Positions 1 through 64,000 of a DNA stretch of 64,000 nt are shown one piece after another. How positions within the stretch are numbered: the stretch's first letter is position 1; every line of letters begins with the position of its first letter. Source of the stretch: Hyaloraphidium curvatum (Eukaryota; Monoblepharomycota; Hyaloraphidiomycetes; Hyaloraphidiales; Hyaloraphidiaceae). The stretch spans positions 434,001-498,000 of the forward strand of contig JAIVFI010000034.1 in the NCBI GenBank assembly GCA_025558095.1, given 5' to 3'. The notes below the pieces were generated by a model. That model was not told where the DNA came from, did not search any database, and worked only from the letters and a program-made list of their open reading frames with translations. Both the position numbers and the translations under genes were made by a program.

Positions 1-109
1 GCCATTCCTCTCCAGACGGTCTCGGAGTCCTCGGAGGTAACTGCGCCGCGCCGCGCCTCGTCGGATCCCTCTGAGACGGTCGGTCGGTTTGACCTTTGAT
101 AACAACGTG

Positions 110-527
110 ATGCCAGCGGCATGCATGCGCAACGCTCAGACACGTGGAATGTCGAATAGATCGTTCTATCCGGCTCTGAATCCTTCTGCGCGCGCTGCGG
201 ACCCCGTGTGGAACCGTGCTCTGCCGGCCAAAGCCGAGCTGAAGGAGCTGGAGCGCGCCGAGCAGGCGTACAAGGAGACGGTGCGGCCGGGCCCCCCTGG
301 TGCCTCTGCGCGCGCTGACGTCCCCGCAGCTGCTGGCGATTCGCGAGACGAAGCCCGAGAGGCCCATTATTGGCCTGCCGAAGCAGCAGGTGGTTGAGGA
401 GGTGGGTCGCCGGCGCGCACGGGACGGCGGATCGCTGACGCGCCCCAAGCCCGAAGTCGAGGAATCGGAACCCGGTTCGGACGCCAGCGGCGACGGGGAC
501 GCGATGGCGGACATGGTCGGCACCTGA
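110..527 (+). CDS. hypothetical protein, two exons
   Basis: Exons 110-280 and 330-527 join across a 49-nt intron (GTGCGG...CCGCAG) to give 122 aa. The N-terminal half contains ALNPSARAADPVWNR and a charged helix KAELKELERAEQAYKET. The second exon continues with LLAIRETKPERPIIGLPKQQ and ends in an acidic Ser/Glu-rich tail. I do not recognise the family. An in-frame stop at 38-40 argues that the gene does not simply extend off the left edge. The first ATG is at 110; a second at 149 is equally possible. The frame switch at clean GT-AG sites supports coding, but no known domain confirms it. Confidence 0.5.
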
Positions 528-934
528 GGAGGGCGGCGTGGACGCGTTGGTTGGACATTGGGTGCCAGTTGGCAAGAGCACGTCGCCCCGCTCCTGCACG
601 TCGGAGGCACCCGAGTTGCGGAGCCGTCAACATTGGGACACACAAGTCGAATCGGTTACCGCGGGGGGCGGTACCTCGGCTTTGGACCAGCGCGTGCTGG
701 CACGAAATGCGCGGGTGGGCGGAAAGCCCGCTCCCATTTCATTCAAGGCTCCGGCAGTAGTGGAAAGCAGAAGCCTTGCGAGATCGCGTGCCTTGTTCTT
801 CATTTCAACTGGGTTTTCTCCATGCCGATGTATTAAATAATTGAAACAGCGAGAATCGAAGCCAGTTCGCCGACGAGTTGACGTGCGCAGCATCGCAGCA
901 GCAGCATCAGTCACTCTCTCCGCCCGCAACCGCG
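528..934. other. intergenic / 5' UTR stretch
   Basis: About 400 bases between the small gene and the helicase. Several overlapping short frames exist, but none joins into a supported protein. It probably holds a 3' UTR and the helicase promoter and 5' UTR. An AT-rich tract lies at about 830-842. Confidence 0.5.
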
Positions 935-3900
935 ATGGACGACTCGCGGAAGCGGCGGCGGTACGACGACGAATACGGCGATCGGCGGCGGGACGATCGC
1001 CGGCGTTCGCGGTCGCGGTCGACGTCGCCGCACCGCAAGCGGCGGGACGAGAAACGGGACGAGCGGCGGGAGGAGCGCCCCCGCGAGGAGCGGCCGCGCG
1101 AGGAGCGGCCGCGCGAGGAGCGGCCGCGCGAGGAGCCGCGCGACGATGCGCGGCCGAACGGCCACGCCGCGAACGGCGGCGGTCCGCCGCGGGCGCCCGA
1201 CGGGGCGGAGCGCGCCGCCGAGGACGACGTGAAGAAGCAGCGGCTGGCGAAGCTCGAGCTGTGGCGGCGCCAGCAGGCCGCGAAGGCGGGCGGCAACTCG
1301 CCGGCGGACCGCGAGGCGTCGCCGCAGCCGCAGCCGTCGCCGCGGAAGGAGCTGGCGCCCCTGGCGCGCCCGTCGCCGCCGCCGCTGGCCCGCCCGGCAG
1401 CCCTCAACGGGCCGGCGAAGTCCGGCCCGGCAAAGTTCGCGCCGACGAACCGGAGCAAGCTGGGCTTCGACGACGACGACGACGAGGAGGGCGCCGCCGT
1501 GGTGCGGCGCGGGCCGAAGCTGAAGAGCATCGAGGAGCTGATGCGGGGCGACGCAAAGGACGATGCGCCCGCAAAGCCCGAGCCATCGCCCGCAAACGGC
1601 GCGGGGCCGAACGGCAGGCAGTCGGACCCCATGGACGTGGACGGCCCGGTCGAGGAGGACCCGCTGGACGCCTTCATGGTCGACGTGTCGGCCGAGATGA
1701 AGAAGCTCGTTCAGGACGGCTCCGGCCCGGCGAGGCCGCAGGACACGCTTCTGGAGGAGGACGAGGGCGCTGTCGGGGAGGCCGTGCTCAAGATCGACGA
1801 GGACGACGAGGACAATCCAGCTGGGGACAATGAGGAGGACATCCTTGCGTGGGTTTCGCTTAATCCGTCTGGCCTTGTCCGCAACGCTGACTGCAATCCC
1901 GCCGCCATCAGGCTCGCGGCGAAAGCCAAGCTCGCAAAGAAGAAGGACCTCGCCGTCGTCGACCACGCTTCGCAAAAGTACGAGCCTTTCCGGAAGGACT
2001 TTTGGGTCGAGCCGCCGGAGCTCGCGCAGATGGCACAGGAGGAGGTGGACATTGCTCGCGCCGAGCTCGACGGGATAAAAATCCGCGGCGTGGACTGCCC
2101 CAAGCCCGCGCGGAAATGGACGCAGCTCGGGCTTCCGCCGGGCGGGATGGAGGTCATCCGCCGAGTGCTGAAGTACGAGAAACCCTCCCCGATCCAGTCC
2201 CAGGCTATCCCGGCCATCATGTCGGGGCGGGACGTCATTGGCGTCGCCAAAACGGGCAGCGGGAAGACCATCGCCTTCCTGCTGCCCATGTTCCGGCACA
2301 TCAAGGACCAGCGCCCCCTGGCGGCGGGGGAAGGACCTATCGCGCTCATCATGACCCCGACGCGCGAGCTGGCACTGCAGATCCACAAGGACTGCCGGCA
2401 CTTTGCGCGGATCATGGGCCTCCGTTCCGTCTGCGCGTACGGTGGGAGCCCGATAAAGGACCAGATCGCGGACATGAAGCGGGGCGCTGAGATTGTCGTG
2501 TGCACGCCGGGCAGGATGATTGACCTGCTGTGCGCTAATTCGGGGCGCGTGACAAACCTGAAGCGGGTGACTTACCTGGTGGGTGCGAGCCGCTGGTTCT
2601 CCCGAAGCGAAGCTGGACGCTCTCCCCGCAGGTGCTCGACGAAGCCGACCGCATGTTCGACATGGGTTTCGAGCCCCAGGTCATGAAGATCGTCAACAAC
2701 ATCCGCCCCGACCGGCAGACCGTCCTTTTTTCCGCCACCTTCCCCCGGCAGATGGAGGCCCTCGCGCGCAAGATTCTCACCAAGCCCCTCGAAATCACCG
2801 TCGGCGGGCGCAGCACCGTCGCTCCCGAGGTGACGCAGATCGTCGAGGTGCTGCCCGAGGAGGCCAAGTTCCTGCGGCTGCTCAAGATCCTGGGCAACTG
2901 GGAGAACGACGGCAACGAGGAGCAGCGCGCCCTCATCTTTGTCGAGAAGCAGGAAAAGTCGGACAAGCTGCTCGGCGACCTCATGCACCACGGCTACTCG
3001 CCGCTGTCCATCCACGGCGGCAAGGACCAGATGGACCGCGACTCAACCATTGCCGACTTCAAGACGGGCGTGACAAAGATCCTCATCGCCACGTCGGTCG
3101 CGGCGCGCGGGCTCGACGTCAAGTCGCTGAACCTGGTCGTCAACTTTGACACGCCGAACCACATGGAGGACTACGTGCACCGTGTCGGACGCACGGGCCG
3201 GGCCGGCAACAAGGGGACTGCCTACACCTTCATCTCGCCAGACCAGGAAAAGTACGCCGTGGACATTGTCAAGGCCCTCAAGATGTCGGGCACGCACGTG
3301 CCGGAGGACCTGCAGGCCCTGGCCGACGGCTTCATCGCCAAGGTCAAGGCGGGCAACGCAAAGTTCCACGGTTCCGGGTACGGCGGCAAGGGTCTGGACA
3401 AGCTGGACCAGCAGCGCGACATCCAGAAGAAGGTGGAGAAGAAGCTGCACGGCGCCGATGCCGGAGAGGAGGAGGAGGAGGAGCCCGAGGCGCTCGAGGC
3501 CGAGGCCAAGAAGCTGGCCGGCGTGGCGGTGCCCGAGCCCGAGGCACCCAAGCCGGCCGCCGAGGCCGCCGCCGTCAGTGCGCTTCCCAAAGGCGCCGTA
3601 TCGGACGCCATCCGCGCGGCCCAGGAGAAGGCCGCGGCCATCAACGCCGCCCTGGGCTTGGGCAAGCCGCCGGCGTCCAACATCATCAACCAGATCAACC
3701 TCAAGTTCCGGACCGACGGCGGCGCAAATCAGGGACCCGCCCTGCCCAGCGCATCGCCCTACTCGCTCGAGATCGAGATCAACGACTACCCTCAAAAGGC
3801 CCGGTGGAAGGTCACGAACAAGGTGGGTTTGACTCGTGCAGTGGTGCGAAGTGCTCATGCTGAAGTTTTCCCCATCGCCGCAGGAACAAATGTCGCAGAT

Positions 3901-4123
3901 CGTGGAGATGACCGGCGCCGCAATCACCACCCGCGGCACCTTCTTCCCCAAGGGCAAGGAGCCGGACGCTTCCAAGGGCGAGAAGAAGCTGTTCCTGTTT
4001 GTCGAGGGCGAGACGGAGCTGATCGTCGACCACGCGAGGTCCGAGATCCTCAGGGTCATCAAGGAGGCCACGTTAGCAGCCGCCGAGGCAGAGGCGCAGG
4101 GTGGACGCTATTCTGTCGTCTGA
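935..4123 (+). CDS. PRP5: Prp5/DDX46-type DEAD-box spliceosomal RNA helicase
   Basis: Exons 935-2578, 2632-3822 and 3884-4123 encode 1,024 aa, the usual length for Prp5/DDX46. The N-terminus is an Arg/Ser/Glu-rich RS-like region. DPLDAFM at residues 242-248 is the Prp5 signature that contacts the U2 snRNP. The helicase core follows: Walker A AKTGSGKT near 438, PTRELA, TPGRM, DEAD at 551-554 (completed only by splicing out intron 1), SAT near 582, and [10 protein letters not shown]. The C-terminus has a KH-like segment. In known homologues Prp5 is an ATPase that proofreads U2-branch-site pairing during prespliceosome assembly. Both introns start GTGGGT. The ATG is the first in frame. Confidence 0.95.
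1082..1140 (+). repeat. 15-nt tandem repeat inside the Prp5 RS-like region
   Basis: The unit CGCGAGGAGCGGCCG occurs three times perfectly (1082-1126), followed by a partial copy. It encodes repeated PREER pentapeptides and creates repeated GCGGCCGC octamers. The length is a multiple of three, so copy-number change would keep the frame. Confidence 0.85.
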
Positions 4124-5276
<1,153 letters not shown>

Positions 5277-5466
5277 GACGAGCCAGCACCAGCTATAGCT
5301 CTCGCGCTCTTTAGCTTGATAGTGGCGGATATGTTTCGATGGTGGCTCAGGCTCGGGGGCACAGATGTAGGTCGACAGCAGGACTCAGTAGATCTGGTGC
5401 GACCGCCACCAGCTTCCGGGCTTCACCCCACTACATCTACCCCGGGCGCCTCGCGGCCTGCCGACG

Positions 5467-6357
5467 ATGTCGCGGCGTGCCTCTCAGCATCAGAAGGCAC
5501 TACAGGAGGCCGCGGCGGAGTCGAGCGGGGTGCCATCTTCCGCTGCGGCCACTCGCACGCGGCCGTCGCCAGCCACGCCACCTGCACCGCTATCGACGCC
5601 TGCGGACGGCTTCCAGGCCGTACAGACGTTCGAAGAGACGCTTAGAGAAGTCATCGGCCCCGAGAACGCCGAGTTCCGCCTCGTGAAGGGACCCAGCCGG
5701 CTTCCGCTTCTGGTCGCCTTGCCGCCCGCGTTCTCCGCCGAAGAGCACGTCAGGGAACGCGCGGAGAAGCGGAAACAGAACCTATTGGCGTCTCTTGCGG
5801 GAACAGCGGGGCGTGGCGGCGAGCGCACCGCGGGAGCTGACGTGGCTTCCCGACCCGCGACCCTCGCCTCCTTGACGGACGAGATCCTTCTTCTAGTCGG
5901 CGGCATGCTGCTTGCATCAGGCCGTCGCGACTCGCTTCTGCGTTTCTCTCTCACTTGCAAAGCCCTTCGCCGCGTTAGTCTGGCCTTGCTGGCGTTCGGC
6001 TCCGGCGAGGACCGTGGCGACAGGGAAGCGGAAGACGAGGATGCCAGATCGGAACTCTTTCTTCACGGATTGATGCTGCATCCGATTCCGGCGCAACCGG
6101 CCTTCACTTTCCCCGACGACGTGACCATCGAGACCGCGATCTACCCGGACATTCGTGCTCGGATATTTGCAACCGCCATCGGCAAGTTGGCGTGCAAGAA
6201 CCCAGCGCAGATGCTCTCGCTCTCGTCCAGGATTCTGGTGCACGTCACGGATTTGCTGCCGGGTCAGATGATGTCGCAAACGAAGATGGTCTTCGGCCAG
6301 ATGCAGAAGCACGGAAAATCGGGGGCTATCGAACGTGATCCATCCAACCGCACTTAA
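5467..6357 (+). CDS. F-box-like protein
   Basis: A single exon encodes 296 aa. Residues about 131-177, with LTDEILLLVGGML followed by LLRFSLTCKALRRVSL, have the hydrophobic pattern of an F-box, the Skp1-binding motif of SCF ubiquitin ligases. The first 125 residues are low-complexity (Ala, Pro, Ser) with a short charged helix. No C-terminal substrate-binding repeats (WD40, LRR) are visible, so the target is unknown. The F-box assignment is by pattern only. Confidence 0.6.
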   Translation: MSRRASQHQKALQEAAAESSGVPSSAAATRTRPSPATPPAPLSTPADGFQAVQTFEETLREVIGPENAEFRLVKGPSRLPLLVALPPAFSAEEHVRERAEKRKQNLLASLAGTAGRGGERTAGADVASRPATLASLTDEILLLVGGMLLASGRRDSLLRFSLTCKALRRVSLALLAFGSGEDRGDREAEDEDARSELFLHGLMLHPIPAQPAFTFPDDVTIETAIYPDIRARIFATAIGKLACKNPAQMLSLSSRILVHVTDLLPGQMMSQTKMVFGQMQKHGKSGAIERDPSNRT

Positions 6358-6885
6358 ACGGCATTCACCCGGCCGCTGTTTTGCCGTTCCTGGTTTGCTC
6401 CGGCGATGGGGAAGCGGGAGTAACTAGGAGCGACCGTCGCACTAGGCGGACAAGAGGATGTAGGATGCCTGCTGGCCAAAAACAACTCGCTGGATTAGCT
6501 TTCCATCCGTCTCTGCCTAAGTGGAGGCGGCGAGTCACGGCCTAAATTGAGGCGGCGAGTCGTGGATTGGGCTTGCGGCGGAAAAAGACTCGTTCAAGGC
6601 GGCTGCACCGTGCAGCGCAGGTTGAGGCTGCCCATGTATGCGATCCAATGAAACTATCCCGAGCATCCTCGTCACCCTTCCAAAACCTGGTAATTCATAT
6701 CGATCAGGGCTGTGTTCGGCGCCTTGGTGGGGGGTTGCTGCGGACACGCGCGCCCGCGCTTGCTCCACCCTTCGAACCTTCTCCGTGGAAGGCCTGCGGC
6801 ACACCCGGCGCGCCGCGCGTCCATGCCCGCGCGCTAGTGCCGTTCGTGCCGCCCCGGCCGCCGCCCCCGGGCGCCGCCCGCCAAG
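6358..6885. other. intergenic region with a short tandem repeat
   Basis: About 530 bases between the F-box gene and the CDC50 gene. It contains a two-copy 25-bp repeat, listed separately. The overlapping frames across 6535-7004 run into the CDC50 exons in other frames and are not supported as genes. Confidence 0.5.
6516..6565 (+). repeat. 25-bp direct tandem repeat, two copies
   Basis: Copies at 6516-6540 and 6541-6565 start CCTAA and share the core GAGGCGGCGAGTC. They match at 21 of 25 positions. The repeat sits about 320 bp upstream of the CDC50 ATG. Confidence 0.8.
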
Positions 6886-8380
6886 ATGTCGTCCTCCCTG
6901 GTGGACACGAAACAGTCGCGGAAACCCGCAAGTGCGTCCGCCGGCCGCCGCCCCCGGCGCGCCTGACCGCCGCGCAGACACCGCGTTCAAGCAGCAGCGG
7001 CTGAAGGCATGGCAGCCCATCCTGACGCCCAAGACAGTGATCCCGACCTTCTTCATCATCGGCACCATCTTCGTGCCGATCGGAATCGGCCTGTACATCG
7101 CGTCCGATAGGGTACGCCCGCCGCCCGGCCGTCCGGGGCCGCCGCATTCGGCCGCCAACGCGTCCCGCGTCCGCAGGTGCAGCAGGTCGTCTTCGACTAC
7201 ACCTACTGCAACTCCTCCTCCCCCACCTTCTCGTCGCCCGTCACGCAGATGCTGTACTTCCCCGACACGCAAATCTGCCGGATCCAGTGGCGCCAGGACC
7301 AGACAATCCCCAGCTCGGTCCTGCTCTACTACCGCCTCACCAACTTCTACCAGAACCACCGCCGATACGTGAAGAGCTACGACCCCAACCAGCTGCAGGG
7401 CGCAAAGATTGAGTCTGCGTCGGGCACCAACGTCAATTGCGCGCCGCTGCAGGGACCCGGCGGCAACCCGCAGTACTATCCGTGCGGGCTGATCGCCAAC
7501 TCGATGTTCAGCGGTGGGTGTCGCTTCGAGGCCCGTTCAGGTTTGTCGCTCACCCCCATTCGATGGACAGACTCGATTGGCAGCCCGCGGCTGGTTAGCA
7601 CGACGGACGCCAACTACCAGGCCTTTGTCGGGCAGCAGTTCACCTTCTCGCAGAACGGCATCGCGTGGCCGTCGGACGCGTCCAAGTACCAGACCTCGCA
7701 GTGGTTCACGGACTGGAGCCCCAGCATCCCCGCGACCTCGGTCGGCGGCGCCACCTGGATCCAGCAGAACCTGCTCCCGCCCCCGGCATGGATCACGGGC
7801 TTCGCCTGGGCCGGCTGGGCCAACGGGTACGACGTCACGCGCGGGCCGGTGCAGTTCGGAAGCTCGGTCGACAACGTGACCAACTCGGGCGGATACCCGG
7901 ACCTGGACACGTGGGAGCGGCTGCAGGTGTGGATGCGGGTGGCTGGGCTGCCGACGTTCCGGAAGCTGTGGGGCCGGAACGACGCGCAGACCATGCCGAG
8001 CGGGACGTGGGAGATCGACATTGGCTTCCGTGGGTCCTTTCGCCGCGCTGCTTCACCTCCGACCCGCTGAATTGCGCCGCGCAGATTTCAACGTGGCCCA
8101 GTTCGGCGGCACCAAGGCCATCGTCATCTCCAACGTCTCGGTGATTGGCGGCAAGAACCCCTTCCTCGGCATCGCCTACATGGTCGTCGGCGCGCTCTGC
8201 TGGGTCCTCGGCATCAGCTTCCTCATCCGCCACATGGTCAAGCCGCGCAAGCTCGGCGACCACTCGTACCTGAGCTGGAACCAGACCCAGGCCCCCGGCG
8301 CGCCGGGCACCGCGCAGCTGCAGGCGCCGCCGAGGCAGAAGCCGGCGGAGCCGATCCCGATGCAGCCTCTGAACGGCTGA
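6886..8380 (+). CDS. CDC50: CDC50/LEM3-family flippase subunit
   Basis: Exons 6886-6931, 6978-7111, 7177-7513, 7571-8029 and 8085-8380 encode 423 aa. CDC50 proteins are the obligate beta subunits of P4-ATPase phospholipid flippases in the secretory pathway. Splicing intron 1 creates the family hallmark [18 protein letters not shown] just before the first transmembrane helix ([16 protein letters not shown]). A long lumenal domain follows with paired cysteines ([16 protein letters not shown]) and [14 protein letters not shown], also created by splicing. Next come [10 protein letters not shown] and a second membrane helix near the C-terminus ([16 protein letters not shown]). Two introns open with GTGGGT. 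Confidence 0.93.
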
Positions 8381-8516
8381 GCGGGGCAGACACGGTCGAC
8401 AAGCGGGGCGGAGGGCCGACGGGGTGGCGTTGAGCATGGCGTTTATTAGGTTTCCTACACGTTGGGAACACGAATCGCTGGAATAAGAGGGCAAACACAT
8501 CCAAGGATCCCGCCGT

Positions 8517-10887
8517 CTACTCGGCGTTTGCGGGCGCGCTCTCCACCTCGCGCGCGTGCGCGAAAAACAGCCGCGCATTGTTCTTGCCGGCGTTATAGAG
8601 CCGGTACTGGTTCCCTGTCGTCCGCCGGAAGTGAGCGCCGTCCGCTGCGGGGGTTGTCCCGACGACCCACCTCTCGGAACCAGGAACTGGTCGCCCGGCT
8701 TGGCCTCGAACGTCGCGTTGTGCACCGTCGCCTTGACGGTGCCCGACAGCACGACAAACATCTGCCGCGGCGAAACTGTCAGCCTCGTAGTGCTACCGCC
8801 CGAAAGGCCGCCCCACCATGGCGTTGGCCCTCGTGTTCTTGCTCGGCTTCTCGGCGCCGGCGGGGATCAGCATCTGCCCGCACGCGCAGAAATCGCCCTC
8901 GCTGAAGGCCTTGGCGAACTGGTACGTCTCGTTGCTCACGGGGCGCAGGTCGAGCGAGTTCATGGGGCAGAAGATTTCTTGCGGCGGCGGAGGTGCGTGA
9001 GCGCGAGGACCGGCCGGCGCCCGCGCCCGTCACCCACTCTTCTTTGCCGTCCCCGTCGGGTTGCCCTCGCCCGTCCACTCGACCACGTCCATCTCGAGCA
9101 CCTCGATCGGCGTGCCGTTGTCCCCGCCCCGCGACTCGATCTTGATCTCGGGGTCGCGCCCCGAGGACCCGCCGCGCTTGGCGCGGTGCGCGGGGCGGTG
9201 CTTCTTGGCGGGCTCGGGCGAGGTCATGTCGTGCGCGCCGCGGATGACCTCGAACTTGACCTCGCCTGGAAAGCAAGCGTGAGCGGCGGGGCGGGCGGCG
9301 CGCGACGTGGGGTACCCACCCGACTCGGTCTTTATGGGCACCGTCCTCTCCAGCGCCCAGAACTTGAGCGGCGCGACCCTCTGCCTCTTACTCCTCCTCC
9401 CCTGCTCGTCGTCGTCGTCGTCCGACACCACCGCGGGCTTGGGGCGCTTGAGCGGCGCCGGTTTGGCAGGCTTGGCCGCCTTGGTGGCCTTGGCGGCCTT
9501 TGGCGGCCGCCCGCGCAGCTTCGGTGCCGGCGCCTCCTCATCCTCCTCATCCTCCTCTTCTGCCGGCGCCGGCGGCTCCGGCTCCGGCTCGGGCTCGGGC
9601 TCGGGCTCGGAATCGGACGCCAGCCTCCTGCTCGCGAGCGAGCTCCTCGCCGACCCCCTCCCCCCCCTCCCGGACCTGCGCCTCGCCTGCCTCGGCGCCG
9701 GGCTCGCCTCCTCCTCCTCTTCCTCCTCCACCACCTTGGGCGGCCTTCCCCTCCTCTGCGGCGACCCTGCGGTGCGCGGCGGCGACCCCGCCGCGCTCGC
9801 GGGCTGGCTGACCTCGTCCGGCGGGCTGGGCGGCCCGGCGTCGTCGAACCCGGGGTCGTACTCCGCGGGCTGGCTCTGCGACGGGCCGTTGGACGTGAGC
9901 TCGGGGCTGCCGCTGCGCGGGCTCAGCGGGCGGCGGCCGGGGGGGGAGCGCCCGGGGGAGCGGCCGCCGCGGCCGCGCCCGCGCCCGCGGGGGGAGGCGC
10001 GGTTGCTGTGCAGGCTGTAGGTGTGGTCCTCGCCGGGGTATGAGCGGCCGACGGGGTCGGGGGTGGCGGCGGCGGCGGGGACGGGGGTGCGGGCGGTCTT
10101 GGCCTGGACCTGAATCGGGGCGGAGGCGTCGCGGCCGGTCAGCTGGGGTTTGCGCGGGTGCCGCACCCGATGCGACGCACCTGGGACAGGACCAGCCCGT
10201 CCGATTCGGTGTCGTGGATGTGGTGCGCGTCCGAGGCCTGGCGCGAGCGGCCGCGGCCCTTCGTAGGCGGGGCCGCGGTCCGCGGAGCGTCCTCCTCGTC
10301 CTCGTCCTCGGAAATGATCCCCTTTTTGTAGCGGTGGCGCACGTGCGGCGCGGCGGCGGGCGGCGACTCGAGATCCCTGGCCGAGCCGTTGGCTGGTAAG
10401 GGGGGAAGCGTGGCCGTGGTGGTCAGCGACGGTTCCCCGGCTGCGGGGGGGGGGGGTTGGGGACCCCCGGGGCCCACGCACCGCGCGCCTCGATGCCCTC
10501 CTCGATGCCCCGAGCCTCCTCGTCGTCCGACAGCGGCAGCCTGGCGGGCTCCTTGGGCGTCTCCGGGAACCACACCTTGGGGTCCGACACGCCCAGGCGG
10601 TTGTGCTTGACGTTCTCCGGCGGGCGCACGCCGGTCTTGCGGCCCTCCTGGCCGATGTTGTGGTACGTGTTTGCGGGCGGGGCGCCGCGCGTGCGCGTGC
10701 GCTTCTGTTGTTTGGGTGCGCGGGGGCGGGGGTTGTGGCGGGGCGCAGCCGGCGGGGCCGCGAGATCAAGGCACCCGGTACGCCACAGGGAGTTGCGGGG
10801 GCAATGCGCGGGTTAGCGGGGGCTCCAAGGGGCGGGGGTTGCCGGGGCCGGGTGGCGGCCGCGCACCTTCTCCGTGTCGTTTGCCAT
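8517..10887 (-). CDS. MIF2: centromere protein CENP-C / Mif2
   Basis: Eight exons on the minus strand (10867-10887, 10482-10704, 10181-10392, 9320-10142, 9038-9265, 8817-8977, 8671-8761, 8517-8614) encode 618 aa. CENP-C binds CENP-A nucleosomes and recruits the inner kinetochore. The N-terminus has the Mif2 block NIGQEGRKTGVR. The middle is basic and acidic low-complexity sequence. The CENP-C motif GRRSKRQRVAPLKFW lies at about residues 400-414. The last about 100 residues form the cupin dimerisation domain (MFVVLSGTVKATVHN, GDQFLVPRGNQYRLYN). The first exon is only 7 codons after a 162-nt intron and is the least certain part. The intron at 10143-10180 is only 38 nt. Confidence 0.88.
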
Positions 10888-11381
10888 GTTAGCGGGCGCG
10901 CTGCTGCGGGCGGCTCTCCCGCGCGGCGCGCGCGTCCAACTCGCTGGGCGGCACGGGCGCCCTCGGAATGCACGCTTGAGCGGCGGCGGAGGGGGCTGCC
11001 GGGTGTCGGTTGGTTCGCGGCGGGGGCGCGCGACTCCGCGCGGGGGCGGGGACAACAAGCGGAGTGCTTTCGAAGCCGGACCCAACACACGCCCCAAGCG
11101 GCACGCAGGGTGGTCCCCGCTCCGACAGCAGGCCATCGCGGCATTGCACGGCCGCCGCGCGGGCCCGCACCCGCCGTGCCGGCCGCGGGAGACGGCGCCC
11201 GCCCTCCGCACCCGCCGCCCGACACCGCCGCATCCGGCCCGCTGCACACGCCGCCCGCACGCCTGCAAATGCTCGCGAGCATTGCCAGCGGTGCTCTGAC
11301 CGCGTGAGGGCGCGCACAGGCGCCGCTGGGCACCGATCGGCGGTGTTAGCGCCGGCCGCACCTCGCCCACCCGCACGCGCA
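10888..11381. promoter_or_regulatory. divergent intergenic region, CENP-C / SAK-like kinase
   Basis: About 490 bases between two genes that start back to back. It probably holds both promoters and 5' UTRs. The sequence is very GC-rich and low in complexity. No TATA-like element or RNA gene is recognised. Confidence 0.5.
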
Positions 11382-14300
11382 ATGGACGGCAGCTTCGTCG
11401 ACCAGATCCTGGCAAGGCTGGGCGGCGGCTCAGACCGCGTGCACCGCTTCGTGTCGGCGCCCGCCTACGCCGCAGGCGCGAACCGTGTGGCGCCCGACGG
11501 CCCGTCGCCCGGCGCCGCTTCCGGCTCGCCGTCGCCCGCTGACGACCGCCCGCGCTCGCGGCTGCCGCAGCGCCGCAAGTCGTTCGTCAACGCGACGTAC
11601 GAAAGGCTGGCCGGCGGCGACGATGCCGAGCTGCCGGCCGCGCCGGCCCCCTCGCAGGCCAGCGCGCAGGTGACCCCGCAGTCGTCGGCAGAAACCGCCT
11701 CGCCCGCGGAGGACCCGTCGAAGGAAGCGCGCCCGCGCGACCTCGTCGGCCGCCCGCCGCGCAGCCCCGACCGCGTGGAGCGCGTCTACTCGTCGGACCG
11801 CGTGCTCTCGCGCGCCTGGACGTCGGGCAGCGAGTCCATCGCCGAGGCGCCCGACGAGGACGACGACGACGACGGCGACGCGCCGCCCTCGCCCTCTCCC
11901 GCCCCGGCGCAGCTGGTGCACCGTAGCAGCATGCGCCAGCCGGCCAACCTGCGCATCGACACGGCCGTGGCCGCCGCGGGCCCACAGCCCGAGCGCGCGC
12001 TGCCCCGCGCATCCGTCTCGGCCTCCTTCTCGCGCAAGCAGTCGCTGCCGTGCATGGAGCCCATCTCGATCCCCGAGGGCCAGCCGATCGCCATCCAGCC
12101 GCACGGCGCGCGCTCCGAGAGCAGGCGCAGGAGCATGTCCTACTCGGCCGCGCAGGCCGCGCAGCCGTCGAGCCCCGCGGAGGCGCGCCCGCCCTCGCCC
12201 GACCGCAGGTTCGGCCTGCCCTCGTTCCGCGAGTTCTTCCGCGGGCGAGCGCGCTCCCGCTCCCGCAATTCGAGCCTGAACTTCTCCGAAGCGGACGGGA
12301 TCGGCGCCGTGCGCGCAGAGTTCTGCTCCTCCCCCGAGCCGCACGACGGCGACCCCGTGGTGCCCGAGGCCGTGCAGTGTCGCGAACAGGGGAGCGTCAG
12401 CCGCACCGGCAGCTCCAAGGACCTCGGCATCCTCCCCCCGCGGCCCTTCTTCTCCCTCTCCCGGCGGCGCTCCCTCTCCTCGGGCGACGTGCTGGCCTCT
12501 CGCCCCAACGGCCGCGAGCCCAGCGCCTCCCCCGGCGCACTGACGGACCGCTCCTCGTCGCCCTCCTCCCCCGGCCCGCGGCACCGCCGCACCGTCTCGG
12601 TCGAGACCCGCGACGACGTCCCCCCGGCCGCCAACCCCCCGCAGACCCCGCGCTCGCGCCGCTCCTCGCAGCACCAGCGGGTCGAAGTCTCGGCCATCTA
12701 CCAGGTCTCCTCCAAGCCCTCGCTCGTCTCGACCCCGAGCGGCGACGAGCACACCGAGGGTAAGATCAACCAGTACCACATCCTGCGCGAGATCGGCTCC
12801 GGCGCCTTCGGCCGCGTCGTGCTGGTGCGCGACCAGGACACGGGGATCTACTACGCGTGCAAGATCGTCTCCAAGTCCCGGCTGCGCAAGAAGTTCCGCT
12901 GGCCCGAGGGCACCCCCCGCCGCTCTCCGGGCCGCGGGCCGGGCGGCGCCGCGGAGGAAGCCCGCGACCCCATGGACCCCATCAAGCGCGAGATCGCCAT
13001 CCTCAAGAAGGTCTCGGACCACCCGTGCATCAACCAGCTCGTCGAGGTCATGGACGACGCGAGGGAGGACAACCTGTACATGGTGTTCGAGCTGTGCGAG
13101 TACGGCCAGGTGATGAGGCTCAACTTTGGCGGGGAGCCGGTGAGGCCGTTTTCGGAGGAGCTGGCGAGGAAGTACTTCCGCGACATCGTTCTGGGGCTCG
13201 AGTACCGTGGGTGGACCGCGCATCGGGAAGGATGCGCGCCGGGGCTGACGGGGATGTCGCAGTGCACCACAAGAAGATCATACACAGGGACCTCAAGCCC
13301 GGTGAGCATGAACCGTTGCGGGGCCGGATGGAGCGGAGGCTGACCCGCATGCGATGCAGAGAACCTACTGAGGACGGCCGAGGACACGGTGCAGATCGCC
13401 GACTTTGGCATCTCGCACATGTTCGGGGACGACGAGGAGGATGCGAAGCTGCAGGACAAGAACGCGTCGCCGGTGTTCATGCCCCCCGAGGCGTTCAGCA
13501 GTGGGTTGCCGCGCGGTGCGGCGCCGCGGAGTGTGCTGACGATGCATGCAGGCGACACGTCACACATCAGCGGGAAGGCCTTGGACGTCTGGTCCCTCGG
13601 CGTGACGCTCTACTGCTTCGTGCACGGGCACCCCCCCTTCGAGGACGCCAGCATCATCTCCCTCAGCGAGAAGATCGAGCGCGAGCCGGCCCCCGTGCGC
13701 GAGACGCTCTCGGAGGACCTGCGCGGGCTGCTGGACGCGATGCTGGCCAAGGAGCCGTCCGAGCGGATCCGGCTGCCGGAGATCCGGGGGCACCCGTGGA
13801 CGACGGACAGGGGGAGGTTACCGATGATGAGCAGCGAGGATAACTGCAGGCGGTGGGAGGACGTGACGGAGGACGAGGTCAACGGGGCCGTCAAGTGGGT
13901 GCCGCCCGATTGGCGGAGCATGCAACCGCTTACCGTTGTGTGCGTGCAGGCCCGCGACCAGCTTCCTCGCTCGCATCATCGACCGCATCCGCATCCGCCG
14001 GCCGACCTCGGGCTCGCTCGGGCGGAACAAGTCCCCGGGTCCCCCGCGGGCGTCGACGGACCCCGTCACCGACGCCGAGCGTTCCGGCCTGCGGCAGCGC
14101 GGCTCGCTGTCGCCGACCAAGCGCCGGCGGAGCAAGTCCGAGTCGCGCCCGCGGGAAGCGTTCATCCCGATCCCCGGGCCGTTCGCGCGCAGGGCGGACG
14201 AGGCGCCCCAAGCGGAGCCGATCGCCGAGCGGGAGGAGCCAAGTACAGAGACGCTGGCGGCCGTGGCGACGCCGAGCGACATTGCCACGGCCGTGGATAC

Positions 14301-14607
14301 GCCGGACGAGAGCGCGCTCACGCTCAAGGTGTTCCCGCCCTCGTCCGATCGCCTGGTGTCGCCGGCGCCGATCTCCGCGGGCAGGCCGCACAGCGCAGCG
14401 GGCGCGCTCGGCGTCAAGATCGGCGCGCCGGCGGAGCTCAGGGCGGACGAAGGGCCGGGGTCGCAGTCGACGATCGCCGAGCGGCGGGACGGCAGCTCGT
14501 CGCCGGCGCTGGGGCTCGAGGGGCTGGCGCCGGACGGGCGGGTGCGGCCTGCGCCGGCGGGCAAGGCGGGGGCGGGGGTGCGGCTGCGGAGGGTCGGGAC
14601 GTGCTAG
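11382..14607 (+). CDS. SAK/CaMKK-type serine/threonine kinase (SNF1-activating kinase family)
   Basis: Exons 11382-13206, 13263-13301, 13360-13500, 13552-13894 and 13950-14607 encode 1,001 aa. A disordered Ser/Pro-rich N-terminus of about 450 aa precedes a kinase domain with glycine loop IGSGAFGRVVLV, lysine in YYACKIV, HRDLKPEN (spliced from two exons), DFG in IADFGISHMF, and DVWSLGVTLYCF. An Arg/Pro-rich insert after the lysine (FRWPEGTPRRSPGRG) is the hallmark of CaMKK and fungal Sak1/Tos3/Elm1 kinases, which phosphorylate the SNF1/AMPK activation loop. The C-terminus is another disordered basic/acidic tail. Exon 2 is only 39 nt. The exact orthologue among Sak1/Tos3/Elm1 cannot be decided. 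Confidence 0.85.
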
Positions 14608-14766
14608 ACTGCCAGCGTGATGGTAGCCGGGGATGTACATTGCGCGCGTTCGGGCTCTAGATTCGGGTGGTCAGTGGACGACGGGGCTTTTGTGCGCGGT
14701 GCGAAATCAGCGGTCCGTCGCAAATCACCCAAAACACCACACACACCGGCGACCCCGCGGGCCAGC

Positions 14767-17700
14767 ATGGCGACCCCGCAGCCGCCGCCTTCGGGGCGCG
14801 TTGTGAGCGATCCCGCGCGCGGTCTCAACATGGTGCCGGTTGGGCCGGTGGGCGTGACGTGGCGGTCCGCAGCCAGGAAGCTCACCCGCGCCGCAGCCCG
14901 GCCTCCCGCCGACGCCCAAGCAGACGCCCGGCGCGCTGAGTGCGCACGCGCCCGCCCACGCGCCGGCGCAGCCGATCATGCCGCGGCTGCCACTGCCCGA
15001 CGCGCGGCCGCCCTCGGCTCCGCGCCGCGCCGATCTCGCACCGCGTCCCGACGGCGCGAACCCCGCGCAGGCAATGCAGCTCGCGCAGCGCAAGCAGCGG
15101 CAGGGGAGCGGGACCTCGCCCGCGCTGACTCGCGCCGCGCAGCTGGACGCGTCCTCGCGGCTGGTCGGCCCGGATCTGTCGGCCTCGGACGTGCTGCTCA
15201 TGCTCGTTGCGCGCAAGAGCGAGGAGGAAAAGATACGCAGCGCAAACGCCGAGGCGGTTTCGGATCGGGTGCGTTCGATCAGGGCTTCTATTATGCCAGC
15301 TGCTGACTGGCGATCGCCCCACAGGTGCACGAGTTCGAGGCCGAGCTGGCCAGGAAAGAGGGCAGGATCAGGGACCTGGAGCAGGAAAACAGCAGGATCT
15401 ACGGGGAGGTCAACGCCGTTTCCAACGCCGTCAAGTCGATCAACGACCGCCTCGTGGAGGAGCTCGAGCGCGCCGACGTGCTCGCGCAGGCGCACGCGCG
15501 CCTCGGCAAGGCCAGCGCCTCGGTCAAGGACAAGGCGGCGCAGTTCAAGGAGCGGCTCGAGCACCTGTCCGCCGGTGGGCCCCTTGGAAGCCTCCCTCGC
15601 CTGCCGATCTGACAGCCCTCCGCCCGAGCAGAGAAGGACCGCCTCAAGACCGAGCTCGACGCCGCCGCGGCGGAAAAGACCGCCCTCGCAGCCTCGATCA
15701 AGGAACTCACCGGCCACCTCGCGGCCCGCGACGAGGACCTCAAGGCACTGCAGGCCCAGGCCGGCTCGCACAAGGACGAAAAGGGTGGGCTTCCCGCCCG
15801 CCCGCGCCCGTCCTGCTTCCGACGCATTTCCTTCCCCAGCCACCTGGATGCAGGCCCAATCCCGCGTCGACGAAGCCCTGAAGCGGTCCGAGCAGGAATG
15901 CGCGGGGCTCAGGGACAAGGTGGCCGAACTCGAGGGGCGGCTCGCCAAGATGGGCGACGAGGCGAGGGAGGAGGCGGGCAAGCTGCAGCGGGCGCAGGAT
16001 GGACTCCGCCAGGCCGAGGCGAGGATCGAGGCCGAGGCCAGGAGGTTCGAGGAGAGGTGGGCCGGCGTGCCCCACAACGTGCGATCGGCTTATTGTGCGG
16101 GCAGCGCAAGGGAAGCCTCGCTCAAGCATGCCCAGGAGCTCGAGGCCGCCCAGGTGCGCGCGGATGCTGAGGCGGAGAAGCTGCAGTGCGAGCTGCGTGC
16201 GGCCAAGGAGGCGCTGGCCGACCGCGACGCGAGGTGGACTTCCATCGCGGTCCCCGACCGATGCATGCGCTGACCCGACGTCCAGGCTGCAAGAAGCCGA
16301 CGGATCCGCAAAGGACAAGCAGAAGCAGCTCGATGCCTTGGCGGGCGAGGTGTCGGCCCTGCAGAAGAAAGTCTCGGACGGCGAGGCCCGGATGCAGGAA
16401 CTCCAGGTACCACGGCCGCCGCCCGCTCCCCGCGATCGCTGACCTCTTCCCCGCCTCAGGCATCCCTCGACGCCGCCGCCTCCGCCCGCGCCCAATCCGA
16501 CCTCGAAGCCGCCCGCGTCGCCGAGCAGCTCAAGGAAAAGACCGACGAGAGCGCGGCGCTGATGCAGACCGTGCGCGCGGTCAAGGCCGAGGCCGAGAAG
16601 GCGCGGCAGGCGCTCGAGGGCATGGAGAGCGAGAAGGAACGGGCGTCGGGGGAGTCGCAGACCCGAGAGAGGGCGGTGGCGGAGAGGAGCGCAGCGCTGG
16701 AGGCCGAGGTGGGGCAGGAGAGGGCGGGGAAGGAGGCGGCGCTGGCGAAGGCGGTGGGTGTCCGAGGCGTCGAGGTCATGCGCGATACTGAGGGCCAACC
16801 GCAGAAAGAGCTCGAGGAAAAGCTCAAGCAGGCCGAGCAGGAGCTTTCCAACAAGGACGCCGAGGTGATCGGTGGCTTTTCATGGCTGTTTCCTGGCTAA
16901 CGCCCGTTCACAGCACGACAAGATCTTGCAGGCCAAGACCCGCGATATTGCCGAGCAGTGCAAAATCTTCGGGGAGAAGAACATGATCAATTTGAGTGGG
17001 TACTCCGGACAGGGCAACCCCCCGCCATCTCCTGACTGGTTGGTTTGATCAGCCAACAGCCTCAAGTCCAGGGAGCAGGAGCTCAAGGATGCGCTCGAAC
17101 GCGTCAAGGCCCTGGAGGGCGAGAAGACGTCGCTGGTGCAGGACAACGCCGCCAAGGCGCGGGAGCGCAACCACCTCAACAACGAGGTGCAACGGCTGAC
17201 GGCCGCCCTGCGCGCCGAGGTGCGGCGTCGTCCGTTGCTGTACTTTCCATGCTGATCGCAGGTGCCCGCCAGAAATCGAGGCCCCCTTCGCTGCAGGAGC
17301 GGTTTGTTGTCTCGCCGGCCGTGAACCCGGTCCGTTCCTTTGCCGACGTCAAGAGGGAGTCCGCGGGCGCGCCCGCCGAGGGCATGATGAAGCCGTCGCA
17401 GCTCGTGCAGCTCATCGAGGACGACTTCGTGGGTAGCTCGTCCGCCGCTCGGAATGCAGCTGACCCGGATGGATCCCAGACGCCTACGGAGACCCCCAGC
17501 CGCAAGCAGAACAACGGCCGTCCGGCGAAGCAGGACGCACCGAACCCGCAGATCCAGCTCGACGCCGAAGACGGCCCGGAGGAGGAGATCCACGGCGACG
17601 AGTATGATCCCCCGGTCGAGAAGCCCGCCCCCAGGGGAGGCAAAGTGGGCGATCCTTGCAGGCATTGCCATCATTGTGTGGCTGACCACAATTTGCAGCG

Positions 17701-17976
17701 CGGTGCCAAGGCGGGAGCCGGGTCCGGCAAGCCGAACATCCGCGTGACCAAGGTCGCCAAACCCGCCGAGGCCGCCGCGCGCCCCAACGGCAAGGCCGGC
17801 GCCAGGAAGCGCACCCTGGAGGTCGGCGACAGGGATGACGACATTGTCGACACCCAGGATGCGGCCCTGCGCAGGACCAAGGCGCCCAAGACCTACCACG
17901 TGGGTTCCCAGTGGCCGAGGCGTCGACCGACACTGATCATGTCCCGTCCCAGGCCAAGAGGCGGGCCGGCGCATAG
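14767..17976 (+). CDS. long coiled-coil protein, 14 exons, function unknown
   Basis: Fourteen exons encode 832 aa: 14767-14799, 14873-15268, 15325-15574, 15632-15784, 15840-16056, 16105-16233, 16286-16406, 16460-16753, 16805-16864, 16914-16995, 17053-17219, 17273-17644, 17699-17899, 17953-17976. After a Pro/Ala-rich N-terminus, residues about 110-600 form a long heptad-rich coiled coil (FEAELARKEGRIRDLEQEN, ELEEKLKQAEQEL). The tail is acidic then basic, ending AKRRAGA. It resembles fibrous chromosome, spindle or cytoskeletal proteins in general, but nothing identifies the family. The unusually even chain of 48-73-nt introns is well supported because each restores the heptad frame. The acceptor before exon 12 is the least certain choice. 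Confidence 0.75.
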
Positions 17977-18184
17977 GCAACGGCATCCAGAAAAGGCGAC
18001 TGTGGCCATCTGAATCGCATAGCACTCACTTATTTGGACATGGTTGATGTAACTTGACACCAACGTGAATTACTTACTTAGACCCAAAACCCCTCAGTCG
18101 GACTCGAGCGCGGAAAAGAAGCACATCCAACAGTCACATTAAACCTCGATTCCAGCATCCTGACATGTCCTCTACCCTGCTTTA

Positions 18185-18909
18185 TCAGAACCGGCTCTTG
18201 CCGCGCTGGTAGCCCCCGTCGTCTCCGACGGTGGGCACCTCCTCGTCGTCCAGATCAAATAGCTCCACGTACGCGCTGCCGTTGGCGCCGATGCCCTCGG
18301 ATATGGCCCCGTTCGTGGTCGAGAGCGCGTCCTGCCATTCCGCCATGCGCCGCTGCCTGCGCTGCCGTGCCCGGTATCCGAGGCCTGCAAATGAAAAGAC
18401 CGCTTAGACTGCGGAAACCACCGGGAAGAAACAATAGTCTCACATGCAAATAAGAGGACGGCGGACAGAACGGCCAGGAAAATGCCAAAGATGGCGCCAC
18501 CGCTGAGTCCTCCCTCGCTCGATACGGGAGGAATGACGCTTGTCGGAGACACGGTGGGAACGACCGTGGTAGTCGTGGCAGCAGTTGTCAAACTAGGAAT
18601 TGCGGACGAGACCGCAGTAGTCCGCTCAGTGGTCTGCGTGCTAGCGAAAGGAGTGGTCGTCGACGCCAGTGCCGATGTCGTCGCAACCAAAGAGGAGGAA
18701 ACAAAGCTCGAGGTCGCCTCGGCAGCCTCGGTAGTAGTCTGAGCCAGCGAAGTGGTTTCCAGCACCTCGGTCGTTTCGGCCGCTGCAGATGTTGGCGACG
18801 CAACCACGCCAGAGCTGGTGGCCGTGACCTCGGCCGTCGAGGCCAGTTCGTCCGAGGCCGTCGCCGACGGCGTCGATTCCAGAGACAGAGAGCTCGATGC
18901 CGCAGCCAT
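18185..18909 (-). CDS. Mid2-like single-pass membrane protein
   Basis: Two exons (18444-18909 and 18185-18384, 59-nt intron) encode 221 aa. The first about 135 residues are almost entirely Ser, Thr, Ala and Val, the composition of an O-mannosylated ectodomain. A transmembrane helix follows (GGAIFGIFLAVLSAVLLFAC), then a basic stop-transfer YRARQRRQRR and a short acidic cytoplasmic tail. This is the layout of fungal Mid2/Wsc-type wall-stress sensors. No cleavable signal peptide is seen at the chosen ATG, so either the helix is a signal-anchor or an upstream exon is missing. Function is inferred from architecture only. Confidence 0.65.
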
Positions 18910-19024
18910 TCTCGCAGAAAGACGGCGGCCAAGAAAGATAAACAACAACTCAGATGAAGGATGCCGGCAATGTGGCTGGTGATCGAAGGTGCCGGCGACG
19001 ACCAGTCTAGGCGGGCGTCCAACA
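18910..19024. promoter_or_regulatory. compact divergent promoter, Mid2-like / transporter
   Basis: Only 115 bp separate the two start codons, so the promoters must be shared or overlap each other's 5' UTR. No specific motif is recognised. Confidence 0.5.
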
Positions 19025-20301
19025 ATGGCTTCGGCGGAAAAGGCCGGTTCCGGCGTCGGACCGACAGTATGGACGCTGCTCGTGAGTCTGTCGCTGTGTC
19101 GGGGCAGGAGCGGCCGGATCCTGAGCTCCTCTCCACCCCCCGTTGCGTCCGTCCCGAACCGTCACAACAGTACTTCCTCGTGAATCTCGGTGGGTCTCCG
19201 GCTATGCTTCTCTTCCAACGGACGGCCTGGAATTCATGCGCCCGTACCCGCTTTCCAGGTATAACGATCCACAACAAGGTCGTCCTGGCCACGCTCGGGT
19301 TCCGGTTCCCGTGGCTCCTCACGGCCGTGCACTCGGCCACGACCTTCATGGGGGCGATCAGCCTGATCCCGCTCGGCGTGTTCCAGCCCAGCAACAAGCT
19401 GACGACCGCGGACCAGGTGACGCTGGCGGGCTTCTCGGTCCTGTACACCGTCAACATCGCCGTCTCCAACATTTCGCTGGGGATGGTGTCGCTGCCTTTC
19501 CACCAGATCGTGCGTGCCATGGGTCCGGCTGTGACGGTGATCCTTGAGCTCCTGGTGTACGGCAAGTCGAGGTCGCGGAGGGTGTACTTGACGCTCGTGC
19601 CCGTCTGCTTGGGCGTAGCGCTGAGCAGCGCCGGCGACCTGGAGTTCACCTGGATGGGGGCCGCCATGACCGTTTTTGGCGTCATTCTGGCCTGCTGGAA
19701 GCAGCTGGTCACCAACCAGCTCCTTGTCGGCCCGCTGAAGCTCCACCCGCTGGACCTGCTCTGGCGCATGTCCCTCCTGAGCGCCATCCAGTGCGCGGCC
19801 ATCTCGCAGCTCAACGGCGAGACCCAGCGTCTGACCGGCTACATGGACAAGCTCTCGTCGGGCGGCATGCCTTTCGACTGGAGCACCTTCACGTTCCACA
19901 TGACCACAAACGCCGTGCTGGCCTTCCTCATCAACTACGTTTCGTTCGCGGCGGCTGCGATCATCGGTCCTTTGGCTATCTCAGTCGCGGCAAACGTGAA
20001 GCAAGTCATGGTTATCATCCTCTCCATTTTCATGTTCGGCTTCCGCATGACCCCGCTGAACGCTATTGGCGTGCCCGTCACCCTGCTGGGCGGAATGCTG
20101 TACTCGCGCGAATCCGCGGCCGAGAAGGCTGCTGCTGCTGCTGGGGCACCGGCGGCCGCAAAGCCGGCGGCCGTCGCAGAGAAAGCGGAGGCTGTTGGCC
20201 CCACCCCGACCATTGAAGAGCCTACACCGACCACGAACGGGAGCGCAAGTCCCGGCAGAGTTCTGAGGTCAACCCCGAGAAGGGCAGCTAGGAAGGACTA
20301 A
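19025..20301 (+). CDS. triose-phosphate/nucleotide-sugar transporter family (TPT, SLC35-like)
   Basis: Exons 19025-19081, 19171-19189 and 19259-20301 encode 372 aa. The 19-nt exon 2 supplies YFLVNL, and splicing gives YFLVNLGITIHNK, the usual start of TPT proteins (membrane helix plus the conserved N-K pair). About ten hydrophobic helices follow. Conserved blocks include FQPSNKLTTADQVTLAGFSV, SLPFHQIVRAMGP and a C-terminal VKQVMVIILSI helix. The cytoplasmic tail is Ala/Pro-rich and ends in basic residues. TPT members exchange sugar phosphates or nucleotide sugars across Golgi or ER membranes; the substrate cannot be read here. Confidence 0.85.
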
Positions 20302-20348
20302 TCAGAGTTTTGAATTGTAGTTGCTCGTTACATGGGTATCAAGAAGAA

Positions 20349-21374
20349 TCACTCCTCGTCCATTTCGACCTCCGTCCCTGGCGGTGCTGGCTCCGCCGAC
20401 CGAGCGTCCGGAATGGCCCCGCGTTTGAGCTGGGCCTCCAGAGCTATGACCTCCTCCATGCTCTTCGCGTTGGCGATCGCCTCGCGGATCCGCGCCGCCT
20501 CCTCCGGCGACGGCCCCTGGTACGGTCTGGCCTCCTTCTTCTCCACCTCCTTGATTCCCTCTCCCGGCTAGGCGACGTGGGCGTTAGCTTTGGAGCACCA
20601 CGAATGTCGGCCAACGTTGCCGCCCACCTCGAACACCTTCGCCTTTTGCTCCGAAAGGCTGTGGTAAAGCGCCTTCCCCTTCGCACCCGAAAACATTTTC
20701 CGCGCCTCTGCCCGCTCCTGCTCGAGGCGCTTAGCACTTAAAGAGTCGTCGGCTGGGATTGCGTGTTCCCACCTTCTCCCCGACCTTCTTGAAATCCAAT
20801 ACCCGCAGCCCCGGACACCGCGCAATCACATACAACCGGTAGTACTTCTTCCCCAGAACCGGATTGTCCATCAGGCTGAGGGAGTGCAGCTCCTTGCACC
20901 CCTCGAGCACGTCCACGTCCCCGAGCTCAGAGATTTGGTTGTTGGTCAGGATGAGGGTCTGCAGGTGCGGGAGGTACTTTGGGAGGTCCGGATCGATCTT
21001 CTGTATCCGGTTGTTGGCACACAGGAGGTGCTTCAGGCGGGTCATGGGCGGGAATCCGTCCAGGCGCCGCAGGTCATTGTCCGTCAAGTCCAGCGTGTCG
21101 TTCAGGTCCTGCGCGTTCCGCGGCGTCAGGGGAGCCGCGACGGCGCCGACAACGTGGAAAACACCTTCGTAATAGCCAAATTCTCCAGTTTTGGTGCCCG
21201 GAGACCTGCAGCAGCCGCGATGCCGGGCAGCAGAGGACGCCGGCGAGAACGCTAAGAAGACACGCTCCGGAGGACGGAGCCGCGAGGCCCACCTCGAAAG
21301 CTCAGCTCCCGGTCCTTGACGGCATTTATGTAGCTCGGAGACCCCGCGATGACGTCCGCTGTCAACTTGACCAT
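20349..21374 (-). CDS. LEA1: U2 small nuclear ribonucleoprotein A'
   Basis: Five exons (21293-21374, 21165-21205, 20773-21108, 20628-20729, 20349-20567) encode 259 aa, the normal size. U2A' binds U2B'' and stem-loop IV of U2 snRNA. The start MVKLTADVI and YINAVKDRELSFRG match the family. Leucine-rich repeats follow (LCANNRIQKIDPDL, TLILTNNQISELGDVDVL, LSLMDNPVLGKKYYRLYVI). The C-terminus has the typical charged helix and the PSPEEAARIREAIANAKS block. Exon 2 is only 41 nt. One intron is 43 nt and ends AAG; another ends TAG. The gene is convergent with the transporter (47 bp apart). Confidence 0.93.
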
Positions 21375-21525
21375 TTTGGCTGTTGGCGTTGGGGCCGGCG
21401 CGGTGACGATTGCTGGCGCCCCGATCCCGCCGCCCTCGCCGGACTCGATTTAGTACGCCCGGGCCGCCTAGGCCGCGGCCGAGTCGCTGCAGCCTCCGCC
21501 ACGCAGTGCGCGGGTGCCGGCGGCC
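21375..21525. promoter_or_regulatory. divergent promoter, U2A' / WDR48
   Basis: About 150 bp between two start codons facing apart. It probably contains both promoters. No motif is assigned. Confidence 0.5.
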
Positions 21526-24500
21526 ATGATTCGGCGCGTGTCGCGGACGCGCGTGTCGTACGTCGTTCAGGAGGACTACTCGGAGTACAACACGCAGCAC
21601 CACGCGCCGGTGCAGGCGCTGGCGCTCGATGACGTGTCGGCCGGGCCGTCGGGCTCGCGCGGCGGCATCCTCTACTCGGGCGGCCGCGATGGCGCCGTCA
21701 ACAGTTGGGACTGCAACCTTGCGCTCGAGTACACGCCGCCCGCGCCGCCGGCAGCCGCTGCGAAGCCGGGATCGCGCGTGCCGAGCGTGTCGTTCACGCC
21801 CCGGGGACACCGCTACACGCTCTCCAGCTCGTCGTCGCAGCTGCAGGCGTTCCGGCAGGGGCACGCCCGGGGTTCCAGCACCGGCGCCGACGTTGCGCCT
21901 ACGATCGCGTTCCCAGCCGATCTGAGCCGGACGGGCTCCGATGCTCTGGAGCCCCCGTCGTCGGAGGCAAGGCCGCTCCAGGCGCGGACTGGGAAGCCCC
22001 CGCAGCTCCAATCGCCCGTGTCGAACCGGGCATTTTCCATCTCGTCGGCGAACGCCATTTCGATACCGGGAATCGCGCTCGAGACTCGGCGGCGGCGCTA
22101 TACTCCCGAGAAGACGACGCATCGGACGAGCTATTTGGGGCACAGCGACTGGGTGAACGACGTTGTGCTGGTCGACGGCAACCGCTCTCGTGGGTTCCGA
22201 AGGTTCGCTGCGGCCTGAAGCGTTCTCATGACTCTTTGTTGCAGTCGTATCTGGCTCCTCGGATCGCACGCTGCTGCTGTGGCCTTGCCATTCTCCCTCG
22301 TTTCCGAATCCTGATCCAACATGGACTCCCACCCCGTCGGCGATCGGGTGCCACTCGGACTATGTGCGCACGATCTGCTACTCTCAACAGCAGAACTGGA
22401 TCGCTTCGGGAGGATTGGATCGCCGAATTTGCATCTGGGATTTGGGCGAGGGACGCAAGGACCCGCTCAAGAGCATGTGGGGCGTTCCTTTGCCTTCGGA
22501 GGCGGCCAGCGGTGAGTTCGTTCACGGTTTGCGGCGCTTCGCTTTCTGACACCAATATCCTTGCCAGCGATTTTCACGGACCAGCCCGCGCACTCCATTT
22601 ACACCCTTGCCACGCCGCCTTCGGGATCCATCCTCGTTTCCGGCTCCCCCGAGAGGGTTGTCCGGGTTTGGGATCCTCGCTCCCCAAACACCCGCCACGT
22701 GCTCAAGCTCAACGGGCACACCGACAACGTTCGGTCCGTCCTGGTTTCCGCGGACGGGAAATGGGTCCTGTCGGCTTCGTCGGACGCGACGGTGAAGCTC
22801 TGGTCCTTGGCCCAGCCGGCACGGTGTGCGGTCACGTACACGCACTTCTCCGACTCGGTCTGGACCCTGTATTCGTCGCATCCGGACCTGGAGACCTTTT
22901 GGACGGGCGGGAAGGACGGCATGGTCTGCAAAGTGAACCGGAATCCGCCGGGACGTGGGCTCGACAGCGAAGTCGAGGAGGTCGGCGACGTCGTGGTGGT
23001 CTGCCGGGAGAAAGGAGGGATCAACAAGGTCAGCCCTGGCTTTGCCGAAAGGCACGATGGCATCCTCATTTGTTTTTCCAGATCGTTGCGATCGACGACC
23101 TATACGTGTTCACGGCCGTCACCAACTCGTCCAGCATCCACCGTTGGAAGGATGTCCCTCTGCGGTCTGCAGAGCCTGCATTCATCGCGACTGCCGGCTT
23201 GGTTTCATCCCCGTCTTCGGAAACGCCCCTGCTTACCCCGGCGTCCCCGAGTATACCGCCTCCCGCCTCGACGAGCAGCACGCCGCAACTTGTCGTGCCA
23301 GGCACCACCTCCTCCGCGCCGCTCGCCGGCGATGCCTCCGAACTCTGGGAACCAGTGCCGATCCCTGTTTTGGCCGTGCTGCGGCCGGCATCCAGCTCGC
23401 TGGCCCTGGCATCTTTCATGCCCGCGGTCGACGCGCTTTCTTACCGCGCAGGATCGAGCGGCCGTGGCTTTCGAGCAAACAGCATGTCCGGCACTGCACC
23501 CGATGGGACTCTATCCGAGGCGCTCCTGGAGGGGGATGCCAAATCGGCCCTCGTGTTCGAAGCCGACTCGGATTCCGACGACGAGGCGGGGTCAGAGCCT
23601 GTCTGGAAGGAACCCGAGGAGACGATTCTCGGGAAGGTCGGGATCGTCAACATTTTCCTGTGCAACGACAAGCGCCGGGTGATTAGCGAGGATGCGGACG
23701 GCGTCGTGAGCATGTGGGACATCGTCAGGGTGAGTTGGTGCCTGTGGCCGCAAGAAACCATAGTCTCACGAACGGTACGACCAGTGCAAGAAGATCCGAT
23801 CCTGGCATCCGGAGGCGTCGCCTTCGGCACCGTCAAAAACCGCTTCGCAGTCCGTCTTCCTCTCCGAGGACACCGGCATCAAATCCAAGAATCCGCTGTT
23901 CCAGCAAGTGGTCGCTCAGGAGAACACGTTTGATTTCGCCGGAACTTGGTGTTCGTTGGACAACAAGACAGGCGCGATCACCGTCCACCTCGAGGAGAAC
24001 AGGTGCTTCGACGCCGAGGCGTACTGGGACGAACTTGTTCCTCCCCCCGTCCCGGAGTCGAAGGAGGAAACCCGAGGTGTGTTTCTTCGTGTGTCTCCGC
24101 ATGCGAGCGTAGCTAAACCTTCCTTCAACAGTGAACATCGGCAAATGGGTGCTTGCATACGTTTTCCAGAACTTTCGTCACGGGTGCCTCTTCCCGAATC
24201 TTCCGAGACCGGTGCAGCCGCGCTTGCCGACCTCGCTCGCGATCGACTTTGCGGAGGACGACCAGTCGGAAGCATCCGGCGCCGGTGGATCCACCACGTT
24301 CGACGGCAGTTCGGTCGCGAGCTTCAACGTTGCGCCGAGCGAGGGGGCTTTGACGGCTGCGCGGAGTGCATCTGAGGCTCAGACAAATGGCGGCACCACC
24401 GCCATGCCCACTTCCATTTTCCCGCAGCAGAAGCCGGCGGTGGCTTCTGGCAGCAAGGCCGGCGGATCTCCGTCGCCTTCTGCTTTGGCCGTGGACGTTT

Positions 24501-25421
24501 CCGAAAGTGTTGCTGTGCAGCAATCGCAAGGCGCCGCGGGGCCGAGCGGAAGCGCGCAGTCTCCGCACAGCCCGCACGGCAGCTTCATGGATCGACTGAA
24601 GCTGCACATGCGCCGCCGGACGACCTCGACGCAGGACAAAGACGGACGATCGTCCAAGCGGTCGTCCAAGGTGCCCACCGACGGTGTGCCGTCCGACCAA
24701 AGCCAGGATGGTTCGGTCGAAACTCCCGCCGAGCCTCAACATCCGAGCGACGTCAACTATCGCGACACTCCGCCCCTCGAACTTCCTCCGGACGTCCCCG
24801 TGATTGTCTCCGTGGAGGAGAGCAACGAAGCGTCTTCCTTCTTGGACCTGTACCGCGGCACCATATGTTCCATGGGCAACCTCGACGAAGTGGAGCGGCT
24901 GAAGCAGGTCATTCCGACCTGGGTCTACGAGTTCACGGTTGAGGGCAAGGCGAACGTCAAGGAAGCGCAGAAGATGAGCTTCCAGCTGTTTGCGTATCCG
25001 GATTGCGGGTTGCCGGAACTGCCTAGCGGGTGCGTGTTCCGTTGACATCCTGGACTCCCCGTTTTCTCATCCTCTTATAGGAACAATCGTTTGTCGGCCA
25101 ACCGAATGCTCCGCATTCGCAAGCTCCTTTCGTACATCGTAGAGAAGCTTGACCTCGATCCGCTCAATCCCCGGAGTATCGCTTCCAAGTTTGTCCCCGT
25201 TTCGGAGCGTGTTCAGGGGATGAAGCCTGAGGCCTGGCTGGAGCTGTGGCTTGGAGACAGAGTGAGTGAATATGTGCGAAAGCGTTGCTCGCTGAGTAGT
25301 GACCCTGGTATGATCCATCCAGCCATTGTCTGCACGGACGACGTTGGCTACGGTGCGGAACTTTTTCTGGAAACAAGGTGGACAGGACGTGATACTGCAC
25401 TACCGTCCGATCAAGCGATGA
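21526..25421 (+). CDS. WDR48: WDR48/UAF1-like WD40 protein
   Basis: Eight exons (21526-22189, 22245-22511, 22568-23028, 23082-23729, 23785-24076, 24132-25029, 25081-25261, 25323-25421) encode 1,169 aa. WDR48/UAF1 (yeast Duf1) activates USP1/USP12/USP46 deubiquitinases. The start VSYVVQEDYSEYN, GHSDWVNDVVLV, GLDRRICIWDL, VVRVWDPRS, LNGHTDNVRSVLVS and ATVKLWSL follow the WDR48 propeller in order. The C-terminal ancillary/SUMO-like region is present too (NIGKWVLAYV, MLRIRKLLSYIVEKL, ending TVRNFFWKQGG then ILHYR). It is roughly 490 aa longer than human WDR48, from low-complexity insertions around residues 60-190 and between the propeller and the C-terminal domain. Confidence 0.9.
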
Positions 25422-25515
25422 TGGATCGGCTGCTTATTGAAGACCTGGCTTGTTGCGTGTTTGTAACGGGTGAGATACATGGTTCGGAGAAGCGTATTTT
25501 TGAAAGCTGCGATGG

Positions 25516-26826
25516 TCAAGGCAGGCCTGCACCGGGCACGTCCACACGGGCGATCTCGATCCTCCCCTCCCGTGCCGCCTTGCGGTTGTCCGAATCCGAG
25601 TCCGGAGCGGTAACGCAGTAGAGTGTCTTGCGGTCCTCGCCGCCGAGCATGCATGCGAAGGCATTCTGGCTGGTTTGAACCTTGGCAAGAATCTCGCCTC
25701 CCTCCTTGAACCGCACCACGGAAGGCTCAAACGGGTTTGCCACCCAGACGGCTAGAAGGAGGCACGGGGAGTCGGGAATGGTGCTTCGGGAGCGATTCAA
25801 GCTCGGCTCCTACCTCCTTCCGCATCCAGGCAGCTGCCGTCGCAAGGGACGCCCGGTGTGGGTGCCCAGATGCGACGGTTCGAAAGGTCACCATCCGGAC
25901 CAATGTCGAAAGCCGTAAGCCTCATTCCGAGTGTCTCTCCGACCTTGCGTACATGTGTCGTTGGCGGTTGAGTTAAGCGAATTTGGGACAAGTATTCAAT
26001 TTCAGTAACGGCAAGAACGCTTGCCGCCATAAAGCTCACGATGAGAGTCTTGCCATCGGGCGTGATCTGGCTGCCATTGGGGAAAAGCATGTCGGGGCTT
26101 GCAACAGAGACTTTCCCGGCGGGTGAAACCTTGATGAGATTCGCGGGGGTCGGGTTGCTCAGGACCGCTTCGACGCCCTTCTCCCGCATTTCATGGTGCA
26201 AGTCGAAGCCTGAAAAATCGAGAGGTGAGAGAGTTGATGCGCGGCTTGCCTGTCGAGAAAACGCACCAAAGTTGCCAACGTACGCCACCCCAGAGCTCGA
26301 AACTACCATGTCGTTGCAGTAGAACCCAGCAAGATCCTTCAGATCCGCGTATTCCTTCAGCTTGCCGTCGTGCTCTCGCACCAAGAGCTTGCGAGCAGTC
26401 ATCGCAACGATCAGCATGCGTCCATCCGGCAGCCAGCCGAGACCAGAGGGCTGTTCCTTGTCGGGCAACTCGACGTACACCTCAGCCTTGTTGGTCTCGG
26501 GATCCAGGACCTTCACTTGGTGAACTGCCCGAACACGGAAGACGTCAGTAGCCTCCTCGACAAGCAGCAATGCTCTAGTTACCATAGAAATCCGAATAGT
26601 ACAGCTTCCCATCGTGCCACCGCGGCCCTTCGCCGAAAGAGAGCCCTTCCACGACAACCTCGCCTGGATAGTTGGATGGGAGACGTTGCGTTCGCGGATG
26701 GGAGACGTGGCGTTCGCGGCGGAGGTTCGTTCGTTCAAGGCCGCGAGACACGATGCACGACGGCAATGCATCAGAAAGAGCAAAATGCAGTTCAAACTCG
26801 CGCTTACTCTTGTAAGTTTTCGCCAT
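25516..26826 (-). CDS. SMP-30/gluconolactonase-family lactone hydrolase
   Basis: Five exons (26583-26826, 26267-26524, 26040-26209, 25814-25943, 25516-25751) encode 345 aa. SMP-30 enzymes are six-bladed propellers that hydrolyse sugar or aldonolactones using one divalent metal. The N-terminal metal-site glutamate lies in LSFGEGPRWHDGKLYYSDF. GLGWLPDGRMLIV, FYCNDMVVSSSGVAYVGNFG (the metal-binding Asn-Asp region) and IWVAN-like AVWVANPFEP follow. The 96-nt intron at 25944-26039 is supported because its removal restores KTLIVGETLGMRLTAFDI. The gene starts 115 bp from, and facing away from, an SDR dehydrogenase, which suggests a joint role in sugar or lactone oxidation. Confidence 0.88.
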
Positions 26827-26941
26827 CCTGCTATTCGGGGGTATGGTTTCGGCGTCGTTGGCGCGCCGCGACCCGGCTGCGAAACGTCACCCACCACCAC
26901 CTCTTCTGCCTCTCCCGCGCCGCACGGCGTCATCGTGTCCC
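26827..26941. promoter_or_regulatory. divergent promoter, SMP-30 / SDR
   Basis: Only 115 bp separate the two start codons. The partners (lactonase and dehydrogenase) could act in one pathway, so co-regulation from this region is a reasonable inference. No binding site is identified. Confidence 0.5.
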
Positions 26942-28039
26942 ATGGCGTCTTCCTCGGCATTTCCGGACCTCCGCGTCGAGTCCTTGATTGACGTCAAGGG
27001 CAAGGTCATTCTCGTGACGGGGGGCGGAATCGGTGGGAGGATTCTCCCGTTCTGGCGACGCCTAGAGGCCAATCTTGGACCGCGACAGGTCTGGGTGCGA
27101 TGATGACCAAGGCTCTCGCGCTGCATGGTGCCAAGGTCTACATCGCGTCGCGGAAGCAGGAGGTCGTGAACGAAGCGGCAAACGCGATCAATGCTCTGCC
27201 GGGGGTGGTCAAGAGCGGCGGAAAGGTCGTGCCGCTGCAGGCCGATCTGAGCACCAAGGCTGCGTGCGATGCCCTCGCAAAGAAGGTCGAGGCCGCCGAG
27301 GGAGGGCCGGGGAAGGCCAAGCTGCACGCGTTGGTCAACAACTCCGGGATCTCCTGGGCCGGGACGCTCGAGGACTTTCCGGAGGAGAAAGGGTGGCTTC
27401 AGGTTCTGAAGATCAACGTCGTGGGCATGTACTACAGTACGTCTCGCGGTGGACCTTGCGCTCTCGCCATCTAACGCGTCACCAGTGACGATCGCCTGCC
27501 TGCCGATGCTGCGGAGAGGTGCCGACGGCAACCGTGATCCCGCACGGGTGATCAATCTCGGATCGTCTTTGGGTCAGATGATCCAGGGCGAGGGATACCC
27601 GATGAGCGGACCCGGGCGCGTCAGCATCAGCTGTACGTTGCGTTCGGAGACCGCGCACCCTTCGCTCGCTAACTCTGGATAAACAGACGACGTGTCGAAA
27701 GCAGCGGTCGCCCACATGACCCGGAGCCTCGCGATCGATCTGGCACCGCAGCACATCATCTGCAACAACCTGGCCCCCGGAGTCTTCCCCTCTCGCATGA
27801 CGAAATACTCGCTGAGCCAATCGGAAACGATCCTCCAGCAAGAAACCTTGTTTGGTGGGTTCTTCGGCGCTTGGCTTCGTACCGTGCTTGACGTCACGAC
27901 AGGGCGGTTGGGCAACGAGCCGGACATGGCGGGCACCATCCTGTGGCTTTGCTCCAAGGCATCGGCTCACATCGTGGGCCAGACCATCATCATCGATGGC
28001 GGCTGGAACCTCGCTAGCTCTGGCATGAGCAGGCTTTGA
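26942..28039 (+). CDS. short-chain dehydrogenase/reductase (classical SDR)
   Basis: Exons 26942-27032, 27089-27436, 27486-27632, 27687-27854 and 27903-28039 encode 296 aa. Splicing creates the cofactor motif TGGGIGGLGAMM, and NNSG in HALVNNSGISW is present. The catalytic Ser lies in INLGSSLGQ. The catalytic Tyr/Lys are in YDVSKAAVAH, again assembled across an intron. The C-terminal SDR block GQTIIIDGGWN is intact. These are NAD(P)-dependent oxidoreductases, often acting on sugars, steroids or short-chain alcohols; the substrate is unknown. Overall it resembles fungal rhamnolipid/gluconate-type SDRs. The stop codon ends 15 bp from the stop of convergent ALKBH1. Confidence 0.9.
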
Positions 28040-28054
28040 TGTTTTCTCTTTGAT

Positions 28055-29260
28055 TCAGAAGACTTGTCTCACATTGATGTTGATGCGCTTCGGCGCAGGA
28101 TCGCTCATGAAGCTCTTTACCGGCTCCCAGGCATCCCCGTCTTCCTCTCCTGTGGCCTCGAGGTCCATCCCGCGTCCGTTGCTAAAGACCCTCGGCACAC
28201 CGTGGAAGCATCGGCGCGAGCTGCCAGACATGACGACGATGTCGCCGCTCCGAAGCCACACTGCGTCGGGCCGTTCGTCCACCGTCATGCCACCCATCAG
28301 GAACACGCATGGCGTCCCGAGCGATATTGAAACGAGGGGCGCCTCAGAGTTTGGTTCGGACCGGTCCTGGTGCGAATGCAGCGCCGAATCGTGTGAGTAG
28401 AAGTTGACGACTCCCGCCTGTGGAATGTAGCGGCTTTCCGGGTATCCGCTGATGCTTTCGACCGCCCTGACAATGACGCGGCAGAGGGAAGCAAGCAGAT
28501 CGGGCACCGGTGGCCCTTGTTTGTCCAGGTTGTATGTCTTCGAGAACCACTCGTAGGCCAATCCGATGGAAGTCCAGCGCATCTTGTGAATGAGATCCAT
28601 GATGGGAAGGGGAGCAAGGGTGGGAACGTTGAGGCGACGGTAGGGATCGGCGGTCTCCTCGCCGTCGGCAGCTTGAGGTTTGAGGGGTACCACAACGGCG
28701 TCGCGCCCTCCGGATCGATGAGCCCGCTCAAAGAGTTCCCAGAGATTTACAGGCCCCTGCCCGTTGTCGGACTCCATGTCCAGGTCCCAGTGGTTGTCAA
28801 GATTGCTCACGGATGGTCTCCGAGTCCATTCCCGGCAGCTCAGTGACACAAGCTCCCGCTGGGCCCGTTCCGTGAAGGGACAAGGAAGCAAAATCAGGCC
28901 GGGATGGCTCGGAAGACAATACGCTTCCGATGAGGCGTTAGCAAGCCAAGTCCGGAACAGCTCGCGGTAACCAGGCGACGCTGCGCCGATTGCGGTGTCC
29001 CAGTCGACCGCCAAGGGGTCCAGATTACAACGTAGTGCCCTCTCCGGAACGCCAAAGTCCGCAATTCTGAGCGAGCATTCGTCCAGGCGCCCCGAGTCGA
29101 CCGAATGCAGTTCCTCGACCGCGGCGCGCTTCCAGCGTCTTTCCTCAATACGGAAGGCCGACAGGCGCTCCGCGACCGCGGGATCATCGAGGGAAGGCCG
29201 CGCATCGCGCTGTTTTCTCAGCCGTTTCAGCGCGCTGTTGGACAGCGCCTTGTCGGGCAT
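28055..29260 (-). CDS. ALKBH1: ALKBH1-type 2-oxoglutarate/Fe(II) dioxygenase
   Basis: A single exon encodes 401 aa. The AlkB fold is visible: substrate-side MRWTSIGLAYEWFSKTYN, then VVNFYSHDSALHSHQDRSE with Fe ligands H297 and D299. The distal ligand is H353 in CFHGVPRV, and the 2-oxoglutarate arginine region is RININVRQVF at the C-terminus. The FLMGG and SGDIVVMSG blocks match ALKBH1 rather than ALKBH2/3. ALKBH1 acts on modified DNA and tRNA bases in nucleus and mitochondria. It is intronless in an intron-rich neighbourhood. It diverges from the NADH pyrophosphatase gene (92 bp). Confidence 0.92.
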   Translation of the reverse strand: MPDKALSNSALKRLRKQRDARPSLDDPAVAERLSAFRIEERRWKRAAVEELHSVDSGRLDECSLRIADFGVPERALRCNLDPLAVDWDTAIGAASPGYRELFRTWLANASSEAYCLPSHPGLILLPCPFTERAQRELVSLSCREWTRRPSVSNLDNHWDLDMESDNGQGPVNLWELFERAHRSGGRDAVVVPLKPQAADGEETADPYRRLNVPTLAPLPIMDLIHKMRWTSIGLAYEWFSKTYNLDKQGPPVPDLLASLCRVIVRAVESISGYPESRYIPQAGVVNFYSHDSALHSHQDRSEPNSEAPLVSISLGTPCVFLMGGMTVDERPDAVWLRSGDIVVMSGSSRRCFHGVPRVFSNGRGMDLEATGEEDGDAWEPVKSFMSDPAPKRININVRQVF

Positions 29261-29352
29261 CGCTGGCGTCGGCGCCTCGGAACGGACTCGCGGCGCCCGT
29301 GTTTACACGCGTTGCGGGCACGTCTCCCATCGCCACCCGGCAACGATCCACG

Positions 29353-30699
29353 ATGGGCTGGCAGGAATCCGTCAACTACTTTGCCGGCGCAAATCTCGCC
29401 CGGCACAGCGAGCTCCGCACCAACGCGAAGCACATCGTCGGGCTGCTGACGTCTCCCAACGCGCGCTTCCTGATCTTCAACGGGGAATCCAACGCGCTCC
29501 TGACGGCCCCTCCCGGCGAGAAGAAACTGAGCTCGACGTGCGCGTTCCTGGGCTACGAGGACGTGAAAGGGCTCTTGGACCTCAACGGACCCGAGGCATC
29601 GGCTTTCGAAGCCAACGGGACCGCCACGCAATGGGCTTACCTCGGGGAGGACGAGGCGACCGGCACGTCGTACTTTGGCATCGAGATGGTGGCTCCCGAG
29701 GACGGCGATGAAAGCGAGGCGGCCGTCCGGAAGCGCGAGGCGATCAAGGCCTTCACCGACGGGCTCTCCCGATTGCCGCCCGGCACGGCTTTTCATGGCT
29801 TCCGGCCGCACGCCTTCCTGCTCCCGCAAGCCGAAGCTGCGATGCTCGGAACGGCACGCTCCGTTCTGGACTGGAACCGGTCGTCTCGTTTCTGCCCTGC
29901 GTGCGGCCAGCGGACCAGTGGGAACGCCATGGCTGCCGGCCCCGATTGATTGCGCTAATCACCCACTTGTGCAGTCTCCGAAGAAGCGGGTTGGAAACGC
30001 ATCTGCCCCAAGCCTACCGCCGGCACCGACCGCTCCAAGATGTGCCCCGCGCGCCGCTCGACGCAGTCCTACACGCACCCCCGTATCGACAACTCCATCA
30101 TCGTCGCGATCGTCTCCGCGGACGGGGAGCGGCTCATGCTAGGGAGGAAGAAGCGCTCGCCTCCAAAGTTCTTCAGTTGCGTCGCCGGCTTCCAGGAGCC
30201 TGGGGAGAGCATCGAGGAGTGCGTGCGCAGGGAGGCCCGGGAGGAAACAGGGCTGCGGCTCGGCAAGGTCATCTACCACTCCAGCCAGCCGTGGCCCATG
30301 CCGTCGCAAGTCATGATCGGCTGCCTCGCCGTCGTGGAGGGATCGGAGGAGTTCAGACCCGAAGAGGACGAATTCGAAGAGGTTCGTTGATTGCTACCGC
30401 GAGCGAGAGCTTCTAGTGACTTCGAGCAAATCACAGGCTCGTTGGTTCACGCGGGACGAGATCGTGCCAGCGATCGAACGCGCGCGTACGGGAGAAGCGT
30501 CGTTCCTCAACCCGAACCCGGACGTGCCCTTCCTTCTCGCTCCCGTCTGGGCGGTGCGTTGTGCTCCACCGCTGGAACTAGCATGCGCTGATCGGAACGT
30601 CTTCAGATCGCTCACTTCATCATCCGCGCCTGGGCTCTTCGGGAAGTCGACGTGCTTTCTTTTGACTCTGCGCCGGTGCCGGCCCCTGCGAGGATGTAA
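29353..30699 (+). CDS. NPY1: NADH pyrophosphatase (NUDT12/Npy1/NudC family)
   Basis: Exons 29353-29917, 29975-30381, 30437-30553 and 30607-30699 encode 393 aa. The enzyme cleaves NAD(H) to NMN(H) and AMP and can decap NAD-capped RNA. The zinc ribbon starts RFCPACGQRT and continues after splicing with EAGWKRICPKP and MCPARR. The Nudix box GFQEPGESIEECVRREAREE then TG is complete (about residues 260-282). The downstream specificity region SQPWPMPSQVMIGC is the SQPWPFPxS motif of NADH-preferring members. The C-terminal helix follows in exons 3-4. It lacks the ankyrin repeats of animal NUDT12. A start one exon earlier cannot be excluded. Confidence 0.94.
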
Positions 30700-30729
30700 T
30701 CCAGCTGTCTACAGATAGAGCTCGGAGAA

Positions 30730-33138
30730 CTACGCTGAGATGTGCGTGCTCTCGATGCCGGCGAGCAGATCGGCAAGCAGCCCTTCGTCCAAGTCGTCGA
30801 AGTCCACCTCGGCATCGGCAGCTGTCCGCACAGCGACAGGCGGCCGACCATCCTCCTCGTCGTCGGACGCGTACACGAGGATCGGCGCCTCGCGGGGGTT
30901 CCCAGATGCTGCCGGCACTCGATCAGCCACGGCGGCGCCAAGTTTTTGCGGCTGCAGCATTGTCCGCGCTGGTACGAAGCCTGGCGCCTGCGCGGGAGGC
31001 GCCCGCGGGCGGTTCTTTGGTTTGACACGAGGGGCATCCGTGCCGCCAGCCGCCATCGGGCCCGGCGATCGGAGCTTTGCTTCCCGGAAATGCGCCGTCA
31101 CCGGCAAGTTCTTCGCGGAATCGTTCTCCTTTCCGACAGGTGGAGTTGCCATGGGATCGGGCGGCGGGACTGTCTTCGGGGGCGGCTTCTTGGAGAAAAA
31201 GTCCGAGATCGGCGCCTGCACGGCCTTCGTTGTGAGGTGCTTGGCCTTTTCGCCGGCAGGCTGGTTGCTTGCGCCCGTCTCCCTGAGGTTGACGACGCTC
31301 GCGTCCCCCTCGACAGTCTTGCTCACGATCTTGAGCTTGGCCAGGTTCATCTCCCACTGCACCGTGTCGAATGTCCCCTCGGCCAGCAGGTACACCACCG
31401 TCACCGCGTCCACCCTCCCGATCCTGTGCGCCCTGTCCTCGGCCTGCAGGAGCAGCGCCGGCGTCCACGAGATCTCTGCAAACACCACCAGGTCCGCCTC
31501 GGTGAGTGTCAGCCCGACCCCGGCGGCGTTGAGCGAGAGCACCGCGGCGCGCACGCCCGAGTCGCGCTGGAACGAGTCGCACAGGGGCTGCCTGTCGGCG
31601 GGTTTGGTCGATCCGTCGATGCGCACGGGGTTGAGCCCCTCGGCCTTGCAGAAGGCCTCGAGGCCATCCATCACCTCGACGTGGTGCGCAAACACGATGG
31701 CCTTCTTGAACTCGGGGTTCTGCAGCGCCTCGCGGAGGTACTCCTTGGCTGCCGGCAGCTTCCCCGTGCCGGTCTTGCTCCACATCTGGCCCATGAGCAC
31801 GATCTGCGACGTCTTCAGGTGCTGCAGCGAGGGGTCCTTGTCCGGCCGCGCTTCCATCCCAAGGATGCGCTTCTCCAGCGAGGTGTGCTCGGCGAGCATC
31901 GCGGCCAGCTCCGCCTTGGCCGCCGGGTCGTGCACGTCCACGTAGACGTGCCGACGGAGCTTCTCGGGGAGCTCCGAGAGCACGTCCTGCTTCAGCCGGC
32001 GGACCATGACGGTCGATCGGAGGATCCAGTTGAGTTCGGCGAGGTGCGAGTGCCCGGAAAAGTCGGCCGGCGCGGTCGGGCCGTCCTCCTTGCCGCCGCA
32101 GTACCGCATCCCGAAGGCCTTGGCCTCGTTGAAGACCTCGGGCTTAAGGACCGAGAGCGAGGTGAAGAGCTCGATCGGGCGCGCGAGGGCAGGGGTGCCG
32201 GTGAGGAGCAGGGTGCGCCTGGCCCTCTTGAGCAGTGGGACGAGGGCCTTTGTCCGCAAAGCCTTGGCGTTCTTGATGTAGTGCGCTTCGTCGCACACGA
32301 CGCTGGGGAAGCCGCGGGCTGCCAGCTGCGCGTGCGTGGCGGGGCGCGACGCGAGGTCGTACGAGACGACGACGACGCGGCTGTCCGGAGAGATCTTGTC
32401 CGAGGAGGAAAAGACGATCTGCACCTGGTCGTCCGTGAGATGTAACCACTTCCTGAACTCGTTACGCCAGTTGAGGCGCAGCGAGCTCGGGCAGACCACC
32501 AGCACGGGCCAGTCCGCGGGCGAGTAGTACGAGAGCACGGCAACGGTCTGCACCGTCTTGCCCAGGCCCATTTCGTCGCAAAGGAATACGCGCCCGCCGA
32601 GCTCCACAGCGCGATGCACCCCGACGGCCTGGAACGGCCTCAGGCAGGCGAGCAGGTCGTCCGGAATGCGGCCGCGGAGCAGCTCCCTGCACTCGTCCGC
32701 CGAGCGCTCGGGGGAGTGGGAGTGTTTGGCGAGCAGCGAGGCGACGAAGCGCGGCAGGGCCTCGAAGGCGAGGGAGCCGCCCCAGCGGGCCTCGATGCGG
32801 CGCCTCGCGTCGTCCAGCATACCGGGCTCCAAGGTGTACGTCCGCGAGCCCGCATCGTAGCGCACCGCGGGGAGGCACCCCGCCCGCAGCCACGCGCCAA
32901 ACTCCTTTGTCGGGGCGCGGAAGGCGATCCGCCCGTCGGCGACAAAGCACCGCACGGCGGGGCCCTTCCGACCGGCGGCCTTCGGCGGCGGCGGCGGCGG
33001 TGCGGCACACCACTCGAACGAGTTGCACTTTCCGTCGGCGCACGTCGCGAACCACCGGCCGTGGTTGGGCCCCGCCTTGCGCACCTGCAGCACGCGCGCG
33101 GGGTCGCCACACCGGCACCGCGGAGGAGGCTCGGACAT
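30730..33138 (-). CDS. SMARCAL1/ZRANB3-like SNF2 annealing helicase with GRF zinc finger and PIP box
   Basis: A single exon from ATG 33138 encodes 802 aa. The N-terminus is a GRF-type zinc finger (CRCGDPARVLQVRKAG, then GRWFATC and CNSFEWC), a single-stranded-nucleic-acid module. A HARP-like segment follows (about 70-130). The SNF2 motor has DEMGLGKTVQTVAVL, VVCDEAHYIKN, TGTPA, and QAEDRAHRIGR. Near residue 641 the sequence QAPISDFF is a canonical PCNA-interacting PIP box. This combination points to replication-fork remodelling, as in SMARCAL1 and ZRANB3. The longer frame upstream of ATG 33138 crosses into the eS12 promoter region and is not included. The C-terminus is acidic. Confidence 0.88.
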   Translation of the reverse strand: MSEPPPRCRCGDPARVLQVRKAGPNHGRWFATCADGKCNSFEWCAAPPPPPPKAAGRKGPAVRCFVADGRIAFRAPTKEFGAWLRAGCLPAVRYDAGSRTYTLEPGMLDDARRRIEARWGGSLAFEALPRFVASLLAKHSHSPERSADECRELLRGRIPDDLLACLRPFQAVGVHRAVELGGRVFLCDEMGLGKTVQTVAVLSYYSPADWPVLVVCPSSLRLNWRNEFRKWLHLTDDQVQIVFSSSDKISPDSRVVVVSYDLASRPATHAQLAARGFPSVVCDEAHYIKNAKALRTKALVPLLKRARRTLLLTGTPALARPIELFTSLSVLKPEVFNEAKAFGMRYCGGKEDGPTAPADFSGHSHLAELNWILRSTVMVRRLKQDVLSELPEKLRRHVYVDVHDPAAKAELAAMLAEHTSLEKRILGMEARPDKDPSLQHLKTSQIVLMGQMWSKTGTGKLPAAKEYLREALQNPEFKKAIVFAHHVEVMDGLEAFCKAEGLNPVRIDGSTKPADRQPLCDSFQRDSGVRAAVLSLNAAGVGLTLTEADLVVFAEISWTPALLLQAEDRAHRIGRVDAVTVVYLLAEGTFDTVQWEMNLAKLKIVSKTVEGDASVVNLRETGASNQPAGEKAKHLTTKAVQAPISDFFSKKPPPKTVPPPDPMATPPVGKENDSAKNLPVTAHFREAKLRSPGPMAAGGTDAPRVKPKNRPRAPPAQAPGFVPARTMLQPQKLGAAVADRVPAASGNPREAPILVYASDDEEDGRPPVAVRTAADAEVDFDDLDEGLLADLLAGIESTHISA

Positions 33139-33441
33139 GCCGCCTGGCCGTGAGATTCGGGGGGGGGGGGGCCCAGTGCAGCGGAGTGCTGATTCACGCA
33201 ACCCCTTTCGGGAACCCGAGGGTAGGCAAGGGTGGCAGCGGGTAACCCCCGTTCCAACATAACTAATCACCCTCCCTTCCACAGTGTGAGTTCCCTGGCG
33301 CTGCCGATCGCACGGGAGCCGCAGCTTAGCATCGTCCGTGCCTCTCCTCCACCACCGCATCGCGTTCCGGCCGCTCCCGCACCCCAGTGAAGACGTCTGC
33401 TCGACATCTTTGCGGGCCCCGTCAACCCACAACCCGCAATC
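33139..33441. promoter_or_regulatory. divergent promoter, fork remodeler / eS12
   Basis: About 300 bp between two diverging start codons. A run of ten G at about 33161-33171 stands out and could be an assembly weak point or a G-rich structural element. A pyrimidine-rich tract precedes the eS12 ATG, as expected for ribosomal protein genes. Confidence 0.45.
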
Positions 33442-34264
33442 ATGTCGACTGAAGGAGACGTGGAAATGGAGGTCGAAGCCGTCGAGGAGGTCGCCGACGC
33501 CGGCGGCGACGCCGAGGTCGAGGTCGAGGCCGGCGCCGGGGGCGCCAAGGGCTCCATGTCGGTCGAGGAGGCCCTCCAGGAGGTGCTCAAGAAGGCGCTG
33601 ATCCACGACGGGCTGGCCCGCGGGATCAGGGAGGCCGTCAAGGCCCTGGACAGGTGGGCATCGGTATCTGGAGTGGAACTGGGCGGGTGGTGCGGCCTGC
33701 GGCCGACGACGCGACGGGGACGCGTCCCGGCCGGGTTCCGCCGGACGGGAGCCGGCCCGAGGATGAACCTCTTCTTTCAAAAATGTTTCAAGACGGATCC
33801 GACCACATCGTGGAGAGAACCGAAGCTCTGAAGGGCCGGTGGCTGCCACGAGCGGACGGCGGCACGTTGCGGACGGACGCGGCCATCGTGCCCCGTCGAT
33901 GCGCTCTTTGGCCGGCGGTCGCACATCGCGTCGGACACTCTTCGGGGCCTGGATCTACGCCTTCATGCTCGGATGCCAACCCGTTTCCCCCGTTCACAGG
34001 AAGACCGCGCACCTGTGCGTGCTCTCCGAGTCGTGCAACGAGCCCGACTACGTCAAGCTCATCGAGGCCCTGTGCGCCGAGCACTCGATCAACCTGATCA
34101 AGGTCGAGGACTCGAAGAAGCTCGGCGAGTGGGTCGGCCTGTGCAAGATCGACAAGGAGGGCAACCCCCGCAAGATCGTCGGCTGCTCGTGCGTCGTCGT
34201 CCGCGACTACGGCGAGGACTCGGAGGCCATGAACGTGCTGCTCGAGTACTTCAGGTCCAAGTAG
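33442..34264 (+). CDS. RPS12: ribosomal protein eS12
   Basis: Exons 33442-33653 and 34000-34264 encode 158 aa, slightly longer than usual because of an acidic N-terminal extension. eS12 sits in the beak of the 40S subunit. The conserved blocks [53 protein letters not shown] and [11 protein letters not shown] are all present. The 346-nt intron is far longer than the about 55-nt local norm and carries a candidate snoRNA, a common arrangement for eS12 in animals. An Arg codon is split by the intron. Confidence 0.95.
33750..33841 (+). ncRNA. candidate intronic box C/D snoRNA
   Basis: Inside the eS12 intron. A C-box-like AGGATGA (33760-33766, one mismatch to RTGATGA) and a D box CTGA (33828-33831) are enclosed by a 7-bp terminal stem, CCGGCCC (33752-33758) with GGGCCGG (33833-33839). 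The internal stretch TGTTTCAAGACGG (33784-33796) is complementary over 13 nt to a conserved large-subunit rRNA segment (CCGTCTTGAAACA) as I recall it. A possible D' box CCGA lies at 33799-33802. Host gene, length (about 90 nt) and stem all fit. Which known snoRNA it corresponds to is not decided. Confidence 0.55.
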
Positions 34265-34862
34265 ACACCCGGACCGGACTGCCGGAGGTGAGCGTCGGGG
34301 CTGGGCGAGGCGACGGCGGGGTGCAGGGGTGCGACGAGGATTGCAGCTCCCTCTTCCGAACCTGCTGAGGAAAATGCTGCGTTACCGGAATCATTGAACA
34401 TTGTCTGAGCAGCTGCTCTGTGGCGCGGTGGTGTGGTTGCGTTGCCGAATGAGGCGCTGACGTTTTCGCACCTACAGCCGCCGAACCGCTGGATGCTGTT
34501 GCCTGTACTCTGCAGCAGTGACTAGAAGCTAGGGGATCCTCTTACATGCATCATTTGTCTCTTGTCCGTCCCTTCTGTCCTAAACCTCCGATCGGGATTG
34601 AAATCGGGGCTTCGCTTGTGGCGGCGGACCACCGCGGCGCTGACCGCCCGGCGACCCTGCTCCCCGCCGTAACCGCCACCTACTTGTGCCGGCGTCCTCC
34701 TCATCTCCCGCCCGCCTCGCGCGGCGTTCTCGGTCTACCCCAGTCGGCGGGCCGCGCCGCTCCCACCGCGTCCCTCTCAGGTCGCACGCTCCGTGCGACG
34801 TCTCCCCCGTATCCCCGACACCCCGCCCCGCTTGCGCGCGTACACCCCGCCGGCGCGCCGCT
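34265..34862. other. intergenic region, eS12 to CaMK-like kinase
   Basis: About 600 bases holding the eS12 3' UTR and the kinase promoter and 5' UTR, which ends in a pyrimidine-rich stretch. No gene, repeat or RNA element is recognised. Confidence 0.45.
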
Positions 34863-36634
34863 ATGGTGTTCAAGAAGATATTTAACAAGACGCAGGACCC
34901 GGGTGAGCAGAAGCGGAACGAGTACAATGCCACGAAGCTGCTCGGTGGGTCCCACCGTTCCCGCCCCGTCGCCCGGAGCTAACCCCGATTTCCCTGCAGG
35001 GCAAGGTACGGGATTCGGTGTTGTTGTAGCGCATTCTGGAGGGTGGAAGGGCTGAACGGGGTTGGCTTGCCGTCAGGTGCCCAGGGGACGGTCAAGCTCG
35101 CGACGCACGTGCCCACGGGGAAGCAGGTCGCCCTGAAGACCATAAAGAAGCAGACCGGTGGGGCACATCGCTCATTTCGGGCACGGAGCGCGGGCTGAGA
35201 GGCGACCGGACGGGCGGCAGGGATCATGACGGCGGCCAAGAAGAACGAGAACGCGGACATTGCCCGCGAGGTCAAGACCGAGGTCGACATCATGATGCGG
35301 CTCAACCACCCGCACATCATCAAGCTGCTGGACCACTTCGAGGTCTGGCGGCCTCCTTGCGGGCGGCGGGCCGGGGCTGAAACCTTGCGGCAGACGAAGG
35401 ACAAGCACTACATGGTCTCGGAGCTGGCCACGGGCGGCGACCTGTTCGACCGGATCATGGCTAAGGGGTCCTTCAACGAGCGTGACGCGGCGATTGCCGT
35501 CGCCACGGTGACCAATGCGGTCATGTATCTTCACGGTGGGCCCTGCGGACGTTCGGGGTCGGGCCTCTCTGACGCGGCCCAGACCACGACGTGTGCCACC
35601 GCGACCTGAAGCCGCCGAACCTGCTTTTCAAGGACACGACACCCGAGAGCCCGCTCGTGCTGGTGGATTTCGGGGTGGCGAGAATGGTCGGGGCGGGGGA
35701 GCTGATGCAGACTATCACGGGGACGCCGTACTTTATTGGTAGGCGGCAATTAAGCGATCGGGTCGCCCACAACTGATCCATCCACCTTGGCGTGTGCCCA
35801 CAGCACCTGAAATCCTGCGACAGAACGGGTACACGAAGCAGGTGGACCTCTGGAGCTTGGGCTGCATCACGTACACTATTTTGGCGGGCTACAGCCCGTT
35901 CCAGGAGGCCCAGGACCAACAGGAGCTATGTGGGACCCGCCCAGCTGCGTGTTCGGTGCGCCTGGGCAGCTTCTGATCTCGCCCTCTTCCCAGTCACGCG
36001 GATCCTTAAGTGCGACTACAACTACTCGGGCCCCGAATGGGCGAACGTCAGCACGGAGGCAAAGCAGTTCATCAAGGAGCTTCTGACCGTGAACCCCGCC
36101 AAGCGCCTGACCGCCAAGGCGGCCATGGAGCATCCTTGGTTCAAGAAGTACGTCCCGGCGGCATACCTACAGCTCTTGAAGGAGCTCAACCGGGAGGCCG
36201 ACCCGGCGTTCTACAAACTGGACACGAACGAGGCGCTGGAGCGGCGCGCGCCGACGCTGGCGCGGCTCAAGGGCAAAGTGCCCGGTGCGCTGCAGGTTGC
36301 GGAGGAGATGGTCGCCCCTGAGGAGCAGGCGGTGCCGTTGCCGAACCTGCTGGACAACATCGCCAAGCGACGCTTCAAAAAGGCCGTCAACGCGGTCAAG
36401 ATGATGCGCGCGATGACGGGGGCGGCGGGGGCGCGTTCGCTGACTTCGGTGACGACGGCCGACTCGTTGAATTCGGACATCTCCGGCACGACCACGGCAG
36501 AGGGCATGCCAATGCCGTCAACCGAGGCGCTGGAGCAGGCTGACAATATGGACTCGCTCACATCGCACGATATGCAGACGCAGGAGCTGAAGGAACTCCA
36601 GGAGAAGGTTGCACATGTGGTTCTTTCCGGTTAG
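34863..36634 (+). CDS. calcium/calmodulin-dependent-type protein kinase
   Basis: Eight exons (34863-34944, 35001-35006, 35077-35157, 35221-35342, 35394-35535, 35583-35738, 35804-35929, 35994-36634) encode 451 aa. The kinase has glycine loop [11 protein letters not shown] (28-38), ATP lysine K50, [12 protein letters not shown] in [12 protein letters not shown], and [14 protein letters not shown]. After the kinase domain, [18 protein letters not shown] resembles the autoinhibitory/calmodulin-binding helix of CaMKs. Exon 2 is just six nucleotides, and its GG-CAA-G completes the glycine loop. Without it the loop would lose two residues. Four of the seven introns occur inside conserved motifs, which makes the model firm. 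Confidence 0.87.
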
Positions 36635-36970
36635 TCATTCGCTCGCGCTTTGAAGTGTTGTGCTGACGTCGGCGGCCAAAGAACCGACAGAGGGGCCGAA
36701 GGAGTGATTGGATTGTGGAGTATTGCTCATGCCGTGGAGTGCTTGCTAGACAATGTAATCTCTGTCGCCAAGGGTGTTTCCATCCGTGTTGTTGCGCCCC
36801 CCTTTGGGTTGTCCCTGACTGTATCCCTTGGCCGGAACAATGCTACCAGCCGACACGGAGCCCCCGGATTATTTGATTCGAGACCCCTTTCAGCTTCCGC
36901 ACGCTTTGAACTTACTCTTCCGGACCGTCGATCCCGGAGTCCGGAGGGGTTACACCTCGTCGCTGCGCAA
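36635..36970. other. convergent intergenic stretch
   Basis: About 340 bases between two stop codons facing each other. It should contain both 3' UTRs. No gene or structured element is recognised. Confidence 0.45.
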
Positions 36971-39900
36971 TCACAACCATTGGTCGGCGATGCCAAACCC
37001 CTCGACGGCCCCTCTTAGCGCCCTCGACAGCCCCTGCGTTCCGAAGTTCGCCCCGTACGCCTCGAACTGCTCGAGCACATCCGCCAACTCCGTGCACCCC
37101 GTCGTCAGCATGCTGCGGACATGCATCAGCATCCTAAGTACGTTGGTGTCCGCCAGCCTCCTCCTCTGCACGTCGCGCTGCCGCCGCCGCTCCAGCAGCT
37201 CCTCGAACGGCATCCCCGACGCCGTGTCATCCGCGTCCTCGACCGCCTGCTGCGCCTCAAGCTTCCACTGGGGTTCGGAGATCGCCGACAGGGTGCCCGA
37301 GTCGTAATGGCCGCAGAACTCAGCATAAGTGTTGGCGGTGTCTAGCAACTTAAAGAGGTCCTTGCGCACGTTGGAGGCCCTGGAACTCATCAGGCAACGG
37401 TAGGAGATGGTCGAGAGGGCTTTGGCGTGCTGTGCTGCGAGGTCCTCGGGTGGATCCGGCAAACGGAGAACCGCACGGATCTCATCAAGCTGGGGAGCGA
37501 TCACCTGTGTGCCATCGCGTCAGCCGAATCGCACGCGACTTTGGCCCCGCCAAAGTACCCACCGTGCCCAGGAAATGCCCGCACATTGCGCCCGTCACCG
37601 CTAGCAGCGCCTGCCGTACGCACGCCCTCAGCCTCCGCACCACCTGGCCCGACGAGGAGCTCGCATCGCCCGCCTCGCGGAGCCGAAGCCACCCGGCGTC
37701 GAGGGCGAGCCGGTGTGCGCACGCCATCTGCATCACGAAGCTGCCCACGCGCCGCCAATCTCCTCCTTCGGAGCGAAGCGCGGCGCCCACTGCCGCGGAA
37801 GCGCGGAACTCGGGGTACACGCCGTCCCATGCGCCGGTGCCCGTGGCGTCCGAAGGCGTCATCCGCATGCGCACGCTGACGGGGCCCGGAGGGAGGTATG
37901 CGGCCAGCACGCGGTTCAGGTGGGCTTCGGAGCGCCATGCGGCGGGGTCACGGTCGCCGGCGGCGTCGAGGAGGGCGGAGCGCCATGCGGGGTCGGCGGC
38001 AAGGCCGACGGACCAGAAGAGCTCGAGCGCGGCGGGCGCCCCTTCGGCCTGGAGGACCGACCAGAGCTCGCGACGGGTCGAGAGCGCGGGTGCACCAGCA
38101 TGCAGGCGGATGTGCGCGGCGAGCGCGCGGGAATAGGGTCCGGGTCCAGGTGCGGGGAGTTGGGGCGGGATGCGGAAGGAGGCGGGAGGCTTGCCGAGGG
38201 CGCGGAGGAGCTGCGCCGAGCTGCCAGCAGAAAGCAGCTCCTCGAGCTGATCCGCAGGGAGGAAAGTCGGAACCAGCGGTGCATCGAGGATGTAGGTGAA
38301 GCCTGTCGGAGCCAGCGGATCTGGGTCACGGCTGATGGCTGTTGTCAAAGTCCGGTCGCAGCCTCGCCGAACGATCCGCAGCTCACCGGACGAAGTAGCC
38401 GCCCTCGAAATCGGCGCCAGACAGCCATCCCGAAAGCCACTCGATCGTTGGTCCCGCAGCCTCCACGAAAAGCTCATGCCATGCCTCTTCAGTCCTCGCA
38501 GGCCAGGAAAGCCTGTTGTCCTCGATTCCCCTGAAAAGCGCCGCGAGGAGTGACGCAGCCTGCTTCGCGGGATCGCCGTGCTGCGCATCGTCGAGCAGGT
38601 CCAACAGAGGCCGGAGGGTACGAAAGGGGGCCAGACGCGGGCGCAGGTCGGCGAGCAGGCCTAGCAACGTGGGTACCTCTTCGGGGTGCTTGCGGAAGCG
38701 CAGGTCCAGCTCGGCCAGGCGAAGGTCCGAAGCAGAGATGAGCGAGGCGAGAGCAGAGAGGAAGGCGTGCACCGTCGGGGACGAGCGGCGGGCGTATGCC
38801 GGACTAGAGAGCCTAGAAGAGCGGGCACGAACCATCAGAACCAAGCAATATCCGAGGCGCCGCTACGCCAACCTCGAGGTCCAGCTTCGCACCAGCCGCA
38901 CTGCCGCGAGGTCCTCGCCAATCTCGTGCAGGCAGTTGTTGACCGCGGCCTCGGAAAGGTCCAGCAGCGCCGCGTCCCTGCACACCAGCGGTGCGTCCCC
39001 CGGTTCGGCGTCCGGCCCGGGATCCGGAAACAGCCACGAGCTCCCCGCGGGGCCGAGGGCAAAGAGGACCTGCGAGACCAGCATTGGCGGCGGGAGGAAG
39101 CGGCGGAAGGGGCGGGAGCCGTGCAAGGTGTGCACGAGGCGTGCAAGGGCCGGGGCCAGGGAGAGCGGATCTGCAGGACGGTACATGGCGTCTGACGTTC
39201 CGCCGAAAGGTAAGCAAAGCGAGGCAATGGAAGCGAGAAAGCATGGGAACGCACCCGAGACGTCACGGATCCAGCTGTCGCTCCACGGCTTGCCCTCGTT
39301 CCACCTCCTAAGCCAGCCCTGCGCCCTGGCCCGTTCGGCCTCTGCGGCCGCCTCAATGTCCTCGCCAATCTGCGTATCATCGTCGCGGAACAGCGCCTGC
39401 AGGTCCGGGGTGTCCTCGACCGGCACCATTGGGAAGGCCGACGAGGCGTGCCCCGAGAGGTCGGGCAGCTCCCAGGCGGCCGACGGGAACGACGCGCCCT
39501 CTGGCGGGCCAAAATCGGGCACCTTAATGCCGTCGCTGTCGTCTGCTGGGTCCACGTCCGGGGCCAGCCTCAGCAACATGTCGTCGGCGGCCATTGTTTC
39601 GGGGCCACGTGGCAGCGAGCGTGCGAGCGCGTCCAGCCTCTCGGCAGCGGCTACCCGGCCCCAAATGCGCAGACGGTCCGCACGGGCGGCGAGCTCGGCG
39701 AGTGGGGCGGCTTTGCCCTCCGAGGCGGCCCCGCCGGCCCCAGTGTCCGCGCCCTTTCGCGCTCTGAGGTCCCCCGACCCGCCCAGCCCGCCGACCGCCG
39801 ACTTCTCCGGCCTGTCGGTGACCAAGCTAATGTTTCCCAGCACGGCGGCCAGCGCCGTAACGTCCGACGCGTCGGTCGACCGCGACGCGCCGCTGTGCGC

Positions 39901-40002
39901 AGTGGTCGGGCTCGGCGTCGCGGGGGACAAAGCGGGCTCCGCCGGCGGCAAGCCGCGCAGCAGGGTGTCGGCAGAAGCGCCGACGCCGTCGGCAGACAGC
40001 AT
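36971..40002 (-). CDS. gamma-tubulin complex component (GCP/Spc97-Spc98 family)
   Basis: Five exons (39255-40002, 38873-39191, 38387-38812, 37563-38331, 36971-37504) encode 931 aa. GCPs form the ring that nucleates microtubules at the spindle pole or basal body. The GRIP1-like region includes VQ-type SSPAYARRSSPTVHAFLSAL and WLSGADFEGGYFVR. The GRIP2-like C-terminus has FLGTVIAPQLDEIRAVL, AAQHAKALSTISYRCLMSS and LFKLLDTANTYAEFC, matching the family pattern of an aHe.yL..i...CLl helix pair. The divergence and spacing suggest a GCP5/GCP6-like member rather than GCP2/3. The N-terminal 300 residues are poorly conserved. The family call rests on pattern recognition, not alignment. Confidence 0.7.
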
Positions 40003-40122
40003 GGCGCCGAACTGGTCCTACCGGGGCGCCCGAATTTCAAACAGAAACGCGGAATGACTTGACTTCGGGGGGCAACTCCTCACCCATGCATCATTTTAGA
40101 TCACTGGAAAAAAAGCCGATGT

Positions 40123-40817
40123 CTACATCCTAGCGCGCACAGGGTCCACGCTATTCCCTCTTTGCGCCCGTCTGGTGATCGGCTTGGCCGGAACGCCGAC
40201 CCAAGTCTGCCCGGGCTCCGTGATGTCCTTGTGCACCACCGCATTCATCCCGAGCGTCGTCCTTTCCGCGACCGACACGTGGTCCGCCACGCACGAACCC
40301 ATGGCGAGCGCCGATCCCGATCCGATCTTTGCGTATCCGCCGAGGTTGACAGCGGCGTTCAGGTTCACGAAGTCGCCCAACTCAGCGTCGTGCGAGAGCA
40401 GGGAGTTGTACCCGAGGATGCAGAAGCGCCCGACGCGCGCGTGGGAGCTGACTATCGCGCCGAAAATGTAGCAGCCCTCGCCAATCTCGGCCAGGTCGGA
40501 TACGTAGCCCGCGCCGACGACCGAGGGGAACTCGGCACCGGGGAAAGCCGTCCGCGCCTCCTCGGCTAGCCGGGCACGCAGGGCCGGGCTGCCGACGCAA
40601 ACGTAACATGAGACTTTGCCCTTGCCGGCGGCCCACGCCAGCGCCTCGACCGCCGAGCGGAGCAGAGGCAGGCCGCTCAGGGCCGGATGCACGGACTCGC
40701 CGTCGTCCCACACGGCCACCGGCTCCCTGCGTGGGTGCGCCGCGCCTTGTCCCACACGGCGTTTGCATGGCCGCCGCCGCCGCGGAGGATGACGCAGCGA
40801 GAAGGGGCGGATCCCAT
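40123..40817 (-). CDS. NeuD/PglD-like sugar O/N-acyltransferase (left-handed beta-helix)
   Basis: The N-terminus CVILRGGGGHANAV is the NeuD/PglD nucleotide-sugar-binding start. EPVAVWDDGES and the hexapeptide-repeat helix follow (YVSDLAEIGEGCYIFGAIVS, RVGRFCILGYNSLLSHDAEL), ending in the conserved VGVPAKPI. The catalytic-type His is in LLSHDAELGDFVNLN. These enzymes acetylate sugars such as sialic acid or bacillosamine precursors and are mainly bacterial. The two halves lie in different frames. They join as 40756-40817 plus 40123-40726 (221 aa) only if a 29-nt GT-AG segment is removed, which would be an extremely short intron. The alternative is an indel or frameshift. Confidence 0.72.
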
Positions 40818-41058
40818 CAGCTGTTTTGCGGGATGGGACGCAATCGGGACGCGATCCGCTTATTGGCTGCGCTCGTCCCTCACGGAATCCGCGCGGCCGA
40901 AGATCCTAAGGTGACAAGCAGCCGATTGATTTGATGGCTCTCCGGCAATCCAGCCCGAGCTCATATAAGAGCGCGCTCGACTTGCGATCTATCCTCACAC
41001 AGCCAATACATATTCGTTCTCGACGTCGAATAAGACACATCCATCGCCGGCGACGTAA

Positions 41059-43029
41059 TTACACCTTGAGAACCTCCGTGGTTCCAACGCTGCCCTTGAG
41101 GGCCCCTTCCCCGGCCGCCTTCATTTCGAGCTCGTGCAGCTCCTCATCACTGATAAGCTTCTTGATCCCGGTCCAGTTCCTGCTTGCGGATGCGAACCAC
41201 CATCCGATGACGAAGATCAGCGACGCTCCGAAGACGACGGGGGCATAGTTGAGGTTGAGGGCGTCGACCGGCATGGCTTGCGGCAGGCACAGAACGATGG
41301 TGATGAAGGGCACAAAGAGCGACGCGACCGCGGCGGCGATCATCGAGTAGCCGCCCAAGTTGAATCTGCCGGGCTTGAAGGTCTCGCGCCCGTGGGGGGT
41401 GAGCCGCATCATGCAGGGAATGCCGTAGGAGATGACGGATCCGATCGTGGAGATCGAGGTCAGGGCCGGGAAAGCAACGTCCGAGAAGGATGCCAGACCG
41501 AGGACAACCACAATAAGGGTGCAGATCAAGATCGCGCGCACGGGGGTGCCAAATTTAGGGTCGATGACATGCCAGATGTCCGATTTGGGCAGCGCATGGT
41601 CCCGAGCGAGGGCGAAGAACATCCGCGACGAAGTAAGCATCGTCGTGGAGTTGGAAACCGAAAAGCACACGAGGCAGATGCTGAGGAAAGTCGACACGAT
41701 CGCGGCGCTGTCCGGAAAGCACTGCTGCAGCAGCGTGAGGATCGGGTCGTCCGACTCGCGGATGGCGTCAATGTCCTGGATGCTGAGGTAGAGGCAGAAG
41801 TACAGGATGTACCCGCTGATTAATCCCCACACGGTCGTGATGATGATACCGTAGGACGCGGCGCGGTCGGAACCATGGCTCTCTTCCGAGACGTGAGACG
41901 AGGCATCAAGGCCGCTGGATGAGGAGACGTTGATTAAACGGTGAACAGCGACCGAAGCACGAAAATTGACCAACATGAAGTTCCATGTAGCGGGCAGCAT
42001 GGCGATCAGGTACACCACCCCCGCCGAGCCCGCCTCAGTCCAGCCGGTGCCATCATAGAATTCGGTAAACATCACACTAGTGGGGAAAAGGTTCCCCCCA
42101 GTGGACACAGGGAGCCAGATGATGAACATCAGCCATCCGATGATCACGAGATAGGAGATCCAAGTCGAGACGATCGGCAGAACCGTCTTCCCGAAGATGT
42201 TGAGGATAGTACAGAAGGCGACGAAGATCAGGTAGAATCCATAGAGCACTCCGGAGCTGGCCTCGAATTCCGGGTTGTTCTCCGTGATAACCGAGGCGAG
42301 GAAGGAGGCCGTGCCCGCGCAGCCGGCAGCGACGGCCGCAAGGTTGCCTAAAGGGTGGCAGAGAGGTGGAGGTCGTTCGACCGTCAGCGACGCCAGGCAA
42401 AAGCGGCCCGAATACACTCGCCTATTAGGTTCATCCAAGCGCATAGCCAGGCGGCGAAGGGGCCGTACTTCTCGCCTCCGAGGATGAACGAGAACATATA
42501 GAGGCTTCCCATGACGGGCATGGCACTGCAGAGCTCCGACAGAGAAAGGGCCAGGTTGAGCATGCAGAAGGAAACTATCCACCAGACGATGTTGAGCGTG
42601 TAGAATCCACCGGTGGCCACGACGTAGCCGAACAGCGGGATGTTGAGCAGCACGCAGACCTGAAAGATCGGAAGGGTCGTGGTTCAAGCCGCAGCAGAAA
42701 GAGGCCGGGCCCAAACTCACGTTGGAGATGTTGACCATGATCGTAGTGAAGATATTGAACTGCCTGGGAGTCTCCTGTTTGTACTAGGGCCGTGGAAGCG
42801 GATCAGTTCTCGATCAGGAGATAAAGGCCGGCTGCCTCACCCCTTGGCGGGCGAGCAGGAGCTCGTCAGCGGGAGAGCCTTCGGTCTCTGGCAGGCCCAG
42901 GACGGTCGTGAAGAACTTCTTGACGCCGCCTTTCGCTGCGGGGGGTGGCGGCGCAGGGGCAGCTGCCATGTTCGAAGTGGCTGGGGCCTCAACGCTCGAA
43001 GCGGCGTTCGTCGGCGGGGCGTCCGCCAT
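41059..43029 (-). CDS. amino-acid/GABA permease, APC superfamily
   Basis: Five exons (42841-43029, 42721-42774, 42422-42659, 41975-42347, 41059-41914) encode 569 aa with about 12 hydrophobic helices. Conserved points are RQFNIFTTIMVNISNV at the start of helix 1, ELCSAMPVMGSLYMF, WMNLIGNLAAVAAG, and WNFIGLDASSHVSEES (the classic fungal permease motif). The latter two are formed only after splicing. SRMFFALARDHALP follows in the C-terminal half. Such permeases import amino acids, GABA or choline at the plasma membrane. The third intron uses a GC donor. The 60-nt fourth intron is in frame and could be missed by automated prediction. Confidence 0.88.
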
Positions 43030-43314
43030 GGCGATGGAGCCGGACTGCGTTTGGAGTACGAAGGCGAGCCCGGATACGGAGCGGCACCGGTCGCCGCCGC
43101 AGGAGAAATGAGTGAGTTGGTCCCCTCCGGGCGGGTTCAGGCGCGCCTGACCCGCAAAAACGTCCGCTGCTGCGCCTCACGCTCCAAACTCTTCACATGT
43201 GAGAGCGTGGACAGCAATCGCCCTTTCAAAAGCAAGGCCATCACATATCTACGAGCGTGCGGCAGCACTGAGATCCACTTCAGGCAGCGTGGAGGTATGG
43301 GTGGATCCGGTTAT

Positions 43315-44430
43315 CTATGAGACGTACAATCGAGCGATCGTATCTCGCGGAGTCTTCTCGAGCACCTCGGTGCTGTCCGTCACGCAGTCTATGCTGCCGA
43401 TCAGGCCCCGATCGCACAGTTTCCGGAGCCCCTCGTTGCGGATCTCGGCCACCAGCGCCTGCGCGAACCTCTCACCGTGAATCACCGTAAACGGCCGATT
43501 CCAGAACTTTGTCTGCTCCGTCGGCAGCGTCCCGTGCGTCAGACCCAGCTGAGCATGCTTGCGGGCAAGGTACGCGTAGACGAACCCCAGCGTCCGGTCC
43601 CGCTCCTGCCACGTCCGTGCGGCCATCACCGCCTCCAGCAAGGGCCCAAGCTCCTTGGAACCATCGAGCTGCGCGAACGCTGTGCCGAACCACTTAGCGT
43701 ACGGCGCGTACCGGCGTTCTTGCAGGAACCGCAGCTTCATGGCCGCCGAGACCAGCCTGGCCGCGATCAGGGCCGACCCCAGCTCGTCCGCAGCTGAGCC
43801 TGCGCGGCCCATCAGGTGCTCCTCCTGCCCAATTGAAGTCCAGACGCCTGCCATGGAGAAAAGCCAGGGGTCTCTCGGGTAATACCTGAACTGCTCGAGG
43901 GTGGGGGCGAGTCCGATACCGTCGTGGTAGATTGTGCCTTCCACCAGCGTCCGGAGCTTCTGCTGCGGAAAAGAAAGCCATTGCGCGGCCGATATCTCGG
44001 CATCGGGGGGTGATCCGATGTCGAACCCCAGATAGTCTAAGACGAAGTCACGCAAAACAAACAGCTCGACCCGGTGATCGATCGGCCCCTCGCTAGTCTC
44101 CTGGAGCATTCTGGTGCCGGGATCCTCGTCCGTCGGCTGCGCGAACCCGGTCGGGTAGCCTCCGAACGTCCGAGGCAGCTTCCAACGGAATGACTCGGTC
44201 AAGGCGTCCCCATGCGCAGCCAAGTCATCCGCGGACAGAAAAAGCATGGCGCGCGGGCCCCAATGATGGTCGGAGCTCATCGCGGTGTCGAAGCCGAGGA
44301 CTTCGGAGCCAGGGCCGATGAGGGCAGCCGAGTGTTCGACGTTGGGAAAGTCCGCGTCCAGCACCGGCCGGACGGCCTGCCAGTAGAAATCGCGGCAAAG
44401 ATCGATTCCGCGGACAAACTTCGACGTCAT
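43315..44430 (-). CDS. DUF4037 (nucleotidyltransferase-like) protein
   Basis: A single exon encodes 371 aa. The segment GSEVLGFDTAMSSDHHWGPR (about residues 40-59) is the signature of DUF4037 proteins, a family seen mostly in Actinobacteria and some fungi that carries a nucleotidyltransferase-like fold. The function of the family is not established. Additional conserved-looking parts are YPRDPWLFSMAGVW, IGQEEHLMGRAG and FWNRPFTVIHGERF. It has no introns while most neighbours do, consistent with a later acquisition. Its start is 96 bp from, and facing away from, a Gfo/Idh/MocA oxidoreductase. Confidence 0.8.
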   Translation of the reverse strand: MTSKFVRGIDLCRDFYWQAVRPVLDADFPNVEHSAALIGPGSEVLGFDTAMSSDHHWGPRAMLFLSADDLAAHGDALTESFRWKLPRTFGGYPTGFAQPTDEDPGTRMLQETSEGPIDHRVELFVLRDFVLDYLGFDIGSPPDAEISAAQWLSFPQQKLRTLVEGTIYHDGIGLAPTLEQFRYYPRDPWLFSMAGVWTSIGQEEHLMGRAGSAADELGSALIAARLVSAAMKLRFLQERRYAPYAKWFGTAFAQLDGSKELGPLLEAVMAARTWQERDRTLGFVYAYLARKHAQLGLTHGTLPTEQTKFWNRPFTVIHGERFAQALVAEIRNEGLRKLCDRGLIGSIDCVTDSTEVLEKTPRDTIARLYVS

Positions 44431-44526
44431 TTCGGGAGTGCGCGGCCGAATGCCTCCGGGGAATCAAGACGCGATCAGACCGCGCTCCAGCGTCTCCCAC
44501 TCGCGCGCACATTGCGCCAAGAAGCA
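44431..44526. promoter_or_regulatory. divergent promoter, DUF4037 / Gfo-Idh-MocA
   Basis: A 96-bp gap between two start codons facing apart. It is the only place for both promoters unless they lie inside the other coding region. Confidence 0.5.
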
Positions 44527-45730
44527 ATGGAGCCGGTCGGCATCGGCTACATCGGAGCCGGCACTTTCGCGCTCTACAACCATCTCCCGCCCTTGATCGA
44601 GAACCGCAGCACCGCGGTGCTGGCCGGCGTATGGTCGCGCAGCGAGAAAAGCGCGTCAACCCTGGCCGCCAAGTACCTCTCCGCGACCGGGACGCAGGCA
44701 CCGGTGCATTACGGACCCGATGGGCTTGACAAGCTGCTGGCAGACCCCAAGGTTGAGGGCGTTCTAGTGTCGACAAGCATTTCGAGCATGCCAGAGATGA
44801 TCCGTCGCGCGTGGAAGGCGGGGAAGCACGTGCTGTCGGAGAAACCGGCGGCGCCGGACGTTGCGGCGGGTCTGGCCCTCCTGGCCGAGTACGAGAAGGA
44901 GTACAGGCCGAAGGGGATCGTGTGGCAGGTCGCTGAGGTGAGATCTCCACGGAAAGGCGATCGGCATGTTCGAAGAGTTGACGGACCCGCGGCCGACCAG
45001 AACTATCGTGCCGATCCGGGGGTCCGGCTCGCTGCCAGCGAGGCCCGAAAGCTCGGCAAGCTCCGCTTCTTCGATATGCGGATCGGCCTGAGCGTGCCTT
45101 CGGTCCCGGATTGGAGGGCGACACCGGACTACCAAGGAGGGCTGGTCCTTGACGCAGGTAGGTCTTTTCGTTCCGATCGCGTCTTCCTAGCGCTCGGCTT
45201 ATCTTTGGCTAGGCGTTCATTTCGCGGCCCTCGCGCGTGCCCTTGCGGGGACCGAGCCCGCCACCGTTTCGGCCTTTTCCAGCGCCAGCAATCCGAAGCT
45301 GCCGCCTCTGGACTCCGTCGTTGCGGCCGTGCGCACGGCCGACGGCGGACACGGCGTCGTGAACATCACCGTCTCGTCGCCCGTCCTCCTGCCCGTCATC
45401 GCGACGGCCGTCTTCGAGCGCGGCGCGGTCAAGATCGAGGCTGCCAGCGGCGGCTTCAAGGTCACCACGACCGAGGCGCAGACCAAGGGCCGGCCAAAGG
45501 TGTCAGAGCAGACGGTCAAGTCTGGCGCTGGGGCGCAGGGCGGCGTACGTGAGGAACTCCTTGGGTTCTGCGAGGCGGTGAGGGGCCGGCCGCCGACCGA
45601 TTACGACAACTCGGCGTGGCAGGGCGTCGCGGACGTGGCGCTGATCGAAGCCATGCTGCGATCGGCCGAGGCGGGCGGCAAGCCGGTGGAGGTGGCGAGG
45701 ATCGCGGCCGGCAAGGGAGCCAGGCTGTAG
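44527..45730 (+). CDS. Gfo/Idh/MocA-family NAD(P)-dependent oxidoreductase
   Basis: Exons 44527-44937, 45001-45157 and 45213-45730 encode 361 aa. The N-terminal Rossmann fold starts IGYIGAGTFALYNHLPPL, and the family motif EKP is intact in AGKHVLSEKPAAPD. The C-terminal alpha/beta domain has GGLVLDAGVHFAALARAL, where the metal- or substrate-side D and H correspond to the Dxx(x)H motif and are joined across an intron. These enzymes oxidise or reduce sugars, inositols and dihydrodiols. The specific substrate cannot be inferred. Confidence 0.9.
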
Positions 45731-47476
<1,746 letters not shown>

Positions 47477-47768
47477 ATGGATTGTATTTGACTTGGAGCT
47501 GTATGTACGCATTGGGACCAAACGCACGGAACCAGTCTGGTCTGGTCTAGTTTATCCGCCGGCGTCGTACTACATGAGTAACTCGATGCCACTAGGTTTT
47601 CAGAGGCAAACTGATCTACTCGCCCTACTACAACAACCTAATCGGACCGACGGTTGCCCCGTTGAATAGTGGTGTTTTCAAAACAACCGGGACTCTTTGC
47701 AAAAGAAGTTCTATATATCACTACCTATGTAAAGCGAATACCCTTCACGTCTCTATCTCCACCATAAG

Positions 47769-48323
47769 CTAAACAACAACTACCAAATTGCCGAGCTGGA
47801 AGCGCACGTCGATCGTCAGCGTCGTCAGCCCGGTGGTCATGGGGAAGGCGGTTCCGGAATTCTGGCCGATGAAGTCGATGATCAAAGGCTTGATCCTCAG
47901 GTACCGAAAGTGCATCAGAATGGGTATTGCGTCGATGTTTTGAACCGTCCTGGTCGAGCTATGAAGTCAGTAGTAGAGGTCTCGATCGATGATTGCTTAC
48001 GCACTGCCATAGGGCGGGTCCGTTGAAGACGTTCTGGCAGAAGACCTTGATGACCGCCTGTGCAGGCGGAAACCCGGGCGTGCCTTGATGTCCAGGTATG
48101 AGCAGTATGGCAAGGATGTGGGGCGCCAGTCCGTTCATGATGGCATTGCCAAGCGCCCGGAACTCCCTGTTGACCATGTTGGATGTATCACCGTTGGCGA
48201 TCTGGAAGTAGCGTATCCCGATTGCATTCCATGGTTCATCCCCATGTTGATCACATTCATTTTCTTAACTGCCGGACCAACGGGCTGCGCCATCAGGATG
48301 TTTCCGTGGAGCACCCTATTCAT
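47769..48323 (-). CDS. unrecognised three-exon gene next to the Fanzor locus
   Basis: Exons 48255-48323, 48005-48201 and 47769-47958 join to 151 aa (456 nt, whole codons). It starts MNRVLHGNILMAQPVGPAVK, continues with SNMVNREFRALGNAIMNGLA and VIKVFCQNVFNG, and ends FPMTTGLTTLTIDVRFQLGN before the stop. The donors GTGATC and GTGCGT and acceptors CAG and TAG are in the local style (introns 53 and 46 nt). I recognise no domain. The alternating hydrophobic C-terminal strands suggest a beta-rich protein. It lies in an AT-richer stretch, and could be a cargo gene or a remnant. Further 5' exons are possible. Confidence 0.45.
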
Positions 48324-48983
48324 TGCGTGCAACGAACCAGGGAGGCATTGGCAGCCACCAAAAAGGGTTGTATGCTGGATTGGAGACCGCCAGAGAAGGG
48401 ATGAGGGCCCACTGCAAGGGGCCGAAGACGCCAAAGTATTGAAGAAAGTTGTGCACAGTCCCGTGAACGGTGGGATCGTAGACCAGGGCGCCCCAACGCA
48501 CCCGAATGAAGTGGTCTATGGAAAGAAAATCCCGAGGACCGGCCAATGCCAGGGGAAAAGCCATGTGCCGGCCTCAAGAAACCGGGGGTGCAGAGGATTG
48601 ACGGGATTCGCGCGGGGATCCGTGCTCGAGCCGGGTGAGCCGCGAACCCCAGTCGCGACAACCTCATTCACACAATTCCTGCAGTTCGTTGGTGAGCTCG
48701 ACTCCGGATTGCCTCCGACGTAGTTGCTGACCTTCTTTCTTTCAGACGTCGGTAGTTTCGCGCCCCGCTTCGCTCTCCGCCGGCATGGCATTCGGGTGCG
48801 GAGTCCGAATCCGCCTCGCCGGTCGCATGGTCATCCACTGCACCAGCCGGTTCTAGGTGGGCCGCAAGTACACGGCCATTGCCTCCGACCTCGACCCCTG
48901 CCCAAGTCACCGCATCGAGGTCCGTTCCCTCGACCGTCGACGTGTATCAATCGAGCTCTAACATTGTTTGCAACAGCAGTGAC
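48324..48983. other. upstream region between the unknown gene and Fanzor
   Basis: About 660 bases. Short hydrophobic frames on the minus strand (for example 48316-48564) do not connect to the neighbouring exons by usable splice sites. It may hold divergent promoters or decayed sequence. No terminal inverted repeat was recognised. Confidence 0.4.
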
Positions 48984-51900
48984 ATGGGGTCGAAACGAGG
49001 GCGAACATCGGACAAGGGGTCGGACAGCGACGATCCCGGCGAAGGGTCTTCGGCACACCCACCTGCTCCCCGGAAGCGCGCCAACCAAGCCGGCGAGTCC
49101 GAGGTCGTCGATGCTGCAGCTCAGCTTCCCGTGGCCGTGGCCGTGCCGCCCAACTCCGAGTCCGACGACACGGAGCTCGCATCGTCGCTGGTGGCCGCCG
49201 TGTCGCAGAATGACACCGAGTCGGACGACTCCCGGCCCAAGGAGGCGATTCCCCAGAAGCGGCCCCGCAAGGACGGCGACAAGGGCAAGGAGCAGGCCGA
49301 ACCCGTCCCGTCGTCTCCGAAAGGCCCCGAGCCCAAGAAGGCGAAGAAGAAGGGCTACGATGCCGCCGCCGCCGCTGCCCAGGCGGCCCTGGCGCCCGAA
49401 CATTCTGCCCACCTCGAGCAAGCCAACGTGCCCACCGGTTGCCCCGCCCTGCTTTGCGGAAACACTGATCATTGGGATGCCGGTCACGGCGACGGGAGCG
49501 GCTGCCAGTTGTTTCCCTGCGGGAGCCTCTACCACAACACCAAGGAACATCTGAAGCGGCCCGATCCCCGCATGCCTTTCATGTGCCCGCACTGCGACCC
49601 GCTCAACACGCTCGACCACGACGAAGGTTTTCACTCGGTCTGCGGCACGTGTGGCGAGCGTGACCATGGCGACATCGCCCACGCGCACCCTTGCGACGCC
49701 CTCGTGTGTACCGGGAGGATCTGGGCGTCGCGTTCAAAGGAGGAACTGTGGGAGATGGTCGCAAATGGCTTCCTGTCCGAGAACGTGCTGTACTCGTGGT
49801 TCCCCCTGATCTCGTACGAGGACCACGTGCTCGAGCACAAGCATACCTTCGTTTCCGTGGAGGAGCCCAACGGTTGCCGGCCTTTCCTCGTTCACTGCGG
49901 CTCGCTGGGCCACACTCGCGCGGCGCACGACGGGGTAGAGCCTCTGTACTGTTCGCAGTGCGGATCGTTTGAGCACCGGGCCAAGGAGCACGTGCACTAC
50001 ATGTCTGCGTGCCACACGAGCGCCAACGGCTGCGGACAAAGGGGTCACTCGAAGGTTACCGCCGGGGCCTGCGTGCTCAACATCAACGATCTGAAGAAGC
50101 TCACGCCCAAGGAGGCGCTGGACGAGCTCATGGGCCCGCAGTCTGCCCAGAGGACCGTTGTCATGGCGTTCCAAAAGTTCCTGAGGTACGGGGACCGGAC
50201 GGCGCGGGAACCCGCGAGCCCAGAGGAGGAACTAGCTGCCACGCTCTACGAGGTCATCGAGGATGCCATCGGGCGGTTCACGAAGCTCTCGTTCGAGATG
50301 TCTCTGTTCATGGACCTCTTCTTCAAGTACGTGCGCGACTTGCGGCTACTGGGAGGGAACCTTCGGTACCCTCACCTGGACATGAGCCTCGGCCTGAACG
50401 CCTTCTTCGCCGTGGCGGCGCCACTCGACGGCGACGAAGACCACGCCGATACTCTGGTGCCGCTTCTGAACACGTTCCGCGACACGGAATGGCTGGGCTG
50501 CGTCAAACGAGCTGCTCGTCACGGCTACAAGCGGACGTCACGCGTTGGCCTCGACCAGATCATGCGGACCGCGTCACAAGGCTACGTGACGGCTGCCATG
50601 AACTCGGCGAAGGAAAACCTGCACGATCGGGTGCGCGCGTGGACGATCTGCAGGCTGCGCATCCCGCTGCAACCACGGCCATCGCGACCCACTTTGTCAA
50701 CAGCCTGAAGTTCTGGGATCCGAGGGAGCACCCCGCCAACACGAACCGGCCCTTCACGCTGCCAAACAACGAGCTCTACGACAAGGTCATGACCGACCCG
50801 CTGCTCCTGGAGATCTGCCGCGACGTCTACACCGAGCTGCGCGACGACCTGCTCAAGGGTCTCTACCTCAACCCGTACTGGGTCGCGTACCACTGGCAGA
50901 GGTTCTTCGACGTCCTGTTCCGCATCCAGCGGGAGCACGAGGCGCTGCGCAAGAAGCTGGTGCAGTGGACGGAGAACTTGAGCAAGAGCGAGAGGAAGTT
51001 CGCTCTCCGCAACTTTCCCTACAACCACAAGCTCGTGAAGCCCTTCAACGTCCTCCCGCGCTTCTCGACCGAAGCCAAGCACATCCTCATCGACCGCATC
51101 GCTCTTCACCAGCTCATCCAGGTGGCGCAGCGGCGGCTCGGCCAGGAGCCCACCTCGCTGGCCGACTACCTCGCCGCGGAAGCCGAGGATCCGGAGCACT
51201 GGTGGCGCATGTTCTTCCGGCCGGAGAAGGTCAACACCGGCGGCGCCGAGAATCCATCGAGGCACTTCGACTACTCCTTCTCCACCGATGCCGTGAAGGC
51301 CTCGATCACGGTTCGCGTGCGGAAGCCGGCAGAGGAGCAGCCCGGCACGTCGTTCTCCGACATCAAGATCCCCGGCATGTCCGTTGCCGGGCTCGACCCC
51401 GGCAGCACAGCCATCCTCACGATTTCGACGGGGCTCTCGACGCCGGGGGACGACAAGCACCACGGCCACAGCAAAGCCGTCAGCGTCTCCGCGGGCGAGT
51501 ACTACCACCTCGCCCGGTACAAGAACAACACGTGGAAAGCAAACCAGCGCAAGAAGCGGCACCCGTCCATCCTTGAGATCGAGCGCGACACGCCCGTGGC
51601 CAAGGCCTCCACGGTCGCTCACACCAAGCTGTACATCCACCACTGTCTCAAGCACCTCTCCACGATCGTCGGCTTCTACGGGACAAAGGTCCACCGGCGG
51701 TCTCGGTTCGACCGGTACATCGGCAAGCACACCGCGCAGGAAGCCGTTGCCGAGAAGGTCATCAAGGGCTGCGGCGTCGAAGCGGAGCGCCTTATACTTG
51801 CGTTCGGCAAGGCCAGGTTCCGTCACAACATGCGCGGCGGCGTCACGACTCCAGGGTCGGCACTGGCGTGGCTGAAGCGCATCCTGCGCCGCCGCGGCGT

Positions 51901-52239
51901 CACGGTCACCGAGGACGTGGAGGAAGACATGACGTCGCAGATCTGCGCGGCGTGCTGGGAAAAGGTCGGCAAACAACACCCGAAGAACGGGCACTACCAG
52001 ATCAAGGATTGCAGAAATCCGGATTGTTTGATCAAGTGCTGGAATCGGTTCGTTGCCTTAGGTTCTCGTCACGCAGCTCCTGACACTTCGGCCGCAGGGA
52101 CGTCATGGCTGCCACCAACATCCGCACCATTGCCTTGTCGGAGATCCTCCACGGAGGCAGGCCTCCCGTGTTCTTCTCGACGCGGAGGGCCAACTTCGAG
52201 GGACGCGATCCGGCGAGCGCGGGTGTCATCGTCAACTAG
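48984..52239 (+). CDS. Fanzor nuclease (eukaryotic TnpB/IS200-605 relative) with N-terminal zinc-knuckle array
   Basis: Exons 48984-50638, 50704-52047 and 52098-52239 encode 1,046 aa. Fanzors are RNA-guided DNA endonucleases related to TnpB and Cas12. RuvC-I is VAGLDPGSTAILTIS (D783). The alternative Fanzor-type glutamate is in VEEDMTSQICAACWEK (E958/E959). The zinc ribbon runs CAAC (966-969) to DCRNPDCLIKC. RuvC-III NRDVMAATNIRTIAL (D1001) appears only when the 50-nt intron 52048-52097 is removed. Residues 1-150 are disordered with basic NLS-like patches (KRPRKDGDKGK, KKAKKK). Residues 153-363 hold five exact C-x(2,6)-CGx3Hx4H repeats. The first intron's exact borders (50639-50703) are one of three frame-compatible choices. 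All catalytic residues look intact. Confidence 0.9.
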
Positions 52240-52685
52240 GGTCTTTCGGCCCTCCAACGACTCCTGCGTGTGTGACGATCCCGCTCAACGGTCAACTCTT
52301 GCGATCTTGAGTTCGCTCTCGAAAGCAAGGGTCGTGGCCGATCCGATCCCGACTGAGCTATGCAATGATGTTTTGATCGGGCGGGGCATCTATCCGCGGG
52401 CTCGGTCCGGGCGATCAGTGATACGGAGAAGACCCCGGCGGGTGGGAGCAGGAACCAAAACAATGGAGGTAGGGTTCATTGCTCCGGAGTCGGCGTAACC
52501 AATCGCCGTAGTACGAGCAGGATGCCGGGAGGTATTGTGGTTGGCTTAGTTTTTGGTTTCTTAGAGGCTCCCGTTCATTCTGTAAACGGTACTAGAAACT
52601 TTTTCGATCACGCTACTTAAGCGCCGTGACACCGACACCGACCGTAAACAACTTAACAAAGAACCTTCATCTCTTTCTCGCAGCC
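52240..52685. other. 3' flank of Fanzor, candidate guide-RNA region
   Basis: About 450 bases between the Fanzor stop and Pwp1. In TnpB and Fanzor elements the guide (omega/fRNA) is usually transcribed from the 3' end and flank of the nuclease gene. Here a CCGATC (about 52336-52341) can pair with GATCGG (about 52376-52381). That is weak evidence alone. The last 150 bases are AT-richer and must also contain the Pwp1 promoter. No terminal inverted repeat is recognised. Confidence 0.3.
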
Positions 52686-54271
52686 ATGATCAGCGCGCTG
52701 GCGTTCCTGCCGCGCGGGGCGGCTGCCGAGAAGCCGTCCGTGTATCGGCCGAGCGCCGAAGACCTCGAGAAGCTGCGCGAGCTCGCCGGCGAGGAGGTCG
52801 AGGCCGCCCGCAGCGACCTCGAGCGGGCGATGGGCGAGCCCGGCGACGGCATGGAGGACGACTCGGACGCCGAGTCCGGCAGCGACAGCGGGGACAACAA
52901 AAAAAAGATCTCCCGCAAGGCAGTGCCGCCGGGCAAGGCGAACCCGGAGGACCTCAGCGAGTACCACCTGGAAGATTACGACGACGGCGAGGGCCCCGCG
53001 GACCCCGCCTCCCGGCTTTTCTCCAACGTTTCTGCCCTTGCGGTTCCTGGGCCGGACCCGTACCTGGACACTGAGGCTGCGGACAGCGACGACGACGAGC
53101 TGGTGGTCCTGGCTTCTGACGGCGTAATCATCGCCGCCCGCACCGAGGACGAAGTGAGCACCGTCGAAGTGCTGGTTTACGAGAGGGAAGAGGGCAATGC
53201 TTATGTGAGGAACGACTGGATGGTGACGGGAATGCCGCTGTGCCTCGAATGGATGGACTTTGGTCCCGGTGCCGAAAAGGGTGGGTGTTACTTGGTAGCG
53301 CCGTGGAATCTCCACCAACATTACCTTCTTATTCATTCATAGGTTCCTACATTGCCGTCGGGTCTTTCGAGTCGACCATTGACGTGTGGTCTCTGGACGT
53401 GGTCGACGCCATGCTCCCCACCTTCGTGATCGGCACCGCGCTCCCGAAGAAGACCGGCAAGAAGAAGTCCAAGCTCGTCCAAAAATCCGACGTCCAGCAC
53501 ACGGGCGCCGTCGTTTCTCTAGCGTGGAACCGGAACGCTCGGCATCTGCTCGCTTCCGGGTCCGCCGACACGACCGTGAAGCTCTGGGACCTCAATTCGC
53601 CGTCTGCCGCGGTGGCGAGCTACGCGCACCACACTGCGCCCGTTCAGGCGCTGCAGTGGCATCCTACGGACGCACCGCTGCTCGTCTCTGCCTCGCACGA
53701 CAAGACCGCGCGCGTGATCGACTCCCGTGCCCCCGCTTCCGGCCTTTCCTTCGACCTCCCCGCCGATGCCGAGGCTGCGCGCTGGCTTCCTTCAGGCGAC
53801 CGCTTCTTAGTTGCCTGCGAGGACGGTGCGGTGTTGTGCTTCGACCCGCGTTCGTCGCAGCGCGTGTGGACTCTGCAGGCCCACGAGGGTGCCTGCTCCG
53901 GCCTCGACGCCTCGCCCACATTCCCTGGGCTTGTCGTGACGGGCGGCGCAGACCGGACTTGCAAGGTCTGGGACATGCGGGAGAAGCCCCGCATGCTGGC
54001 CAGCAGGGAGTTCCAGGCCGGCCGCATCTTCTCGGCACAGCTGGCGCCGGATGCCGCCTGCGTCGCGGTCGGTGGGACTGGCGGCAAGGTGGTCCTGTGG
54101 GATCTTGGCGAAGTCGACTCCGTTCGGCGCGCCTGGGAAGGGGTCGAGGGAGAAGGCGAGAACAGGCGGGAGGTTGTGGTTGTGGAGGAAGGCGGCAGCG
54201 GGGACGAGGCGGACAGCGACGACGAGGAAGGAGAGAACGCGGGTAGTGATGGGGAGATGGAGGAAGATTGA
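52686..54271 (+). CDS. PWP1: Pwp1 (periodic tryptophan protein 1), ribosome-biogenesis WD40
   Basis: Exons 52686-53280 and 53343-54271 (62-nt intron) encode 507 aa. Pwp1 is a nucleolar WD40 protein needed for 60S assembly. The start MISALAFLPRGAA is the conserved Pwp1 N-terminus (LxWxPRGxA type). After an acidic linker come LSEYHLEDYDD, IAVGSFESTIDVWSLDVVD, ASGSADTTVKLWDL, VSASHDKTARVIDSR, TGGADRTCKVWDM and GGKVVLWDL. The C-terminal 50 residues are very acidic, as usual. Splicing gives GSYIAVGSFES, a conserved blade start. Confidence 0.95.
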
Positions 54272-54334
54272 TGGATTCGGTCCGCGCTAGTGAGCGTGCC
54301 CTGTTGTCTACGGAATGACTTCAATTGATTCGGT

Positions 54335-56109
54335 CTAGACATCGCCCATTCGCCCATCCTGAGAACAAGGAGCCGAACTGTGCTCCGTGCCCGACGTTGC
54401 GGGTCTGGACGATGCTCTCCGTAGCGCAGTTGCCATTGGCCCTTCGTCCGCTGACGGCTTCCCAGCAAGATCGCGGCCGCGAAGAGTCTCGAGCTCCTTC
54501 CGAACTTCCTCCAGCTGCGCCTTGTACATGCCGATCTCGCTCTCGAGAGACTGATTGCGACAACGGAAGTGTAAGAAGCCGCTTGTTTCGGTCGAGAAGC
54601 AATACTGACCCGAATCCGCCCCGCATCCCCTGTCTTCTTTCCCTGCGTGCCGCCATCTCCGCACACCTTGACTGCTCTCTCGCAACGCTCGGCCCACTCT
54701 CCTGCCTCCCTCTTCGCGGCATCCAGCTCCGCCTCGAGACGGGCATGCTCGTCTGCGCGCGCGATCAGGCGCCGCTGCAGAGCAGAGCACTTGGCCGAAA
54801 GCTCGGCCAGCGGCGGATCCGTTGCAGGAAGCGTGCGCAGGCGGTGCACGTTCATTGGGTTGGCAAGCTCCTCTGATCGGGCGGGAAATGGGCAACGTAA
54901 AAGGGTGCCTTTGCCGCGGCTCGCAGAAAGCGCTCACCCTCCAGCGCTCTGACGCGGATGCGTTCCTTGGCCAAAGCCTCTTCAGTTGCTAACAACTCCC
55001 GACGCAAGCCGCCAGCACGTTTGTCTGCCTCATCCGCGCCTTTCTTCTCGGACCGTAACCGCCGCAACGCCAAAGCCGCCCGAGCAAGGGCCTCGGCCCG
55101 TTCCGCCAGCTCGCTCCTTAGCGCATCCGCTTCGGCACGCAGCGCTTCAGCATCTGCTCGCCGCACTTCCTCGTCCTCGCGCGATCGGTCGAGTTGATTT
55201 GACAAGGCGTCGCGTTCGGAGGCAGCGTCCCCTGCCTGACGCCTCAGCACCGCCTCCCGGGCTTCTCCCTCCACTACTCTCTTCCTCAGCTCGTCAATAT
55301 CATTCCCGAGCTCTCTCCGCTCTTCCCCCGCCCGAGCGAGCTCGGCGTGTAGCCGCTCGCCTTCGCGCCGCAACGAAGCCACCTCCCTCTCCAGCTGGGC
55401 GCGCTCCGCACGGCCTTCGCGGAAGGCGGCGCCGGCTTCCGCCCGAGCGAGGTCGAGCGCGTGTTGTGCGGTGCGGAGTGTTGCCGTGCGCGCCTTCAGG
55501 TCCAAGTGCGAGGAGAGGAGCTCGGCGTGGAGGCGGTCCCGATCGGACCGCATGTCCGCGTAGGCCGCCTAGTGCCGTCCAACGCAGTCAATACACACCT
55601 CAATGCCGTTTGGTGCAAAATACCGCACCTCAAGGTCTGTGAGCCTGCGTGCCCGCTCGAGGTCGACCCTTTCCCGTTCGACTTCGGCGGCCTGCGCCTC
55701 CGCCAACCTCCGCGCCGTGCTCTCCAAGTCCGATTCCGCTTCCTGCAGCCTCGCCATCAATCCTTGCCTGTCCCTTTCGAGGGCATGCACCGCCTCGCCC
55801 GAAGGTCAGCACCCGTGAGGGCGTCGGCACGGCAAGGCGCTCCACCTTGCCCAACCTCCCCGCATCCTCCCTCACCCTCTTCAGCTCCTCCTCCGCCCTC
55901 CCTTCCCGCTCGGGTCGCAGCTCCCAGCCGCCATGCCACCGGCCGAAGGACCGCACGCGCGCCTCGCGGGCCTTGCCGAGTCCTGCGAGGGCGGCCCAGG
56001 CGCGGCGGAGCTCCCGGTCCAGGGCCACTTCCGCGGAGCTCGATGGTGCATTTTGGGGCAGGAGTGGGAGGGAATGGGGAGCGGAGGGGCCGGAGGGGTC
56101 GGGCGCCAT
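54335..56109 (-). CDS. coiled-coil protein, function unknown
   Basis: Five exons (55846-56109, 55629-55793, 54938-55568, 54610-54872, 54335-54550) encode 512 aa. After about 70 residues the protein is almost entirely heptad coiled coil (LMARLQEAESDLESTARRL, ALEEELANPMNVHRLRTL, MYKAQLEEVRKELETLRG), rich in Arg, Glu, Ala and Leu. It ends in a short Ser-rich tail. The first intron has two or three possible donors; the 52-nt version (55794-55845) is used here. The family is not recognised; a centrosomal, golgin or spindle role would be guesswork. Confidence 0.7.
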
Positions 56110-56383
56110 GCCGCGGAGTCCGTCGGGGGGGCGGTCTTCAGACCCTGGCAAAACCCCGGAACAGACGCTGGGGGGCCATCACGGTCCGAGATTCAGTGTG
56201 CCGGTCAAAAGAGGAGGCTCCAGGCTCCCCGTGGGCCGGCGTGGTTCGGGCGCAGAGCGGAGCTTCGGTGGTCTTCGGGCGGAAGCCACCGCGGCATCCT
56301 TGGCTCTCAATCGCCACGCGTGCGCCAACTTGACCGTCCACACACACACGAAGGACCGGCGCCGCGCCCACATCGGCGCCAAG

Positions 56384-56730
56384 ATGGTTGGCCTTTTCGA
56401 CCGCCATCTGCTGGCCGGGAGCTGAGCCGCGACGGATGACAGCCTAAGGCCGGGAAGACGAAGCCGTCAACGAAGACCGAGAAGGGCAAGAAAGGCGGGG
56501 AGGACAAAGAGCGCAAACCCCCGACCAAGTATAACGAGTTCATGAAGGTGCTCTATTGCGTCTCGACGTGGCGAGTTTTCTGACGCCGTCGTTCCTCGGT
56601 TCCGCGTCCCGACAAGACGGAGCTGCCCAAGGTCAAGAAGGAACACCCCGAGCTCGACCACAAGCAGGCTTTCGCCCAAGCTGCAAAGAACTGGGGCACC
56701 AGCAAGGAGAATCCAAAGAACCAGAAGTGA
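56384..56730 (+). CDS. small YABBY/HMG-like protein
   Basis: Three exons (56384-56386, 56449-56547, 56617-56730) encode 71 aa. After a Lys-rich start, PPTKYNEFMKTELPKVKKEH and DHKQAFAQAAKNWGTSKENP form the short HMG-box-like (YABBY-type) helix-turn-helix found in small fungal DNA-binding proteins. Exon 1 is just the ATG: the downstream frame has no ATG of its own, and ATG then a GT-AAG intron of 62 nt fits perfectly. The first exon is therefore inferred. Role: probable chromatin or DNA binding. Confidence 0.65.
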
Positions 56731-56940
56731 TCTGGACGCGGCGCCCGAGACGATGGGCGTATTTGCCATGGGACGGCGCCGAAGGGGGATTGCGGAGCGG
56801 ACCGGACCGCTCAAGATGCCAGATCACCGCTGCCGATGTCTCACCGACGGACCCCGGCCGCCTCCGATGGGAAAAAGAGACCTGTAATCCGCACTCGCTC
56901 AAAACCGCCGCGCCTCCTCCCTGCTTTCCGCCGCACCGAT

Positions 56941-58327
56941 CTAGAAGTCGGGCGCCGCGGCGGTCGGCTTGAGCTTCTCGGCAGCCTCCTTGGCGTTCTT
57001 CGCGGCGCGGGCGTCCAGCTCGGCGAGCTCGGCGTACAGGCGCTGGCGAGGGAACGGATCAGCTTTTGCCCAACCCCACGCTGCCGCCTCGAACGGATGC
57101 CCACCTCGCTGCCGGCCGGGCGGGGCACGCTGCCCTTGAGGATGTCCTCCGCCCGGACGCCTTTGCCGTACTTGGCCTCGTTGGCCCACTGGCGCTCGAT
57201 GATCACGGAGCCCTCGAGCGAGATGCCGGCGAACAGACCCTTGGTCTCTGCAAGTCGGGGCCGTGGTCAGCCGCCGATCGCCGCAGATTCGGCCCGCCCG
57301 GACCCACTCGAGTAGGTGTACAGCGGGGCCAGGTCGGCGAGGGCAATGTCGAGTTCGCCCGTGCGGCCGATGGGCCCGATCGCGAAGGCGATCTCCACGC
57401 CGAACGTGAGGTTCGCGCGAGACTGGAACGACCTGACGGCGTCGTCGGTGGCGAGCACCATGACGATGTCCGACACCTGCGCGCCCATCTGGGCACCCCA
57501 GCCGGCGCCGACGATGCCGATGGCCGAGGGGGCGGACCAGGTGCCGTCGGGGAGCTTGGCGACGACGATGCCGGAGCCGGCGCGGCCGGACCAGCCCCAC
57601 GCGACCTTGATGACGTGCATGATGGCGAGGCCCTTGGCGCGGTCGAGGATGGACTTGGGGATGAAGAAGTCGATGCCTGCGTGCCGGATCGGGGAACGTC
57701 AGGGAAGCTCCGCAATCCGCGGTGGTCCTCGGGGCAACGCACCCTTGCCGGGGTTGATCACTGGGCGGGATTGGAAGGTCAGCTTTCCGGAGCCGACGGC
57801 GCGACAACAATCGGCCCACCGTTGTTCAGGGTCTCGGCGGCCTTCTCGCACTCCTTGTCCATGTTCTCGGGCAGGGGGTTCATGTGCATCACGTTCTCCT
57901 TGACCTCCTTCATGAACTGGAACGGGACGGCAACGTTGGCGACGGGCCCGCCCTTCCCTCAGACCGAAACCCACGTCAGACTCCTCCTCGACCATCTGGC
58001 CTGCAACACAGCAAAGTCAGCAGCCGGAATGCGCTTCCGACGGGTGGCCGCCTTACCGTTGGGGCCCTGGACCATCTGCGTGGGCGGCGGCAGCTGCTGG
58101 GCACCGACGGGCGCCGCGTAGGTAGCGCTGCCGACGGGGGCCGCGGCCTGCTCGGTGGGGTAGGAGATCTCATCGGCGTAGGCTGGATTCCGTGGCGGTC
58201 GGGCGTTTTCGACGGATGCGGGCGGGGAGGTCAGGCCTGGGGCTGCGGCTGCGGCGGCCCACGCACCAGGCGGGCCGGGGAGGGGCGCGGCCTCGGCGGG
58301 CGCGGCGCGTTCTTGCTGGGCGGCCAT
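56941..58327 (-). CDS. YSC84: Ysc84/SH3YL1-type SYLF-domain protein
   Basis: Seven exons (58057-58327, 57975-58000, 57820-57916, 57743-57760, 57308-57676, 57105-57247, 56941-57042) encode 341 aa. SYLF domains bind phosphoinositides and, in Ysc84, actin at endocytic sites. The order is ECEKAAETLNN, VINPGKGIDFFIPKSILDRA, GLAIMHVIKVAWGWSGRAGS, GTWSAPSAIGIVGAGWG, and TKGLFAGISLEGSVI. All follow the family. The N-terminal 90 residues are Pro/Ala-rich. No SH3 domain follows, unlike yeast Ysc84; the C-terminus is instead a short charged helix. Exon 4 is only 18 nt, and exon 2 is 26 nt. Confidence 0.88.
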
Positions 58328-58514
58328 CGTGTGTCGCGGGGCGGCGGCGGTGGGCGGGATGCACGACGAGTTGCGGCCTCAGGGTCTCGTTCACCGGGAG
58401 GCGGTCGGCCCCCTGAACCCCTGACCCTTTCTCCGCACATCCCGACTGCCCTGCTGCCGTCTTCCCCCGGCTCGCCGCCGCTCCCTTTCCCGCAGGAAGC
58501 TCCGCTCCGCAGCG

Positions 58515-60070
58515 ATGGGCGACAAGAAGGTGCAGCGCAAGATCCCCGTGCCGACCGGGCACATCTCCATCAAGGGCAAGGTCGTGCCCATGATCGACGA
58601 CTACAAGCTGTACCAGCTCGGCTTCATCTGGGTGGGTGTCTGGACTCCAGAGAGGCGCTTGTGGGGGATGGCGGGGCCTGGAGGCCGCGATGCGCGCGGG
58701 TGCGGGCGGCGACGGACCCTCGGATTCACGCGGCTGCTGCGGTGGCGCCCTCGGCCTCTTCCGGCCGTCGTTCGGGCCGGAAGCCGGCCCGTTGGGCTGC
58801 ATAGCAGCGGGAGAAAGTGGCCGATGGCGGCCGGAGACAAGTCGGGCGGCGAACCTGGCCCGCCGATAGTCACGGAGTTTTCGCGGCTTGGGAACATGGC
58901 CGCCCCAGCATCTGGCTTCTGCGAGTCTGCGTGGAGCCATTTTGGGTGCTCTGCGCTTTCCCAGTGCTTGGCCGGAGTTGGATTCTGGCTTGGGAGTGTG
59001 TTATCACCGTGGCCGACGGGGCCGTGCTCGTGTGAGGGGTCGGACCGCTCCGAGATTGCGCCGCGGAACGCTTCCGCCGTTGCCAACCATCCAGAACATG
59101 GTTCTGACCCCTCGTCCCTCCGTTTGCAGCAAGTCTGCTCGGGTGGCGACAGCATCCCGCCGAACGCGGTGCCGCTAGGCGACGTCGAGGGCAAGAAGGG
59201 CGAGAAGATCCGGCTCTTTGTCGCGCGCGTGCAGTACGAGAAGGCCACCTACGGCGCCAAGGCCTCCCCCGCGCTCAACAAGGGCGGCTGCAACTTTGTC
59301 GCCCACGACGAGGGCAAGGAGCTCCAGACCTCGCTCTTTGACGTTCTCACGGCGCCGGACTCGATCCAGTCCCGCATCGTGTGGAAGAGCGTCAAGACGG
59401 TGGATGACCTTGCGGCCCTCAAGGACGTCGTCTCGGGCGGCCTGGAGGACGCGGCCAACAACCCGCTGCTCATCGCGCGGGTGCAATACAAGAACGGCTT
59501 CCACGGCGGGTACGCCGCCAAGCCCTCCGACCCCGGTGCGCCCCCCGCGTTCACCTCTCACGGCGGCGGCTGACCCCCCGCTCCCCGACCAGGGATCTGC
59601 TTCGGCTGGGGCGGCAAGCACCAGTACCAGGAAACCGACTTCCAGGTCATGACCATCCCCGGCGACCACGACGCCATGATCAACTCGGCGTCGACCAAGG
59701 AAGCCATCACCTCGGCGCCCCCGCCGCAGACCGGGCCGCCGCCGGAGGACCCCTCGGCGCCGTACCAGAAGTACGTCGGCAAGGACGTGACCATCATGAG
59801 CAAGCACGAGGCGGGGAAGGCCAGCGAGGTGGGTTTTCCGGGGGCGGCGCGGCGTCGTGCTCGTGGGCTGACGGGATGGGGCGGCAGCTTTCGGTCGAGA
59901 AGGACGACAAGGTGACGATCGAGGCCGTCAGCAAGACCCTCTGGGTCAAGGGGTGGGTTTCGCCGTCCGTCGTCGCAGAGTGCCCGGCTGATCCCGGTTG
60001 CAGGACGCACAAGGGCAACGGCAAGGTCGGCTGGTTCCCGTTGGTGTGCCTGAGCTCGGCGGCGCCCTGA
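58515..60070 (+). CDS. DM9 (DUF3421)-SH3 protein
   Basis: Exons 58515-58631, 59130-59535, 59593-59828, 59888-59952 and 60004-60070 encode 296 aa. Two DM9-like repeats are visible: IPPNAVPLGDVEGKKGEKIR with LFVARVQYEKATYG and NFVAHDEGKE, then LLIARVQYKNGFHGGYA with ICFGWGGKHQYQETDFQV. DM9 proteins are mannose-type lectins in animals and parasites. The C-terminus is SH3-like (LSVEKDDKVTIEAVSKTLW, GKVGWFPLVCL). The combination is unusual. The first intron is 498 nt, the longest seen here, and has no recognisable RNA gene inside. An alternative reading is that exon 1 belongs to another transcript. Confidence 0.75.
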
Positions 60071-60318
60071 TCGCGCGGCTGTCTGGAGGTGTGATGGGTC
60101 AGCGTGGGGGCAACGGAAACGGAAAAGATCGCTCGGGCCGGGCGAATGAATATGGTGTGCATGCAGTACGGATACTAGATACTCACTTTTGCGCCTGCCT
60201 TCCTTGGCGACTGGTTCCACGAGATTGATTCGTCCAAAGATCATGAAGCGGAACACCAGCCCTGGGATCATCGGCCCACCAACATTGTTTTCCCACCCCA
60301 CCCTGCCCAGCGGCGGAC

Positions 60319-61578
60319 ATGGCAGCGACCGGCAAGCCCGGGTTTGTGCTGCCCGTCGGGCTCGAGTGCGCCGTCACGGGCGGCTCGGGGCTCGTCGGGC
60401 AGCGGCTCGTCGAGATGCTCGTCGAGCGCGGCGCGGCGCGCGTGGTGTCCTTCGACCTCGCCGGCCGCCCGCGCGACGCGTCGGACGATCCGCGGATCGA
60501 ATACGTGCAGGGCGACATCACAAAGTACGAGGACTGCGTCAAGGCATTCAAGGGCTGTACCGCGGTGTGGCACATCGCCGCCGCCGTCGGGCCGTACCAC
60601 CCGCCCGAGGTGTTCGAAAAGGTCAACTACCACGGTAGCCTCAACGTCCTCGAGGCGTGCAAGGCGCTGGGCATCAAAAAGCTGGTCATGTCGTCGTCGC
60701 CCTCGACGCGCTACCCGTACCCGGACCCGAACATGCACGACTGCACCGAGGACGACCTGGAGCGGCTCAACGGCGGCGAGTTCACGAAAAAGTTCCTGAG
60801 CTCCTACGCCGAGTGGAAGGCCGCCGGCGAGAAGGCCGTGCGCGAGGCGTGCGACCCGCCCAGGATCTACACCGTGGCCGTGAGCCCGCACCAGGTCTAC
60901 GGCCCCCGGGACTACCTCTTCCTGGACGCGCTCATGGAGGCCGCCGGCTCCGGCCGGCTGCGCGTGTTCGGCGACGCGACCAACAAGGTCTCGTTCACGC
61001 ACGTGGACAACTACTCGCACGGCCTGATCCTCGGCGGCGAGGCCCTCTACGACGGCAGCCCTGCGCTGGGCAAGTTCTACATGATCACGGACGGGCCCGC
61101 GGCCAACTTCTGGGAGACCGTGGACCGCGTGGCGACGGGCATCGGGTTCGATAGCGTGCTCGCGCGGCGGCCGTGGATTCCCGAGTGGTTCGGCATGTGG
61201 CTCGGCTGGGGCGCCGAAAAGGCCGGCCACGTCATCTCGCTGGCCACGGGCGAGCCGTACCACAAGGTCATGCGCCGGGTCAAGCTGTCGCAGTTTTCCA
61301 TCAAGATGCTCTGCATCAACCGGTCCTTCTCCACGGCCAACGCGCGGCGCGACCTCGGCTACGTGCCTGTGCTCACGTTCGAGGAGGGCATGGCGCAGAC
61401 GATCGCGTGGTTCCGGGACGTGTGGCTGGCCCGCAGCCGGTTCGCGGGCAAGGTCGGGAAGGGGAAGGCAGCCAATGGGACGGCGGGGGGCGCTAAGGCC
61501 GCGGGCGGGACGCAGGTTGGTTGGATCGCGGCGCTCGTCGGCGTCGCGCTGCTGTACTGGCTGTTCCTGGCTAACTGA
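60319..61578 (+). CDS. 3-beta-HSD/Erg26-like sterol-4-alpha-carboxylate dehydrogenase family
   Basis: A single exon encodes 419 aa. The NAD-binding motif is AVTGGSGLVGQRLVEMLVER, VWHIAAAVGPYHP is the 3-beta-HSD pattern, and the catalytic Y-x3-K is in SSYAEWKAAGEKAV. TVAVSPHQVYGPRD and FTHVDNYSHGLILG complete the extended-SDR core. The C-terminus has a Gly/Ala linker and a single membrane helix (GWIAALVGVALLYWLFLAN), consistent with ER anchoring as in Erg26/NSDHL. Sterol C4-demethylation is the likely role, but other 3-beta-HSD-type substrates are possible. It is intronless. Confidence 0.82.
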   Translation: MAATGKPGFVLPVGLECAVTGGSGLVGQRLVEMLVERGAARVVSFDLAGRPRDASDDPRIEYVQGDITKYEDCVKAFKGCTAVWHIAAAVGPYHPPEVFEKVNYHGSLNVLEACKALGIKKLVMSSSPSTRYPYPDPNMHDCTEDDLERLNGGEFTKKFLSSYAEWKAAGEKAVREACDPPRIYTVAVSPHQVYGPRDYLFLDALMEAAGSGRLRVFGDATNKVSFTHVDNYSHGLILGGEALYDGSPALGKFYMITDGPAANFWETVDRVATGIGFDSVLARRPWIPEWFGMWLGWGAEKAGHVISLATGEPYHKVMRRVKLSQFSIKMLCINRSFSTANARRDLGYVPVLTFEEGMAQTIAWFRDVWLARSRFAGKVGKGKAANGTAGGAKAAGGTQVGWIAALVGVALLYWLFLAN

Positions 61579-61768
61579 AGGCCAGGGGGTGGAGGCATGA
61601 CGGACATCCGAGTTTCTAGATGAGATGAATAGACCTGTACGATTCGTTGAACGGGGCTCCTTCGGCTCGTGCCCGGTCTCCAGAGCAGTCTCGCGATCGT
61701 TTCCCTTCCGTGCACATACAAAACCACTGCCACGGGGCCTCCACACCGCCCACCCCTGGTGCCCGCCT

Positions 61769-64000
61769 TCAAAATATGTCCGGCAGATCCTCGGGCCACC
61801 GTCCCTCGGCGCGGCACTCCCAATAACCCCCCTTGTACTCCCACCCCGTCTCCACCCCCACGAACCACCTCGCCCTGGCCTCCCTCCCCTCTCTCCTCGC
61901 GGCCCGCTGCTTCTCTTCCAGCCTCGTCTTCTCCGCCTCGGCGTTGTCAATCCTCCCTTCCTCGAAGAGCCGCTGGTCCGGCCGCAGCCTCGAATCCGTC
62001 GGCGCCGTCCCGTCCTCGGCCTCGTTGAGCTGCGCCGCGAACGCCGTGAACCCGTACATCCGCTGCGGTGAACCCGGCGGGACGGGCTCCCCGCGCCAGA
62101 CCACCTCGAGCACCTCCCTGCCCCCTTGCCCGCCCGGGCCGACCGAGCGCGAGATCACGGAATCCCAGCGCCCAGTCACCTTCCCCACATCCCTCCCGTC
62201 CCCGTCTCTCACGCTACCCGCGACCTCGTTCTTGGCGGCGGAAAAGTACCCCGACTCGCGGAACTGCAGCACGCACGCGTGCCCCGTGTTTTCGTTGCGC
62301 ACGAGCAACTCCCCGACGTGCTCGAGGTACCGCGACCCGCCGCCGATGAGGTTGCGCATGCACGTGGTGACGCGGTTGTAGGTGTAGCGCTCCTCGCGGC
62401 CGTTGCCGAGGCGCAGGAGCACGCGCACGGGGGAGCCGACGGGGAGGAACTCCATCGTCTTGCCCTGGAAGGGGGCGGGGGGTCAGCGATCCCGGCAATG
62501 TCCCCGCATGTCCATGTGGGGCAACCAACCCAGAACTTGCTCTTGACCTGGCTGTCCCCCCACACCTTCCACCCCCTCCCCCCCGCGCACCATCCCTCCC
62601 CCTCGTACGCCAGCACGGGCGGGTGGTGCGACACCTTCTCCGCCAGGAACCTCCACCCCGCTTCCGGCCTCGCGAGCTCGTACGTCTCCCCCAGCAGCGG
62701 GTTGAACGGCTTCCTCCCCGCGCGGTGGACCGTCCCCGCGTACCCCGACACCGCAAATGCCGCGACGAGCACCGTCCTCTCCGCCGCATCCCCGCTCGCG
62801 CACGCCCGCACGAGGAGGTCCGAGTACTCGAACTCCTCCGCCAGCCGCTGCAGCGCGCTCAGCGGCTCGTTGAGCTGGATCGGCATCGAGATGGTCGAGA
62901 GGTCCTTGCCCATGCTGCCGCGGAGGATGGAGAGGATGCTCACGGGGCTCTCGCACGAGCCCGGGGCGGGGAGCACGGCGCGGCGCGGGCGGGCGGGGGG
63001 GAAGAAGGGGGCGCCGGGTTCGGCGGGGGCCGGGGTGGGCGGGGGGAGCTCCGCTGCGGATTCGAAGGCGGGGGGTTCGATGCCCACGGCCGACCCTGCG
63101 GAGCTCGGCACCCCCTCGCCCTCCATCCCCTCCTCCCCTTCCTCCTCCTCGCCCTCCCCGGGCTCGCTCTCCCCCTCGTACGCATCGAAGAACTCGCCCT
63201 CGTCGCTGACCCCCGTCGCCGCCGAGAGGATGCTCGCCGCGCGCCCGGCGACCAGCCTCCTCCCCAGGCTCGGGTGGAACATCGCCCCCGGGGACGGGTT
63301 CCCAAGGAGGAGGCCCTCGGCTGCGCGCTGCAGCCGGGACTGGATGGAGCGCAGGAGCGGGGCGAGGTCGGAGGCGGCGCCGTCGGGGTCCGGGGGGAGG
63401 AGGGAGGCCAGGTGCGCGGCCTCGGCGACGCGCGCGATCTCGCGCTTGAGGATGTCGTAGGGCGATTCCTCGCCCGTGAAGGAGCCGCGCGGGCCCAGGG
63501 GGGAGGGCCGGGCGTCGGCGGGGGTGATGGTGAGGGCTTCCAGGGTCGGCGGGGCCGGGAGCGGCCGCTCGCCGTCCTCGTGTTCGGGCTCGCCGTCCGG
63601 TTCGGCGTCCTCCGGGAGCTCGAAGGAGCGCAGCGCCGAGGACCAGGCGGCAAAGTCGGCGTCGTTGGCGCAGCGCATGTGGAACAGGGCCGATCCCGAG
63701 TCTTGCACGGAAAGGGGGTCAGCGTCGTCCCAAGGCCGCGGCGCGCCCCCGTGGACGCACCGACGTCGATCCGCAGCCGCTTCGCATCCTCCGTCACCAC
63801 CGCCGCCGGCACCCTCGCCGCGCCCCTGATCTCCCCGCCCCTCTTCTCGGCGTACTCGAGCGTGCCGTCCGACAGGAGGCGGAACCAGCGCCGCGCCCAG
63901 CCCTGCATCTTCTTGCTGCGCTTCTTGGAGAGCCAGCCCTCGATGACCACCGCGGGCGCGCCGGGCTGCGGGTCCGCGGGGGGCACGTAGGGGACCACGC
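61769..64000 (-). CDS. oxysterol-binding protein (OSBP/Osh family) with PH domain, 5' end beyond window
   Basis: The visible exons are 63761 to beyond 64000, 62530-63701 and 61769-62464. Together they cover about 700 aa of an OSBP. The N-terminal PH domain is partly visible (EGWLSKKRSKKMQGWARRWF, then DFAAWSSALRSF after splicing). A disordered acidic linker follows. The ligand domain has FNPLLGETYEL and the OSBP signature EKVSHHPPV, then MEFLPVGSPV, YTYNRVTTCMRNLIGG, and the C-terminal RRWFVG-type ARARWFVGVETGWEYKGGYW. OSBPs move sterols or PI4P between membranes at contact sites. No start codon is visible, so the gene continues to the right of the window. Confidence 0.9.

Follow-up and report, generated by a model that had tools for sequence, protein, structure and literature searches.

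The Fanzor gene in the window, i.e. the whole 64,000-nucleotide stretch analysed here (C34:434001-498000 of the Hyaloraphidium curvatum genome), is a pseudogene: it belongs to a frameshifted transposon copy in which the partner gene, orfA, is broken too. Taken as a whole, the data are very probably explained by a decayed copy of a multicopy fungal transposon, which targets TA, lacks a transposase, carries a Fanzor1 gene (about 1,080-1,088 aa when intact, with a CCHH array) plus orfA, would be retained through omega RNA guidance and would be mobilised in trans. This explanation draws direct support from the Fanzor1 homology, the catalytic residues, the borders, the copy number, the purifying selection and the deletion found in this copy.

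When the genome (31.9 Mb in 55 contigs) was searched with the C-terminal half of the protein, five other near-full-length copies, one degraded copy, one paralogue at ~42-43% (L029) and weaker relatives were found. The five other copies are 91-99% identical over most aligned pieces, and their alignment defined the following features.

47667..52594, plus strand: Fanzor transposon including the flanking TA; the similarity of the six copies starts and stops here, the flanks differ and the ends are unique to the copies
47769..48564, minus strand: orfA, ~249 aa in the other copies, with one inferred intron of ~55 nt; small deletions break the window copy; the five other copies keep exon 1 open, with dN far below dS
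48874..48875, no strand: point at which 72-74 nt of non-coding DNA of the other copies are absent from the window copy, from the copy alignment

The element proper spans 47669-52592 (4,924 bp), with borders (TA)GTGGTGTTTTC...ACGGTAC(TA), and is flanked by an FMO-like gene, whose end is at 47476, and by a WD-repeat gene resembling Periodic tryptophan protein 1, with its ATG near 52687. Six copies with common borders, TA on both sides and differing flanks bear out carriage by a eukaryotic transposon. Because the terminal repeats are short and imperfect (8 of 12 bases similar, as judged by eye), the transposase class is proposed from the TA duplication and from analogy. In the copies read, none of the frames of the 4.9-kb element encodes a DDE transposase. 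Genome searches found the left and right ends each in the six copies only, hence no ghost copies, i.e. elements sharing the ends but devoid of Fanzor, were detected by these end searches; a genome-wide search with a 7-base end pattern gave too many matches to be informative.

The state of the copies varies. Once the second of the two introns considered below is removed, the Fanzor frame is uninterrupted in L025 (1,088 aa) and in L026 (1,080 aa). Frameshifts occur at differing places in L024, L028 and the window copy, and in L027 there is a stop within a duplicated stretch, while a C is replaced by Y at the zinc ribbon. The normal right end is lost in L026 and the normal left end in L027. These last two copies show only 12 differences in ~3,200 coding positions, yet their flanks are unlike, which points to recent movement. 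The first ~120 residues (48993-49350 in the window) differ strongly between an L026/L027 subfamily and the rest; both subfamilies keep a basic stretch ending in KKKGYD, perhaps a nuclear localisation signal.

The structure of the Fanzor gene, with the ATG at 48984 and the stop codon at 52237-52239 (both recomputed from the window), is as follows.

48984..52047, plus strand: Fanzor1 exon 1, frameshifted in the window copy; the same exon is uninterrupted in L025 and L026
50671..50672, plus strand: point of a 61-nt coding deletion which shifts the frame; the 61 nt are in frame in the five other copies
50706..50708, plus strand: premature TGA reached after the frameshift, from the sequence and its translation
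52048..52097, plus strand: predicted 50-nt GT-AG intron, at the equal position in all six copies; its removal keeps the frame
52098..52239, plus strand: Fanzor1 exon 2, with the RuvC-III Asp codon (52099-52101) and the stop codon, from translation and motifs

A Fanzor gene in a fungal-type genome, apparently intact and coding for 1,046 aa after removal of two introns, had been proposed by the sequence-only reading. The first half of this proposal holds, since the family is Fanzor1 by sequence and the genome has three Chitin_synth_1N loci; the intactness and the length do not. The frame opened by the ATG ends at the TGA, the RuvC part is in a different frame up to 52047, and NRDVMAATNI is borne by a third segment. 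The TGA is reached because 61 nt between 50671 and 50672 have been lost, in the window copy alone. This segment, present in 5/5 other near-full-length copies, extends the exon 1 frame without a stop (...HKHGRFGPQQPNQGRTLTKGE...) and is partly kept in the ~42-43% paralogue; being coding and in frame, it was deleted rather than spliced. Even with the real introns spliced out, the coding sequence of the window copy is therefore interrupted by the deletion and the TGA. The predicted intron at 52048-52097 stands: it has the same site in six copies, and two of these give an uninterrupted protein once it is removed. To judge from the sequences, the role of active RNA-guided nuclease that had been thought possible for the window copy may pass to its sisters L025 and L026, on other contigs, where the Fanzor frame is uninterrupted.

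Purifying selection was visible in both genes. The Fanzor dN/dS between copies was 0.23-0.48. For orfA, which is transcribed divergently from Fanzor, dS was mostly 0.02-0.06 and dN only 0-0.01, a difference that indicates purifying selection. There was no Pfam match for orfA, no relative in the PDB, and no copy outside the element; the gene may have a role in transposition.

The RuvC-I DPG Asp, the relocated Glu in VEEDMTSQIC, the CxxC...C...C zinc ribbon and the RuvC-III Asp in NRD were all found where they had been placed beforehand. Two of these residues lie in exon 1.

51395..51397, plus strand: catalytic Asp of RuvC-I (DPG), from motif comparison
51923..51925, plus strand: relocated Glu of RuvC-II (VEEDMTSQIC), from motif comparison and the PDB profile

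A family profile of the core, made from two sequences (L025 and L029), retrieved from the PDB GtFz1 of Guillardia theta (1.5e-5) and SpuFz1 of Spizellomyces punctatus (5.8e-4), and nothing else at E <= 1. The relatives found by this profile check were thus Fanzor1 proteins alone, as expected for the family, and the profile alignment paired the relocated Glu, the cysteines and the WNR(D/N) motif. The zinc domain matched Pfam PF07282 at 1.6e-5, slightly below the cut-off. DPG in RuvC-I and an alternative Glu separated from the zinc finger by six residues are fingerprints of the Fanzor lineage (PMC10711439), and both are present in L025, L026 and L029. The Fanzor1 pattern, D-X(125,275)-[TS][TS]-XX-C4 zinc finger-X(5,50)-RD motif (PMC3627910), was found in the same three and, piecewise, in the window. 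On these sequence grounds the assignment of the family to Fanzor1 is settled. The presence of three Chitin_synth_1N loci supports the fungal assignment of the genome; a search for the flagellar marker IFT46 gave no match, but its controls were silent as well. Comparing housekeeping proteins of the window with the PDB did not narrow down the host any further. No NCBIfam match was obtained, nor any relative in viral contigs by profile. AlphaFold2 models made without an alignment were unusable (mean pLDDT 38.0 for the C-terminal part of the window protein and 32.4 for the CCHH array).

Could the window copy nevertheless be functional? It retains every catalytic residue, and the proposed length of 1,046 aa would require a 65-nt intron (50639-50703) and a 50-nt one (52048-52097). 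The first of these does restore the frame on paper, but so do several other GT/GC-AG pairs: a splice-site scan found numerous pairs able to bridge the first frame change, so that any one of them is little evidence. Moreover, the five other copies use the stretch corresponding to 50639-50703 as coding sequence, and L029 keeps part of it; a protein without it would be ~42 residues shorter than those of the intact copies, and some of the missing residues are conserved in L029. In addition, orfA is likewise broken. This intron was therefore rejected, and a functional two-intron gene is very unlikely. An error of assembly, behind which the window copy would really be intact, is also improbable, if a little less so. 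The Fanzor frame is otherwise open; however, the upstream 72-74 nt are missing from the window copy as well and its orfA is broken, which fits ordinary decay, and different lesions are found in most other copies.

Two further explanations concern the nature of the gene rather than its state. Purifying selection on Fanzor and orfA is what a domesticated host gene would show, but near-identical copies with common borders, TA on both sides, differing flanks and scattered lesions make domestication most improbable. A bacterial gene of TnpB or Cas12 type, acquired by contamination or recent transfer, might be suggested by the RuvC and zinc-ribbon core common to TnpB and by the PF07282 matches. We give this hardly any credence: DPG and the relocated Glu are marks of the Fanzor lineage (PMC10711439), the gene contains an intron of spliceosomal type, the contigs are long, the genome carries fungal chitin synthases, and the best solved relatives are Fanzor1 proteins. 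The decayed copy of a fungal Fanzor1 transposon is thus the reading retained below.

The DNA downstream of the stop codon and the left border are of interest with regard to a guide RNA and its target.

52240..52592, plus strand: conserved 3' non-coding region and right end, candidate omega RNA, from fewer variable columns than fourfold sites and from the folding z

In the first 181 nt past the stop, 3/180 columns vary versus 31/427 fourfold sites (p = 0.006), and in the entire 3' region 11/333 (p = 0.024); because the copies are related, both p values are indicative only, and paralogy may inflate these conservation statistics. Compared with shuffled sequences, the last 159 nt give a better fold (z -2.6), with a right-end z of -2.0 to -3.2 in 5/6 copies and of -1.2 in L027. 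A consensus fold of five copies contains a hairpin at 52509-52594; it ends at the transposon border and includes a pairing of UAGUAC with the terminal GUACUA. By analogy with SpuFz1 (PMC10432273), the right end is a candidate for an omega RNA whose guide would start in the flank; alternatively, the fold could stem from inverted repeats in the DNA on which transposition depends. No remarkable folding was seen at the 3' ends of L029 or family 2 (see below), and Rfam gave no match over the whole element. At the left border, an A precedes the TA in 6/6 copies, giving ATA. With an A frequency of ~0.18 in the surrounding G+C-rich DNA, this is unlikely by chance. A preference of the transposase is an alternative cause of it.

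The N-terminal part of the protein contains the following array.

49440..50080, plus strand: about eight CCHH modules resembling zinc knuckles; five strict modules versus 0.0085 expected, with Cys/His nearly all invariant in L029

The modules (C-x2/4/6-C-x4-H-x4-H) are repeated over residues ~150-365. L025 has five strict ones, whereas 2,000 shuffles gave 0.0085 on average and never more than 2; L029 has four. The array of the L025 family is 39% identical to that of L029, yet almost every Cys and His is unchanged; ~8 modules can be recognised by eye. Within the genome the CCHH region was found in Fanzor frames only, and the array had no significant match in the PDB by profile. Such an N-terminal extension is unusual, because most Fanzor1 proteins are only 600-700 aa long (PMC11423790). 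From its resemblance to zinc knuckles, we infer that it may bind nucleic acids.

Further Fanzor-like loci were detected in the genome by a PF07282 search. The paralogue L029 (1045-6365; contig C14) encodes an uninterrupted 996-aa Fanzor with the same CCHH array, and its 59-nt intron is placed elsewhere than that of the window family. Upstream of it lies an IS630-type frame in which HTH and DDE_3 domains were recognised (4.9e-7), and the element is bounded by TA-flanked repeats of ~28 bp, TAGTRTTAACGGCTCGGAGAKTGGCACTA. Family 2 comprises 10 copies which are ~99.8% identical (99.5-99.95% over ~2.2 kb; 99.6-99.7% over >6 kb for the three copies compared). Their right ends are followed by TA in most cases, and a DDE_3 transposase frame (5.6e-15) is present upstream in the copy on contig C3. 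The loci (L057-L066 and L070-L073) are on contigs C3, C5, C6, C7, C11, C15, C28 and C35; their RuvC and zinc motifs read NEYLTSQMC...MRDVNS, and RuvC-I has DPN, not DPG. Five loci (C36:107112, C25:329110, C16:409424, C5:552218 and C4:409859), 79% like part of the family 2 3' end and of equal internal spacing, are probably a third, related family. Two more Fanzor-like genes on contig C2, L033:2737-4809 and L031:2889-6500, are above or near the PF07282 cut-off and <=32% identical to the window family. On C2, five Fanzor loci belonging to different families lie in ~240 kb (355-592 kb), perhaps a transposon-rich region. It is conceivable, although we would not count on it, that all this reflects an undescribed Fanzor1 lineage whose array of ~8 CCHH knuckles serves as an extra module for binding nucleic acids, in cooperation with the co-conserved orfA product, and that the fungus harbours several Fanzor transposon families which are still mobile, one of them very young and next to its own transposase.

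How such elements might persist can be pictured from SpuFz1 and TnpB, from which the omega RNA and the TAM are extrapolated. In intact copies, the Fanzor protein would bind an omega RNA transcribed from the element's right end, and the complex would read the flank sequence as a guide. It would then cut DNA in which an ATA-type TAM is followed by the flank sequence, i.e. an empty or vacated site, and repair from an occupied copy would retain the element, favouring persistence of the transposon. A further capacity to bind RNA or DNA would come from the CCHH array. The element probably obtains its transposase in trans; by analogy, mobilisation would be by an enzyme of the IS630/Tc1-mariner type like those beside the other Fanzors of the genome.

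The window copy, as a pseudogene, is by itself of little importance. On the other hand, intact and broken copies, a CCHH domain not present in solved Fanzors and a young 10-copy family beside a DDE transposase make up a natural system where omega RNA expression, guide-target matches and transposition are measurable together, and which bears on the benefit of Fanzor to its transposon. The closest known counterpart is SPu-1 of Spizellomyces punctatus, a ~2.1-kb element with a single ORF for a 633-aa protein and 33-bp TIRs (PMC3627910, PMC10432273). As in the window family, the Fanzor1 belongs to a fungal DNA transposon that is present in multiple copies and duplicates TA at its target; the CATA TAM of SpuFz1 (PMC10432273) resembles the ATA at the left borders, and its right end, which specifies the omega RNA (PMC10432273), has its parallel in the conserved and structured right end proposed here as candidate. 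Unlike SPu-1, the window family has 4.9-kb elements, proteins of 1,080-1,088 aa, a CCHH array, an intron, a second gene and weak TIRs, with no ghost copies found. GtFz1, the best PDB match, shares the relocated Glu and the zinc ribbon, but its third catalytic residue is Asn instead of Asp, its TAM is TTAA and no CCHH array is reported for it (PMC10432273, PMC11423790). The Mariner elements PGv-1, PUl-1 and PUl-4 also target TA and carry Fanzor1, with or without a transposase, together with accessory genes; these are endonucleases or methyltransferases (PMC3627910), whereas orfA has no detectable relative. Fanzor1 transposons were already known from fungi; the present ones are distinguished by their zinc-knuckle array and partner gene, and by how many young families occur in one genome.

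Follow-up and report, generated by a model that had tools for sequence, protein, structure and literature searches.

An array of eight predicted zinc-binding modules ahead of the core of a mobile Fanzor1 subfamily in Hyaloraphidium curvatum

We know of no settled answer to the question of what Fanzor nucleases do for their transposons. An accessory domain under selection would offer a handle on this role, since knowing its partner or ligand would reveal the process to which the guided cut is tied. The locus described here raises this question. It lies in a window of 64,000 nucleotides (contig C34, positions 434001-498000) of the 31.9-Mb genome of Hyaloraphidium curvatum (55 contigs), in which a first-pass annotation had pointed to a probable array of zinc modules in cis with a Fanzor. 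We asked whether this array is a genuine domain of the nuclease and what it might do there.

The Fanzor gene starts at the ATG at position 48984, and the stretch that holds the array, residues 153-363, corresponds to 49440-50072 (Table 1). The window copy is itself broken. Indeed, while its residues 1-574 are open to position 50705, its frame is lost around 50671 as compared with sister copies, and about 60 nt common to the others are absent there. Two sister copies, L010 (contig C31) and L011 (C1), are intact, with a single open frame running through array and core, and others (L012 on C7; L013, L014, L015 on C2) are broken by lesions at other sites than in the window copy. L010 was used as the reference for the window family, its motif positions being the same as in the window. 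By the predicted splice, the protein has about 1,090 residues (1,042 + 46), as compared with 600-700 for Fanzor1 proteins.

Protein database searches returned five proteins (P0001 to P0005). P0001 and P0002 are gene models, out of frame or truncated, that derive from the copies of H. curvatum itself, P0003 (source lgn) and P0004 (source ena) possess the array, and P0005 begins within the core, with no array region to judge. P0002 (DFJ74DRAFT_147441) is the single named public protein model returned by searches for the window family; it begins outside the frame of array and core and is without the array, so that surveys of annotated proteins could miss the array.

Table 1. Features of the Fanzor element, in positions of the 64,000-nucleotide window
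Feature	Positions	Strand	Pattern, content or basis
Whole transposable element, including TA at each end	47667..52594	+	limits of the homology among six copies
Left terminal inverted repeat with TA	47667..47692	+	copy alignment, end comparison
Companion-gene remnant, 204-aa ORF	47962..48564	-	two stops in window copy
Fanzor exon 1, first part	48984..50671	+	low-complexity N-terminal tail (residues 1-152), array, core start
R1	49440..49487	+	C153-x4-C158-x4-H163-x4-H168; C158, H163 invariant in the three sequences covering R1
R2	49503..49550	+	C174-x4-C179-x4-H184-x4-H189; 4/4 ligands invariant in three sequences
R3	49584..49634	+	C201-x2-C204-x7-H212-x4-H217; x3 or x4 in relatives
R4	49641..49682	+	C220-x2-C223-x4-H228-x4-H233
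R5	49692..49844	+	C237-x4-C242 ... H285-x-H287; 35-residue insertion, missing from L009, P0003, P0004
R6	49875..49928	+	C298-x6-C305-x4-H310-x4-H315
R7	49950..49991	+	C323-x2-C326-x4-H331-x4-H336; sub-threshold Pfam zf-CCHC match
R8	50013..50072	+	H344-x5-C350-x4-H355-x7-C363
Fanzor exon 1, rest (other frame in window copy)	50672..52047	+	RuvC-I DPG, RuvC-II Glu, C4 zinc finger
Predicted GT-AG intron, 50 nt, splitting WNRD	52048..52097	+	copy divergence and uninterrupted relatives
Predicted Fanzor exon 2, from the RuvC-III aspartate through the stop	52098..52239	+	sequence, copy divergence
3' noncoding region to right end, candidate guide (omega) RNA	52241..52592	+	low copy divergence
Right terminal inverted repeat with TA	52569..52594	-	copy alignment, end comparison

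The core resembles Fanzor1 proteins (SpuFz1, GtFz1 and PpFz1) in having a RuvC D-E-D triad with DPG, a glutamate ahead of a C4 finger, and WN-RD. The RuvC-I DPG (residues 825-827 of L010) is aligned and invariant in P0003 and in L009, a divergent paralog on contig C14, and is also present in P0004. The RuvC-II glutamate lies six residues ahead of the first CxxC (VDEDMTSQICAAC in L010, VDEYLTSQTCPCC in P0003), just before the TSQ-C-x2-C finger; a glutamate at this distance is the alternative RuvC-II in the regular expression given in PMC10711439. WNRD is the RuvC-III motif. In P0003 and P0004 the C4 zinc finger is followed by the RuvC-III RD in direct reading, while in the window family this requires the removal of the predicted intron, where both relatives read CWNRDVMAAANI uninterrupted; among six copies, the intron diverges by 7.7% (0.077) as against 0.7% (0.007) for exon 2. 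L010 alone retrieved no solved Fanzor1 at E<=1. With P0004, GtFz1 was matched at E 6.5e-4, and profile A2 matched SpuFz1 (E 0.0065) and GtFz1 (E 0.038), all of these matches being weak and correctly placed. Because of the DPG, the glutamate with its C4 finger, the WNRD and these weak, correctly placed matches, we conclude from motifs and alignments that the core belongs to Fanzor1, which bears out the proposal of a probable zinc-module array in cis with a Fanzor.

Comparison with the relatives resolved eight consecutive Cys/His four-ligand modules (R1-R8) ahead of the core, mostly of the pattern C-x2/4/6-C-x4-H-x4-H, the last one being H-x5-C-x4-H-x7-C. The first-pass annotation had listed five exact CGx3Hx4H repeats, each with a second cysteine upstream, plus degenerate copies. 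The five motifs were recovered exactly (residues 158, 179, 223, 305 and 326), with the second cysteine 5, 5, 3, 7 and 3 residues before them, and so was the spacing C-x2-C-x4-H-x4-H at 220-233 and 323-336; the number of modules is eight, however, the variants R3, R5 and R8 having been counted as degenerate or missed. Each module would hold one zinc. The five CGx3Hx4H motifs of L010 compare with at most one when the residues of this stretch are shuffled 20,000 times, and the four of L009 with at most two in as many shuffles. In addition, the blocks R2-R4 and R6-R8 resemble the two halves of an internal duplication: they align with each other with an hhalign P of 1.4e-5, and 0 of 200 column shuffles were as good. 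When only the non-Cys/His columns were shuffled, again 0 of 200 were as good; the best of these (1.7e-5) came close, so the signal consists mostly of ligand spacing.

The modules were then followed in an aligned set of four sequences (L010, L009, P0003 and P0004), in which P0003 starts at R3 and the open frame of P0004 starts inside R1, R1-R2 being covered by three sequences. Identity is 41% for L009 (core) and 44-45% for P0003 and P0004; as these two are about 80% identical to each other, the relatives represent three lineages, two of them within one genome. Among lineages, identity is 39-44% in the array and 41-47% in the core. All 24 predicted ligands of R3-R8 are invariant in the four sequences, and so is H235. 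In the array, 25 of 29 Cys/His columns are invariant versus 13 of 95 other columns, and the exceptions (H203, H304, H338 and C343) are none of them predicted ligands; the corresponding counts for the core are 8 of 33 versus 177 of 603. As judged from these alignments, the array is kept in distant relatives. The low pN/pS values likewise indicate that it is under purifying selection: pooled over the seven window-family copies, some of them broken and their pairs non-independent, pN/pS is 0.34 for the array, 0.32 for the core and 0.27 for the N-terminal tail. The tail being as low, this constraint among copies is not peculiar to the array.

These results bear on the possibility that the Cys/His pattern is no zinc array, arising by chance from composition, being the remains of something decayed, or serving metal storage or redox chemistry with no defined modules. 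It would agree with the broken state of the window copy and with the finding that over the array all Pfam families stay below their cut-offs, L009 matching other zinc families below threshold. The shuffles, the ligands invariant in four sequences, the purifying selection and the regular four-ligand modules all speak against it, and we regard it as very improbable. The array is a real, selected and apparently undescribed domain of Fanzor1.

The searches for further carriers had the following reach. The protein database matches numbered 3, 2 and 3 among 8000, 7468 and 7999 scored candidates sharing words with the queries; the second of these queries did not recover P0003, its own member, so that distant relatives may escape. 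No relative was found in the viral collection scanned with L010, A2, L043 and P0004 (3, 56, 5 and 3 pattern matches), nor among the 218 pattern matches of A2 in the prokaryote genome collection. When the genome was searched with the L009 array, 14 rows were obtained: itself, 12 in window-family Fanzor copies and one weak match (E 0.16, C12), which was dropped since it proved on reading to be without the modules.

What kind of zinc module could this be? Like CCHC knuckles (PF00098), the array is tandem, has C-x2-C-x4-H in R4 and R7, and carries a glycine right after the second cysteine in six of the eight window modules. It differs from them by a histidine as fourth ligand in R1-R7, by C-x4/6-C variants, by its acidity and by the lack of a conserved aromatic residue in R3-R8. 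The strict CCHC form (C-x2-C-x4-H-x4-C) was rejected: none of the eight window modules follows it, R4 and R7 ending in histidine and R8 being different, and Pfam stays below its cut-off. Accordingly, the likeness to the retroviral knuckle that had been proposed does not hold in a strict sense, since zf-CCHC scores 15.4-16.0 bits against a cut-off of 20.8 and matches R7 alone, other rows of the window family being weaker still. The classical C2H2 zinc finger, C-x2/4-C-x12-H-x3/5-H, was also rejected; the cysteine-to-histidine spacing is x4 in six of eight modules, and no Pfam C2H2 match was obtained. R8 is the sole module ending in cysteine, and our guess is that it is the ancestral knuckle that the array grew from.

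CCHC knuckles of other mobile-element proteins grip nucleic acid, and multi-knuckle proteins such as CNBP are known. The array could likewise be a string of zinc knuckles gripping guide RNA or else DNA, either the displaced strand or the ends of the element. The C-x2-C-x4-H-x4-H spacing and the glycine after the second cysteine recall such a knuckle, as does the weak match at R7 (16.0 and 15.4 bits); W164 and R196 are invariant around R1-R2 in the three sequences covering them, and a protein holding nucleic acid could make use of both; the array adjoins the recognition lobe; and H. curvatum has a second Fanzor family in which a CCHC-type motif precedes the core (see below). Nucleocapsid knuckles, however, typically have aromatic residues that stack on bases, as well as basic residues. 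Here, neither kind occurs among the 13 invariant columns of R3-R8 that are not ligands: these hold only glycine, alanine, proline, leucine, serine and valine, with no K, R, F, W or Y. Moreover, the net charge of the array is negative in every sequence (-12 in L010, -14 in L009, -10 in P0003 and -11 in P0004) beside a basic core (+25, +27, +15 and +21, respectively). Both features lean against a retroviral-type grip on single-stranded nucleic acid. Specific contacts may nevertheless allow an acidic zinc module to hold nucleic acid, and we rate a grip on RNA or DNA as only a little less probable than the role discussed next, although the acidity of the array leads us not to favour it.

The reading that we tentatively favour, with limited confidence, is that this mobile Fanzor1 subfamily carries an N-terminal array of eight modules, predicted to bind zinc, that serves chiefly as a protein dock. 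The array would be a folded acidic accessory lobe fixed immediately ahead of the recognition lobe, and its chief task would be protein docking and not the reading of guide or target bases. Our main reason for preferring docking to a grip on nucleic acid is that the array is acidic and has no invariant basic or aromatic residue in R3-R8. It is also supported by a precedent, the FRI of PpFz1, an accessory Fanzor1 domain acting as a protein dock: this insertion of about 100 residues inside the RuvC domain, made of helices, sheets and a loop, binds cyclophilin (PMC11423790). Both are accessory domains grafted onto a Fanzor1 core, the FRI being placed inside RuvC. The candidate partners of the array are the transposase of the element, a companion protein or a host nuclear factor, and binding of such a partner would couple the guided cut to transposition or chromatin.

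The opposite charges of array and core in all four sequences also invite another explanation, in which the array is an intramolecular acidic lid on the basic trench of the core, released by guide or target and restraining cuts in the host genome. The fixed neighbour of the array is indeed the core, as the N-terminal tail varies (L010 and L009 have tails of unlike length and sequence, and among copies the tail diverges by 6.9%). Against such a lid, the residues that are kept are the ligands, and no aspartate or glutamate is invariant in R3-R8, the only ones being D170 and D194 near R1-R2, invariant in three sequences; we consider it quite unlikely. Extending the docking reading, the acidic eight-zinc array might limit cutting to a transposition or repair complex via a specific partner, be it the transposase, the companion protein or a host chromatin factor, making these proteins tethered RNA-guided nucleases. 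While we rate this proposal as rather unlikely, if true it would mean that a eukaryotic RNA-guided nuclease has evolved a domain for coupling, which exceeds the FRI of PpFz1 in size and is differently made.

The Fanzor gene resides in an element of about 4.9 kb, with an inner part at 47669-52592. Its inverted ends are imperfect (18 of 26 positions identical), a score that no pair reached when 20,000 were drawn at random from this region. A genome search with each end led to six copies, L015, a seventh copy, being without ends; the 26-base left end is found with at most 3 mismatches in five of the six copies, and the right end is complete in five of six. These ends are absent among the 25 longest of 224 repeat pairs, and rest on the copy alignment and the end comparison. 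With either end as query, no short ghost elements were seen in the genome. The element has TA-flanked inverted ends but no recognised transposase. In five of six copies the base ahead of the left TA is A, from which we infer an ATA-like target motif, near the ATN of PpFz1 (PMC11423790) and the CATA of SpuFz1 (PMC10432273). The target motifs of SpuFz1 and GtFz1 are swapped between these two articles. The core would do standard Fanzor chemistry, taking its guide RNA from the 3' end and cutting beside the ATA-like motif. As for the host genes around the element, a flavin-containing monooxygenase lies upstream (46370-47476) and a WD40-repeat protein downstream (53240-54271).

The second gene of the element encodes a companion protein of no known family. 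In L010 its open reading frame covers 2381-2995 (-), with a possible second exon at 2191-2337. In the genome it is found only at the six element copies, in five of which it is stop-free, with 0-5 amino-acid changes per copy pair. It has no match in Pfam, NCBIfam, PHROGs or PADLOC. An identification as an Argonaute Mid domain was rejected, being supported by none of Pfam, PDB, NCBIfam, PHROGs and PADLOC; the ArgoMid match of the genome lies only elsewhere.

L009 carries its array-bearing Fanzor inside a different element (L009 543-6084), with inverted ends identical at 27 of 30 positions, so the array goes with the Fanzor core and not with one type of element. There the second gene is an interrupted transposase frame of IS630-type DDE_3 (29.1 bits against a cut-off of 28.6), a neighbourhood that speaks for docking. 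Since the two elements differ in their second gene, a partner common to both would have to be a host factor.

Downstream of the gene, the 3' noncoding region is the least divergent among the noncoding stretches compared. Mean pairwise divergence among six copies is 0.7% in 52241-52416, where one 120-bp window is at zero, and 2.1% in the rest; for comparison, it is 4.75% in the stretch separating the genes, 5.9% close to the left end, 7.7% in the intron, 3.6% at third codon positions of the core and 0.7% in exon 2. This constraint fits a candidate guide RNA. According to PMC10432273, the SpuFz1 scaffold is the last 75 nt ahead of the guide, whereas here the half farther from the element end is the more constrained. 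Covariation was found in 0 of 112 pairs of the region, Rfam gave no match to it, and the folding z-scores (-1.8 and -0.7) lend no extra support.

Fanzor1 is known from Tc/mariner elements with TA target-site duplications, terminal inverted repeats and a transposase that is kept or lost (PMC3627910). The window element resembles these in its TA duplications and terminal inverted repeats, and more generally shares with Fanzor1 elements its mobile nature, the TA next to its inverted ends and the constraint on its 3' noncoding region; the relevant passages of PMC3627910 mention no N-terminal zinc array. The passages on Fanzor in PMC3627910, PMC10432273, PMC10711439 and PMC11423790 describe the C4 finger, the FRI insertion and N-termini that are disordered in two Fanzor2 proteins, and no zinc array was seen in them; in particular, an N-terminal tail with an eight-module array is not mentioned in those of PMC10432273 and PMC11423790. 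In an open collection of 5.39 million papers, to which the search was confined, we found no paper pairing Fanzor or TnpB with a zinc knuckle, Fanzor with CCHC, or Fanzor with Hyaloraphidium, in keeping with the earlier remark that no described Fanzor with such a module was known. Apart from the handle that it may offer on the role of Fanzor in transposons, the array represents a naturally tolerated N-terminal addition on a compact eukaryotic RNA-guided nuclease.

The genome of H. curvatum also contains a second Fanzor family (L040-L043), which resembles the window family in having a zinc-knuckle motif ahead of the core and differs from it in having one CCHC and no array. A single C-x2-C-x4-H-x7-C precedes the core in 4/4 loci read (C-[GA]-R-C-G-G-A-D-H-E-R-[AS]-S-N-R-L-C), in the frame of the core in L041-L043 and in another frame in L040. 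In the three locus pairs compared, identity is 95-97% over 4.8 kb or more. Against this family, a search with P0003 matched only a core stretch of about 125 residues, at 34-35% identity. Scanning every frame for the pattern found no CCHC motif in the remaining Fanzor-like loci that were read (L044-L049). Two of these loci, L047 (1-5043) and L048 (45-5087), form a 5-kb repeat that is 99.7% identical and holds a Fanzor-like gene, which probably has introns, as its frame switches; 10 genomic positions carry a 159-bp match to this family.
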